The notes under the pieces: generated by a model
Told to the model about the DNA's origin: nothing
Databases searched by the model: none
Seen by the model: the letters and a program-made list of their open reading frames with translations, nothing else
Part shown: piece after piece, positions 1 to 64,000 of the stretch
How positions within the stretch are numbered: the stretch's first letter is position 1
Layout of the letters: each line of letters starts with the position of its first letter
Translations under genes and position numbers: made by a program
Source: Megascapheus bottae
Lineage: Eukaryota; Chordata; Mammalia; Rodentia; Geomyidae
DNA: 64,000 bases
Reading direction: 5' to 3'
Assembly: GCA_024803745.1 (NCBI GenBank)
Contig: JANJXV010000014.1
Location: 415,001 to 479,000, forward strand

Positions 1-8
1 AATTGTAT

Positions 9-50
9 AATGCTTACCTAGCAGGCTTGAAGCCAGCACCACCAAAAACA
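9..50 (+). mobile_element. ID-like SINE fragment
   Basis: Reads TGCTTACCTAGCAGGCTTGA then CAGCACCACC and an A-rich end. This is the 3' part of an ID/tRNA-Ala-derived monomer (compare TGCTTGCCTAGCATGC in the intact copies). The 5' part with the A box lies outside the window or is lost. Confidence 0.55.
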
Positions 51-175
51 GTCATAAATTATCCAGTGTGCAGTATTCTAGTAAAAAGCACAAATAGACT
101 AAGATATTCTCACGATTTTATAATTTATTAATGACTGATCCCTCTCTTCACTCCTTAAAAATCTCTTTAATTAAG

Positions 176-310
176 CCCAGTGTGCTGGTACATACCTACC
201 ATCACAGCATCACGAGGATGAGGCTGGAGAGTCAGCATAGTCTACATTGTAGTCTGAACTACATAGTGGGATATTGTCCCAAGAAAAAGAAAAATAGACA
301 AAAACAACTC
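176..310 (+). mobile_element. Old B1 (7SL-derived) SINE monomer
   Basis: Diverged B1 body: CCAGTGTGCTGGTACATACC at the head (B1 GCCGGGCGTGGTGGCGCACGCC), then GAGGATGAGGCTGGAGAGTC, a CTACAT..GTG..GGATATTGTCCCAAGAAAAA stretch corresponding to the B1 3' half, and an A-rich tail. Divergence suggests an early rodent copy. Confidence 0.65.
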
Positions 311-2861
311 TGATTGGTAGTGACTTTTTAATGTCCCTATGTAAATAGGCAAATCTTTCAACCATAGCTATTTCAATCTATTCCAATATAACACTGAGAG
401 TTAGGATGTTTATAATCAGCTCTTGCAACTTTGTATCCAAGTTTTCTCTTCAGAAATCAGGATCTAAGACTTACTTTACATGGGAAAATGAACCTGGCCC
501 AAGCCACTTTTTGCAGACACCGCATCAGAAGGTGGGAAATGGATTTTCTTGTCCATTTCTTTGTATCTCCTCTACTTTAACCACTGTGCTCTAACTTCCA
601 ACACACAGAAATAGTTTAGGAGTCAGCTCTTGATCTGCTGGAGCTAGTGGTGTAACCATGATTGACAAGTACAGGGCCAGAAAAGCACAGGGTTTTTTTC
701 CCCCTAAGGTGCTTCCCTGTAATGTCAGACCAAACTGATTAGCCTGAAATCACACTTTTCATTCTCCCAACATTAATGTTCTTCCAAAGGACATCTCTTT
801 AGCAACTTGCTAACACACAAGCTTGGACCTTGAGGCCTGATTCTGGGATATCCAATTTAAGACAATTATGGAGATGACCACCACAACAGATCTTTGCTAA
901 TAATTTGCATATATTTCAGTTTCATTCTCTGGTTGCTTTAATAAAGCTACTTGTCTAGCAATCATGTTTAACTAGCAATCTCTGATCATTTCTAAGAATT
1001 CATCCAGTTACAGAGACAATACTTAGTGGATAAAGGGAGGCGATATCTAAATTCTAAAACATGAAACCAGGGAAAGCTAAACTGCTAAATTAAATGGAAA
1101 GACATGTGGAAGTTCATCTGCATGATCTCTGAGGCCCATAGCTCCAGGTCAGTCCAGCAGTCCACATGGTACAGCACTACGTCACCTTGCTATCCACTTC
1201 AACATCATCCCCAATCACACAAGTAGCATTTCAGAAGATGCACATCAGACAGTTATGCCATTAGGTTGGGAATAAATCTCTTAATATTATAAGCCAACTA
1301 GCTATTTTCTGTCTTGGGAAAAGCCTTTTTCTGTCCTCTGTGGAAAAGATTTAATTTGTCTTTGAAGACATATCCAATAACAAAGTGGAAAGGTCCTTCA
1401 TGCTTGTAAAGACAATATTGAGTGCACAATCCATAGCAAGAAACTTTTACAGTGTTCTCATAACAAAGCAAAGGACAGACACCACTTTGCCTGTCTGCAC
1501 ACTGTCTTTGGCTATACATACAAAAACATAAAGCACCCAGATAAATATTTGTTTCCAGAATGAAACATAAAAATCTTACAAACAGGAAAAATTTTAAAAG
1601 GTTCACAACCAGAAATGAAGTTCCCCCACTATGTAAAGTACATATTTGTTAGACTACTTACCTGGTTGAAGAGCTAGAGCTGAACTGACATCTTTACTTT
1701 CTGCATGAATCATAAAACTGAAATGGGGTGATATGCACTGCATGACTGGAAAAATGGAAAGATGCAAAAAGACACCTTGAGATTTGCATCTATCCATCTT
1801 TCATTGCAGAGGAAAGGTCAAATTCCCATGCAGCTTCTGAAAGACAGATAAACATAATCAGAAACTAAGCAGTTGCTACTAGACAAGAATAAAAAATAAG
1901 CACAAACTGGAGTGATTGCAGAACTTTTCAATCTGTATTCACATATAAATTATAACAATTAATGAGAGAAGTAAAGCTCAAATATAAATTCTTAGGCCAT
2001 CCACTCTCAAATACCTGCACATCCCTGTGGAAGATAGAGGTGTAAAGGGTAAGGTCTTGAGAGATGTTGATGTAATCGATATACTCAATCCACCTCATCA
2101 CAAAGTTGTCCAGTTTGAATGGCTAGAAAGTGTTTGATACTATGCTAACTCTACATGTGTGGTGTTGATAATGAACAGAGTTTCAGAAGGCTGCCAAAGT
2201 TATGAAAATTAGAAACTTTACTTGAAATGTTACCTATCTGAGCAAAGATATGACGAAGAGATTGTTACGACATTGTTTATATTGTATTGGAACTTGTCTG
2301 GGGATATATAATCTACATGCCACACTCATGTTAGAATTGTATCACTTTACTGTCAAAGAAATAGCTGTACTAAATCTAGTGATGCTCATGTAAGTGGGTT
2401 TCTAAGGCTGGTGAGGGACATAAAATGAGAGATGATGGCATTGGAGGCATGGTTTAGGTGCAAGAATGCCAGCCAATGAACAAAAGCTTTAAATACTGAG
2501 TTAAAGTCCTGGTCTTGGACAAAGAAAAGAGAAAACGAGAGATGAAGTATTTGAAGGGGGTACATAATCATAGAACAAGACTATTTGGCTTCAGAAGCAA
2601 TAGGCCAATATCTAAAATAAAGTAGTCTCTTTCTCCTGTACAAAATCTTTAAAGAGCCTAATAAAATGTTCATTCTATGTTCATTGTTTCTTTATTATCT
2701 TCCCAAAGAGGTTTGTCTGTGTTTATTTAATTTCAGTCATTCTTTCTTCCAATTCATACCATTGATATTGGCCTTGAACTTCAACTTTCAAGTGCTAAAT
2801 TTGTACAAGGTAACATGCCATTTCATATATATCATAGCTTTCACTTGAAGACATGTATATA
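311..2861. other. Unique AT-rich DNA, nothing recognised
   Basis: No gene, RNA or transposon recognised. The longest frame (102 codons, minus strand, 1298-1606) is Cys-rich but has no family motif, no splice context and no sign of codon bias. I treat it as chance. Confidence 0.5.
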
Positions 2862-2908
2862 TGTGGGAGGGAGGGAAGGAGGGAAGAAAAGGGAGAGAGA
2901 AGAGAGTA
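2862..2908. repeat. GGGA/GGAA-type purine microsatellite
   Basis: Imperfect runs of GGGAGG and GGAAGG followed by GAGAGAGA. It is not attached to a recognisable SINE body. Confidence 0.7.
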
Positions 2909-4143
2909 TGGAAGAAAAAGGAGCTTAACAACAAATCCAAGATGAAAACCACCTCATAGAGACATAATCTTTGACAGGTGACAGAGTTCATAGCTTCTCC
3001 TAACCCTGTCTTCCTTTGTCCTGTACAATGGGTCCCTGAGTGTGGTAATGGGGCTCCATCTAATGCCAGATAGAGAGGAAATGTGTGCAGGAAACAATGA
3101 GACTGCTTTGGTTTTGAACTACACTGACAAGTTACTGACAGGCTGTAGCCTGACACAAAGCTGGCAAAGGACAAAGCAAGAGAGCTGATAATGAGACATT
3201 GTTTGTACATATTAATGGGCACCTCACAAAGAGACGTAAAGGAAAGGTCACTGGGCAGCCAGGCATGACTGACAGAGCCCAAGAAGGTGAAAGATGCCCA
3301 CTTGGAGAGACATCTGCTCATGGCTAACAGCAGCCATAAGCCTGGGAAAGTGCAGGTTCCCATCACTGCCTGGCTCCCCAGGGGAAGTCAGAGCATAGTA
3401 AACCCCCACATCAGCAGTGACAGGCCAGTGACTGCCCAGAGCACATGCCCTGACTCGTGTAGGTCTCAGGAATCCTGGATCAAACCCAGCACTTCTCCTG
3501 AGTGTTACTTGGTACATGTAGATTCCCATTGTAATAATTCCAATACTAATGATGAATCTGTGGCAATGCTTCCTTAAAAACATCCAGGGACATGGGAGCA
3601 CTTGGGACCTGACAGAAAGCCCAGCAAGCTGCGTACTAATTAAAATTTGAGGGAGCTCTTTAAAAAGGAATGCTGAAACAACTCACAAGTCTCATTGCGA
3701 TTATTTCAACTTCAAGTATGAAAGAAAGAGCACCTGTAATCTAAGAACTTCCTACAAGACAAATGTCTGAGAGATCTGAATAGATGTATACATGGCCTTT
3801 AACGCCCAGCATCAGCCAGGGTTTAGATCAGATAACCGAAAGTCCTTCAGTCCATGTCATACTGTCTAACATGCTCTTCCACTTGGCTAAGTCAGTCACT
3901 CTGCATGTACCGGGAGATTGCCCTGTCAAACAGGTCTCCCACTTTCCTCTCTCTGTGTCTGTTCTTGGCAGGGATGAAAGCCACGATGATTGTAAACAGT
4001 CTGACAGCTCTATTATGATGAAGAAAATGATTCTTAGCTACTTCAAAGAATTGAAAACAACTCACTCAGAAAACAAAAATATTTCCAACATAAAATTAGG
4101 AAAACACATTAGAAAGCTATTATACTAGTGTACATAAAATACT
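2909..4143. other. Unique DNA, nothing recognised
   Basis: Overlapping frames on both strands at 3.25-3.6 kb do not resemble known proteins and probably reflect a slightly GC-richer patch. Nothing else is identified. Confidence 0.45.
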
Positions 4144-4335
4144 GGGGCCGGGAGTTTGGCCTAGTGGTAGAGTGCTTGCCTAGCATGCACGAAGACCCGG
4201 ATTCGATTCCTCGGTACCACATACATAGAAAAAAGCCAGAAGTGGTGCTGAGGCTCAAATGGTAGAGCTCTAGCCTTGAGAAAGACCAAGGACAGTGCTC
4301 AGGTCCTGAGCTCAAGGCCAGGACTGGCAAAAAAA

Positions 4336-4337
<2 letters not shown>
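4144..4337 (+). mobile_element. IDL-Geo dimeric SINE, full length
   Basis: The tRNA-like left monomer starts GGGGCCGGGAGTTTGGCCTA, with A box TGGCCTAGTGG and B box GATTCGATTCC, and ends at ACCACATACATAGAA. The Geo right monomer runs from AAGCCAGAAGTGGTGCTGAG to GGACTGGCAAAAAAA. A Pol III-type SINE mobilised by L1. The tail continues into a TA microsatellite and no clear target-site duplication remains. Confidence 0.92.
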
Positions 4338-4375
<38 letters not shown>

Positions 4376-4376
4376 T
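4338..4376. repeat. (TA)n microsatellite at SINE tail
   Basis: Uninterrupted TA dinucleotides apart from one G, directly abutting the A-tail of the preceding IDL-Geo copy. It probably grew from that tail. Confidence 0.9.
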
Positions 4377-4539
4377 AGGCTCTGTTACCAAACAAGCCCT
4401 TTACAACTTAATTTTCTTCTAATATAGTCTGAGTCACATCCATAAAGTCAGCCTGTTATACTTTCATTCTTCCAAATAGCACTGTTTTAAATCAAGGCCT
4501 CTGGTAGACTTTCATGCCTTGTTGTCCTTACATCCAGGG

Positions 4540-4735
4540 CCAGTGGCTCACACCTGTAATTCTAGGTATTCAGAAGGCTGAGATCTAAAGGACTGTGGTC
4601 ACAGACCAGGCTAGGCAGAATAACCAACAAAAAACAGAGCTGGAAAAGTCACTTAATTGGTAGAGTGCCAGCTAACATGCTAAGGCCTAGAGTTCAAACC
4701 CCAGTAGAACCAAAAAGCACAAAAACAAAAAAGAA
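4540..4735 (+). mobile_element. 7SL-like/Geo-like dimeric SINE
   Basis: The left monomer begins GCCAGTGGCTCACACCTGTA with TTCAGAAGGCTGAGATCT, a 7SL/B1/Alu-type head. The right part contains TTGGTAGAGTGCCAGC and CTAGAGTTCAAACCCCAG, matching the Geo half of IDL-Geo. A-rich tail from about 4709. Moderately diverged. Confidence 0.8.
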
Positions 4736-5039
4736 CAATCATCATGAGAATATCATGGAATGGCTTTTAATGCCTTTAGGAAGCAATTGGAATGGAATTG
4801 GGGTTTGAGCTTAGGTAGATTCTAATCCGTTTAGCTATATAATTGAGTAGCTCTTTGTGTTTCAGCTTTGGATAATGCTGTCACATTCAGCAACTTATTG
4901 TTTTCAGTATAGTTCAGAACTTATGGTGGAATTCACTAACAAACTGCTGAGGGACCCTGGGCCTAGTGACAGCATTCCTTTTTTTCTTTAGTTCTTATTC
5001 CTTATCTTTCTGGGTTTTTTTTTTCTTCCTTTCCAGAAC

Positions 5040-5041
<2 letters not shown>

Positions 5042-5095
<54 letters not shown>
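5042..5095. repeat. (GT)n microsatellite
   Basis: Pure GT dinucleotide run. It abuts the 3' end of a minus-strand SINE fragment, so on the SINE's sense strand it is a (CA)n tail. Confidence 0.95.
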
Positions 5096-5096
<1 letters not shown>

Positions 5097-5242
5097 CAGT
5101 CCCAGTGCTTGAACTTAGGGACTGGGTACTGTCCTTGCCTCATGGACTTTCCTCCTGGGTTTGTTTTGAACTGCAATCCTCAAATCTCAGCCTCTTGAGT
5201 GGTTAAGATTACAAGTGTGAGCTTAATGATGTCTGGCTCGGA
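5096..5242 (-). mobile_element. 7SL-like/Geo-like SINE with internal deletion
   Basis: On the minus strand: a 7SL-like head with a remnant of the GCTACTCAGGAGGCTGAGAT motif (plus strand ATCTCAGCCTCTTGAGTGGT), a shortened middle, and a Geo end (plus strand CCAGTCCCAGTGCTTGAACT). The central part of the dimer is missing. Confidence 0.7.
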
Positions 5243-5438
5243 CAATTTTTTAAAAATAAATTAACAACAATAAAAAATATATAAAATTAAAGTAATATCA
5301 AATCAAGCAATTTTATTTGGGATTTGACATATTTTTAAAGTATCAGTTCTGCAGTGGGGTTCTGTGGTCACATTCTCTCTTTTTCTCTCCAAGAACACTA
5401 CAGAAATTCTCCAACTATTAAATGATAAAAGAAATCAA

Positions 5439-5628
5439 GGGGCCAAGGGCATGGCCTAGTTTTAGAGTGCTTGTCTAGCAATCATGAAGTCCTGGACTCA
5501 ATTCCTCAGTATCACAAACACAGAAAAAGCTGGAAGTGGTGCTGTGGCTCAAGTGGTAGAACACAAGCTCCGAGAAAGCCCAAGAACAGTGCCCAGGCCC
5601 TGAGTTCAAGCCCCAGGATTGGGGGGAG
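5439..5628 (+). mobile_element. IDL-Geo SINE
   Basis: Left monomer GGGGCCAAGGGCATGGCCTA with degenerate B box GACTCAATTCC. Right monomer AAGCTGGAAGTGGTGCTGTG to CCCCAGGATTGG. The tail passes into a purine microsatellite. Confidence 0.9.
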
Positions 5629-5768
5629 AAAAGGAAAGGAAAGGAAGGAAGGAAGGGAGGGAGGGAGGAAGGAAGGAAGGAAGGAAGGCAGGAAGGAAGG
5701 GAGGGAGGGAGAGAGGAAGGAAGGAAGGAAGAAAGAAAGGAAGGAAGGAAGGAAGGAAGGAAGGAAGA
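5629..5768. repeat. (GGAA)n / GGGA microsatellite at SINE tail
   Basis: About 140 bp of GGAA tetranucleotides with GGGA interruptions, directly continuing the A-rich tail of the IDL-Geo copy. Long open frames here on both strands are low-complexity artefacts. Confidence 0.95.
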
Positions 5769-6599
5769 CCAATATCAGTGAATGCTTTCATTCCAATAGA
5801 AGTCAAAATGGCTAAACATTGCCTATGATTTGACTGAAAGTTGTAGCAAAAGGTGATACTGAAAGGAACAGGGAAGAGAAGAAATCATCCAGGAAAGAAA
5901 AATAATTAAATAGACAACAATATAAGGAAAAAAACATTAGAATAAAAGTATATCAGGAGGAAAAGGAAGAAAGCATTGTGATTTTTCCTAGGAGGTAACA
6001 TCCTGAAATCACTTAGGACACAGAGATATCCTATGTATGCACATACTGATTTGTTAAGGGAAAGACATTCTGAAATGTTTTCATTTGCAAAGATTTCTAA
6101 AAGCCACTAATAGATTCTAATGTCTTCTTAACCAGCTATTATAGTCACACACACACACTCAACCCTAGTTTCATTATTTCTGCTTATTCCCAATATTTAA
6201 TAATGGGAGACATTTTGAGGGCACTGACAGGGTTACTTGTCAGGAACTCCTTTTACATAAGGCTAAAAACAAGCCAGAGTGACACTTGAAATTGATCATC
6301 CTTTTAGCCATTCTGTCAGGCTTCCGAAAATTAATGAGTGGGCTGCAGAAGAGAAGTGGCTTACTAGAACATCGCACAAATTTGCTGATCTTGACTTGTT
6401 GAAATTCTGCTTACCTAATGCAAAGCTTCAAGCACTTCACTTTTCCATGGTGCTTACATTCTAACCAACTCCCTCTTTAGTCAAGTCACAGCAAAATGCA
6501 GAAGAAAACACAAGTCTCTATTCTTGGCAGATAGAATGATACCACAGGTACTTTTCAAGTTTAAACTGCAAAATCACTGTGTTAATATAAAAATCTACA
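5769..6599. other. Unique AT-rich DNA
   Basis: No recognisable gene or transposon. A short (CA)6 run lies near 6148. Confidence 0.45.
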
Positions 6600-6787
6600 G
6601 GGGCCGGGCATGTGGCTTAGTGATGGAGTGCTTGCCTAGCATGCATAAAGAACAGAGTTCGATTGCTCAGTACCACATTCACAGAAGTGGCACTGTGGTT
6701 CAAGTGGTAGAGTGCTAGCCATGAGCACAGAGAGGCCCAGGAATAGAGACCAGGCCCTGAGTTCAAGCCCCAGAATGGGCAAAAAAC
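6600..6787 (+). mobile_element. IDL-Geo SINE, internally shortened
   Basis: Head GGGGCCGGGCATGTGGCTTA, B box AGTTCGATTGC, then the junction ACATTCACAGAAGTGGCACT in which the usual AAAAAGCC linker between monomers is missing. Geo end CCCCAGAATGGGCAAAAAA. The flanks AAATCTACAG and AACATCTAGA are a weak candidate target duplication. Confidence 0.88.
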
Positions 6788-7576
6788 ATCTAGACCCCCC
6801 CCCCACCAGATGCAGACTACTATGTGAGGTACAGTAACAATGTTACTGAAGAAATGCTTCAGCAAAAATGGTGTTTCTATGGCAAGATTGAATTTTTGTT
6901 CTGTACAAATTATTTCTGCTACTTTCATAATATGTATTATATCACCTGTACCTAAATACTGTGGTGTATTCTCTAAGCTCATGGAGAAACGTATATTCAA
7001 AAAATTACAAGGATGACAAGAGGCAACCTTTACTGAAGTATCCCTCAAGTTATGACAATTAAATAATGAACAATTATGCTGATTTTGCTCCTTACTCCCT
7101 TTCTAAACTCTGGTCCTAAGCAAGTAACTAGCCACTAAGCTACTTCAGACACCACTGCACCAGACAGGCCTTTGAAGAAACTATACTGGCTTTCATTGGT
7201 AAAGTCATTTTTTTCTTCCTCTGTGGATCATTAGGGAAATTAGATATATGTTGTAATTCTATATTTTGTGGGTTTTTTCCTGTGCTCAGAAATAGAATTT
7301 TACAATTTTTTTCTCATACTTTCTCTAATTTCCTTCCTTCTTTGCGTCTATTTTGAATCTTTCCAAATTCATATAAAATTATTTGCCTTCTCTTTATTCC
7401 CCTTTTTCTCTAGGATTCATAGAGAAAAAAAGACAGCCACTGTCCAGACTCCAACAGAAGTACTTTTTTCTTCTTCTAAAGCATTAAACGTTGGTCCAAT
7501 GTTATCTGAATGTGCTGATGAACATCATCTCTTATACTTTCTTCTGTTCTTAAATTAGGAAAATGTAAAAAGTACT
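6788..7576. other. Unique DNA with a short poly(C)
   Basis: A run of nine C at 6796-6804. The rest shows no recognised feature. Confidence 0.45.
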
Positions 7577-7790
7577 ATTATGAATGAGACAAACTTCTTA
7601 GGCTTAAATTTTAGTTCTATTACTTACTGGCTATAAAATCTTGATGAATAACTTACCCTCATTGGGCCTTAAAAATAGTACAATTAAAAAAAAAGACAGC
7701 ACAATTAGAGGATGTACCTTGCAGGGGGGTGTGGTGAAAAGCAAATGAATTAATTCTTTTAAAGGATTTAAACTAATAACAAGGGCATAT
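7577..7790 (+). mobile_element. MIR SINE (ancient mammalian)
   Basis: Contains the MIR core order 'AGTTCTATTACTTACTGGCT..aa.CTTGATGAATAACTTACCCTC..TGGGCCTT', matching the classic 'CCACTTACTAGCTGTGTGACCTTGGGCAAGTTACTTAACCTC' layout. Then AAGCAAATGAATTAATTC matches the 'GGATTAAATGAGTTAAT' part. Confidence 0.7.
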
Positions 7791-8004
7791 AATACTCATT
7801 TTTATTGTTAATATAGCAACATCATTTCTAATGTTTTCAAAATGCTGAATATTTGTACTTAACACATCAAATTAGATTTATTTTTTACAGTTTTGTCTAG
7901 AGTTATAACTTTTACATAATATTGTTTTAATTGGAAATTATGTTTAGATGCTTTTAAGTACTCCAATTTTTAAAAATATTCTTTTTTATATATTTTCTTT
8001 TTAC

Positions 8005-8110
8005 TTAAAGCTTTAAGTAGTTGTGCAAAGGCATTTCAAATTCACCATGTCATTGTATGAGTACAATGCATCCTTATCAGACTCACCCTTTTATCATTCC
8101 TCTTTTGTTA
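8005..8110 (-). mobile_element. Old LINE-1 3'UTR fragment
   Basis: TTAAGTAGTTGTGCAAAGGC followed by a diverged ..AGTACAATGCATCC stretch. Its sister copies at 15.03 and 40.93 kb carry TTAAGTAGTTGTACAAA in the same order, so this is a shared older L1 3' end in minus orientation. Confidence 0.5.
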
Positions 8111-8405
8111 AAAATTAATAAACTACAAGTTGACATTAACTGGCTTTAGATAAAATTAGAAATGAGTAATTTCCTGAGGTATTTGACTAGGTTATTATTA
8201 TTATTAAAAATATTGGGGATCACAAAAGGGGATCCATTCCAAGATATGAGAATAGAATGTACAAAATCATGGAGGAATAAACCTGTTGGAATGCTACAAC
8301 TGAATAAAATATTGCCTGAAACAAAATTTATCGCTGTTTTTTCAAGCATGCTTTTGTAAATATTTTATGGCTTTTGGTATAAACTTTTTCTTACATTCTA
8401 AAACA

Positions 8406-9970
8406 TAACACATCTGTCTTTTTTCCATATTTTTATTGTAATTAATAGAAGGGTTACATTATATTCACCAGATAGAAGGTGCATTACTTCACATACATTG
8501 ATACCCTTTCTCATGTCTTGGTCCCCATTTCCCTCCCCCCACCACCACCCCTCATCTTGTTTTCCCCCCTTCCCTATCTGATTTCAAATAACCAAATAAG
8601 CATATATACAATATATCAGATAACATGGTCAAATACTGTAATATGAGATAACCAAGGGACAGCAAAAGAGATGAGAGATAACATACCTTAAGGACAACAA
8701 TTACTCATTATATGACTTTTGATTCTATATCCTGGAGGTCCTTTCATTTAGCATCATACTATATGGCCTATGTATCTAGGTTTTGTTCTATTGTAACTCT
8801 CTGCTAGGAGAGCCCAAGGTTTCTACTGATTATGACAAATGAGGGAAACCATTGAGCCTATATTCCTTTGAGTCTGGCTTACTTCACTTAATACGATCTT
8901 TTCTAAGTCTTTCCATTTCCTTGCAAACGAGGTGATGTTCTTTCTGACAACAGCATAGAATTCTATTGTGTATAAATACCACATCTTGTCGATCCACTCA
9001 TCAACTGAGGGGCATCTAGGTTGGTTCCATATCTTTACTATGGTAAATAGTGCTGCAATGAACATTGTTGTGCTGGTGGATTTAGCATGACCTTGTTTCT
9101 GGACGATTGGGTAAATGCCAAGTAGTGGAATTGCTGGGTCATAGGAGAGTTCTATGTTTAGTCTTTTGAGGAACTGCCATATGGCTTTCCATAGTGGTTG
9201 GATGAGTTTGCACTCCCACCAACAGTGTAGTAGTGATCTCTCCTGGTGGCATCCCCTCCAGCATCTGTTGTTACTAGATTTCTTGATCATGGACATTCTG
9301 ACGGGAGTGAGGTGGAATCTTAGAGTTGTTTTGATTTGCATTTCTTTTATGGCCAGAGATGTTGAGCATTTCTTCGTGTTTCCATAGGCCATACTAATAT
9401 CTTCTTCAGAGAAGACTCTTTAAGTCTTTGGCCCATCTTTTAATGGGATGGTTGTTTCTTTGGAGATTCGTTTTGGAGTGATTCAATTTTTTAAGCTGTT
9501 GATATATTTTAGATATGAGGCCTTTGTTGTACGGTTAGTGAAGATCTTCTCCCACTCTGTAGGCTTTCTAGTTCATTTGCTAGCTATACACTTTGCCATA
9601 CAGAAGCTCTTAATGCAGTGCCACTTATCCAGACTTTCTCTGATTTGTTGTGTTTCTTGGTTCTTATTAAGAAAGTTCCAACCTGTGCCAAGGAGACTTA
9701 GTGTGTCTCCTATTCTTTCTTGTAAAGTTCCCAGTGTATTTGCTTTTACTTCGAGGTCTTTGATCATTTGGATTTAATCCCGGTGCAGGGTGACAAAGAA
9801 GGATCCAACTTTAGTTTTCTGTGGGTGCTTAACCAGTTCTGCCAGCACCACTTGTTGAAGAGGCTGTCTTTCCTCCATTCTATTTTTTTGACTCCCTTAT
9901 CAAAGATTAGGTGGCCATAGGTCTGTGGGTTAATATCTGAGTCCTCAGTTCTATTAACACTTCTGTCTTT
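8406..9970 (-). mobile_element. LINE-1, 5'-truncated, ORF2 C-terminus plus 3'UTR
   Basis: A minus-strand L1 of about 1.53 kb. Its 3' end is at 8422 (sense ..TTACAATAAAAATATGG + A) and its 5' truncation at about 9954. The flanks are a 16-bp target-site duplication: TAACACATCTGTCTTT (8406-8421) and TAACACTTCTGTCTTT (9955-9970), one mismatch. It covers only the last third of ORF2, without endonuclease or reverse transcriptase, so it cannot move on its own. It is the freshest long L1 in the window. Confidence 0.93.
8823..9392 (-). pseudogene. LINE-1 ORF2 C-terminal reading frame remnant
   Basis: A 189-codon open frame corresponding to the L1 ORF2 carboxy-terminal domain. It includes the conserved strings SLAIKEMQIKTT, YHLTP-like FHLTPVRM, NNRCWRGC, LLHCWWECKL, YDPAIPLLGIYP, MFIAALFTI and WNQPRCP. 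The CCHC-like cysteines typical of the ORF2 C-terminus are partly visible (CWRGC, HCWWEC). The frame ends at the normal ORF2 stop region. Upstream ORF2 sequence continues to about 9954 but is broken into other frames by mutations (another ORF2 piece lies at 9573-9767). It is a dead fragment and not a host gene. The 189-codon openness reflects recent insertion. Confidence 0.92.
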
Positions 9971-10060
9971 AAACTCAAAACTGACCTAGAGCCCAAAAAA
10001 GAAAGTGGAATATACTAACAAAAATGCTTTCCATGGTGATATGTAAGTAAAGTAAATGGA

Positions 10061-10290
10061 AGCTGGGAAGTGGTAGCTCATGCCTGTAATTCTAGCTACT
10101 CAGAAATCAAAGATTTGGGGTTTATGGATCAAAGCCTTCCCAGACACGAAAGCCTATGAGATTGTAATTTCCAATTAACCACCAAAACCACTGGAAGCAG
10201 AGCTGTGGCTCAAATGGTAGAGTGCTAGCCTAGTACAAAAAAGGCTCAGAGATTGGGCTCAGGCTCAGAGTTCAAGCTCCAGGACTGTAG
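10061..10290 (+). mobile_element. 7SL-like/Geo-like dimeric SINE
   Basis: Head AGCTGGGAAGTGGTAGCTCA..CCTGTAATTCTAGCTACT, middle TTCCAATTAACCACCA, Geo half AGCTGTGGCTCAAATGGTAG to CAGAGTTCAAGCTCCAGGAC. The tail leads into a CA microsatellite. Confidence 0.87.
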
Positions 10291-10335
10291 CGCGCGTGCA
10301 CGCGTGCACACACACACACACACACACACACACCC
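10291..10335. repeat. (CA)n microsatellite with CG-rich start
   Basis: GCGCGCGTGCACGCGTGCAC then CA repeats, at the 3' tail of the preceding SINE. The alternating purine-pyrimidine CG/TG start is Z-DNA-prone in principle. Confidence 0.9.
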
Positions 10336-10482
10336 ATATGTACATGCAAAGTTAATAGAAATTAAGTATATTAAAAGGGACTTCTACACTTTTCATAATG
10401 CCATGTATTGCATGAACTACTGCAAATCTGAGCAGGTGATACAGATAGTGGGTGGCAATATGTTTTTCATTGTTTCTTTCTT

Positions 10483-10711
10483 TGGCTGGGGTTTTCTTTA
10501 TGACAATGCTAGAACTTGAACTCAAGGCCTGGGTGCTGTCCCCAAGTTTCTTTTGCTCATGGCTGAGACTCTACCACTTCCAGCTTTTTGTTAGTTAACA
10601 GGAGATAAGAGTCTCAAAGACTTTCTTGCCTGGCTGGTTTAGAATCCCACATCCTCAAATCTCAGCTTCCCAAGTAGTTAGGTTAACAAGCTTAAGCCAC
10701 TGCACCCAGCC
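10483..10711 (-). mobile_element. 7SL-like/Geo-like dimeric SINE
   Basis: Plus strand shows the Geo half first (GAACTTGAACTCAAGGCCTG, GACTCTACCACTTCCAGC), then GGAGATAAGAGTCTCAAAGA, then the 7SL-like head reversed (CTCAAATCTCAGCTTCCCAA, AAGCCACTGCACCCAGCC). Essentially full length. Confidence 0.87.
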
Positions 10712-11601
10712 AGCAACAGACTTTGTATATGCATGACTGGAACCAGAATCAGAGCATACAGCACATAAATAAATCAACTCAAACATTTAGTGTAGCTCCT
10801 GATTATTGTTGACCATTTATTACAAAGATTTTGGGCTTGTTCCAGTGTAAGGTCCATGATCATTGTAAAGAAGTTCATCTCATCATTTTTCCTATAAATT
10901 GTGCAGGTCCCTGCTTATTCCTCATCAAAAACCTTTCTTGTTTTATAAAAAGAACTGTTTAAAGTTACTTACAGCCTAGGGATTGTAGCTAAAATACTAG
11001 AGTCACACTATTAAATGAAAGAAAAACAACTAAATTACACCTCTGGAAGAGATACCAGTCAAATTAATGCTTCCCTTGTGTCTAAGTGAAACCTATTCTG
11101 ACAAGCAGGGCTAAAATGTGTTCTGGTAATTGTTTCTTTCCTCAGCATTGCTGAGTAATTGCTTCAAATATACCCTCCCAGCACAATTACATAGAGTCAT
11201 CAGGATGTGATGCCAAAATGACACAAAGACCCATAGAACAATGCTTTATAAATTTTTCTTTTAGTTGGAGAGATTCTCTGTAGCCCCCCAAATATCAAGC
11301 TGCACAATACTGAAATACCTTAGAATTTTTCCATGTTTTCTGTGTCCACTCAAATAACACTTAAACTCAAGAAAAAGAATTTAGAATAAGTCATTTAGAA
11401 CTATGAGGCATGGGGACATCTCTTGAGAGACAAGTTCTAGCATCATAAAAGAAATCAGCAGGATTCCACTAATAAATTATTTCTATTTTCAACCCCCCCC
11501 CAGGTGACATCTGATTGTTGAATTGTGTATATAGAAATCAATGTTTTGCAGATAGGATCAACACTTTTGCTCAGTGGACAAACTCATTTTTTTTTAAGTT
11601 T
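10712..11601. other. Unique DNA with a poly(C) run
   Basis: No gene or transposon recognised. A run of C near 11493-11502. Confidence 0.45.
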
Positions 11602-11821
11602 AAAGTAAAATAAAGTGGGGCCTAGAATTTGGCCTAGTGGTAGAGTGCTTGCCTAGCATGCATGAAATGGGTTCGATTCCTTGGTACCACATACTTAGAA
11701 AAAGCCAGAAGTGGTGCTGAGGCTCAAGTGGTAGAGTTCTAGCCTTGAGAAAAATCCAAGGACAGTCCTCTGGCCCTGAGCTTAAGCCCAGAACTGGCAA
11801 AAAAAAAAAGTAAAATAAAGT
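11602..11821 (+). mobile_element. IDL-Geo SINE with perfect 15-bp TSD
   Basis: Full dimer with A box TGGCCTAGTGG and B box GGTTCGATTCC. Flanked by identical AAAGTAAAATAAAGT at 11602-11616 and 11807-11821. The perfect duplication and intact Pol III boxes mark a young insertion. Confidence 0.95.
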
Positions 11822-12260
11822 TTAATATCCCTGAAATCAGTAGATCTACTCATTTCTAAGTGTTAGCTCAGTTAAGAAAGGAAAAACCTGTACTCCAATA
11901 AGGATGCATCCACAGCACTTGTTTCTTCTCCTTTCCTGAAATGTCCCATCCTGTCCAATGGCTCAATAAAATTTCAGCTCCCCTTGTCTCAGAAATAGGG
12001 GCCACATTTACCACTCATGCTCATTTTCCTTCTGCTGCTGTCACAGCTTATCTCTTCTAGTTGATGGTGAGTAGAAGCTCTGCTCTGGCTTATTCCATTA
12101 CTTACATGACAAAGGCTAAACCACCAAGGTCAATGTTGAATATTATTCATCACATTGCCAATCTGTCAGCAGTGATTGATGGGCTGTTGCCCTGCCAATC
12201 CCTGTTACTGTCACCATTTTGCTGTTCAGCTACATCAGGACTGGAACTCTCAGGTGTTAT
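11822..12260. other. Unique DNA, nothing recognised
   Basis: No repeat or gene signal identified. Confidence 0.45.
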
Positions 12261-12268
12261 ACCATCTC

Positions 12269-12336
<68 letters not shown>

Positions 12337-12636
12337 TTCTATATATATATTCATTTATTTTCTATTTTAAAATTTTTTATGTATTTTTATTGTAATTAAT
12401 AGAAGGGTTACATTATATTTGCCAGATAGGAGGTGCATTAATTCACATACATCGATACCCTTTCTCATGTCTTGGTCTCCATTTCCCTCCCCCCCCACCC
12501 TCATCTTGTTTTCCTCCCTTCCCTATTCAATTTCAAATAACTAAATACAAATATATCCAATATATCAGATAATAAAGTAACATCCTGTAACAGTATGAGA
12601 TAACCAAGGGATAGCAAAAGAGACCATTTCATTTCT
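12261..12636 (-). mobile_element. LINE-1 3' end with expanded CT/TA tail
   Basis: About 255 bp of the same L1 3' end as at 8.42 kb (plus strand TTTTTATTGTAATTAATAGA..AGCAAAAGAG). To its left are a TA run and (CT)n. The whole unit is bounded by ACCATCTCATTTCT (12261-12274) and ACCATTTCATTTCT (12623-12636), 13 of 14 identical. So the microsatellite lies inside the target-site duplication and is part of the insertion's tail. Confidence 0.88.
12272..12324. repeat. (CT)n microsatellite
   Basis: About 50 bp of pure CT, followed by CTTTCTGTCTCTCTTTCT and a short TA run. It sits at the 3' tail of the minus-strand L1. Confidence 0.95.
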
Positions 12637-13305
12637 TAATGGCTTCCACACTAAAATGGCCAACGAAATGGCTTACTTTCACAGAAAAATGAGAGACCTG
12701 GACTAATTTTCTGGCTTACTCCAAAAACATGTTGAAATATCTGTCACATCGAGAGAGGACCCATACTGAGTTACAATCCCTTGTTCCCTTGTTGGTTACA
12801 AACATGGGTGATTCTTACCCAAATCTATAAACACGTTCCAAACATTAAATCTCAGATGATGTGAACTAGTTCAATGAAATAACTTTGATTTTTTTTTTAA
12901 CAAAGGTAGTCCTAGGTCAGTGAATTTTATAGCTGAAATGGCAGGTGGGGAGAGTTGGTTAATCTTCTTGCTGTTGTAGATAGCCTGCAATCTCAGAGAC
13001 ATGATTAAAATCCTAATCCTAGGTCAATAAACACAATACTCTTGATTTCAAGCTTCTCCTCCCAGCAAACCTGGCAACTGCAATGCAGACAGAAGCACAG
13101 AAGTCGATTGTGTGGAAAATGCAACTAGACCATGTGTACACTTCCTCTTCGTCTTCTTTTAATCGATAGAACACTGAGCCTTCTGCTTCTATTGAATTAG
13201 ATTTACAAAGCTTTTTGTTTGTTTGTTTGTTCTCACCTGTCGCTAAGAAAAATCATTCATGGCATCCTGGATCTGAACTAACAGAGACTGCATGAATCAA
13301 AAAAG
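12637..13305. other. Unique DNA, nothing recognised
   Basis: No gene or repeat recognised. Confidence 0.45.
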
Positions 13306-13310
13306 GGTTT

Positions 13311-13343
<33 letters not shown>

Positions 13344-13362
13344 GTTTGTTTGTTTGTTTTTA
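13306..13362. repeat. (TTG)n then (TTTG)n microsatellite
   Basis: About ten GTT triplets running into GTTT tetranucleotides and a T/A homopolymer junction. There is no SINE body beside it. Confidence 0.92.
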
Positions 13363-14765
13363 AAAAAAAAAGCCTGAAAATGTTCCCTCCCCAGGGAGTC
13401 CGCCAGCTGTCTCATTGATTCGTCTCTGCTCCTGGCTGGTTTGCAGGTTACCCTGGACCCAGCTCCAGTGGAGTGCAGGATAATAAAATACCACAATGCA
13501 AACTGTTACCAGGGAGAGACAGAACATCTGGTCTGGAACAAAAGCAAAGTCCATCTCTAAGAGGCAGACTGGCCATCATCATTCAAGCATGAATACGCCT
13601 ATTCCCGTCACCTGAAACAGAAGGTCCCTGGAGCCACATCAGGGATGACAAAATAGAAACCATAAGGAAGAAGAAATCCTGACAGTGAAATTACCAATTA
13701 TGTTCCCGTCGTTTCTGTCTAGATGTAGGACAGCATCCAGCAATCTTTCTAGGAGCTTTATTTATTTTCTTAACTTTAATCAACAATAATAAAAACTGAA
13801 TTTTTGTTTTTTTAAATAGAGATCAACTGACTTTCTGTTTTGTGAGATTTCAAGGAGTTGAAAGGTTTGGATGGCTGACACTTCCACTGCCATCCTGCAC
13901 CTATAAGCAGAAGTAATGACAGGCCTTGGTGCTATAGAATTGTTTTAACTGCCCACGACCTGTTCCAGCAGCCAGTCTGAGAAGTGAGGAGAGGGGGCAG
14001 GAATGATAATGCCTACCCAGCTATACTGCCTTCTACTGTGAGCCTACCCTGGCACTTCACAGTCCAGGTTGTTTTGTTTTTGTTTTGTTTTTATTGTTTT
14101 ACATATTAAACAACACTTTCAGAAGTGGAGAATCTGACTTCCAATTGCTTTAAAATGCAGATTTTTTAAAGGCTTACCCTGTTGACAAAGCCCCTGTCGA
14201 AGTGTGAGTCATATTCTACATAAGGTTTGTGTACTTCATTCCTTCCCAAAGCCATCTGTCGGTATTTAATTCACCGATAATTTTATCAGTCTCCCCATGC
14301 ACTGCCTGAAACCTCTCCATTGCATTTTTTATTCTTCACAGATGTTAACTCTTTGAATGACAGGCCCCATGCCTCTAGAATTTTGATGAAGATGCACATT
14401 CTCTCTGAAGAGTCTCTCACATAGGCAACCCTTTACAGCCCCTGCTGTGCTTTCCAACAAAAGCTGCACTTCTTTTCAGGTCAACCCTGTCTAGATGAGA
14501 AACTGTATGCAGGGCATTGCCGAAGAAGACACCTGGAGTGCCACATCCCAGGCACAGGAAAGACTAAGCATTTAAAATGGCTTTGGAGAGAGTAGTCATC
14601 AAATTACCCTTCACAGTGGTAATCCCAATCTTTCTTATCAAAGCAATGCATATATTATCCTTAAGAACATAAGAGTATTGAGGACAATATCTATTTTTAC
14701 ATCAACCATTTAAATTACTTGAAGGATTTTTTTCCTGCTTACTTCAGATACTAAATTCTCCCTCC
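13363..14765. other. Unique, moderately GC-rich DNA, possible conserved non-coding block
   Basis: Complex repeat-free sequence, especially 13380-13740. Minus-strand frames of 64-72 codons exist but lack protein motifs. Conservation is an impression only. A T/GTTTT-rich patch lies near 14070-14095. Confidence 0.3.
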
Positions 14766-14912
14766 TGCCCCCCTCCCCCCGCTAGGGTGTGTTATGTTGT
14801 GTTATGTTGCCCAACTAACTTCAAACCCTTTCACTCCAACCACCTTCTTGCCTCGGCCTTCAGAGTGGCTGATATTACAGGTACATACTACTACCTCTTA
14901 TTTAAATTTGCT

Positions 14913-14975
14913 GTGTGCATGTGTGTGGCATGTGTGTCTGTGAGTTTACCTGTGTCTAAGTCTGTGTGTATGTGT
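14913..14975. repeat. Degenerate TG-rich repeat
   Basis: Interrupted GTGTGTG, TGTGTCTG and GTGTGTATGTG motifs. Confidence 0.6.
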
Positions 14976-15026
14976 TTCTTCTGTATGCTAAGTCTATCAC
15001 TTAATTATATTCCTAGTATACTCACT

Positions 15027-15122
15027 TCCTTTTTAAATTCCTTTAATTTTATTTTTGTATTTAAGTAGTTGTACAAAAGAGTGCCTTTCAATAAAGTACC
15101 ATAAACACAATGAATCTTGATC
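15027..15122 (-). mobile_element. Old LINE-1 3'UTR fragment
   Basis: TTAAGTAGTTGTACAAAAGA followed by CCTTTCAATAAAGTACCATA and CACAATGAATCTTGA. Same order as the longer copy at 40.93 kb. Confidence 0.6.
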
Positions 15123-15155
15123 TACTTCCTTTTTAAAGAAGACAGAAACAATTTT

Positions 15156-15385
15156 AAAAAGAAGGAAAATGGGAGCCAGGAGTTTGGCGTAGTGGTAGAG
15201 TGCTTGCCTAGCATGCACAAAGACCAGAGTTCAATTCCTCGGTACCCCACATACATAGCAAAAAGCCAGAAGTGGTGCTGAGGCTCAAGTGGTAGAGCTC
15301 TAGCCTTGAGAAAGCCCAAGGACAGTGCTCAAGCCCTGAGCCCAAGCCTAGGACTGGCAAAAAAAAAAAAAAAAGAAGGAAAATG
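15156..15385 (+). mobile_element. IDL-Geo SINE with perfect 16-bp TSD
   Basis: Full-length dimer, B box AGTTCAATTCC, (A)n tail. Flanked by identical AAAAAGAAGGAAAATG at 15156-15171 and 15370-15385. A recent insertion just beside an L1 3'UTR remnant. Confidence 0.95.
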
Positions 15386-15394
15386 TATTTTGGC

Positions 15395-15715
15395 TCCTGG
15401 CTTTATATCATTGCTGGGCCTTTAGTGAGAAGGAGCATGGTGACAAGAGCCAGAAAGCCCAGAAAGTTCCAGTGACAGATTCCCTTCAAAGACACACCCT
15501 GGTAATCTAATTCCTACAACCAGACCCTGTTACCTAAGTCTCCATCACTATTCAATGATGTCATCAAATTAGGACTCTGTCCAGGAATTCACAGATTGAT
15601 GAAGTCAGTATCTTCCTAATCTAATTACTTCTAAAGACAAAAAATCCACTAGTAAGCAACTAAGTCTTTAACACATAAGCCTTCAGGGAACATTGTAGCT
15701 CCAAAGCATTATGTT
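15395..15715 (-). mobile_element. Possible MaLR-type LTR remnant
   Basis: On the minus strand the order is 'GGCTTATGTGTTAAAGACTT .. GGAAGATACTGACTTCATCA .. GATGGAGACTTAGGTAACAG .. GTGTGTCTTTGAAGGGAATC .. GGCTCTTGTCACCATGCTCC'. This resembles non-autonomous ERVL-MaLR LTRs, but termini and target duplication are not resolved. Confidence 0.4.
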
Positions 15716-15721
15716 TAGTTT

Positions 15722-15822
15722 GTTGGTTTATGGTTTTGTTTTTTGACTTTTGGGAATGAAGCCAGTGCTTGTATATGCTAAGCCTGCTCTTCACTTCTTA
15801 GTTACACTACCAGTACCAGCTC
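15722..15822 (-). mobile_element. Diverged ID-like SINE
   Basis: The minus strand reads GCTGGTACTGGTAGTGTAAC .. GGCTTAGCATATACAAGCAC .. TTCATTCCCAAAAGTC and an A-rich AAAAAACAAAACC tail, the layout of an old ID monomer. Confidence 0.45.
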
Positions 15823-15984
15823 TTTGAAAAAAGAAATCATTTGAACGTTCTTTTAGATTAAACATAAGGTTTAGCTCATGTATATCATTAATTCCTTTTA
15901 AGAATAGTTTGTTATTCATTTCTAGGTTCATTTGAGAAAGGTCTTTAAACAATGTAGGTTACATTTTTTTTTTAATTTCCCATC

Positions 15985-16179
15985 AGCCGTGAATTTGGTC
16001 TAGTGGTAGAGTGCTTGCCTAGACCCAAGTTCAATTCCTTGGTACCACATACATAGAAAAAAAGCCAGAAGTGGTGCTGAGGCTCAAGTGGTAGAGCTCT
16101 GGCCTTGAGAAAGTCCAAGGACCGTGCTCAGGCCCTAAGCTCAAGCCCAGGACTGGCAAAAAAAAAAAAAAAAAAAAAA
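15985..16179 (+). mobile_element. IDL-Geo SINE with small deletion in the IDL half
   Basis: Head GTGAATTTGGTCTAGTGGTA. GTGCTTGCCTAG is joined directly to ACCCAAGTTCAATTCC, so about 11 bp (CATGCACGAAG in other copies) between the A and B boxes are missing. Normal Geo half and a 23-nt A tail. Confidence 0.92.
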
Positions 16180-19100
16180 TGCCGTCAAGCAGTTTGAAGT
16201 ATCTGCATTGAACAGGATGGGCAGGCAAAATAAGATTCAGATTTGCCTTACCCACTTTGTAAGGTTGGCCCACAGAAATAAACATAAATTCCATAATATG
16301 TCTGGCTGTCTTTTAGTGATCATTTCAGGAGATATTCCTAATTAAGACCTGATGCTCTGGATATCATTAATATCATTATAACAGAATGAATTGTGGGAAT
16401 AGACATGTGCAGTTGGAAACCTGCCACTCAAGGCAGTCCATCATGAAAGACAACTATGAGAGAGACTCTTTGGCTCTCTGTTTCAGTTCAAACCAAACTT
16501 TAAATGTCCAAGACACCATTCCTCAGGACCTGGGAACCATCTTGCTCATGTACAACCTGCGGTACTCTCATTACCCATGTGTTTTTAGTTCAATTCTTTG
16601 AAATGCTAAGACCCTGGAATGACTCCTAATCAGGACCACTGTCCATACCAGTGCTAGCCACTGCAAGAGATGGATAGGAAAGGTCACAAGACACCTAGAG
16701 CCCAGAATTTTGATCTGGCTGGGAAGATGAGAAACAAATCAAATATGATTGGCTCAAAGTGGCACGAAAACGCAAACAACACAAACAAGAGAGATTTATT
16801 TAACAAGAAACATGGTGAATAGTTTCACAGAGATTAACTACTACTTGGGCCCTGAAAACTAGAGAAGATAAAAGGAATAGAATTGACAACGAGAAAGTAT
16901 GCAGGTATAATAAATTCCAATAGTAAAGACACAACACATTCTGGGAATATATAATATGTCAAATTTGGTTGGATCAAATGAGATATGAGAGAAAAAAACA
17001 GAAGTAGAGTTAGAGGTAGGACCATGGCTTTGAGATGAGATGGGACCAAGATAAAGATCTGAGCAAGAATAAAATGTGAACTTCATTTTAGAAGACAAAG
17101 TTCTCTGTGGGATGAATAGGAAGAAAGATTGAAAGTGTATTGATAAGAAGGGAAATAGAGGTCCTGGGGCAGGGCAGATGCACTTGAAATGAAACTGAAT
17201 GAAGTTGTTCAGACATTCTAATCAACCAGATGGGAGAGATGCATTAAAATCAAGACTCAGGTGGATTGCACAAAACTCTCAGACAGAAGTGCCTGGCAGC
17301 TTTGCTTCTTTCTACAATAACACTTAGTTTAGTAGGTGTCAAAACTGTTTCACAAATCAATCTAAGCCAGTCCTTTGTGGATATATCTTCCTCATAGCAG
17401 ATTCTTCCTCTCATCCTCTTCCTTTTTCTTCTTGTTTTGTTCATTTAGCACTGATACTAGATTCTGAGCATTTTCAAAGTTCCCTAGTTCCCTACTTGGT
17501 TTTCATTTTTCATGGGAAGAAATCATTCAGAAAACCTGATATGTGTACTAAATAAATTATGGTCAGAAAACAAAATATTGAGTTCATGGTGTCCCAGGTG
17601 TAAGGAGAATGAGAGGAGACATGATAAGGAAATGCAGTACTTCAATTAAAATAATGAGTTACAACATATAAGATGGAGATCAAAAGTGTAATAAAACTTA
17701 TTGCCTAAAATTAGAGATGAGAAGAAGGAGGAAGAGAAGGAAGACTATTGATCCCATGAACGGCCAGTGTATGTGATACACAAAGATCCAAAATATCCTC
17801 AAATGTTATTTGTGTTCACTTTTGCTGATTTAGAGGATTATTTTTGGTGGTAAACTGACCTCAGACTTCCTTTTAGAAGCAAAATGTATGAATGCTCTCT
17901 GAGGAGTAACTTAGGAAGAATTTTGACTTAAGATAGTATAAAGACTTGTTTTGGTTTCCACCAGAAGCCATCATTTTTCTTCCTGGGTACACAGATAGAA
18001 GAGATTTCCCAGGCTCTTTATGGCTAGGTGGTACTTTCTAATGGAATGTTAATTACAGGTTCTCCACTTACTGGGCCAAATTTCCAGTTTGATCTTCTGT
18101 GCTCTTTTTTTTTCCTAACATAGAAACACAGCAAGGAATACTATAGCCTAGCGATTAGTAAGGGTACTACCGGAAGAAAGACTTGTATGAGTATAATGTT
18201 TCCATCAACATCTGCTGGAATGTAATGTGATTGAGAGCTCCTCCATTAATTATTCTTGTGGTCAGTCACTGTGATTCTTGCAACCATTATCCTAAAACTA
18301 TCTGGAACACATTTGCTACTTTAAAGTCAGACAGATTGCAGTCTATGCATCAACTTTTGTTTCTTAAGAAAACAAATACAGTTCAAAAGACAACATAGGA
18401 AAAAGGACTAAAAACAGTTAACCTAAAGAATAACTCCACCATCTCTCTTTGAGTGACCTGATACAACTAATTTCTTCATCATTATTCTATTAAATATATT
18501 TAATAAAATGAATGTCATTAAGTTCTGGTTATAAATCAGGTTTTTAAGTTCCTTGAAGGAAGAGCCCATACACTTATTAACTTTTATATATCTGTGACTG
18601 AATATTTAGTTTAGACTATTTAATTAAATGATGATAATAATGGCTAGCTTCTAAGATACTTCTTAAGACTGAGGTTGGGAAGCATTTGTGACAGACAACT
18701 AGCATAGAGACCAATGAACATCCCTCCTCTTTCCTTTCCCACCAAGTCATACATATTAAAAAACTAAAAGGTCCTACCTAAAATAATTAAGTGCTTTCCT
18801 TGGATGGTAGACAGCACAAGCCCTACTCAAAATAATGTAAACATCTTGCCTTCCTTTTCTCTTCTTATAACCTACCACCAGATGGCAGAAGATGTGTGAT
18901 GACTCAGATGCACAGGGACATTCTGATTGGGAAAAAGACAAGCAATCCAGAGAAGAGGATGCATGAAATAGTAGGAAATCTTCCCAGAGATGAGACACCA
19001 AACCTATACATGATTCTACTGCTTATGAGAAGGTAATGCTTAAAATCTCTCCAATGCCATTTATGTTGTACATGTCCCAAGAGAGCTCTTCTTCTGCCTA

Positions 19101-21004
19101 GATATACAACTTTACAGATACCAGATTTGCATACAAGGACTACATCAATATAGAGCTAAACTAATTTGATTCAAATTCAAGGATTACAATGAAGATGACA
19201 GATACATACTATATAACACAATGATTATTTTGGTTTATGAATTTACATATATAAAACATGCATATATGATTATTTAATATTGGAAAGTAATAAACACAAA
19301 ATTATTTGTTGTTATTATTTAATAACTATATGCATAATAAATAATAATGATAAATAGCATCTTTTTAACGGGTAGAAAGAAAATGTTCTCCTTTGCAAAA
19401 GAATTCCTGCTAATAAAAGTGACATTGTTGGGTCAACTGTGAAATTTTGAACATGGGGAAAACATTAGATAATTTGTATTAATGTTGTGCCTGAAGTATG
19501 ATATTAATGTTTGATTAGGTTAAATACTGTCCATTTCTTAAAGATACAGACTAAGGAAGAAGTGTAAGGAACCAGCAATTAACTCTCAAATGGTTCAATC
19601 AAAATTTTTTTTGTTTAATTCTACCATGCATGAGAATGGTAATAGAGAGAACATGCAAGCACTGAAGTGACAAAACCATTATTGGAGAATCTAGATAATG
19701 ATTTATGAGTGTTTATTGTACTACTCTTGGAGATAGGAGTTTGAGCTTAAAGGCTAGTTCTTCTAATTGGATACTGGGAAATCTCATTTAAGAATGTCAG
19801 ATCAGCTCTAATCTGTCATCCCAGAGGAGGAGATGAGAGTCAAGCAGAGATAAATATGTTTTTAAATTTAGATAAGTCAGTGAGTCAGATAACCAATGCA
19901 GTCCCCAGTTGTTATCATGGGAAAGTAGTCTTTATTAGCCACTTTTTGGGGCAAAAGTGATCTTTCTTATCTCCCTGGCCTTCTGATTAGACATTTTTTC
20001 TTAAAGTTTTTAGATTACAAAAATACCTTAAGTCAGAGGGAGAAGCCATTTTTTTTCTCACAAACATAATGGCTAACTCTACAATTGAAGTCTTTATTTT
20101 CCTGAATTGCCCTTCCAGTTGAAATCACAGAATTGACTGTCGATGTCTCTGTAAACCTGAGAGCTGTACACACTAGCTTCTGGCACATTTGTAAGTCTAC
20201 ATGTGGCCTTTTTTGGGACAGCAGCACTCATAGATATCAGAACTTATTCTTTGCCTAGAATGCAAGTGGGTCATCCCCTCATATCTAAGGAAGGTCAGAC
20301 TTCAGAGCTGCTCTCAGCACCCCAGCTGTTCTCCCTTCTGTTAGCATACTTTCAAGAGTGCCACAGTCCACTGGGAGATTTTTTTTTAAGTGAGAAAGTT
20401 GGTATGGTGTCTGTGATCCATTGAAATCTAGTTTTTAAATGACATACTCCAGGAGTTGGAAGGTCCAATGCCTTCCCATACCCTGCGTCTCCTATGGTTG
20501 CTCCTCAGCTGTGATAAATGTGGAACACAGACAAAATTTAATCAGCTGTTGAAAGAAATAACATGCCCAGGAATTTATTCTGATATTTAACACGAATCTT
20601 CCTGAACTATCTTTGGGTTCATCCTTCTTCCAATACATTTAATCAACTATTCGTTATTTGCTAAAAAGTGCATTTGTATCTTTCCCCAATATGTGAGGTT
20701 GAATCTTAGGGGACTAAAATTTAAAATAAAAGAGGTCTCAAACATTTCAGAGTTTTAGGTGTCTTGCTGATATCGCTGCATTTCTGTCGCCTCGTTTCCA
20801 AAATAGGAGCAAGTGCCTCAGTGAGTTGCAAAATTCAATGAGAACATGAATTTCCTGCATAATCTTACATTACTACAGAGTAGGAACACCCTCATTCATC
20901 TTTGTGTCGCTGCACCAAGGATTTCGATGCATGTTTTGATCATTATACCTGAATAAAATAGATATTTTAACCAAAGCAATTTCCTGCTTCCTATTTTCTC
21001 TAAG
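16180..21004. other. Long, nearly repeat-free AT-rich DNA
   Basis: About 4.8 kb without a recognisable young SINE, unusual for this window. A possible L2-like stretch (AAGTTCCTTGAAGGAAGAGC) lies near 18546. A purine-rich patch is at 17713-17745. Frames of up to 79 codons on the minus strand have no recognised motif. Confidence 0.4.
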
Positions 21005-21173
21005 GAAGAACATTTTTTTTTTGGCCAGGCTAGAACTCTGCCACTTGAGCCACAGCATCATTTCTGGTTTTTTCTTCTGTATATATGGTACTTGGAAATT
21101 GAACCCGGGTCTTCATGCATGTTAGGCAAGCACTCTACCACTAAGCCAAACCCCAAGCTCCCATAGAAGAACA
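21005..21173 (-). mobile_element. IDL-Geo SINE with deleted Geo end
   Basis: The minus strand has an intact IDL head (plus-strand reverse ATTGAACCCGGGTCTTCATG, GGCAAGCACTCTACCACTAA) and only the start of Geo. The last ~60 bp of Geo are missing before the poly(T) at 21013-21022. Short direct repeats GAAGAACA at 21005-21012 and 21166-21173 suggest the deletion predates insertion. Confidence 0.85.
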
Positions 21174-21351
21174 ATTCGTGAGCATACATGCTAGTATATC
21201 TGAAGTGGGTGATTGCATTTTCTGGTGTCTACTGGTATTGTGTTTACAACTAGATAGCAATGGTTGTTAAACTTGGGAAGTATGTGAAGATACTATCCTA
21301 CTATCTTTTAATTCAATTATTAAAATTAACAAGACAAAAAATATTATTCAT

Positions 21352-21425
21352 TGAGATGCAATGGCACGCCTGCAATTTCAAGCCAGCCTGAGCAAGTAAA
21401 CAAGACCTCTTCTCAACCTACCTGG
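21352..21425 (+). mobile_element. B1-like fragment
   Basis: GCAATGGCACGCCTGCAATT followed by CAAGCCAGCCTGAGCAAGTA, a short piece resembling a 7SL/B1 monomer. Weak. Confidence 0.35.
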
Positions 21426-21581
21426 ACATAGTATCCTAAGACTGATTTGGGGAGTATTGCAATTCTGGACTAGCCTTTGCAGAAAAATCCACAAGAAACC
21501 ATCTCAGTGTCCAAAGAAGCTGGACACTGCAGCATACACCTGTTATTCCAGCCTTCATGGAAAGCCTAACATAGGTGGATT

Positions 21582-21816
21582 AAAATCAAGCATGGGGATG
21601 GCCAGGAGTTTGGCCTAGTGGTTAAAGTGCTTGCCTGGCATGCACGAAGACCCGGGTTCAATTCCTCGGTACCACATACATAGCAAAAAGCCGGAAGTGG
21701 TGCTGAGACTCAAGTGGTAGAGCTCTAGCCTTGAGAAAGTCCAAGGACAGGACTCAGGCCCTGAGCTCAAGCCCAGGACTGGCCAAAAAAAAAAAATCAA
21801 AAAATCAAGCATGGGG
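21582..21816 (+). mobile_element. IDL-Geo SINE with perfect 16-bp TSD
   Basis: Body 21598-21800. The identical AAAATCAAGCATGGGG occurs at 21582-21597 and 21801-21816. The IDL half carries the GGTTAAAGTGC variant in place of GGTAGAGTGC, a variant shared with the head of the VNTR composite at 42.2 kb. Confidence 0.95.
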
Positions 21817-22012
21817 GCTGGGAGTTTGGCCTAGTGGTAGAGTGCTTGTCTAGCATGCACAAAAACACAGGTTTGATTCTTTGGTACCACATAAATAGAA
21901 AAGGCTGAAAGTGGTGCTGTGGCTCAAATGGTATAGCTCTAACCTTGAGAAAGCCCAAGGATAGTGCTCAGGCCCTGAGTACAAGCCCCATGAGTGGCAA
22001 AAAAAAATCAAG
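21817..22012 (+). mobile_element. Second IDL-Geo SINE at the same site
   Basis: Begins GCTGGGAGTTTGGCCTAGTG immediately after the right-hand duplication of the first copy and ends CATGAGTGGCAAAAAAAAA. AAAATCAAG recurs at 22004-22012. The same target was therefore hit twice, giving SINE-TSD-SINE-TSD in tandem. Confidence 0.92.
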
Positions 22013-22138
22013 TACATGCCCAGGAAGTAAGACTCTATATGTAAAACTAACCAGTGAAAAAGTATAATGCCTGGAGATATGGTACAGTGCTAAAATAGTT
22101 GCCTAGAAAATGTAAGTGAAGTCCAAACTCCAGTGGGA

Positions 22139-22502
22139 AAAAGAAAGAAAGAAAAGAAGGAAAGAAAGAAACAAAGAAGGGGAAGAAGAGTAAAAGGATG
22201 AAGGAAGGAAAGAAGGAGAAGAAAAAGAAAGGAAAGAATGAGAAAGATAAGAGAAAGAAAGAAAAGAGAGAGAGAAGAAGGAAGGAGGGAGGGAGGGAAG
22301 GAGGGAAGGAAGGAAGGAAGGAAGGAAGGAAGGAAGGAAGGAAGGAAGGAAGAAGGAAGGAAGGGAGAGGGTGGGAGGGAGAGAGAAAGAGAGGAAGGAA
22401 GGAAGAAAGGAAAGAAAGGAGGAATAAAGGAAGGAAGGAAGGAAGGAAGGAAGGAAGGAAGGAAGGAAGGAAGGAAGGAAGGAAGGGAAGGAGGGAAGAA
22501 CC
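22139..22502. repeat. Large GAAA/GGAA purine microsatellite
   Basis: About 360 bp, all purine on the plus strand apart from a few T: GAAA near the SINE tail, then GGAA and GGGA blocks. Frames of 107-163 codons through it are low-complexity artefacts. Confidence 0.96.
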
Positions 22503-22867
22503 TAAGGAGGGAAGAACCTAAGGAGGGAGATCTGTTTATTGGTTTGAAATTAAGCATTCCAAAAGAAACTGTCATGATGAAATTATTTAATAAAGCACCA
22601 CATGGACAAAAGAAGATAAGAAAGGTAGACCTTATGAGAGATGGGTTATTTCAAACTTTAGAAAACAAGTCATTGCTTCTGTCTGTTATATCTAACTTAA
22701 CATTTTCAGGTAAAAGAATTCAACACTGATTTGTTCATCAGTAGAACTCACATTCTGAATAATTGCCATATTGCTGAAAGCAATATGTAGCTCCAATGCA
22801 ATGCTCATAATATAAGTGGTTTTATTCAATACAGTTAGTAAAACTAATTCTTAATGTCATATAGAAA
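22503..22867. other. Unique DNA
   Basis: A short duplicated AACCTAAGGAGGGA follows the microsatellite at 22499-22527. Nothing else recognised. Confidence 0.4.
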
Positions 22868-22899
22868 CACAAACACACACACACTCACACACACACACA
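22868..22899. repeat. (CA)n microsatellite, interrupted
   Basis: CA repeats with an A insertion and a CT change. Confidence 0.85.
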
Positions 22900-23310
22900 T
22901 GACAAAATGATCCTAAACCAAGAGAGTAATGCTGGAGAGACCACAATACCTTTTTTAAACTATGGAACAAAAATGTGTGGTATTAGTGCAAAAAGAGATT
23001 TTTGTCATCTAATTATTGATAAAGTTGCCAAAAATGTATGTTGTAGAAAAGACTGCCTGGAGCTAGAAAGACTGGATAGTCACATGTAAAAGACTGTGAA
23101 TGACTCAAAATCAATTATATATGGATCAATCATCTTGATATAAGGCCTGAAATTTTGAAACTACTAGAGGAGAAACTTAGGGAAATACTTCACGATAAAT
23201 GCATAGGCAAGAGTTTCTAAATAGTCTCCATTTTCTTAGCAAATAGTAGCAGGAACTGATCAATGGGATTGCATCCAATGAGAAAGCTTCTAGAAGCCAG
23301 TGTTCCAAAT
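22900..23310 (+). mobile_element. Ancient LINE-1 ORF2 fragment
   Basis: A diverged ORF2 segment in plus orientation with recognisable landmarks in L1 order: ATCCTAAACCAAGAGAGTAA, 'CTGGAG..ACCACAATACC..TAAACTATGGAAC', 'GATAAAGTTGCCAAAAATGT', 'AAGGCCTGAAATTTTGAAAC', CTAGAGGAGAAACTTAGGGA and 'ATAGGCAAGAGTTTCTAA'. Both ends truncated. Confidence 0.75.
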
Positions 23311-24523
23311 TAAACCTTCCAGCTATAATAAAACATAACCAATTTAGGATTTCTATTTTTATTTGTTATTTCAACACATTTTTAATGGCAGGAAGCATTC
23401 TCAGACTATAGCAGGGAACCAAAACTATTGTTCTCACTAAGCTTGTGTTCTTCTGGGAAATTAAAATAATAACCACATCTTAAAAATAAATATTACAAAA
23501 ATATGGTAGTTATTATAAAACTACCATATTATAATATATAAATTTGATGCACATAAGACGTTTTCTCTGACATGGTAGCATTTAAAGCAAATTTGGAAAG
23601 AAGTTGCTCATATGTCTCCCGATCTGCTTTTTGCTGTTTGCGTCCCAGAATTTCTAACCTCTCTGGTGCCTATATACATAGTTGGTTTTTGTTTTTGCTT
23701 CTGTCTCTACATTTATCCATTTTTAAGCTGTTTAGTTATAACTGCACATTTCTCCCTTGTGTGGAAGTCAATTTGAATTTCAGTGATGTTCTATACCTAC
23801 TCATTTTGAGTCAACATCAAATTTAATACAAGTATAATAGTGATGTTGATGTTCTAAGACATACTCAGAGAGGTGGTGAGAGGATGATTTTCTGGGTAGA
23901 ACACAGAAACCAGCCTGGGCAATGTAGTTGAGTAAATGTTTTCCTTAAGAAAGTAATGGAATTGGGTGTTTTTGTTTTGTTTGGCTTTTTATTCTGCAAC
24001 TCCAGATCTCAATTAATATCGAATGACTTACCTGAGATATTCTGAAATATCATTTTCTCTATATTTCATTTGACTTAACAACATTTCTCTGTGGTGAATT
24101 CTCTTTATTGTAAAAAGCTCCTTTTACAGATAGTTGAGCCTGAGAATGAAACTGGCGTTTGAAGGAAATATAGCTGATTCTCTTTCCTGAGTGATACAAT
24201 ACTGGCCTCCTTCCTGAAACGAGCAAAGTAGCAAGCAAATGACAGACTCCACCAAAGATCCAAGACTATTTCCTGACAGTGAGGGGGCAGATTGCCGGCT
24301 GCCTAGTCTACTCCACCATCTATTCAGAGCGTGTGGCACCCAGATAATAAATGATGGACCATGAAAGCCATTAACAAGGAGAAAATGCATTGATAACTTA
24401 TCTTCTCTTCACAAAAAAACAGCAGAAATATTCATCAAGTCTATTGTAAAAGAAGGAGACCATACATCAAAGAAAGAAGGAAGAAAAGAAGCGAGACATA
24501 AGAGACATATGAACAGAAAGAGA
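23311..24523. other. Unique AT-rich DNA
   Basis: Contains a perfect 11-bp inverted repeat (see separate entry). 24120-24390 is complex, repeat-free sequence that could be conserved. No gene recognised. Confidence 0.4.
23500..23530. repeat. Perfect 11-bp inverted repeat (hairpin)
   Basis: AATATGGTAGT (23500-23510), 9-base spacer, ACTACCATATT (23520-23530). Could form a small stem. No function assigned. Confidence 0.6.

Positions 24524-24579
<56 letters not shown>
24524..24579. repeat. (GA)n microsatellite
   Basis: About 55 bp of pure GA. No SINE body beside it. Confidence 0.95.
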
Positions 24580-24581
<2 letters not shown>

Positions 24582-25817
24582 CATTGGCATAAAAGGACAT
24601 AGTCTTTTACTTTCAGAAAATAAAACTGCCTAGTTAAAATCACAGAAGGGGTTCTGTGCAGCTTTATTACTGAGTAGCAGGGTTATACATTGCAGCCCAT
24701 CAGGAAAATCATCACAGGGAGGAAGCAGTAGATGTAGACAATCAAACCATCTATTGAGGCATGGAACCAAAAAGCAGCAGCTATCACGCTAGAAAGCGGG
24801 CAGTGACAATACAATTTGAAATCCATTTGATAGGCCAACTGTATTGGCTAGAATGTCTCAGGGTGAATGAGTTTAAAACTCGTTTTCTGTAGAGCCGTCT
24901 ATCCCTTGATGCCACTTTATTTACTCAGATGGAGATTGGAGAATATGGGTAAACATTACAAAGCCAGTCTCAACATACTTTGTAGAAAACTTTATGAAGG
25001 AGTTTGCTCTCTGTGCCTTTTTGCAAAGTTCTTTGCCACCACAGAAGAAAAGTGTAAGGAGTGAGTACAATGGATAAAAGGAGTATCTTTAAAGACACTG
25101 TGCATAGAGCTGTGAAATAGCAAGATGTGTTTACCATGCAGGCTGTAATGATACTAGAAGTCATTCTGTCACAAATTCTCTTGCTTTACAGTTTTAAAGA
25201 TTGGGAAAGTGCTATAACTTCTTCAAGTTATCTACCAGACAGTAAGATTCAATGTGGCTAATGGCACCACTGAGCCAAAACTTACAGCCAGCTAAATAAA
25301 GGTTATAAATATGCATTTGTCTTACATTTGAATTTTCATACATTTTCTTTTTTCCCATTGGAAACTATAGTTAGTTTCAGCTTAATGAAATAAAGTGTCT
25401 AAAATGGACAAAATGTTGCTGTGAGAGTACCATAAATATAATTCTTGAGAGAAAATTGTTGCTGGAAAAGGCTGGAAATATTTTCTGTAAAGAAGAAGAG
25501 AACTAGAATACAAAATTGAAGCATTTGAAGTAAAACTTTCAACACAACTCTTTACAGTCTGTGCATATTTGTTGTGTTTATTGAAAAGAGCAGCTGGACT
25601 TGAATTAGACAACGGACTATGTCTTAACATATGTCCTAACTCTTCTCATGAAGGCTAAACTTTCTTTTTATCTATTTCTTGTGCTATTTTATGTAGGAAG
25701 CAGACCAGAAGGCAGAACAATCTCTCTCATCCATTATAAGGAAAAAGATTTCATTGACATTGCTAATTTGGGGATAAAATGCTGTATTTAATGCCCTTTT
25801 TGTTTCTGTTGGTGGTT
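24580..25817. other. Unique AT-rich DNA
   Basis: No recognised gene or repeat. Confidence 0.45.
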
Positions 25818-26070
25818 TAATTTTTTTGTTGTTTGTTGGTTTGTTTGTTTGTACTGGTGTTTGAATAGACCCCCCCCTTGCTTGTTTGACTTGCTTTCTT
25901 AGCTGACACTGTACTACTTGAGCCAAATGTCCAGCCAGCTTTTTGCTGGTTAATTGAAAATGCAATCTCAAAGACTTTTCTTCTCCAGGCTAGCCCCCAA
26001 ACTTAATCCTCCAGATCTAAGCATCCTACACAGTTAGGATTACAAACATATTCCACTGGGACCTAGCTTC
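25818..26070 (-). mobile_element. 7SL-like/Geo-like dimeric SINE with TTTG-rich tail
   Basis: Plus strand: T/GTTTG tail (25818-25851), Geo half with CTGTACTACTTGAGCCAAAT, TGGTTAATTGAAAATGCAAT, then the 7SL-like head reversed to CCACTGGGACCTAGC. Diverged. Confidence 0.78.
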
Positions 26071-26904
26071 AAGTTTCTTTGAGTGAACAGCATCTCTGTT
26101 AAATGTCCCCTGGGCACTTAGTGTTGCAAGGTTATAGTTGAGTAGTGATATTGATAGGGGTTGGTGTGTATTGCCTTATCCATCTACAAGATGAGGAATT
26201 TAAATTAGGTAATCTAAGACTCATCTGACACATTGTGATCTGAATGGAATATTAAGGACCATAGAATGAGATATAAATTTTTTAGGATAAGAGATCACAG
26301 GAAACATGAGCTATTTATCATGCATGACATTGTCACATTCAATAGAAACTTTCAAATATTCTCAATTATGGAGTAAAAGAGGACTACAAATGTAGGATTA
26401 TACCATCACAAAGCAAGCTCTTAATCACTAGGTATAATACTTGCTCGCATAAAATAAGCCTAAAAGAAAGAACAGAATAATTGATTCTACATCAAATATA
26501 AGTAACAAAACTTGAGAATATTGATTCAAATTACCACGAGTGGCATGTTCCAATGTGGAAGAGGTTACATGAGCTTTATAATTCCTGAACAAAAGAATTT
26601 CTACAAATCACTGTTTATCAATCACATTGGTGAATGAGAGACAGTAGCAGGGTAGGTAGGTGACCTCTAGGAAGGTAGGAAAAATCTCTTCTATAGGTCT
26701 CAGATGTTAGTCTGATAGTAAATAACTTAAATAGAGGTAAAGGCAGCCCAAGGTGACTATCTTGATATGCAATATCTTTCCAAAACCATAATCTTCTACT
26801 CAATCAAGGCCAAACATCCCTAAGAAGCTCTAATCTTTGCAGAACTTCAACTCACACATCCATCAATGATGCATTCATCCTGTGGCCTTATTTTAGATTT
26901 GCAA
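26071..26904. other. Unique AT-rich DNA
   Basis: Nothing recognised. Confidence 0.45.
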
Positions 26905-27005
26905 CTGATAACTAAGCATAGTCAATTGACTTGTCCAAGGTCACAGAGCCAAGAAGTGTCAAAACCAGAACCATCCAGGTCTGTAGCAATTACCTTACAT
27001 CAAAA
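26905..27005 (-). mobile_element. MIR SINE fragment
   Basis: The plus strand has GACTTGTCCAAGGTCACAGA then GCCAAGAAGTGTCAAAACCA and CATCCAGGTCTGTAGC, the reversed MIR layout (ACTTGCCCAAGGTCACACAGC..AACCCAGGTCTG). Confidence 0.75.
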
Positions 27006-28433
27006 GGCTTGTTTGCCTGAAGCCACATGACAACACAAAAGCCAAGCAGGGTGTTACTATCCCAATGAGTCTAATGATCAGATTTAAAAAATGTGAATTT
27101 AAGCTGTTAGATAGATCCTGACTGAAGCTACAAACAAGTAAATTTACCATAAGAGCAAGGGGAAAAAAGAAAAGGATGAAAAGCTGAAGATTGGATTAAA
27201 TGCAGATTGAATTAAATTAGATACCAGCTGCTTCTTTTTCATTAATTTACAACCAAAATAGTATCTAAATTCTCATTATTCTCTTCCTAGAGAAAATCTA
27301 GACTTTTTTTAAATGTCCTGAGTCAGATCCTCAAAGATTCTCCCAGCATTCACTGGCCATATTGCGAAGCAGAAGCGGCTGCTTTCAAAGGAGGTCCCAT
27401 CGTTCATAGGCTTGATGAGCATCTTTTGTAATGGTGAATGGCTTGATGCTTAAAGCTTCACTCTATTTGAAGCTGTCAGAAAAAAAAGCAGCAATTCCTT
27501 CACACAGGGAGAATATGTACATATATTTTGCCCCATCAAAGATGACTTGAAGAGTTCTCCAATTTGCTTTGAGAAAAAAAATAGCCTTTAAGCTGAGATT
27601 AAGAAGGGGGAAACTTGCAATATAAGAGAATATTTTTCAAAAATAAAACTTGCAAGTGACTGCAAAGCCAGTTAACACAGAAAACCTTGTCACCTTAAGT
27701 ATGCCATTTGTTATCACACATGCCGGAATACATCTATTCATCTTCTTTTAATTGCTTAGCTGTGCTGGAAATACAAAGCAGCTCACTGATGCAGAGACTG
27801 TGAAAGAATATTTTGTCATGGAAACTTTGAAAACATTTCAAAGCAGGACCTCTTTTCAGATGAAATGAAACCTTCTAGCTGTTTGTTGGGCTTTGTGTTT
27901 GGCTGATAAGACTCTCCAATAACCACTCTTTCTGAGTGGTTTTATATCTTCTTTTGCTTGCAGAGGAAAATTCCTGCAATTATCCAAGCAGAATTTAGGA
28001 AAGTCATAGGTCCCTCTCTTTTTTCCTTGCAAAATGACAAAAAAGTGTAATTACTATTAAGTCCTGTAGGTAAATAATTTAGGCCAATAACTTGTTATTA
28101 CTCTTAGTGTATCTGAGACCAATCTTGGGCATTTTTGAGCTCTAACCATTTGAGTTCTACTTAAGCAAACTGAAACACAACTCAAAATGAGTGATCATAT
28201 CTTGGGTAGCAAAATAAACGCCCCCAATCAGAAACAGCCAGCAACTACCTCCTAGATTTTGCTAAAGTCCTCAAGTAACATCTATCTAGGTATTTTCCTC
28301 TTTAGCCAAGCAAATAATGTCAGTGTTTTTCTTTCAATAACAACTTGTGAATTTTCTCTCTGACCTCCTTTGAGTCTTTTGCAAGATGTTGTTGCCAGAT
28401 TCATGAATTACTATTTTGCAAATAAATTCTAAT
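27006..28433. other. Repeat-free block, candidate conserved non-coding DNA
   Basis: Complex sequence free of recognisable repeats, particularly 27210-27970. It has homeodomain-type TTAATT/ATTA motifs (TTTTTCATTAATTTACAACC at 27236) and balanced composition. No open frame of interest. The enhancer idea is an inference from texture only. Confidence 0.3.
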
Positions 28434-28600
28434 ATTTTTGGTCAGTCATGAGGCTTAAACTCAGGATGTAGGCACTGTCCCTGAACTGTTTTTCTAAAGG
28501 CTAATGCTCCATCACTTTGAGCCATAGCAGCGCTTAGGGTTTTCGGTGGTTAATTGGACATGAGTCTCACAAACTTTCCTGTCTGGACTGGCTCACCAAT
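28434..28600 (-). mobile_element. 7SL-like/Geo-like SINE, head missing
   Basis: Plus strand Geo half GTCAGTCATGAGGCTTAAAC .. CACTTTGAGCCATAGCAGCG, then GGTTAATTGGACATGAGTCT and CTGTCTGGACTGGCTCACC. The 7SL-like 5' head is lost. Confidence 0.75.
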
Positions 28601-28775
28601 TGTAAAATTGCTAATATGTAACCAGTTCAGCCCACCAAAAGCCTACACTAATTGGAGGGAATCTGAGTCAGACACAGCCTGATGCCCCTAGAACATGCTG
28701 GAAAGCTTGAAAGCGGTTTCCTTTCTCAAACTCCTTCCAGTCATCAATGTTGTATCAAAATACACTAAAAAAAAT

Positions 28776-29005
28776 AGCCTAGTGCTGGTGGCTCATGCCT
28801 GTAACCTAGATATTCAGGGGCTGAGATCTGAGGATTATGGTTCAAAGCTGGCCTGAGCACAGAAGTCCGTGAGACTCCTATCTACAATTAACTGCCAGAA
28901 TACCGGACTTGGCATTATGGCTCCAGGAGTAGGGTGGTAGTCTTAAGCTGAAGAGCTCAGAAACAGCGGCCAGGCCTATAGGTCAAGTCCCACAATTGAC
29001 AAAAC
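28776..29005 (+). mobile_element. 7SL-like/Geo-like dimeric SINE
   Basis: Head GTGCTGGTGGCTCATGCCTG, CAGGGGCTGAGATCTGAGGA, then CTACAATTAACTGCCAGAAT and a Geo-like end GCTGAAGAGCTCAG .. CCCACAATTGACAAAACA. Full length. Confidence 0.87.
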
Positions 29006-29238
29006 ATACACAAAAACTCTCTGTGTGTCTTCTAAGACCTTTAGGGAGCCAAGATCATTTCAAAGAGGAAATTGGGCATAGAAAGTTTTCAGGAACTCAA
29101 TTTTCTAATCCACTGCATCTCTCCCATATAGGTCAGTGTTTGCCAAAATCGATGCAGTTGTATCTATTGGACTTTCTTTCTCACTCATTTTTCATTCAAT
29201 GTTATTATTATTGTTTCATCTTATAAAAATGTATCTCT

Positions 29239-29372
29239 TGGGTCGGGAGTTTGGCCTAGTGGTAGAGTGCTTGCCTAGCATGGCACAAAGACCCAAGTTC
29301 GATTCCTCAGTACCACATACATAGAAAAAAGCCGGAAGTAGCGCTGAAGCTCAAGTGGTAGAGCTCTAGCCA
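29239..29372 (+). mobile_element. IDL-Geo SINE, 3' end of Geo missing
   Basis: Complete IDL half (B box AGTTCGATTCC) and the first third of Geo up to GGTAGAGCTCTAGCC, then non-SINE ATATAGATAATGC. No A-tail, so the end was deleted after insertion or replaced. Confidence 0.88.
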
Positions 29373-30366
29373 TATAGATAATGCTAAGGAAATAAACTCC
29401 AAGATATGGAAACAAGAGGGTTTGTTTTGTTTTAATGTACTATATGAAGTTGTTTCTTTTTTACATTTTCTCCATTACTTTTGTTTTATGAAAAAATACC
29501 TTCACATTACATTATTTCTTCTTTTTGTTAATAACTTTGTCCTGTGGGAAGATATCACCTTTTCTATGATTTCATCTTTTTTTCAGGTCAGTGGTTTATT
29601 AGAATTATCTATTCAAATACAATTAACTTATAATTTCTCTAAGGGAAAGGCAAGCATATATACAAAACAGAATAATGGATCTCATTTTAATTTATATCTT
29701 AAGTTGTAGTCATTTTATTTTAATAATTTACATTTGTTCACCTCTAAGTAAATTTAGCCTTTTTTCTTCAACAGCTAAGGGAGAGCAAATTAGTCTTTGT
29801 CTAATCACACATGGCCATTGCTTCTCATTTTACTTCCAAACAATTTTACCCCAAACTACAGAAACACTCATAGGATATCTAAAACTTAGCCTCAAGTTAT
29901 TCAAATTTTAAGACAACTAGTATCGTTTGCAACTGTAATAATATGCCAACATCATTATGACTGGCTGCTGAGTGGATTCAGTACTTTGTGTGGACAAGGG
30001 TTATAGGAAGGGTGGTCTCTGTGTGCGTTAATGCATTAGACCTTGTCACAAGCCCCAGTCTAGTAACAGTCATATTTATTTGTAAGTGAGAAAACTGAGA
30101 CACAAAGGAGTTCCTAACAAGCCGGAGTTCTGGCCAGAGACGGACTACACAAGTAATCGAAGGAACGGAGTGTTTACAGAGGGATATGCATAGTTAAGAA
30201 AAACCACAGGGAAGCAACTCCATGGCCAAGAACGCACAAAATATAATCAGTAGCAAAGAAGAAAATACTAAACATTGCAAATTAAAACTATGAAAAAATA
30301 AGTTTTGAAAAGAGTTTAGTCCCATTCTTTACTTTGGAATTTACTATATATACATGTATATATGTG

Positions 30367-30373
<7 letters not shown>

Positions 30374-30400
<27 letters not shown>
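30374..30400. repeat. (TG)n microsatellite with TATATG lead
   Basis: TG run preceded by TATACATGTATATATGTG. Confidence 0.9.
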
Positions 30401-30402
<2 letters not shown>

Positions 30403-31154
30403 TTAAAATAGATAGGAACACACACTTTATAATATATTTATCAAATAAGGCTAACATCCTCATCATTTTTAGCACACATTGTCTTTTGAACATACATAAT
30501 TATCTTTTCCAACATATATTAATTGTACACAGGCATTCATTACTTTGTTTTCATACATGCAATGATATTTTGATTAAATTTACTGCTTTATTATTTTATA
30601 CCACTTCTCAATATGATTTAGTTATTTGAAATTTTTGATAATCTTTGTTCTGTCTGTAGCCCTTCTTTTTCACCTCTTACTCAGTTACAAGAACTGAGGG
30701 TAGGAATTGACAGCAAATCAAGTCACAAGGCATTGGAAAGGCTACTCTGGCCAATAACTGCTATTATCTCTTTGACAAAAGGTATATCAAGCACAGAGTA
30801 AGGTGCAACTGTAATTCATTTATAACCTACTTTCAGAAACATGCATGATCATCCACAATGAGATTTTAGAACAGAAATAGAAATGTTTGATATTCAAAAA
30901 AATGTCATAATTCATGTTAAAATTGATTTCTCTAGTCTTTTTGCTGAGGTTGTCAATAAATGAAATGGTTATTAAATTTGGCAATGCTAGGAGTAATAAG
31001 AAGCATGTCAACTGAAAATTGAAGATGCTTCTTTGTTCACACCTCATGTAGCCCACTGCACCCTGGACTTATGTTTAATAAAGGTTCATGTTGGCTGTGG
31101 AAGAATTTTGTGATAACACGCTCTCACCTATATATGTCTCCCAAAATGTGGCAG

Positions 31155-31174
31155 AAACACACACACACACACAC
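31155..31174. repeat. Short (AC)n
   Basis: About ten AC units. Confidence 0.85.
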
Positions 31175-33254
31175 TCACCACTCTGAACTGAGATGATAAT
31201 ATTGATGGAACATATTGCACTTTCTGGAATGTGTGTATAAATTTAGATTTTATGAGAAAAGTATTATTAAGAGGAAAATTGCACCAAGTAAAAAATTGAC
31301 ATTAATGTAAAAGAAGGACTCATATTTGATGATCACAAAGTACCTTTTCCAGAGTTTATTCAGTACTATCAACCATGAAGAAACCATGCCACCTATATTT
31401 TAGCATCTTCTTTTAGTCTCCCGAGAGTCTTTTGATGTAGGCCTTTTTCTTACTTTTATTTTAAACCCAAGAAATTCATGGTTTAAAAGGTTAGTTTCAT
31501 TGCCTAATGGCCATTCCTAATTTTTTCATATTTTCCCAAAATTTTATACAATATGCTTGTTTTTCTAGTTAGAAATACATACTTCTTTACAAAACAGAAT
31601 TTACATCATTATAAGAATAGTAAGATTATTCTTCAGTGTCTTTGTTAAATACCTTTTATTCTACCTTTATAACAAAGACAAATAATCAACAATCATTGTT
31701 TCTCACATCTACTGTTTTTTCAATGAGTGTGTTTATAACATGTAACTTCTCAAGGTGACTTGTCTCTAATGTTTAGGAGTCTCTGGTGGGACCACATATC
31801 TGAGGTAGTCTGCTAGCTGACTACAAGAATTTCTTGTTCTGACCACTGAGAGAAACTTGACCACTGGACCACAAGTCGCATGCCCTTAGAAGCATCAGAA
31901 AACATATCTAATATATGAAGCATGCTCATAGTTCCAAGTAGAAACGCAGTGCCTGTGCATAGATAGGCATGAGACCGACCTTGATTATCCTTTATGTATC
32001 TGAAATTTCTATCCTTTAAAAATAAATAAGAGATGTTTAAGAAAAAACTAGGAAGGTAACACTTTCATATGTAATTCTATTTGTCTATCATAAAATCCTA
32101 GTAAATTTCTAGAATCAGTTAGCTAATTGTCAAATGGCCTGAAAACCCAAGTATCTTAGGGCAGCAGGCTGCTGAATGAGAGAGATAGATTAGTTCTAAG
32201 TATTTGATTTTCAACAGATTTCACATATCTCTCCATTCTCATTTCATTAGTCCTATCTGGTAGCTATTGAATGATGAGGTTGAAATTCTCTTGGACTATT
32301 ATCATAGTGTCAGTAGCAATATTTTAACATAGTCCTTGCTCATTCAAGTTCAGTTATAATCTCCTGTGAAATAAAATATCACAAAGTCATTCAAATTCAT
32401 AGACTAAAGATGTATCTACAGTGACGAAGTATAGGATAAAATTCATTATCTTGATAAATTGATGAACATGAAGAGTCACTTTGAATAATTCGAGCCAAAG
32501 GAACTTTTTCCCTCCATGGTTGGTTATTTTTGGCCTGACTTATGCACATAATTGCCGGAGCTCTTCATTTCATTTTACCCGTGTCAACTCAACGAATCCT
32601 CTGTACTTGATTTTGAAAGCTTCACTATTTCATGTCACGTTAGCAAGTGAGACGCACATAGCAAATTCTGGATGGGATTCTTGTGACAAATGACTTCTAT
32701 GGCTTGCACGTGCCTCTTCAATGACAGCTGCTGGGGAGAGACACCACCTCCCAGCTGCACAACTTGATCCTTCTCTCCCTTGTGAATTAGGAGGAATTGA
32801 ATGTTTGGCTTTAAAGTAGCACTTCACACTCCTCTCGTTGAATATCAGCATTGTGTCCAAACCAAAGGAAACAAAAAAACCCATCATTGGCAACTGATGG
32901 GGGAAAAATTAGTCCTCTCATTACAGACATAATAAGCAGGATGTTCCCTGCAGCCTTTCTTCTTAATTCTCCTTATTGTATTTTATTAAATGATGCAGTT
33001 TGAAATTAAGGTTCTGGCAACCTTCGTGCATATGCTGCATAAACAAGCAAAACAGAAACACAGTTAAAAGAGCAAGTATAGGCCCCTTCTAAAAGCCATC
33101 TGCTTTCTTCCTGTTAGGAAACTTTAACTCATCAGCAAAATTCTAAAGAAAATATTTATAGCAAGAGTAGAAGCCTGCATTTTGAAGCTGCTCAGAGGCA
33201 GGATTAGTGAAATGTTAGAGAAAACTTGTTTAGACATGATCACCTATCCAGAAC

Positions 33255-33400
33255 AAGTCATTCACTCGTTCAACCTTTTGTTTTCTCATTCAGTCATTCA
33301 GCAAAATGTACTGAAGACTCTCTGTGTGCCTAGGCTCTGAGGTAAGGCACCTCTATTTCCACTTCATTAAATGATCACAATAAATCTTGCAGCCCAACCA
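33255..33400 (-). mobile_element. Possible L2 3' end
   Basis: The plus strand has CATTCACTCGTTCAACC, TCATTCAGTCATTCAGCAAA, CTCTGTGTGCCTAGGCTCTG, which resembles the reversed L2 motif of ATTCATTCAACAAATATTTA..GTGCCAGGCACTG. Diverged. Confidence 0.5.
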
Positions 33401-34640
33401 GGCCTACCTCTCTAGGTTCCTGAAAACACTGCTATGAACTCTGAAGTAAATAAAGACATCTGTTTGGTGTCTGTCAATAAGCCACCAGAAGAATAAACAG
33501 TCATTCAGTAACATATGAAGAACAACAACAAACATGATTATTATTTTGGGGAAATTTTGTTTTATAACACCTAATAATCTCTCAAATAAATGTGGCGAAA
33601 CACTTTGTTATCTCTAATCCCACCTCGTCTTCTCACTAGAGGGAAATCAATGATCTATGCACTATAAGCCTTTTTAATGCCATTGGGTGATTGCACTGCA
33701 TAAACACAGAAAAAACATACATACTCAAGCAATAATATTGACATGTAATTCAAATTTGCTAAGCCAAGTATTGTCTTGACAATGACAAGACCCTAGAGAT
33801 GAGGACACTGGCTTCAATAGTCTGTTCTCGTCTATACTAAAAGTTCAGAATTTATACTAGCTGATAAAGAGGATGTCACAAAGAAACCTAAAATTGTGGA
33901 TCAGCAACTTAGCAATTAGAACTCAGAAAGGAACCCAATGTTGGTGACTGCAAAAATAACAATCCATTAAACGTAATAGGAAAGCATTTGACAAAATTGA
34001 AATCCTGTGATAATTTGGAAGGCTGACCATCATGGCTTTCAAGCTCTGTAATTTAGAAGGACAATATTGAAAGAGAATGTAGGCCGTGATTGACAAAAGC
34101 TTACAATAATGAATGAGTAAACTCGGAAAAATCTTGGTTGGTTCACAGACACAGATAAAAGAGGTAAAAATACTTTAGAAATTCAGAGGCTCATGTTGAA
34201 AAAATGACTACACCTAGACCCCCAAATAGTGAGGACTGACATCTCAAATGACTACCACAGATTCACAGAAACATTGTCCTTACTGGAAGCTAATGACTTA
34301 AGAGATTAGATGAACTGTGTGATCTTCCAGTATATTAAAGGTAGCCACCATAAAGGTGAGAGAAAAATATGGGGAAGACAGAAAGCAATTAAAGCATGCT
34401 TTAAAATTGTGTCTATGAAATAACTTTATACATGGTTACCAGTATGTGGAATTTATTAATATCAAGTAGATCAAAAGCCTACCATGTTTTAAGGGAACTG
34501 AGCTGCCAAAGAAACTATAAGCCTGAACTTTAAAAAGCTACTCATATTTTAAGACTCATAACCTTTGGCTATAGGTTAAAAACATAGGTTTTTAACCTGT
34601 CAGAAACAAAAGAAGAAAGAAGATACAACTTTGTTGGATC
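33401..34640. other. Unique AT-rich DNA
   Basis: Nothing recognised. Confidence 0.45.
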
Positions 34641-34850
34641 TTTTTCCCCCTCAGTCCTGGAGCCTGAACTCAGGGTCTAAACTCTGTCTCTGAGCCTTTT
34701 GTGCTCAAGGCTAGCACTCTGCCACTTAAGCCACAGCATCACTTCCAGCTTTTTCTGAGTAGTTTCTCGGAGATAAGAATCCAACGGGTTTACAGGCCTT
34801 TCTTTCCTAGATTAACCTCAATCCTCAATCCTCAGATCTGGTGACCTGAG
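34641..34850 (-). mobile_element. 7SL-like/Geo-like dimeric SINE
   Basis: Plus strand Geo half GAGCCTGAACTCAGGGTCTA, AGCACTCTGCCACTTAAGCC, then CGGAGATAAGAATCCAACGG and CTCAATCCTCAGATCTGGTG. The 5' head is shortened. Confidence 0.8.
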
Positions 34851-36594
34851 TCACCAACAGCTTGGCAATGTGGTCTTGATTCTAAGAAATTGTAGCATAA
34901 GGAACCATCACGCTGGTGAAAAGGATATGTTGAAGTGCTTTGCTACTGAAAAGCCTAGCTGTCTTTGTACAGAGAATGATAATAGGAAGGAAAGCTTCAG
35001 AGTTTCATCTACTTTTATGATTCATCTCTGTTTTTATGGACATTTCAGTAGAGTTCACCTCATTAACTACCATGGAGATTTTAATTCTTGAGTTAATCTG
35101 GTGTTAATTCAGTAGAATGAATATTAATATATTTCTAATGTTACTTTTAATTAAATATAGCATTATCCATTATTACACCCAAAAGATCTAAATAGAGCTT
35201 GAAAGAGAAGACAGACACCATCAGAGTAAAAAAAAATCAGCAAATTCTGTTCACATGTCTTTTCAAGGCTGATCACCTATGAAGTAATAAGAATAAATTG
35301 TGAGATAATGTAGGAGAGATCTAATTAAGATAATGAGCTACGATTATGGATGGGCATGATTTTCTGGGGTTAAAGATCTTAACAAAAGGCAATCTATGGA
35401 TATATTTTAAACATCCTCTCTGGCCTATTTGCTTATACTAGATATGCCTCCTTATAAAGGAAAATATTAATCAAAAGTAGTGAGCCTAGGTCTGCTGCAA
35501 CTGCAGGGTTTTAGCTATGGTGCTCTCACTGGTATATTTAATAGTTTGACAGATGTCTTTTTTTTTCTCTCTTGCAATTTTGTATGTGTGATTTAAACAG
35601 CAGTAAAAAAAAAACATGTCATTGAAAGAGAAAAAAAGACATCAGGATCAACACTCCCTCTGCACCCTGAAAGGTGCATTATAAAGGCATTTAGATTAAG
35701 ATAATACAGATTTAGATGGATATTTCTGGGGGAATCTTACTAATTAGCTTGGTTTCAAAAGTAGTGGCAGGCAAGACAGCCAGGGGAAAAGGTATAATTA
35801 AACTGTGAAAGGTACGCCCGGGTGCCGTGTCTGCTGCAAATGGGGGGAATAAAACCATAATACAGAAGAGGAACATTTGGTCAACAATGGTTAATCAGAA
35901 AAAAATATTCATATTTTCTGAGAATTGCGGAACTTCCAGCAGCAGAATAGCCCTGGAAGGCACTGATGGATCCATTACTTGGTAATGGATTACTTGGATT
36001 CAGCCTTGCACTTTGAAAAATAAGGCACACTGACTGATACTCAATGATGGATGGAAGAAACCACAATCCAAGGGGTACTAACAGCTCTCCCTATACACTG
36101 TGCCCTATCAACACTGAATTTCAAAGAGACTCATTTCAATTTAACTGATCAAACTACTATAGTAGATTCTCAGCTCAGCTTCAGCCTCAGATGTAAGGCC
36201 ATTCACTGCTGCTGTCATTTTCATCAAGTAGCATTATACCATTGATTTGCCTTGGACCATGGGGCACTTAACACTGTTGGCATGGAAACTATAGTTCTAA
36301 AGCTGTGTTTGACACAGCTTCAGGAGACTTAGGGCTCCATTAACTCTCCAACCTCCAAGACCCTTCTGATAGCTTGTGTGGCTCTGTCAAGAGTCTCTTC
36401 ACTGAACCCTGAGAGTCAGTGTCTTTGAAAACATGGGACCAAAAAAAAAAAGAACTGGTTCCAGAAAAACATAATGTTGCTTTTGAAAACATATAGGTGA
36501 ATAGCTACATTCACCCTGGATTTTAATTGAATTTTGGTGTAGATTATTTTGCTTTTCTATTTTACCATCTCTCATCCCTGACATCTTTGTTATA
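34851..36594. other. Repeat-free block, candidate conserved non-coding DNA
   Basis: No repeat recognised. 35450-35860 is the most complex part (TCTGCTGCAACTGCAGGGTT at 35492; CTTACTAATTAGCTTGGTTT at 35736; a CG-containing ACGCCCGGGTGCCG near 35814). It may be regulatory; there is no direct evidence. Confidence 0.3.
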
Positions 36595-36775
36595 TCCCAG
36601 AAGAAATCGCTAAAAAGCCAGAAGACTTGCGTTTATTGCACTGGCATCAATTCTTCCTGTGTGTAGATCTGAAAAGTCACTTAGCCTGTCTGATCCTCCA
36701 TTTCCTCAACTCCAGACTTGCAGACTGATGTGAGAACTAAATGACATTATGATAATTAAGCACATAGAAAACTAG
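36595..36775 (+). mobile_element. MIR SINE
   Basis: AAAAAGCCAGAAGACTTGCG .. GATCTGAAAAGTCACTTAGC .. CTGATCCTCCATTTCCTCAA .. GATGTGAGAACTAAATGACA follow the MIR consensus order (AGTTACTTAACCTCTCTG..CTCAGTTTCCTCATCTG..GAGGATTAAATGA). Confidence 0.75.
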
Positions 36776-37159
36776 GTTCTCTCTACGCCTAGTCCTGCCC
36801 CATGATCTATCTCCACTCTAGTCCCCCTCCATCCTACATGATTCTGTTTTTCAACATAGTGTGATTATCATTGTTTGCTAACACCTTAGGCTTCCTAACT
36901 AGTCAGGGAAACTTGAAGACAAGATATCCTGAGCTAAGATAAGTCACCATTATCACTGACCCTCTCATCTGAAATTCCTTCCTTCTACTCATACACACAA
37001 ACTGGTAGGAACTAGTTACAAAGCAAGAAAGTTTGTTTAGGTGTTTAAATTTTATTTGCTCAACTTTAGTTGGAGAAACTGTCACTGGAAGGAGGTGAGG
37101 TTTAGTGAAGCTTCCCTTTAAATATAGGAACTCTTCACTTAGGGTCCTTGACTTCATTC

Positions 37160-37842
37160 GCAGAATAAGAGTTTCTGGACAAGTCAGAAGTAAGAAAACT
37201 TGCCAAGTAAGAAAACTTGGCAGAGCTTTATTGAGTAAATAAACAAACAGGAAATCACACAAATAGGTTTAAAAAAGCAGACAAACAGAAGGGCAGGGGC
37301 AGACTCTTAAGGAGTGCAGGTGCTCTCATAGGGAGATAGAGAAGCACACAGCTCCTTGGGCAGCTGGGATATTTATAGGATAAAGGCAGAGGCTTCAATG
37401 TTATGCAAAGATGGGTGCTTTGTCATAGCTCTCTAATTGCATCTGGTACTACTTGAATTTCCAGTAAGAATACATACTTCCATAAAACAAAGCTTGAGAC
37501 AAGGAGGCCCCTGTTATCTGTATTTTGGACAGGTAGCTAGAGTTTTCTCAGGAAGGCATACATTCTGTCAGCTGTTAAGATGAGTGAGATATGCATCCCT
37601 CAGGAAGAAATGCATTCTACTGTCTCTCTTTGAAGCAAAAAAAAGCACTTCTAAACACCATATTTTTGAGTTGCCTTCACAGGCCTCAGTTTCCTTAAAT
37701 TATCTTGCTTCATGCCCCTAAAATGACTTTTGTTCCCTTAATCTTAAGGGAAGTGGATGGACAAGCTGTAAGCTTGGGTCTTTGAATCTCTGGCAGCCAT
37801 TTGCCATGTCTCATTTTCCCTAGGCTGTCCTGCCTCAAAACA
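37160..37842 (-). mobile_element. Candidate solo LTR (endogenous retrovirus type)
   Basis: The minus strand has the element order of an LTR: start TGTTTTGAGGCAGGACAGCC (reverse of 37823-37842), a long U3-like stretch, a TATA box TATAAATA (near 37371-37378), and an AATAAA (37227-37232) about 140 bp downstream, followed by a U5-like part. TTTTCTTACTTGGCAAG occurs twice in the U5-like part. The right edge (U5 end) and a target duplication are not resolved, and no gag/pol/env remnants lie beside it. It could instead be an old unrelated repeat. Family not recognised. Confidence 0.42.
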
Positions 37843-37936
37843 ACTACTTAGAAAAGCAACAAGAGATTATTGTAACACAGTGTGAAGACATGGACAAACT
37901 AATGGATTAGAATCCTAAAACATATTCCCTGGTACT

Positions 37937-38168
37937 AGCTGGTCACCAGTGGCTCACACCTGTAATCCTAGCTATTCAGAAGGTCGTGATCTGAGGATCG
38001 TGATTCAAAGCCAGACTAGACACAACAGTCTGTGACATTCTTATCTCCAAGTAACAACCAGAAAACAAAAGTGACGCTGTAGCTCAAAGTGGTAGAGAAC
38101 TAACTTTGAGCTGAAGATCTCAGAGACAGCTCCCAAGCTCAGAGTTCAAGCCCCACAACTGAAAAAAG
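37937..38168 (+). mobile_element. 7SL-like/Geo-like dimeric SINE
   Basis: Head CACCAGTGGCTCACACCTGT, AATCCTAGCTATTCAGAAGG, middle TTATCTCCAAGTAACAACCA, Geo-like half GCTGTAGCTCAAAGTGGTAG to CAAGCCCCACAACTGAAAAA. Full length, tail into TA repeat. Confidence 0.9.
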
Positions 38169-38169
38169 C

Positions 38170-38200
<31 letters not shown>

Positions 38201-38233
38201 CATATATACATATATACATATATATATATATAT
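38169..38233. repeat. (TA)n microsatellite, self-complementary
   Basis: About 65 bp of TATATA with TATG/CATA variants in partly palindromic order. It lies at the tail of the preceding SINE and is cruciform-prone in principle. Confidence 0.92.
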
Positions 38234-38517
38234 GAACTTACATAGATCTTAGGTTGTTGTTTGCCAGTTTTCTCACAGGGATTACTCAGCACCTAAGTGT
38301 CCAGTCCTTGCCTTACATCCTTCTCTCTCCAAATGGAGCTGTTTTAATCATATGTTAGAGAAATATGTTTCAATAAAGTATAGGAGCTATAAATCTTCAG
38401 AATCTGACTTCAGTCAAAATGTGTGCTATTGTGATGTACTACCTTAAGATAAACCAACATAGAATAGCAAGTTTATAATGTTTTGATATTGCATAAAGCA
38501 TTATTCTTGAGAAATCT

Positions 38518-38835
38518 ATGATTTGAACTTTTTTCATATATTTTTTATTGTAATTAATAGAAGGGTTACATTATATTCACCAGATAGAAGGTGCATTAAT
38601 TCACATACATTGATACCCTTTCTCATGTCTTGGTCCCCATTTCCCTCCCCCCCACGCCCACCCCTCATCTTGTTTTCCCCCCTTCCCTATCCAATTTCAA
38701 ATAACCAAATACAAATATATCCAATATATCAGATAACAAAGTAAGATACTGTAACAATATAAGATAACCAAGGGACAGCAAAAGAGATGAGAGATAACAT
38801 AGTACATTAAGGACAACAATGATTTGAACTTTTTT
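38518..38835 (-). mobile_element. LINE-1 3' end with perfect 17-bp TSD
   Basis: About 280 bp of the same L1 3' end as at 8.42 kb (plus strand TTATTGTAATTAATAGAAGG .. GAGAGATAACATAG). Flanked by identical ATGATTTGAACTTTTTT at 38518-38534 and 38819-38835. A recent, severely 5'-truncated insertion. Confidence 0.95.
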
Positions 38836-40635
38836 AAAACCAGTTTTATACCTTATTCACATCTCTCTGATATTTGAATCTCAAGGTCCCATGACAGTGC
38901 TTTTGTTATTATTATCATTGCCATCCAAGGTGCTTCAATCTAAGAATCATATCTCTTTTTCTTTTAAAGATATCTGTTCAGTCTTCCATCCTGACAGCCT
39001 ATATTTAAGAGTATCCTGTAAGTAGCAATAGCAAGAAGAAAGTAGGCCCTGCACTAAGTCAGCTTACCTTCTTATATTCAACCAATAGCATGGAATGTTG
39101 CTAGGGAATGTTAGCTATTTCTCTCAAAATAGCTAACAAAATACATATGTTCTTTACCAACTAGAAATTATAAGTGTATTCTGTTTCTCTAGACTCTTAT
39201 ATAAAACAAAGTGGATGTTCTTAGGCAACTGAGATCAGTACCCAAGATCATTTTAAATTAATTTGTGCTGTTTCAGTGACCTCTTTATCTCAGGTTTCTG
39301 AGATTGATTTGAGTTTACTTACTCCCCTCCTCATACCTGACAATTGACTTTTCGTAAAATTTCTATTATAACCTAAAAGGAATGTTTTAAACTTTTGGAT
39401 ATACATTTCTAAATTATATTGTTAACTATTTACTAAAGATTCATTTCTATCTTTTGGAAACAAAAGATAAATTCTAGTCAAATGAGTCCTAACAGATTAA
39501 ACAGTCTTGAGCTTGGACTTTGCTTGAAAATTTTTAGCTATGACATTCAGATATTTTTATTGTGTGAGATAAGTAGCAACCTAAGTCAGACTTTTTACAA
39601 CTTTATTGCAGATATATTTTATTAAAAATAATTCATTTTCCTTGAAAGTGTGACTGTAATAGCATCACAGCACCACTTAATGAGAAATACACAGGCAATT
39701 CATTTTAATATTTCCTTAATAGTTGATATTAAACAGCAAGAAACACAAAGGGTTGATTTTCTCATGCTCAAGTGTCCTTGAATCAATGAAAACTAGAGGG
39801 AAGCTGAAACAACAGATTCCCAGAGGCCTAGCTATAGTGAAAATTTAAACTGATTACCCATCCTTCAACTCTATATTCAGTGAAGGATAGAGTTTGCCTT
39901 TTTTTTCTTTGGGGTAGAAAATGTTTTTAAAGAAGTAATATTTCCCTCTGAAATACAGTTTTCTTTTTCAATAGTAAGAAGGTAGAGGACACAGGGAAGA
40001 AAAAATATTAAAGAAAGCCCAGATTAGTTCCAGATTTTCTAACATTTTTCCAAATCAAATCTCACCAGAGAACATGAAAAATCCAGCCCAGAATTAGGAT
40101 TATTCTTCAGACTTCAGTTGATTGTGCTCAGCATAAATAAGAAAAATTGTTCATGCTCACATAAGAATATTTCTTATGCACATTTGCAATACAAAAAATT
40201 CTCTAAGTTTGGCTCTGTCTATGATTATTGCAAAAGTCAGGAGGTCATCTGGATCTGTCATCCCCCTTCACCATGCTTCCTCTCCCAACCAGACAAGAAT
40301 TTCCTCTTGGAGCCCACCATTCTTTCTCTCCCCAAGGCTGCCTTGAAAACAAACCAAATGAAGTTGTGCTTTGAGACTGTCAGGCTAGATACTTAATATC
40401 AATGTTTCCACTAAAAGCAAACTGAAATATGCAGGATGAAATATTGTTAAATAGCTTAAACAAAAAAAAAGTTAAAGAACTAACAAGAGAGTGATGTCTA
40501 ACTAGGTCAAGATCTGAAGGAGAGAGAACACAGAGAGGGAGGGCTAGTTTTGCCTGGTAGTAGTTGTCATTTAAAAGGGGCAGTTGTGTAAGAGTTCCTA
40601 CAAATCAGTAGAAAGACGAATAAAACATTACAAAA
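38836..40635. other. Unique AT-rich DNA
   Basis: No recognised gene or repeat. A 92-codon frame at 40118-40396 has no motif. Confidence 0.45.
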
Positions 40636-40905
40636 TTATTTTATTAATTTTATTTATTAATTTTAGGGGGTGGGTCATGGGGCTTGAACTCAGCCTGGGC
40701 ACTGTCCCTGAGCTCTTCAGCTCAAGGCTACCACCCTACACTTGAGCCAAGCCCCACTTCCAGTTTTCTAGAAGTTAATTGGAGATAAGAGTCTCAGGTC
40801 CTTTTGTGCCTGGGCTGGCTTTGAACCTTGATCCTCAGATCTCAGCCTCCCCAATAGCTAGGATTATAGGCATGAGCTACTGTGCCCAGCTTATTTTATT
40901 AATTT
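40636..40905 (-). mobile_element. 7SL-like/Geo-like dimeric SINE with perfect 15-bp TSD
   Basis: Body 40651-40890: Geo half (ATGGGGCTTGAACTCAGCCT, CTCTTCAGCTCAAGGCTACC), middle GTTAATTGGAGATAAGAGTC, 7SL-like head reversed to GGCATGAGCTACTGTGCCCA. TTATTTTATTAATTT repeats exactly at 40636-40650 and 40891-40905. This shows that the 7SL-like/Geo-like dimer is a real retrotransposon unit. Confidence 0.93.
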
Positions 40906-40914
40906 AATCAACCT

Positions 40915-41515
40915 TTCTGTTTGAGGTTTAAAAACACTTTATTATCCTTAAGTAGTTGTACAAAGGAGTTGCCATTCAACAAAGCAGCTTATGAATACAG
41001 TGAGTCTTGACCAATGTCACTCATCCCTTTCAACACTCTCACCACCTTTCCCACCCATTCCTTCACTCACTTTTCTTAATTACAAAAATATATTGAATTA
41101 TCTTTTTTGCCATTTAACAAAACACAGCTTATCCATACAAAACATCTTGATATGTGTTCTCTTGTCAACATTTCCACCCCCTTTAACCCACCCCTTCCTT
41201 TATTTTTCTCAATTCTATGGTATATGCAATGCATTTTGACTACTTTCTCCCCCTCTCCTCTTATCCCCACCCCTCTCACAAGTGCCCATTTCCTGATAAT
41301 TATTTCCTTAGGCTTTGACTTAGTCTTTCTAAAAAATTATACTATTTGAACTCTCCACTAAATCTCTTATACTTCCATTAATTCATTTGTAGTGACTTGC
41401 ATATCACATAATGTGATCACATACAGATTTATAAGCACAGTCTAGCTACCACAAATGAGGGAATTTGTACAACTTTTGTTTCTCTGAAATTGGCTTACTT
41501 CACTTAATTTTACCA
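40915..41515 (-). mobile_element. LINE-1 3'UTR of an older subfamily, internally repeated
   Basis: Plus strand starts TTTAAAAACACTTTATTATC, CTTAAGTAGTTGTACAAAGG. A block beginning GCCATTCAACAAAGCAGCTT (40970) recurs as GCCATTTAACAAAACACAGC (41110), each followed by a C/T-rich stretch. A third C/T-rich block (CTTTCTCCCCCTCTCC) follows near 41243. Ends near TTGGCTTACTTCACTTAATT, which also occurs in the L1 at 8.87 kb at the ORF2/3'UTR boundary. Confidence 0.75.
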
Positions 41516-41705
41516 GCCTTTTAAAACAGAAAATCCACCGGTAGAAAGATCAATGGAATAAGGAAAACAAGTTTATATAAATCATAAGTCTAAACATTAT
41601 TTATACATAAAATATAATTAAGGCTTATTATAGTCTTTTTTCCTTCTCAGCATTATTTTTTTTTTTTTTTTTTTTTTTTTTTGGCCCCCTTCTCTCTCTC
41701 TTTCT

Positions 41706-42075
41706 GGCCCCGCTCGCTCCGGCCCCGCTCGCTCCGACCCCGCTCGCTCCGGCCCCGCTCGCTCCGACCCCGCTCGCTCCGGCCCCGCTCGCTCCGGCCC
41801 CGCTCGCTCCGGCCCCGCTCGCTCCGGTCAGGCTCGGTCCCTCACGCTCCTGGCCCCGCTCGCTCCGGCCCCGCTCGCTCCGGCCCCGCTCGCTCCGGCC
41901 CCGCTCGCTCCGGTCCCGCTCGCTCCGGCCCCGCTCGCTCCGGTCCCGCTCGCTCCGGCCCCGCTCGCTCCGGCCCCCTCTCGCTCTGGCCCCGCTCGCT
42001 CCAGCCTCGCTGGCTCTGGCTCGGCTCGCTCCCGCACGCTCCGGCCCTGCTCGCTCGGCCCCGCTCGCTCCGGCC
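41706..42075 (-). repeat. 15-bp GC-rich VNTR (GGAGCGAGCGGGGCC)n
   Basis: About two dozen units on the minus strand. Eight in-phase units at 41706-41825 (plus-strand GGCCCCGCTCGCTCC, two with GACCCC), a degenerate break (41826-41851), eight more at 41852-41971 (two with GGTCCC), then increasingly degenerate units to about 42075. The outer units near the IDL head are the most diverged. Very CpG-rich in an AT-rich region. Each sense unit carries GGGGCC. Because 15 is a multiple of 3, frames stay open on both strands (frames of 100-177 codons, Arg/Ser/Pro/Gly/Ala repeats). I do not regard these as genes. Confidence 0.97.
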
Positions 42076-42130
42076 TCCACTCGGTTGGGCTCCGCTTGCT
42101 CGCCTTCCACTCTCTGTCGCTTGTTGCTGT

Positions 42131-42192
42131 CTCCTCTCTGTCACTTCCGGCTTGGTTGTGTCTCGTCTCTGCCACTTCCGGCTTGGTTGTGT
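42131..42192 (-). repeat. 31-bp tandem duplication next to IDL head
   Basis: Plus-strand copies at 42131-42161 and 42162-42192, both ending CACTTCCGGCTTGGTTGTGT and differing at a couple of positions. It forms a distinct module between the tRNA-like head and the VNTR. Confidence 0.92.
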
Positions 42193-42273
42193 ATGTGGGT
42201 TACCGAGGAATTGAACCCGGGTCCTTGTGCATGCTAGGCAAGCACTTTAACCGCTAGGCCAAACTCCCGGGCC
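42191..42273 (-). mobile_element. IDL (tRNA-like) head of the composite
   Basis: Minus strand GGGCCCGGGAGTTTGGCCTA, A box TGGCCTAGCGG, GTTAAAGTGCTTGCC, B box GGTTCAATTCC, ending CCTCGGTAACCCACATAC. It shares the GTTAAAGTGC variant with the IDL-Geo copy at 21.6 kb, which suggests a common IDL subfamily. Confidence 0.92.
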
Positions 42274-42287
42274 CTCAGCATTATTTT

Positions 42288-42534
42288 CTATAGCAATTTT
42301 TCATCATTGCATAGTCTCATAGTTTCTCACAAGCAAAGAACTAGAATATGTACAAAGGACTTATAAATAAAGGCATAACATAGAAAGCATATTAGCATAG
42401 AAATTAAAAGCCAAGTAAAGACTAAATCTAATATTCCTTTTGAAATCTCAGTAGAAATACCACATTTCTACAGCACATTAAATAATTGCTTAAAAAAATA
42501 CCACATTCGTATCCCCCATGTTGGTTTGTACATT
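42288..42534. other. Short unique spacer
   Basis: AT-rich, nothing recognised. Confidence 0.5.
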
Positions 42535-42766
42535 AAAAGTAGTATTTGTGGCCACGAGTTTACCCTAGTGGTAAGAGTGCTTGGTTAGCATGCATGAAGA
42601 CCCCAGTTCAATTCCTCAGTACCACATACATAGAAAAAAGCCAGAAGTGGTGCTGAGGCTCAAGTGGTAGAGCTCTAGCCTTGAGAAAGTCCAAGGACAG
42701 TGCTCATGCCCTGAGCTCAAGCCCAGGACTGGCTAAAAAAATGAATAAATAAAAGTAGTATTTGTG
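42535..42766 (+). mobile_element. IDL-Geo SINE with perfect 16-bp TSD
   Basis: Full dimer with A-box variant TACCCTAGTGG. AAAAGTAGTATTTGTG repeats exactly at 42535-42550 and 42751-42766. The tail is an A-run plus (AATA)n. Confidence 0.95.
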
Positions 42767-43009
42767 AAAATAGCTCACAATCTGAATTTTGCTCCATGTG
42801 ACATTATTTGAGAAACTATGTGAAGAATATTGGTAAGTTTATTTGTTATCAAAACACCACTTTTCTATAGCATATTTATTTATGATGTTTTAGCCAGAAA
42901 AAGCTATTATATCTAAAAGCCACTAAAAATCAATATACACTTTCAAGAATAATAGCAGAATTGTTAAAGAAACAATCTTTAGGTAAAGTCTGATCTAAAA
43001 TGAAGATAG

Positions 43010-43685
<676 letters not shown>

Positions 43686-44276
43686 TGACTAGACCTTCCT
43701 GTATACTTTTCTAATCATTAAGTTTATTATGTAGAATATGAAATCTAAGAACTTAGAAATTCAAGATAATTATTTGAATTCAGTTTGTCTGTTTGCCTTC
43801 CCGGTAGCATTTTTTTCCCATTCCTCAAAGGAGGCTAATTTAACAAACTCATGGTTTGTTCAACTTGGTCAGTTTTATAATCTCAAATTTACACCACCTT
43901 TTGCTCCTTAAACTAGTTCTCTCCTTTCATTGTGCAGTTTGCAAAATTGTATTTGTGTATTTGTTTTGAATTGTTTACATTTTCAATAATTCACTTTTAT
44001 TCTAACATTTACTAGAAAGGATTTTTAGGAATTGAAAAACGTTACTTGTTTAATATTTACTGTTGTCTATTGGATATATCAGAATAAATCATTTACTCTT
44101 GTCTCGTGTCAGTTTCTATGATAATGAAATAATTTTAAGTTTAAAATGAAATTTATATGAAAGTTTTTTTTTAATCTTAGAAGGAAAAGACATGCAAGTT
44201 GACATTTAAAACACTAGTTTCAAAACATCACTGTACGTTAGAATCACTAGAGAAGTTCTTTAAAATTTGTAGCCAT

Positions 44277-44499
44277 GGGGCCGGGAGTTTGGCCTAGTGG
44301 TAGAGTGCTTGCCTAGCATGCACAAAGACCTGGGTTCGATTCTTCAATACCATATACATAGAAAAAAGCCAGAAGTGATGCTGTGGCTCAAATGGTAGAG
44401 CTCTGGCCTTGAGAAAGTCCAAGGACAGTGCTCAGGCCCTGAGCTCAAGCCCAAGACTGGCAAAAAAAAAAAAAAAAAAAGAAAAAGAAAAAGAAAAAA
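44277..44499 (+). mobile_element. IDL-Geo SINE with (A)nG-rich tail
   Basis: Full dimer from GGGGCCGGGAGTTTGGCCTA to CCCAAGACTGGCAAAAA, with a long A tail interrupted as AAAAAG repeats. No clear target duplication. Lies in the 3' segment of the TMEM161B retrocopy. Confidence 0.93.
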
Positions 44500-44522
44500 G
44501 AACAAAGCTATTTTAATGACCT

Positions 44523-44741
44523 AAAAAGTTGAAATTATGGGTTGGGAGTTTGGCCTATTGTAGACTGCTTGCCTAGCATGCACGAAGACCTGGATTCAAT
44601 TCCTCAGCACCACATACATAGAAAAAGCCAGAAATGGTGCTGTGACTCAAGTGGTAGAGCTTTAGCTTTGAGAAAGTCCAAGGATAGCACTCAGGCCCTG
44701 AGTTCAAGCCCCAAGATTGGCCAAAAAAAAAGTTGAAATTA
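44523..44741 (+). mobile_element. IDL-Geo SINE with perfect 15-bp TSD
   Basis: Head GGGTTGGGAGTTTGGCCTAT with a small deletion in the A-box region (CTATTGTAGAC). AAAAAGTTGAAATTA repeats exactly at 44523-44537 and 44727-44741. Also inside the retrocopy's 3' segment. Confidence 0.95.
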
Positions 44742-45594
44742 GGTAAAGTGGCTTTAGATTCTAATTGATTGTTTGGCTTCAGTTGTGCAATTTTGAGAAC
44801 TAGTTACAAAAACATTGAATATTAAGAGCATTCTAGTTCATGTTTCTGTTGTCATTTGTGAATGTTCTCTGTTATATGTATGTTTAGATAAATTTACTAT
44901 CTGAATCTTATTTGACTCCTAATTGTCTATTTATTTTAGGCACACACATATTATAGTACTAAATGTAGGAAGAATGAATTATAAATCTTGAGTCAAGTCT
45001 GTGCCCAGAGTTATATATGATTTGTACTTTTGTAAATCGATTTCAATTTGTATTTACTGTGTATTATAAGAAGCTCATAAAGACCGTAATAATTTGTGTA
45101 TATTTACCATGAATTAATATCTGTGGAAGGAGCCTAGTGTGAGTGTGGGCAGGTGTGTACAATTAGAATGCCTATGTCAGTTATTAATAATAAAAACTAA
45201 AAGGCTTTGTTTGAAAAAAATAAAATAAAATGAAATGAAAATAGACAAGCTGTTTCCACAATGAACAACATAGATCAATCTCAAAAAATAATCTAAATAT
45301 ACAATGTAGCCTTTTTATAATATTCAAAATATTAAAAATGAATGTGTAGTGTCCAAAATCAAAATAGAGACACCTGTGGAGGTAAGGTCATCCATAAAAT
45401 GAAAGGTTCACCCTGAATTCTGTTATGGGTCTAACAGAATAGAACATATATCATTTTATATGTTTCTTGGCTTTTGTTACTGCCCCAAGGTAAAATATTT
45501 GTCTGTAAAATATTTGTGATAGTCTAAATTAAAAGTGTTGCAAATTTCTAACAACTTGCTCATAAAGATTTAAATTGTTTTACAATAAAGGTGA

Positions 45595-45790
45595 TGAGCT
45601 TGATATGAAGAGCCAGATGTTCCCTGATTCAAACCCCAGTGCCATCTGTTATAACTGCCTAACCTTAGTCAATTTACCTTCTCTGAACTTTGTGTTCCTG
45701 AAATGTAAACTGAAAATTATATTAACTATATAGTAACTTGCTATGGATAGCAGTAAAATAATTGGGTGTATAAAAGGGCTTAGTATATAC
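45595..45790 (+). mobile_element. MIR SINE
   Basis: GCCAGATGTTCCCTGATTCA, AACTGCCTAACCTTAGTCAA, TTTACCTTCTCTGAACTTTG, GAAATGTAAACTGAAAATTA and AAAAGGGCTTAGTATATAC follow MIR order from the tRNA-related part to the 3' end. Confidence 0.75.
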
Positions 45791-46169
45791 ATGATTCTTT
45801 CCATCCATTGTGTGTTGGAGATAATGATGTAATCACCTTTTAAGTTACTTTTATTCCTTCTTCAAAGATGGGTCAGGTAAATTTGATAGGTAAACGAATA
45901 GTATAGATATAAGAAAGAAATATCTTGAACTCATCTGAGTCAGTTAGAAAATTCTTAAATTCAAAAGTTAATTTTCTAATCTTTTATTTAATATCCCAGA
46001 TTTACTAGGGCAGCAAAGAAAAGCCAATTGAACTACATTTCCCACAGACTCGCTTTATTACATTTTCCCCTAAGCCAGATTTGCTTGCTCGCCTCTTTGC
46101 TTGTTGGCCGACACATGCCCTGGCTGCCTGCTGTATTCTAAATCTTACTCTGTTTTGTCACACAGAAAC
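45791..46169. other. Unique DNA
   Basis: AACTACATTTCCCACAGACT at about 46031 resembles a phrase seen in old mammalian interspersed repeats, but I cannot assign a family. Confidence 0.35.
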
Positions 46170-46400
46170 CTCTCCCTCATCTTCAAAGGGTTGTGAAATC
46201 TTCCCTATCTCTGCACTCCATCCTTTCTAGAATTTCCACCACCTTTTTAACTATACTTTCTTGGGAACTACTCCGTTTTGAGGATTTAGCCTATCTCCCT
46301 CAATACACTATAAGTTCTAACTTGAGGTTGAGTCCTTCCCCAACCTGTCTCTCCCAAGTATCCAACACTGTCTGTATCTAATAGGTTGTTTAGGAATAAG
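46170..46400 (+). mobile_element. Possible L2 fragment
   Basis: C/T-rich 'CTCCCTCATCTTCAAAGGG .. CTATCTCTGCACTCCATCC .. CCACCACCTTTTTAACTATA .. CTCCCAAGTATCCAACACTG' is L2-like in style. Weak. Confidence 0.35.
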
Positions 46401-48213
46401 CAGAATGTCTGCAGTAAGCAGCATGCTGCGAATCACCTCAAATTACCATCTCAAATCTCCATGTGACTCATGTATACAAAGTCAAAACAGGTGGAGGGAG
46501 AGGACAAGTAGAGTGCTCTCACATCCACAGGTATTTTAATCTCATTTGCAAACATTCTAACTTTTACCCACTGTATATTATTAATGTTTTCAGCTTTGTT
46601 TTTCTGGAAAATGAAAAGATTCTTGGTGTTCAGTCCATTCCAAGCCCCTGAAGGCCAGCTTACACAGACTTCATCAGTAGGCTTCTTTGCCCACTGACTT
46701 GTAGGGGATTCCCACAGGTGGTACCAGCAGATTAAACGATGTGTAATGATTTATCCCTCCTTCTTCCTCTCCTAAGGTTGAGCCGTTTCCTTCCACCACA
46801 GGCCTCAGCAACACTCAGTGCATAACCTCAAAGTCCAGGACCTGATAACTTGCCTTCCTCACACAAGACCTAGAAAGAGCAATGCCTTTGCATTGGTCAA
46901 ATGCTCAATGGGACTTGATTACTTCCTGTCAAGAGCTTTTCTGATAGAGACATCTTATTGATGATGCTCACAACTTAAATATTTATAATATGGATTGCAT
47001 GTTTTCTTGTTGTGTTAAGTAAATGAGGACATACATCATAGTATACCCTTCTCTTAATGATTCTAAGTCATCATTTGGGCTCTTGGTGTTGGCACAGCTG
47101 TTTATCAGCTCTTGCAATCCACACTTGCTTGTGTGCTTTACAGACATCGTCTCACTGAATCTCCCCTTGGACACAGAGAGACAAGAAGACAGGAAGAGGG
47201 CAGAGGAGCACACTATGAGGAGACTGGTCTGATCTGGTAAGTTTATCTTAAAGAGCCAAAGATCACAGTTGTTACTCAATAGCAATAGAAATATAAAATC
47301 AACATTATCTTATTATAAAACCTGTTCTCCATATCACACTGTTCTGTATTGAAGGGCTAGTGAGGTGTGTAGATATAATGATTTTTACACCAATTTACTC
47401 ACATGGTTGTTCTTGTGCCATTGCAGTGGTGATTTATATACCACCTTTAGTTGGTTGGAAGTGAATCTGCAGCCCCAATGCAAAACTGGCAGATACTGTC
47501 CTATCTGTTCACCTGCCTGCAGTGGCCAGTCTCGCCTGTCTTATTGACTACTTCTAATCTGCAATCAGTCAGGTAACATGAAATGCACCCCAATTGGGGT
47601 TCTGTGTGACAAGAAAAGTAATAATTTCTTGGGCAAGGGCTGACAGATTTTTGGAATATCTGCTTGGTGACGCTATTTTTCATTACCCAGCAATTATGTT
47701 TTAGATAATAACATTACATTTTAATCTACAATGAAAACCATTGTTGAATCCCTAAGTCACACAGAGAGGATTCATGTGGACTCATTAGCTGATTGTGTCC
47801 CAGCTGAGCCCATCTTCTAGTCACTGGCAAAAATCATAGACAATTATAGGCAAAAATGTATGAGAGAATAAAGCTCCAAATGATTTCCGCTCCAGTTAAT
47901 CAGTTCTTCAGTCATTTAATGCTTCTCAGTTAGTGTCCTGGGTATCATGGAATAAAGTTCTATATATTTATATTTATCTATGCATGCATGCATATATGGA
48001 CAGATTATATACATATATCACACATTTATATATTATATATACTTTGTATAGATGGTAAATGATACTACCTTTTAGTAAGGTCATTGGAAAACTAGGTAAA
48101 ACCGTGTTCTTTTACATCCCTAAGAACCTATTGCTACTTCTAAACCAGCAGTGATAACAGACAAAAGAGAAGGAAAGAGCATAAGATTCTACAGTGCTGC
48201 AGTGGTGAACAAG
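46401..48213. other. Unique DNA; 47540-47960 candidate conserved non-coding block
   Basis: No gene recognised. 47540-47960 is complex and repeat-free (CACCCCAATTGGGGTTCTGT at 47587 contains a 12-bp palindrome CCCCAATTGGGG; TTTTCATTACCCAGCAATTA follows). An AT-rich ATATAT/GCATGCATGCAT patch lies at 47960-48050. Confidence 0.35.
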
Positions 48214-48333
48214 AGATAGACAGGAGAGGTACATGAATAAACTTATGAATAAACAGATGAATAAAACCACCCTAGATAGACAGGAAAGGTACAGGAATAA
48301 ACTTATGAATAAACCTACAAATAAATCCACCCT
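48214..48333. repeat. 60-bp tandem duplication
   Basis: Two copies, 48214-48273 and 48274-48333, both starting AGATAGACAGGA and ending CACCCT, with a few substitutions. Each contains internal GAATAAAC repeats. Confidence 0.9.
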
Positions 48334-49199
48334 TCTAGGCCCACTTAATGACATAGGAGTGCAATCAAAATCACACGTCCTGTTCTTTGGATAGAAAGAG
48401 AGCATGAGAGAAATGATTCCTTTTCCTACAAGAAGGAACTGAGGAAGAATTTTCACTGCAACCCAAGGACTATTACCAGCTCTAAGACAAAAGGATGAAT
48501 CCATAGGGTCTTACTGGACAGGATCCCAAGGCACAAAGAGAAATATATTAGCATAAACACAATACACAAGGTAAGGGTAAATGAGAAAACTACTAGGGAA
48601 AGATGTATAAAGCCAGGCAATATAGGAAACATGTGCACATGCTGCTTGGTGATGTGTCAGAAAATATTGGTAGAATATAATAATGGAGGGATGCAAACTT
48701 CTGTATTTTCTGTGAAAGAATGGTCATCACAAGTCTTTGAAGACATCAGATATGATTTGGGATCTGGTGACCACAACAAAATAAATGTGATTACTAAGGA
48801 CAGTAAGAGCAAAATCCCTGAAGAAATATATGGTTGGAGTTCAAAGACCAGCAGGAGGGATAGTGGGGCTACAGCAGAAAAATAGTAATAAGAGAGGAAC
48901 ACAGAGATAAAACAAAGATCAGATAACCCCAGGCCTGGAAGGCTTGCACTCTTACTCTGGAAGGCACTGTAAACTATTGGGAGAGTTTACAGATGAAGGA
49001 AATTATCTGACTGGGCAGGATTCTGCTGGCTGGTATTGAGAATCAGCTGAAAAGAGATAGAGGAGGAATTAGTCGGGGTGGGGGCTATTGCTTTGTGTTC
49101 CCTCAGTATGGCAGTAGGAGCAGTGCAAGTGGTGAAAGGTATAAATTCTTGAATCTTTTTGAACATAAACCCATCAAAATTAGCTGGAAGATTAGGTAT
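48334..49199. other. Unique DNA
   Basis: No gene or family recognised. Frames of 81-130 codons near 48.1-48.9 kb lack motifs. Confidence 0.4.
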
Positions 49200-49350
49200 G
49201 AAATGTCCTCTTTTTATGCACTATTTTTCTTGATAGCACTTATCACCTCTGACATCCTCTATATTTAATTTTCAATATTTTCCCCCATCTCTCATAAATG
49301 AAAACTCCATGAAGGTGGAGATTTTTTGTCTGATTTGTAATGGGCATATG
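49200..49350 (+). mobile_element. L2 LINE 3' fragment
   Basis: GATAGCACTTATCACCTCTG, ACATCCTCTATATTTAATTT and GAAAACTCCATGAAGGTGGA followed by TTTTTGTCTG match the well-known L2 3' phrase order (CACTTATCACC..CTCCATGAGGGCAGGGA..TTTGTCTG). Confidence 0.75.
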
Positions 49351-50743
49351 ATTAATGGTTTGTTTTTTATTATTATTGGTTGGATTAATTTATTTAAAGT
49401 ATTTAACTAGCACTACAATGTTTTTGCCCTTGTACACCATCTTCAACTTGTAGACATTATTTATTATGGGTTTCATCTCATTATTCCACCATGAGTCACT
49501 TACCCCAGTAAATTCACTTTAAATTGATCTCCACTGTTGAGAAAGTGCCACCTAAATTTACTTCTATGGCAAGGTTGCCCTGTTCTGCTAAGTGGTGTAA
49601 ACAAGTGGCTTCTGATATGTACGACAGGGGATTAGGTCATGGCTGAGTTCTAATTGACTTGATTTAATTAGTGTGGATGTCAGTGATACACATTTACAAG
49701 GGCATATGGTGTAACAGTCACTCATGTGTTGAGGTAATGCTGTACTTGTTTTCTTTATGTGTGATCTATTGATGAAGCTGTTTTGACACAGCCTTTTCCA
49801 ATGCCAAGGGTCGTGTGATGAGGCTGTTTTTCTTTTCCTCCATTTTAGAGACTAAGTACAACTGTAGATTTAACCCAAAGAAACATTTTAAAGGAGTATT
49901 AAGACTTTTATTTTCTCAGGAATATAGTGTAAAGTTCACCAACAACAACCTTTCTGAGCCTTGGTAATATTGCTATTTTATCACTGTTGTACAGATGCTG
50001 GTGTGGACAAAATATGACTACCTCATTTACACTAGTTGATCTCATTATTATTACCTGTAACGCCCTGTCCTCTGCCTATGGAGGCCTCCTCCACAGTGGT
50101 TCTCTCACTGCCCTGCAGTCTTACAAAACTGAACAAATATTCTAGGAATCAGAATACGCATTGCTTAGTGACAGGCAAATTTGGCCTAACAGCCAGCCTT
50201 ATTCACTTCTTTTGTTACCTTTATTCCAAAGAATGTATCAGAAAATATTAAACACAGTAGTTTTATATAGGATCATGTAGTGAAAGTGACAGTGACTGAA
50301 AATAACACACTTCAGAACTATTTAAGGATAATCAAGCCCTACAACTACGAGAGATCTCAATTCCACATACCATAAGCATATAAATGTGGAATTTGCCTAA
50401 CTCCAGTCAAGTCCTTAAGATAATTTAAGATGACTTACAATGCAGATATTTTATATTAGCCAAGAAGAATTAAAGAGCTATAATTCTACCATGGAGTGTT
50501 CCCATGAGAGCAATCCACATAACATTTATGAAATGGCTACTGGATAGTAGGAACCATGGTATATCCTTTATCCTCTTCTTGAGGTTTGCTTTGAGTTAAA
50601 TTTATCATGGTGCTTTATCATTTTCTGTGGATAGGTATCTGTCAGAAGTGTTCCCACAACGAAGAGGTGAAAGCCAAAAATTGTCCAAAACCTTCTTTGG
50701 GCTTTAACAGGTAGAAATATTAGAAAATCATATAAACATCCCT
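49351..50743. other. Unique DNA; 49490-49870 candidate conserved non-coding block
   Basis: 49490-49870 is repeat-free with TTCTAATTGACTTGATTTAA, TTAGTGTGGATGTC and paired GATGAAGCTGTTTT / GATGAGGCTGTTTT motifs. No gene found. Confidence 0.35.
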
Positions 50744-50783
50744 CTTGAGCAATGGCCCTGAGTTCAAGCCCCAGGATCAGCAG
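50744..50783 (+). mobile_element. Geo 3' fragment
   Basis: GGCCCTGAGTTCAAGCCCCA then GGATCAGCAGAG: the last ~40 bp of a Geo monomer, followed by its tail microsatellite. Confidence 0.75.
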
Positions 50784-50814
50784 AGAAAGAAAGGAGGAGT
50801 GAGAGAGAGAGAGA

Positions 50815-50888
<74 letters not shown>

Positions 50889-50973
50889 GGGAGAAGAGAG
50901 GAAGGAAGGAAGGAAGGAAGGAAGGAAGGAAGGAAGGAAGGAAGGAAGGAAGGAAGGAAGGAAGGAAGGAAGG
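50784..50973. repeat. (GA)n then (GGAA)n microsatellite
   Basis: About 100 bp of GA followed by about 75 bp of GGAA, at the tail of the Geo fragment. Open frames (102-179 codons) on both strands are artefacts of this repeat. Confidence 0.96.
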
Positions 50974-52181
50974 GTAGGGAGTTCATGGAGAAAGCCTGGA
51001 CTTTCTTGTATGTGAAGTTGCAGCTTTGGGAGAATTGTAACCAGTTCCAATAACCTACTGGACACCTGCCAATGCTGGGAGATGGGTTTCCATGATTTAG
51101 GGAACAAAGAGTATTCCCTGAGTCACTGAATACATCCAAATTCATCCTCAATCTACATTATCTGGAGAAGTATAAATTTGCAAAGAAAAATTTTAATATA
51201 GACGTAAGTGTATCAAATATTTTTCTATATGCTTAAACTATTCTAGTCCTGTGATTTCCAGAGTAGTTACTGAATTAAGATGCTCTGCTTCAATGTACAA
51301 ATGAATAAATGATAGTAAGACTAACTGCAGCTCTAAATAATAAAGAATATAAATGATTCAGGCATAAAATGGTTATTGTTCCAAGAGTAAATATTTTCCT
51401 ACAGTTATTTATAAATAATTCAGGTATCTCTTTGAACCATCTGTCTGTCTGTGTTCCTAGGGAAAACTAAGATGAGTATATAATTGTCTATGACTGCATT
51501 CCTTGTTTCAAAAGGCACAATGGGCAAAGATGCAGAGGGCAGAGAGGCTGTCTCTATGTTCTCTTACTGAAACCACTTTCTTGTCCAACTAGGAGCAATT
51601 AAGTTCAGAAGGAGGAACTAACATCTCCACTCCCCTGCTACCTCCCTGCTTCAGAGGCATGTCCAGTCAGTTTTGGATATTGTAAAACCTGAAGACTTGC
51701 AGGCTAATGATTCATGTTCAGTTCCTCATTCTGGTCCTTTCTTGAGTCTTAGTGGAATAGTTTGCAGCTGATAAAATTTAAAGAAAGAAACAACAATGGA
51801 CAAATCAATAACAACTGTAATGTTTAATAGATTCAATGAATGCTTTAAAGAAAAAGATAAAATAGTGCACTGTAATAGAGACTCCAATTAAGCAGCTAGA
51901 AAATGACTAAGCTGGAAGTGCTGGTCCCCAATTAAGATTGCATGTGTCACAGATTCTGAATATTAAAAGAAAGAACAAATACAAAGCATTTTATAGATGT
52001 ATGCTTGATCATCTATTTGTTCACGTATAGAGGCTAAAATCATTGTCTGAGAGAACAAGAATTGGGATTGACAAAGCAGCAGACAAGTCCTTCTCTGCCA
52101 AGAAAGTGAAAACAGACAATTGTGATAAATGAAATAAAAATTAAGATTTGCTCTATTTCTGTCTATATTTTAAAAAGAAGA
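50974..52181. other. Unique AT-rich DNA
   Basis: Nothing recognised. Confidence 0.45.
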
Positions 52182-52400
52182 AAGCTAGGAGTGGTGGCTC
52201 ATGGTATAATCCTAGTTATGGTGAAAACATGGCTAGAAGGATCAACGTCTAGCCATAGCCTTTGACCAAAAAAAAACTATCCAAAATACAACTAAAGCAA
52301 AAAATAATGGGGAAAAAAGGCTGAGAGCATGACTCAAGCTGTAGAAATCCTGAACTCAAACTTCATCTCCCACCAAAAAAAAGAAAGAAAGAAAAGAAAA
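52182..52400 (+). mobile_element. 7SL+ID dimeric SINE (B1-dID-like), diverged
   Basis: Head GCTAGGAGTGGTGGCTCATG (7SL-like), A-rich middle, then an ID-like half GGCTGAGAGCATGACTCAAG .. ATCCTGAACTCAAACTTCAT and an AAAGAAAG tail. Confidence 0.6.
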
Positions 52401-54284
52401 GGAAAATGAGACCAAAGCTCAAGATGGTACATCCTCTGTTTCTTGGGTTCTAATTTAGGGACTTCAGGAGTTCATGGGTGTGCTTTTATTTCTGAATTCC
52501 TACTGTCTATTGAGTTCTGTTACCTGGAATAGAGATTGCCACTGGGGTAGGAATGAAGTAAGTGTAAAAATAAATTTCATTTATTTATTATTAAATTTAA
52601 GATTGCATAAATCCAGGCAATTACATGGTAAGAAAAGAAAAAGAGCAGAGAAACTGACTCAACAGTCTAACCAGTTGTATCCATTTGGAAAGCCTGGGAA
52701 GGGGAACCATGTATCCTTCAGTCCAGCTGAAGGGGAAATGGAGCCCCCCTACCTAGGGTCTCTTTAAATATTAGGCAGAAAAGGTGAAGTCTGGTGGGGC
52801 AGATGGAAGCAGGGTGAGATGGAGGCAGGGGTGGCTGGACAATGTCATCTTGACTGAGGAGTTTCAAGGTCTCCACAGCATCTGTGTTCACCAGGATTAT
52901 CAGCATCAGTTGGTGACACTGCCTTAGTCTCAGGCCCTCTTCCTCGAAGCTGCTGTATGCCTTGTTCAGGGAGACAGGGAAGAGAGACGATCAGCAGGGT
53001 TGAATCTGCTACAGTTCTTTTCCTTTGCCAAAACAAAGGAATTTAAAGTTTATAATATTGCATACACTAAAGAGTAGGTTCATTCAACTACTTAACCAGG
53101 GATCAGAAAGCTCAAAGCTGAACAATAAGATTTCCAATTGACCTTCCGTACCAAGGGGAAAGGGCGGCCATTTTTTAAAAAAAAATTAGACAGAGCCACA
53201 GGGAATGCTTGAAAGTGGATAAATTCTTAAAGTCATTGGAATATCTAGCCACCAGATGTCACTATTGGTTTAAACAAATATTCTGTATCTAACCCCAGGC
53301 TAATTCGTGCAATGGGAGATCATAGAAACCCTGAGGGCATGCTACCTGCCTGGTCATAGCAACTGAGGCTCCATTTACTCCCAAGCTATTGGCAGAGAGA
53401 TGAGGGCTCAATTTAGCACTTTTGAATTTCATTTCTACTACTTACCTTCTATAATTTTGTCTTTTTTTACTTTGCTTGGCTTTGTTTGGAAAATGTTAAA
53501 GCTCTTAGAAAAATGATATCAAAACAATTGCCTGTGTCAGAGGACTCAGTCCAAGTCAGGGTATTTTTTTTGTCTCTCTTTAAAAAAAAAATACTGTCCT
53601 CTTGGGCACTGGCAGTTGAACAAAAGCTCATCACAAAGAACACAACGTTAAAGTTCACCTAAATGCAGTGTAGTTCTGCACGCATTGAATAGTTTTTTAT
53701 CACTGGGATTCCATCAAATGACGTTCAAAGTATCATTATCATTAACAGATTTCTGGTCAATGAGTTGAGTAATAGGGAACTTATGAACATATGTATTGCC
53801 ATTCTCTTTCAAATGAGGTGTGTATTATACCCATTAACAAGAATATGTTTATTGAATTTCATTATTTAGTAGTAGAAATATAAATTGACAAATGAGGGCC
53901 AGTTGAGGAGATGAGGTTTACACAATAGATCATAAATCATGAAGCCACAATAAGAAATATGATAGATAACTGCCATGATCTAGGAACATTAAATGATGTA
54001 CATTTAGGATTGCCCCCCCCCTAAAGAACAGAAAACTCTACCCATTTTAATCATCTATTTCTGACTTTTGGTAGTAGATAATTTGATCTAGTTCTTAGTG
54101 CGGTAGTTTGGACTCATCTAATTATTTAGATCATTCATCACATGACAAGTTGCACCTATAGTCCTGTATCTAGACACTGGAACCTAGAAACTTGATGTGA
54201 TTAGTACATTTGTTTTTGGACAATGTCATTCCTTTCTTTGCTTTCCTCTAGTTTCCCTCTCTTGGCCCTGACCATAAGTTGCAT
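52401..54284. other. Unique DNA
   Basis: 52.7-53.0 kb is somewhat GC-richer, with frames of 62-63 codons without motifs. A run of nine C occurs near 54012. No gene or repeat recognised. Confidence 0.4.
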
Positions 54285-54313
54285 GATTGATTGATTGATT
54301 GATTGATTGATTT
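54285..54313. repeat. (GATT)n microsatellite
   Basis: Seven GATT units directly at the 3' tail of a minus-strand IDL-Geo (sense (AATC)n). Confidence 0.92.
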
Positions 54314-54501
54314 TGCCAGTCCTGGGGCTTGAATTCAGGGCCTAAGCACTGTCCTTGGGCTTTCCTCAAGGCTAGACCTCTACCACTTGAGCCTCAGAAC
54401 TACTTCTGGCTTTTTTTCTATGTATGTGGTACTGAGGAATTGAACCTGGGTCTTCATGCATGCTAGGCAAGCACTCTATCACTAGGCCAAACTCCTGGTC
54501 C
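54311..54501 (-). mobile_element. IDL-Geo SINE
   Basis: Plus strand TTTTGCCAGTCCTGGGGCTT (Geo end), CTCTACCACTTGAGCCTCAG, GTATGTGGTACTGAGGAATT, GCTAGGCAAGCACTCTATCA, CCAAACTCCTGGTCC (IDL start). Full length. Confidence 0.92.
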
Positions 54502-54745
54502 GCACAATTTATTTTTTACATAGTGTCTGAGTACCATGACTGCATTTGTTCATCCTTCTTCCCTCCATATCAGCATGTCTCTTACACACCTCCAAAAAGA
54601 CAAAAGGCAACAACGACAACAACAAAGCAAAAAAAAAAAAAAAATGACACCTCTACCAACTGCACTACCATAACCAACAACAAAACAATGTTTCCATTTC
54701 ATGGAATTCATTTTGATAAATAGTATCTTAAGTGCTCAGGGTTCC
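54502..54745. other. Short unique stretch with A-rich and CAA-rich patches
   Basis: CAACAACGACAACAACAAAG and a 14-A run near 54620-54645. The 87-codon plus-strand frame is low complexity. Confidence 0.4.
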
Positions 54746-55355
54746 TTGAGGAATTAATGGTTTTGAGTTCCCTGTATACTCTGTTATTGTTTTATCAAAT
54801 GTATAACTGGCAAAGTTTTTCTCGCGTTCTATAAGCTGTACCTCAGTATGGTAACTGTTTTGCTATGCGGAAGTTTTTTTTTAGCTCAATGTAATCCATT
54901 CATTGCTTTTACCTGCTGAGCTACTGGAGTCCTATCCAGAATTATTACTTATGCCTAAATGTTCCAGTGTTTTCCCTATTGTTTCCTATATTATTTTCAG
55001 AATTCCAGGTCTTACATTAATCCATTTTGAATTGATATTAGTATAGAAACTATCTAGTTTAAGGCATATACCTGCACCATTTGTTGAAATTTTCTACTTT
55101 CCTACACCACCTTCTTGACACCTTTGTCAAAAATCAACTGTCTATAATTGTGTTTGCCTATTTATGGATCTTCTACTGTGTTCATGCCAGAATCATGTTT
55201 TTGTTACTCGGGTTCTGTAGTGTAGTTTGAAATCAGGGATTGTGAAATTCCACCTTTGTTATTTATTGCTCAGAATTATTTGGGCTATTCAAAAATCTCT
55301 TCTCTCTCTGTGAATAATGCCATTAGTTTCTTGATAAGGATTGCATTAAATATAC
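54746..55355 (-). mobile_element. Old LINE-1 ORF2, 3' segment of an inverted element
   Basis: The minus strand carries ORF2 sequence in L1 order: 'ATTTAATGCAATCCTTATCA .. ATGGCATTATTCACAGAG .. CTGATTTCAAACTACACTAC .. CATGATTCTGGCATGAACAC .. TTTTTGACAAAGGTGTCAAG'. Diverged, with many stops. The end nearest 54746 stops inside ORF2, so the L1 3' end is missing. Confidence 0.75.
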
Positions 55356-55375
55356 AAATTTTGTCTAAGAGTGAG

Positions 55376-55765
55376 ACACAAATATTTGCTCTCTCCACTC
55401 TTATCCACTGTATTGATAGAATTTTTAGACAGAGCAGCAATAAGGCAAGAGAAGGAACTAAAAAAATTCAGTGGAGAAGGAAGATGTCAAATGATCTGTA
55501 TTTGTACATGGTAATGTCTTATAGATGTTAGCAAATCTATAATCTCATAAACACATTCAGATACACAATAGGAGACAAAATCATTACTTTTTCTCTACAT
55601 CAACAATGAGAAGACTGGGGAGTTAATTTTTTAAAAAATCTAGTTCATAGTACCCTTGGAAAAACAAAATATCTAAGAACTAATTTAACTAAGGAAATAA
55701 AAAACCTCTATAATGAAAACAATATCTCACTGAAGGAAGAAATCAGAGAGGATAAATTAATAGAA
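55376..55765 (+). mobile_element. Old LINE-1 ORF2, inverted 5' segment
   Basis: Plus strand: AATATTTGCTCTCTCCACTC, AAGGCAAGAGAAGGAACTAA, TCTACATCAACAATGAGAAG, AAATATCTAAGAACTAATTT, GAAATAAAAAACCTCTATAA, ending GAAGGAAGAAATCAGAGAGG. This is ORF2 just upstream, in L1 coordinates, of the neighbouring minus-strand segment. Confidence 0.75.
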
Positions 55766-56212
55766 CATTATAGAGCCACCTGCAGTGCCTCTAACTGCAT
55801 CTTCTCTTTGCTTTTACCTTCTCCAAGTCCTATTTTCTTTACAAGTCTGTAAAACTTTGCATTACTATGAAGACTAATGTGTACTCTAAGAATTAATATT
55901 AATTATTGTTAGAATAAAAGAACCTATTTTGCTAAGGGCTTGTGACTATCAAGTGAACTCAGTAGTACTTGGGAACTTAACACCAATGAAACTGACATTG
56001 CTTGTGAATTTGTTGTTAGTGAATAAATTAGGACATTGTCAAAAGATACAAGTCTATCCATCTATGTTTCTGGTATAGCTCATTCACTACAATAAAATAT
56101 CACTCTAGTTTATTCCATAAACCAGACGCACCAATGTCCTCAAGGATCTTCTTACAAATGCAAACTCTCAGGCCTTACCTGGAATTTGCTGATGGCCTCA
56201 GAACCATCATTT
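55766..56212. other. Unique AT-rich DNA
   Basis: Nothing recognised. Confidence 0.45.
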
Positions 56213-56350
56213 AAACAATATTCCATTGAAGTAGCTCTGTGGCTCAGTAGTAGAGCACTAGCCTTCAGCTAATGAGCTTAAAGCCCAAGCCCAGAGTTCA
56301 AGCCCTACAACTGACAAATAAAATGAAATAAAATAAAAAACAATATTCCA
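56213..56350 (+). mobile_element. Solo Geo-like monomer with 13-bp TSD
   Basis: Body GTAGCTCTGTGGCTCAGTAG .. GAGTTCAAGCCCTACAACTG and an AATAAAAT-type tail, with no left monomer. AAACAATATTCCA repeats at 56213-56225 and 56338-56350. Its sequence is closer to the Geo half of the 7SL-like dimers (AGCTAATGAGCTTAAAG, CTACAACTGACAAA) than to IDL-Geo. Confidence 0.85.
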
Positions 56351-57675
56351 AGGGGTTGATATGCTTATTAAAGTTAGAAAAACATTGCTTTCTACTCCAC
56401 CCCACTTCCAGCCATGGAAGAAAGACAGATTTAAATACCTTCTAAGCATGACATTGCCAGTCTCAGAATACTCATCATATCAACAAATGTTGCATAGCAC
56501 TTTGCATTACCAAGCTCTTCTACAATCTCATTTTGTCTCAGTTATTCTCAGTTAGGCTGGTTAACTTTTAGTCTGACTTAGTTATTGACTGTGCTGAAGC
56601 AATGGACAGGAAAGCCAATTCCTAATAATCCATCTTCCCAGCCCACCTCTAATAACAAAGACAGATTAGATAACTTGGTGTCTGTTCTTGTGTAATATGT
56701 GTTCATTAGTTTATCATTGCTATGGAGCCAAGGAGCCTCCAGATTTAGTGGATAACAGATGAGAGACAGCCTTGCAAATTACCATAGCCTCAGGAAAACT
56801 TGTTTGGGTGGCCTCATTTGCAAAAATGGAGACAAATTACCCTTCTTTGGTTCTTTCTCTCTCCCTTCTTTCAACCTCTGCTGGAAAGCCCCTGGCTGCA
56901 AATGAAAAGGCAAATTAGCATCAGAATTTGAATGGGTTGATTCAGGGATGAACCTGTAAACAGGTTTCACCTCAGAGAGCCAAATAAAATAAAAGAGACT
57001 CCCAAGACCCATGCCAAGTGTAAGCTGCTTGGGCTTATAGTATGTGGAGAATGCCAAATGAATCTTTAGCAAATAAATCATAAATGAACCCAATGAAAAT
57101 GAACTGCTCTGGAATTCACATCCTTATGGCCAGTTTACTTTCCTAAAGAAGTCATATTTCTGTGATGGATGAAGTTTTTATGCAGTACTGCTTTTTCATT
57201 TTCATTCCTTTTTAAATTTGAGGGGGCATAAGAGAACTCTTTTGTCTTTTAGCAAAAAAAAAAAAAATACTGAAATTCAGATAATACTTTTGTCCCAAAG
57301 TCACCACTAATGGCAGAAGTTTAAATCCAGCTTCTACCACTTGAAGGCTAATGTTTCATAGTTTGGGTTTTGTTTTGTGCCAGTGCAGGAGTGGGTGTTG
57401 AGGTTGAACTCAGAGAAGGGGGCAGTAATTTCTCCAGGTGTGCCAATACCTAGGTAAGTCAGGTACTGGGCAGAGGTTTTCTGTGTGTAATATAAGGGTG
57501 GAGGTTGCCTATGTGCAAATTGGCACAGGGACTCTACAGAGACCTTCCCCAGTGAATCTGACAGGCTAATTTTTCCCCCTGTTTTTCATTTTTACTTACA
57601 GTACTTAATGTACATAAAATTGTCTTTGTAATTTTTTTTAGATTATTCCTTATTGACATACAGAAATGCAATTGT
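56351..57675. other. Unique DNA; 56760-57180 candidate conserved non-coding block
   Basis: 56760-57180 is repeat-free and complex (GCAAATGAAAAGGCAAATTA, GATGAACCTGTAAACAGGTT, CTTAGCAAATAAATCATAAA-like motifs). A 13-A run near 57256. No gene recognised. Confidence 0.35.
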
Positions 57676-57889
57676 AGCCAGCAGGGGAGGTCCACGCCTG
57701 TAATCCTAGCTACTCAGGAGGCTGAGAGCTGGGGAACACAGTTCAAAGCCAGGGTGCTAAAGAATGTGAGACTCTTATCTCCAATTAATCACTAGAAAAT
57801 GGGAAGTGGGACTCAAGTGGTAGTGTAGTAAGCTTGAGCTGAAGAGCTCAGAGACAACACCCAGGCCCAGAGTGAAGGGCCCATGATTC

Positions 57890-57923
<34 letters not shown>
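57676..57923 (+). mobile_element. 7SL-like/Geo-like dimeric SINE with 32-nt A tail
   Basis: Head CCACGCCTGTAATCCTAGCT, ACTCAGGAGGCTGAGAGCTG, middle CTTATCTCCAATTAATCACT, Geo-like half GGACTCAAGTGGTAGTGTAG to GGGCCCATGATTCATTAAAA, pure A tail from 57892. Full length. Confidence 0.92.
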
Positions 57924-57927
<4 letters not shown>

Positions 57928-59457
57928 TTGAATTTATTGGACTCATTTACCTGATGAGTAGTTTTGGAAGAGAGTGGTGGCTTTTTGTTGGTGGTGTTCT
58001 GTTTTTTTGTTTTATTTTTTTTTAAATGAGACCCTTTATCAACTGCAAAGAGTGACAATTTGACTTCATCATTTTCAAATTGGATTTTTTTTAAAGTCTC
58101 TCTCTTCCCTGAATGCTCTGGCTAGGATTTCTAATATACATGAAATAAAAGTGGGAAAATTGAGGATTTTGTTTTGTTCCACTTCTTAGAGAGAAAGCTT
58201 CTAGCTTTTTCCTATTCAATGTGATACTAACTCTGGGTTTGTTACCTATGACCTTTAGTATGTCGTGCCTTGGTAATTTAAGTTATCTAACTGTAAATTA
58301 TTATGAGAGACAAGATATTGAATTAGTTTTATTTGCCTACTCCCAAATTCACTCATTCATAATTCAAAAATTAATCATTTGTCATGTACTGTGCATTAAG
58401 ATCCAGATAAATATACCTGACTAGAAAGCAAGCTTCCTTAAAACAGAATTCTACCATGTTGGATTCCTTCTTGTTCTGCTTTACATCAAGATTCATTAGC
58501 AAAAAGTTCATCTGCTAAAGGAAATGAATCTGCAACAAATATCTCAAGACCAGTTATTGAATAAAAATATTCATGCAAAGTGAAATAGTGAATCTAAGTA
58601 TCACCATCTTGGAATCTTAATAGAAGAGGGGGACTTTCTGAGAACTTCAGAGGTGATAGAGGACATTCTTCAGATTGAAGATGTGTCATGAATTGTTAGG
58701 CTCCCTTTGATCATTGGATCTTGCTTTACTTATTCATAACACTTTCATAGGCACTAAGTATCCGCATCTAGTTTTCTTTGTCTATGTATAACATTTTTTA
58801 TTAGGTTTAATCTCTCACACTGGTTATGCAGTTTCTGTCTTTAAAAGCTTTGTGCAAGTTACACTCTGGGCTGAAAGTCTTTGAGACAGGAGTCCTACTT
58901 GTAGGCTCCAGATGTCTAATAAAGACTCCCAATTTGACCTCTCAGAATGTGGATTCTCTGTTTGTGCAACTGAGTTCTGGTATAACAAGAGGCCTCTTCA
59001 TATCAAGTTATAATGAACTTCTTAAGTAGAAAATGTTATGCATTTGTTATATATCACATAAATATGTGTAACATATTTATGTACAACATCTTTATATACA
59101 ATATTTTGTATCATTTTGTTTCTTAAGGAAGAATGCTCAAATATTTGGCTATCTGATTCAGAATTGGACAGCTGTCAATGTTTTTAAACTCCATTTGGCG
59201 AGAAGTGGCATGTTGTAGCTACAGGATGTTGAGTTGTCATATCATGATTCTTGAACAAAATTGTTAAGTATTATACTAGTAATCGCATGGGGGCATTCTA
59301 CTCTGTTCCTTGCATTGAATGCTGCTACATCTCCGAGCACTTCAAATTATACCTAAACTAAGCCACATGATTCAAACTAAGAAGATAGATATCAACTATC
59401 TATAGAAATTAGCACATTATTTTATTTGTAGGATTAATAACTAAAACGATTCAGCCT
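57924..59457. other. Unique AT-rich DNA
   Basis: TATATCACATAAATATGTGT-type AT-rich partial palindromes near 59050-59100. Nothing else recognised. Confidence 0.45.
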
Positions 59458-59460
59458 CAG

Positions 59461-59662
59461 TTGCAAGTGAATTTTTTTTGCCAGTTCTGGGGCTTGAACT
59501 TGGAGTCTGGGCACTCTCCTTGTGCTTTCTCAAAGCTCATGCTCTACCAGTCAAGTCACTGAACCACCTCCAGCTTTTTCTGTGTATGTGGTATGCAGGA
59601 ATTAAACTTAGGGCTTTGTGCATGCTAGGCAAACCACACTCTGGGCCCTTGCAAGTGATTTT
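59461..59662 (-). mobile_element. IDL-Geo SINE with deletion in the IDL half
   Basis: Plus strand TTGCCAGTTCTGGGGCTTGA (Geo end) through GTGTATGTGGTATGCAGGAA to GCTAGGCAAACCACACTCTG. The A-box region is mostly deleted. Direct repeats TTGCAAGTGAATTTT (59461-59475) and TTGCAAGTGATTTT (59649-59662) mark the target duplication. Confidence 0.9.
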
Positions 59663-60335
59663 ACAATTTTTATTTGGGGGGGCGAAAAAAATACCTAAAC
59701 TATAAATTTTCTATATATGTTCCATGATAAGAGATGAGAATTCAACTGAAAGAAAAAATAACCTGAGAAAGATGACTCACTTTCCAAAGCAAACTGTTAA
59801 GTCCAGGGAACATCTAGGACCACAAGATGAATAAACCTAGGTTAGAGAACACTTGTAGACACAAAAGAGAAGGTGAAACTTGCAATTACACCAATACTTG
59901 ACAAGATATATGACCAAGCAGAAAGCTAATGATACTCATAGGTGGGATTTAAGAGCATAACCTGGAACTTCTTTTGGACTATGTAACATCTGTGAATTTT
60001 AGGGAAAAGATGATCAGTTATATACATAGTGTTGTAGAAATATATTTCATCCTGTTTAGTAGCCAATAGATTTTTATAATTTTTCCATAAGTCATCACAC
60101 TTTGAATAAAATAATGTAATATCCTTGATCAGAGTTCAAGTGGGTTACAGTGAATCCCTAGCATTGTGTCTAGCTCACAATGTTAGGACAATGGAGGAGA
60201 ACAGAAAAGGAATAGGCTGAATTCCATCATCAACAAGCAAGGGGCCAGATCTTCCCAAAAGTCTGAAGTTGTGTGAGAAACTGGATTTTGAGGTGGGCTT
60301 ACATAGGGCTAACCAAGGAGCAGAAAATAAAAAAA
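59663..60335. other. Unique AT-rich DNA
   Basis: Nothing recognised. Confidence 0.45.
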
Positions 60336-60480
60336 TGGGGGCTGGAAGCATAGCCTAGTGGTAGAGTGATTGCTTAGTATGCATAAAGCCCTGGGTTTGA
60401 TTCCAAGGTACCACATACATAGAAAAAAGCCAGACGTGGTGCTTTAGCTCAAGTGGTAGAACACTAGCTTGAGAAAATCC
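60336..60480 (+). mobile_element. IDL-Geo SINE, 3' truncated
   Basis: GGGGCTGGAAGCATAGCCTA head, B box GTTTGATTCC, Geo up to CACTAGCTTGAGAAAATCCA, then unrelated sequence. Tail lost. Confidence 0.88.
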
Positions 60481-61688
60481 ATTGAGTTAAATTGGTTTGT
60501 TGGTATTGTTTTTGTTCTTTTCTCTCTGGCCTTCATGGCTCAGTTTCCTAACAGTGTTAAGTGTATTTGCTAGGTGCTGGTTTTTGAGACAGTTCACATT
60601 GCAGAGGCTAGCCTTTTAAGAAAGACTCTAAAATTAGAACTTTCAAAATGTGGTTTCTCCATTTCCTCACCATACAACACCACTAACAGAAATTATTTTG
60701 TTTTATAAAAAGGGCTTAATGAAAGTTAACAGGTTTTCTTGCATTATTAAAACAGAAAGTTCAACAGGTAAACAACTAATGCAATTCCTAACTTTAAATT
60801 TAACTCTCTGAGAAATAAATAAAAACTTGAGGCCCAGGTGACACATTTCTCTTTTCATCTAGTTTTCCTACCCAGAAAATAAACACACTAAAGCAGATAG
60901 GAAATAAAATACAATTTGATAAATTTTGACAAGTAGTCAACTCTCATCCAAGACAGCTCTTAAAGTTAGAGAACAGAACACAGCTTAAGCTAAAAGATTT
61001 GAATAATTTCTCCCTTTTATTCCACACTGAATTGCCATTTCACTACTCACCCCAGAGGATAGGCTATGTGACCAGTGTCATGAGAAAAGAAACCAATACA
61101 AAACACTTCCTTAGTACATGGCTAAAGGAAGGAATCAGACAAGGAAGAACACATTTATCCCCTTATCTGAAACGAGGCTGTCTTATCCCTGCTGGTTTAT
61201 GTGGTAAGTTTAGGCTGTCATCTACACTAAGAAAATAGGTAAAAGGTGACTGGGCTGCTTCTGATACAAAGAAGGTTCTAACTTTTTAACATCTCAGAGT
61301 ATGGATTGAGAAAACAGAAAAGAGCAAGCCAAAGAACATGAACTATGTCCTTCAAACCGAGGAACTTGCCCACCCTCCCCACAACAAACATGTGGTCAAT
61401 TAATGTGAGACTAACAAACCATATTAGCTATTTATCCTTTAGACAAATGAGATGGAAAAGCTCAGTTATGAAAAAGCTCTCTCCATATACAAAGAATGCC
61501 TTTCATTATTGGTAGAGATTTCTATGTAAAAGGGGAAATTTCCCTTTTATACAGAATCTTAAATGATTTATGTTTTATTAAGTAGTTGTCATCAGTTAGG
61601 ATTTTCTGAATTCATAAAGAAGGGCTCACTTAATGCAGAGTTAAACAAGATTCTCAAGTAGAAAAAGTCATTAAAAATTTCTCATGGA
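60481..61688. other. Unique AT-rich DNA
   Basis: Nothing recognised. Confidence 0.45.
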
Positions 61689-61882
61689 AGGCTGGGAGTT
61701 TGGCCTAGTGGTAGAGTGCTTGCCAAGCATGCACAAAGACCCAGGTTCAATTCCTCAGTACCACATACTTAGAAAAAATCCAGAAGCGGTGCTGAGGCTC
61801 AAATGGTAGAGCTCTAACCTTGAGAAAGTCCAAGGACAGTGCTCAGGCCCTGAGTTCAGTCCCTAGGACTGGCAAAAAAAAA
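61689..61882 (+). mobile_element. IDL-Geo SINE
   Basis: Full dimer from GGCTGGGAGTTTGGCCTAGT to CCTAGGACTGGCAAAAAAAA. B box GGTTCAATTCC. Target duplication not clear. Confidence 0.93.
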
Positions 61883-62230
61883 TTATGGAGGCAAACACAA
61901 ATTGGCTCAACTTCATTTTCCTCTATCTCTTCCTTTTCTACCCCAGCTAGCTTACTCCATTCAGTCACTGAATTTTAATGTTATAAATAGAGACCTTAAG
62001 TCTACTTGATCTTTACACTGGCACACATCATTAAATTAAAAAAAAAAGTTTCTTTGTGACATTGGTTCCTACCTTATCGGATTGGTTTGTTATTCAGTCG
62101 CTAGAGAGAAGTGATCTTGCTTCTTTGTATACTAACCATCCAGAGACTCCTATAAATAAGGCCTTTGACAAACAAGTCATTAACTGCTGGTCAGGTCCAC
62201 CTCTGATCAATTGGGCATATGTGAACATTA
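61883..62230. other. Short unique stretch
   Basis: Nothing recognised. Confidence 0.45.
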
Positions 62231-62458
62231 AAAAAAGAAGCCAAGGGACTAGGAGTTTGGCCTAATGGTACAGTGCTTACCCAGAATGCACGAAGACCCA
62301 GGTTCGATTCCTTGGTACCACATACATAGAAAAGTTGGGAGTAGTGCTGTGGCTCAAGTGATAGAGCACTAGCCTTGAGGAAAAAGCCCAAGGAAGTGCT
62401 CAGGCCCTAAGTTCAAGCCCAAGGACTGGCCAAAAAAAAAAGGGAAAAAAGAAGCCAA
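62231..62458 (+). mobile_element. IDL-Geo SINE with perfect 14-bp TSD
   Basis: Full dimer, B box GGTTCGATTCC. AAAAAAGAAGCCAA repeats at 62231-62244 and 62445-62458. The Geo start is shortened (AGAAAAGTTGGGAGTAGTGC). Confidence 0.94.
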
Positions 62459-62670
62459 AATGAAGAATTGACTTGGCAGGTGCTCTGAGTGCCTAGTGTA
62501 CAGAGTAGCTGTTATAGCCTCTTCTGTCCTACCAATGTTGTTTTCCAAACAGCTAGATAATCATAATAGTTTCCAATTATTTAAATCATCTGAGTCAAAC
62601 TTCAAATATTTTATTTATTTTCTATTTTTCTTGATTCATATATAAAGATCTAAAAACAAAACTTGATTAT

Positions 62671-62906
62671 AGCTGAGCTTCTGCCTACTTCATGGGATGA
62701 GACCTAAGGATCACAGCTCAAAGCCAGCCTGGGCAGGAAGTCTGTGAGACTCTTATCTCCAATTAACCATCAGAAAACCAGAAGTCAATCTGTGGCTTAA
62801 TGTGGTAGAATGCTAGCCTTGAGAAAAAAAAGAATTCAGGAATAGTACCCAGGTTCTGACTAAGTTCAAGCCCCATGTCCAGCAACAACAACAACAAAGA
62901 CAACAA
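62671..62906 (+). mobile_element. 7SL-like/Geo-like dimeric SINE with (CAA)n tail
   Basis: The head is diverged or truncated (AGCTGAGCTTCTGCCTACTT), then GAGACCTAAGGATCACAGCT, CAAAGCCAGCCTGGGCAGGA, CTTATCTCCAATTAACCATC and a Geo half ending GTTCAAGCCCCATGTCCAGC. Tail CAACAACAACAACAAAG. Confidence 0.88.
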
Positions 62907-62984
62907 CTTGACTAAAAAGATTCTATTTTTAGTGAATGAAATAATCTGTTTCACAGATTTAGACTTTCTTGGTGTTAGTTGAAA

Positions 62985-63213
62985 TTGATTTGAAGATGAT
63001 GAGACAAAGGACAAAGTATGAACCAGTGTAACAGCGATACTTATAAGATAATACATTGGAAATGAACTTTACATCTTGGGAGGAGATCAGGGAGAGGAAA
63101 AGTAGAAGAAAAACATGGGAAGGGATAACAATGTTCAAGATGTACACTACCTTACAAGTGTAACTGTAACCCCTCTATACATCACCCTGACAATAAAATA
63201 AAATAAAAAAGAA
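62985..63213 (+). mobile_element. Probable LINE-1 3' end
   Basis: G-rich GGAGGAGATCAGGGAGAGGA, AACATGGGAAGGGATAACAA, then CTGTAACCCCTCTATACATC and CAATAAAATAAAATAAAAAA. The order and the ATGTAACCC..CT..ACAATAAAA ending parallel the sense strand of the L1 at 8.42-8.7 kb, but in plus orientation and diverged. Confidence 0.55.
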
Positions 63214-63454
63214 AATGACTTGGTGTAATAGTTACAAATCATTCACTGTTTTAGTTGCTATTTTAAATAAAATTATTGCCAATAAATACAGTCGAGATTA
63301 CTGTAGTTTTTTTAAAGATTTTATAAACACTGATTTTTACATCATATTTCAAATGTCATGTTTAACAAATGAGTATTCAAGAAGAGATGTCTATATACAA
63401 TCAGTGGCACATAGATTTTAGAATATAATTAAAGCAGATTCTCATGAAATATCA

Positions 63455-63546
63455 TTTTTTATGTGTGTATCAGTCATGGGGCTTGAACTCTAGGTAGGCC
63501 TGGGCGCTGTCCCTGAACTCTTCAGCTCAAGGCTACCACCCTACTG
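63455..63546 (-). mobile_element. Geo-like SINE fragment
   Basis: Plus strand ATCAGTCATGGGGCTTGAAC, GGGCGCTGTCCCTGAACTCT, TCAGCTCAAGGCTACCACCC: only the Geo half of a 7SL-like/Geo-like dimer. Confidence 0.75.
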
Positions 63547-64000
63547 AAATTCCATATATACACAGAAACCTGGATCATTTTACAATAATCTGAAATTTTA
63601 ATATATTTACTTGGTCATACATACATACACACACTATAGTTTTATTAAATATACAAGAAATAGTGTTCAAACTAAAGTAAGAGATTTTTAATGTAATTTT
63701 TATGAAATATACTCTAAAAATACAATAAGAAATAATAACAAACATCATAATGTCTAAGTCATGACAGGTACTCAATAAATGGCTAAGAAATAGTACATAA
63801 ATTAGAAACAAATGTGAGATATATAAATACACATGTATATAAAAAGTAAAAATAACTTTATATAGGACATATAACTTTATATAAGAACATGTTTTCATTA
63901 AGTGGAACAAAGAAATTTGGGATTTGAACTGGGCTGGCTTGGGCAGTAGAAGTGGCAGAAAGGATAGAATGATTGGTTATGATACATTATACGTATAAAT
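63547..64000. other. Unique AT-rich DNA
   Basis: Very AT-rich. The 111-codon minus-strand frame (63575-63910) has no recognisable motif. Confidence 0.45.

Follow-up and report, generated by a model that had tools for sequence, protein, structure and literature searches.

Is the composite insertion on the minus strand at 41646-42287 of the 64-kb stretch of DNA analyzed here (hereafter, the window) a rodent counterpart of the primate SVA and LAVA elements, and, if it is not, from what was it put together? All of its parts were recovered where an earlier note had placed them, and that note's reading of an SVA-like composite stands for the layout, in which head, internal array, poly(A), and duplication are arranged much as in SVA and LAVA. 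For the composition it needs refining: rather than an independent IDL head to which modules of other origin were added, the element derives from the dimeric IDL-Geo SINE, with the Geo monomer lost after the linker. We put the probability at about two in three (0.66) that a non-autonomous SINE variant of this parentage was inserted here, recently by the look of it. Positions given as el N are counted along the minus strand of the element from the first duplication base, such that the window position equals 42288 - N.

The exact 14-bp direct repeat said to enclose the element was found at both of its ends. Specifically, CTCAGCATTATTTT occurs at 41646-41659 (the 3' copy) and at 42274-42287 (the 5' copy, reading AAAATAATGCTGAG on the element strand), with 14/14 identity; in a loose test of 200,000 trials, matches of at least 14 between random position pairs of the window arose at a frequency of 2.5e-5. 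The first base of the head directly adjoins the end of the duplication; the cDNA thus extended to where SINE copies normally begin, which is what an RNA start at that base would lead one to expect. Ordinary IDL copies behave in the same way in 7 of 18 cases (21602, 15176, 43262, 44544, 42556, 62244, and 11617), with clear duplications of 14-17 bp ending at most 2 bases from the same point. A script scan gave no such duplication at the expected point for 10 of the other 11 copies; the copy at 21154 has 8 matching bases that end 5 bases short of that point, and the start point of the copy at 21801 was misplaced in the scan. The bases preceding the duplication of the element are CTATAG, and these speak against canonical L1 cleavage at this site. 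Among the seven clear neighbors, TT|AA is found directly in four and within one base in two, and CT|AA is found at 44544.

Inside the 5' duplication lies the IDL head (el 15-95; 42193-42273, minus strand), delimited by BLAST, Rfam, and a motif scan. Its earlier description as tRNA-like and of the Pol III type holds up: BLAST returned 18 other matches in the 64-kb window at E <= 0.01, a count from which more diverged copies may be missing; A-box-like (TGGCCTAGCGG, 42251-42261) and B-box-like (GGTTCAATTC, 42208-42217) motifs lie within the head on the same strand; and Rfam scores it as a tRNA at 20.5 bits, a weak match below the gathering score of 29. ARAGORN called no tRNA, and the head is not the best-kept tRNA-like sequence in the window, as the copy at 21085-21155 reaches 28.7 bits versus 20.5. 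Scans of the element for TTTT, AATAAA, and ATTAAA found none of them, the longest T run being at most three, and the nearest TTTT begins 44 nt beyond the A-run. By these motif and T-run scans, the element has what is expected of a SINE, namely, motifs of a Pol III promoter inside it and, ahead of the A-tail, no terminator. Elsewhere in the window, a tRNA-like match at 56233-56299 (24.1 bits against a gathering score of 29, hence sub-threshold) falls outside the 18 IDL copies and is possibly another tRNA-derived SINE, and weak 7SL-like matches at 10600-10710, 28784-28869, and 10062-10139, all far under the gathering score, might fit B1-type SINEs.

The resemblance to the other IDL copies does not stop with the head. 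In 13 of the 18, the BLAST alignment runs to el 114-117, and in 5 it stops at el 79-100; since the longer alignments pass beyond the head, the sequence AAGCCGGAAGTGG reached by them can be recognized as IDL-Geo linker, this SINE being a dimer. This core is matched at 8-13 of its 13 bases in the 18 copies, and the copy at 21602 has a core identical to that of the element together with the GGTTAAAG head variant, as seen in an alignment that took in 13 of the 18. A SINE of Geomyoidea named IDL-Geo was reportedly described by Gogolevsky and Kramerov in 2006, and we take that name, the relation to tRNA, and the restriction to Geomyoidea to apply to the SINE seen here; the assignment of the host to Geomyoidea follows from this SINE and its taxonomic range. 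Beyond the linker, the element departs from its relatives. The right Geo monomer was not found in it, whereas the start of that monomer is present in 18/18 other copies. A probe for the Geo 5' end matched 18-25 of 25 bases in all of these copies versus 14 of 25 in the element, and the Geo 3' end matched at least 9 of 12 bases in 16 of 18 (the copies at 29244 and 21154 being the exceptions) and 7 in the element, both as counts without a shuffle control. In the element, SINE homology ends after about el 116, and sense Geo similarity in five stretches after that point showed no excess over shuffles. The idea that Geo is hidden in the modules, linker, array, or tail found no support, with 9 of 10 comparisons (five stretches, both Geo strands) giving P 0.36-1.0; the tenth, of the array with antisense Geo, gave P 0.027 and was taken as chance. 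The element and the IDL-Geo SINE have in common the IDL head, the linker core, an A-tail, and duplications alike in length and position; they differ in that the element lacks Geo after the linker and has instead 31-bp modules, a purine-rich linker, and a GC-rich 15-bp array.

The 31-bp tandem pair had been regarded as separate from the head. The pair is present, as module 1 (el 96-126; 42162-42192) and module 2 (el 127-157; 42131-42161; 29/31 identity to module 1), but it is not separate, as its start is the IDL-Geo linker, with which module 1 aligns down to 42172, core included. A purine-rich linker follows, up to el 186 (42102-42130), in which no Geo similarity was found, and then two degenerate array units (42072-42101) and the main 15-bp array, comprising parsed units 3-27 with the consensus GGAGCGAGCGGGGCC (41706-42071). 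The GC-rich internal array of about two dozen units described earlier was borne out by TRF, which reported a period of 15 and 26.9 copies at 41706-42101. Parsing from 42101 down to 41698 gave 28 segments, the last an 8-base piece beyond the TRF array; 20 were ungapped 15-mers, 14 of them exactly GGAGCGAGCGGGGCC. Irregular units cluster in the 5' part (1, 2, 4-7, and 9) and recur at 18 and 19, and units 11, 13, 23, and 25 carry a single change each. At two or fewer mismatches, the unit occurs 20 times in the window, always within the element, versus 0 in 100 shuffles. The array gives way to a 23-bp GA-rich tail with GGGGGCC at its end (41683-41705) and then to an A-run (41656-41682). The claimed 27-nt poly(A) is right as to the length of this run; its final four A's (41656-41659) coincide with the duplication, and the tail proper therefore measures 23-27 nt. 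All of these parts lie on the minus strand.

Set beside the primate composites, the element works like SVA and LAVA in layout, without their defining modules, and is hence not a member of either. SVA carries a poly(A) tail, and the element likewise has poly(A) and a target-site duplication (an A-run of 27 and an exact 14 bp, respectively). It is a composite, it is non-autonomous, and it combines a target-site duplication with a GC-rich tandem array in its interior, features also found in SVA, LAVA, PVA, and FVA as PMC4432496 describes them. The same paper gives VNTR composites CT hexamers and an Alu-like region, repeat units of 30-50 bp, and 3' domains from HERV-K (SINE-R), L1ME/Alu, PTGR2, or FRAM, and describes them as specific to hominoids, with the ancestor SVA2 also in macaque. 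In contrast, the duplication of our element adjoins the IDL head where SVA and LAVA have their 5' CT hexamers and Alu-like region (a comparison of structure, not of aligned SVA sequence), its GC-rich unit is 15 bp long, and in place of a family-specific 3' domain it has only the 23-bp GA-rich tail between array and poly(A). A second likeness is to the SINE-derived satellites of squamates, in which, as described in sections of PMC10702118, a tandem array lies beside SINE sequence; there, the units are SINE sequence, whereas the 15-bp unit is not clearly SINE-derived and lies with the poly(A) inside one insertion. In the same sections, the authors had not met such satellites in mammals, for which they had not specifically checked. 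They also mention internal duplications of about 30 nt in SINEs, with references that by title concern rodent B1 and related SINEs; the duplicated piece here differs in spanning a SINE/non-SINE junction and leading into a long array.

Whether such an element is new is a separate matter. It could be a copy of a family already in Dfam, Repbase, or a paper, which we think doubtful and which, as a question of novelty and not of mechanism, is compatible with the other readings of how the element arose. In its favor, geomyoid assemblies have probably already been through repeat annotation. Against it, no published family of matching structure appeared among the matches listed in the open-access literature, and the authors of PMC4432496, writing in 2015, knew of no non-LTR retrotransposons other than VNTR composites that contain complex tandem repeats internally. 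BLAST found one copy of the composite in the 64-kb window, and no relatives were found in collections of viral contigs, (prokaryotic) genome contigs, phages, and plasmids, a result that says little about rodents.

How old, then, is the insertion, and was it assembled before it landed? The array is 81% GC, and of the 60 CpG sites in its 20 full units, 54 are intact, 4 have become TG or CA, and 2 something else. The window has a CpG observed/expected ratio of 0.15, yet the element, which makes up 1% of it, holds 75 of its 342 CpGs. The identical 14/14 duplication, the pure A-run, and the 54/60 intact CpG sites point to youth or to recent homogenization. Homogenization can make arrays look young, which leaves some room, if not much, for in situ minisatellite growth, in which a short, Geo-less, IDL-derived SINE with one or a few GC-rich units was inserted and its array expanded later. 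The identity of 14 of the 20 ungapped units makes recent homogenization likely, and DNA-level remodeling is also seen in SVA arrays, according to part of PMC4432496. Such growth would nevertheless still need a Geo-less source SINE with the linker, the modules, and a GC-rich seed, in a window where 18/18 other copies start Geo. The presence of diverged units (4-7, 9, 18, and 19) beside a 14/14 duplication also speaks against it, although this counterpoint is weak, because mutation is faster in minisatellites and at CpGs than in ordinary sequence.

The order of assembly can be read in part from the modules. Both consist of SINE linker followed by the same non-SINE bases, so that the 31-bp duplication spans the SINE/non-SINE junction and the fusion must have preceded the duplication. 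This order, together with the intact target-site duplications, favors the insertion of an already assembled RNA. It also bears on the least likely alternative, a one-off chimera in which the L1 reverse transcriptase, while copying a polyadenylated, GC-rich transcript, changed templates to IDL-Geo RNA in a single insertion: chimeric L1 insertions with other RNAs are known (from part of PMC13174262) and SINE homology does end after about el 116, but the 31-bp duplication holds both sides of the junction and would have had to arise at this site after the fusion, and neither AATAAA nor ATTAAA stands ahead of the poly(A).

Under our preferred reading, descent of the element from the IDL-Geo SINE, we propose the following route. 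In an ancestral IDL-Geo copy, Geo would have been replaced after the linker by purine-rich and then GC-rich sequence, the 31-bp piece across that junction would have been duplicated, and the 15-bp GC-rich unit would have expanded into an array of about 26. Transcription, probably by Pol III, would most likely start where the IDL head begins, driven by the internal A and B boxes. As the element lacks AATAAA and ATTAAA and its T runs do not exceed three bases, a Pol III transcript could read through the array, and it would end at a T run in the flank. L1, acting in trans, would next carry out target-primed reverse transcription, primed through the encoded A-tail. Such mobilization by L1 is probable, and the hallmarks of L1 trans-mobilization fit, with the exception of the CTATAG before the duplication. 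Read-through of this kind corresponds to the T- mode of Alu, for which PMC9599045 gives a terminator within <40 bp for efficient mobilization; the TTTT of the element, at 44 nt, lies slightly outside that distance. Since assembly took several steps and the insertion looks young, it is easiest to suppose that the assembled RNA came from another locus. We infer assembly before insertion, Pol III transcription, L1 dependence, and a source locus, and we predict that the same genome has one or more source loci sharing this junction; further growth of the array at the site after insertion is possible.

A broader proposition, which we hold only tentatively and at somewhat less than even odds, is that geomyoid rodents have a young SINE family with a Pol III-type head, which lost one monomer, gained a GC-rich VNTR independently of primates, and is copied by L1; this would be a second origin of VNTR composites and the first with a tRNA-like promoter. 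If so, the general question of whether GC-rich arrays aid L1 mobilization could be put to a rodent case of independent origin, in which the promoter is another one and the parent SINE is known and can be compared. Such a case would also introduce CpG-dense islands into AT-rich surroundings, as the share of CpGs given above illustrates.

Several further properties of the array were considered. Derivation of the 15-bp unit from the two 31-bp modules together is unsupported (P 0.29-0.40), as is its similarity to el 164-186 (P 0.54-0.88); borderline values came from the 23-bp 3' tail (P 0.08-0.09) and from module 1 when only its non-SINE tail was compared (P 0.06-0.07). A resemblance to the unit is seen in el 164-216 (P 0.004-0.006), a stretch that takes in the two degenerate units, and likewise in el 96-216, of which that stretch is a part (P 0.014-0.028); the resemblance of el 164-216 means that the array reaches into the linker. 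A 191-bp higher-order block had the highest gapped BLAST identity (87.1%) but an ungapped identity of only 0.64, and was rejected; ungapped identity is raised at offsets 131-161 (0.72-0.755, versus 0.63 at offset 60), which only hints at block structure. Unusual RNA stability was ruled out by shuffle folding, as 71 of 100 shuffles of the RNA without poly(A) folded at least as well (z 0.68). A scan of the element for strict G-quadruplexes (loops up to 7) found none, and loops up to 13 gave 25 overlapping G-quadruplex-like matches. The array is open in several reading frames, as is easily expected of a GC-rich 15-bp repeat, and a coding function was rejected: when residues 150-207 of one frame were used in a protein search, 14 candidates came up, none at E <= 10. 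A host-gene scan (20/60 stop-to-stop ORFs of at least 90 aa) gave one sub-threshold Pfam match, at 40043-40393 (16.6 bits versus 27), for which a PDB sequence search listed nothing but chalcone synthases, with E values no better than 0.29; it was taken as chance.

Other repeats of the window deserve mention in their own right. A 60-bp unit is present in two tandem copies with 88% matches at 48214-48333. About 260 bp from the element, an ordinary IDL-Geo copy with its own 17-bp duplication lies on the opposite strand (42549-42760), and the copy at 29244-29400 is cut short within Geo, no A-tail being seen beyond that point. At 21582-22007, two IDL-Geo SINEs form a tandem pair; a 16-bp duplication, AAAATCAAGCATGGGG, belongs to the first of them, and its second copy stands directly before the second SINE.
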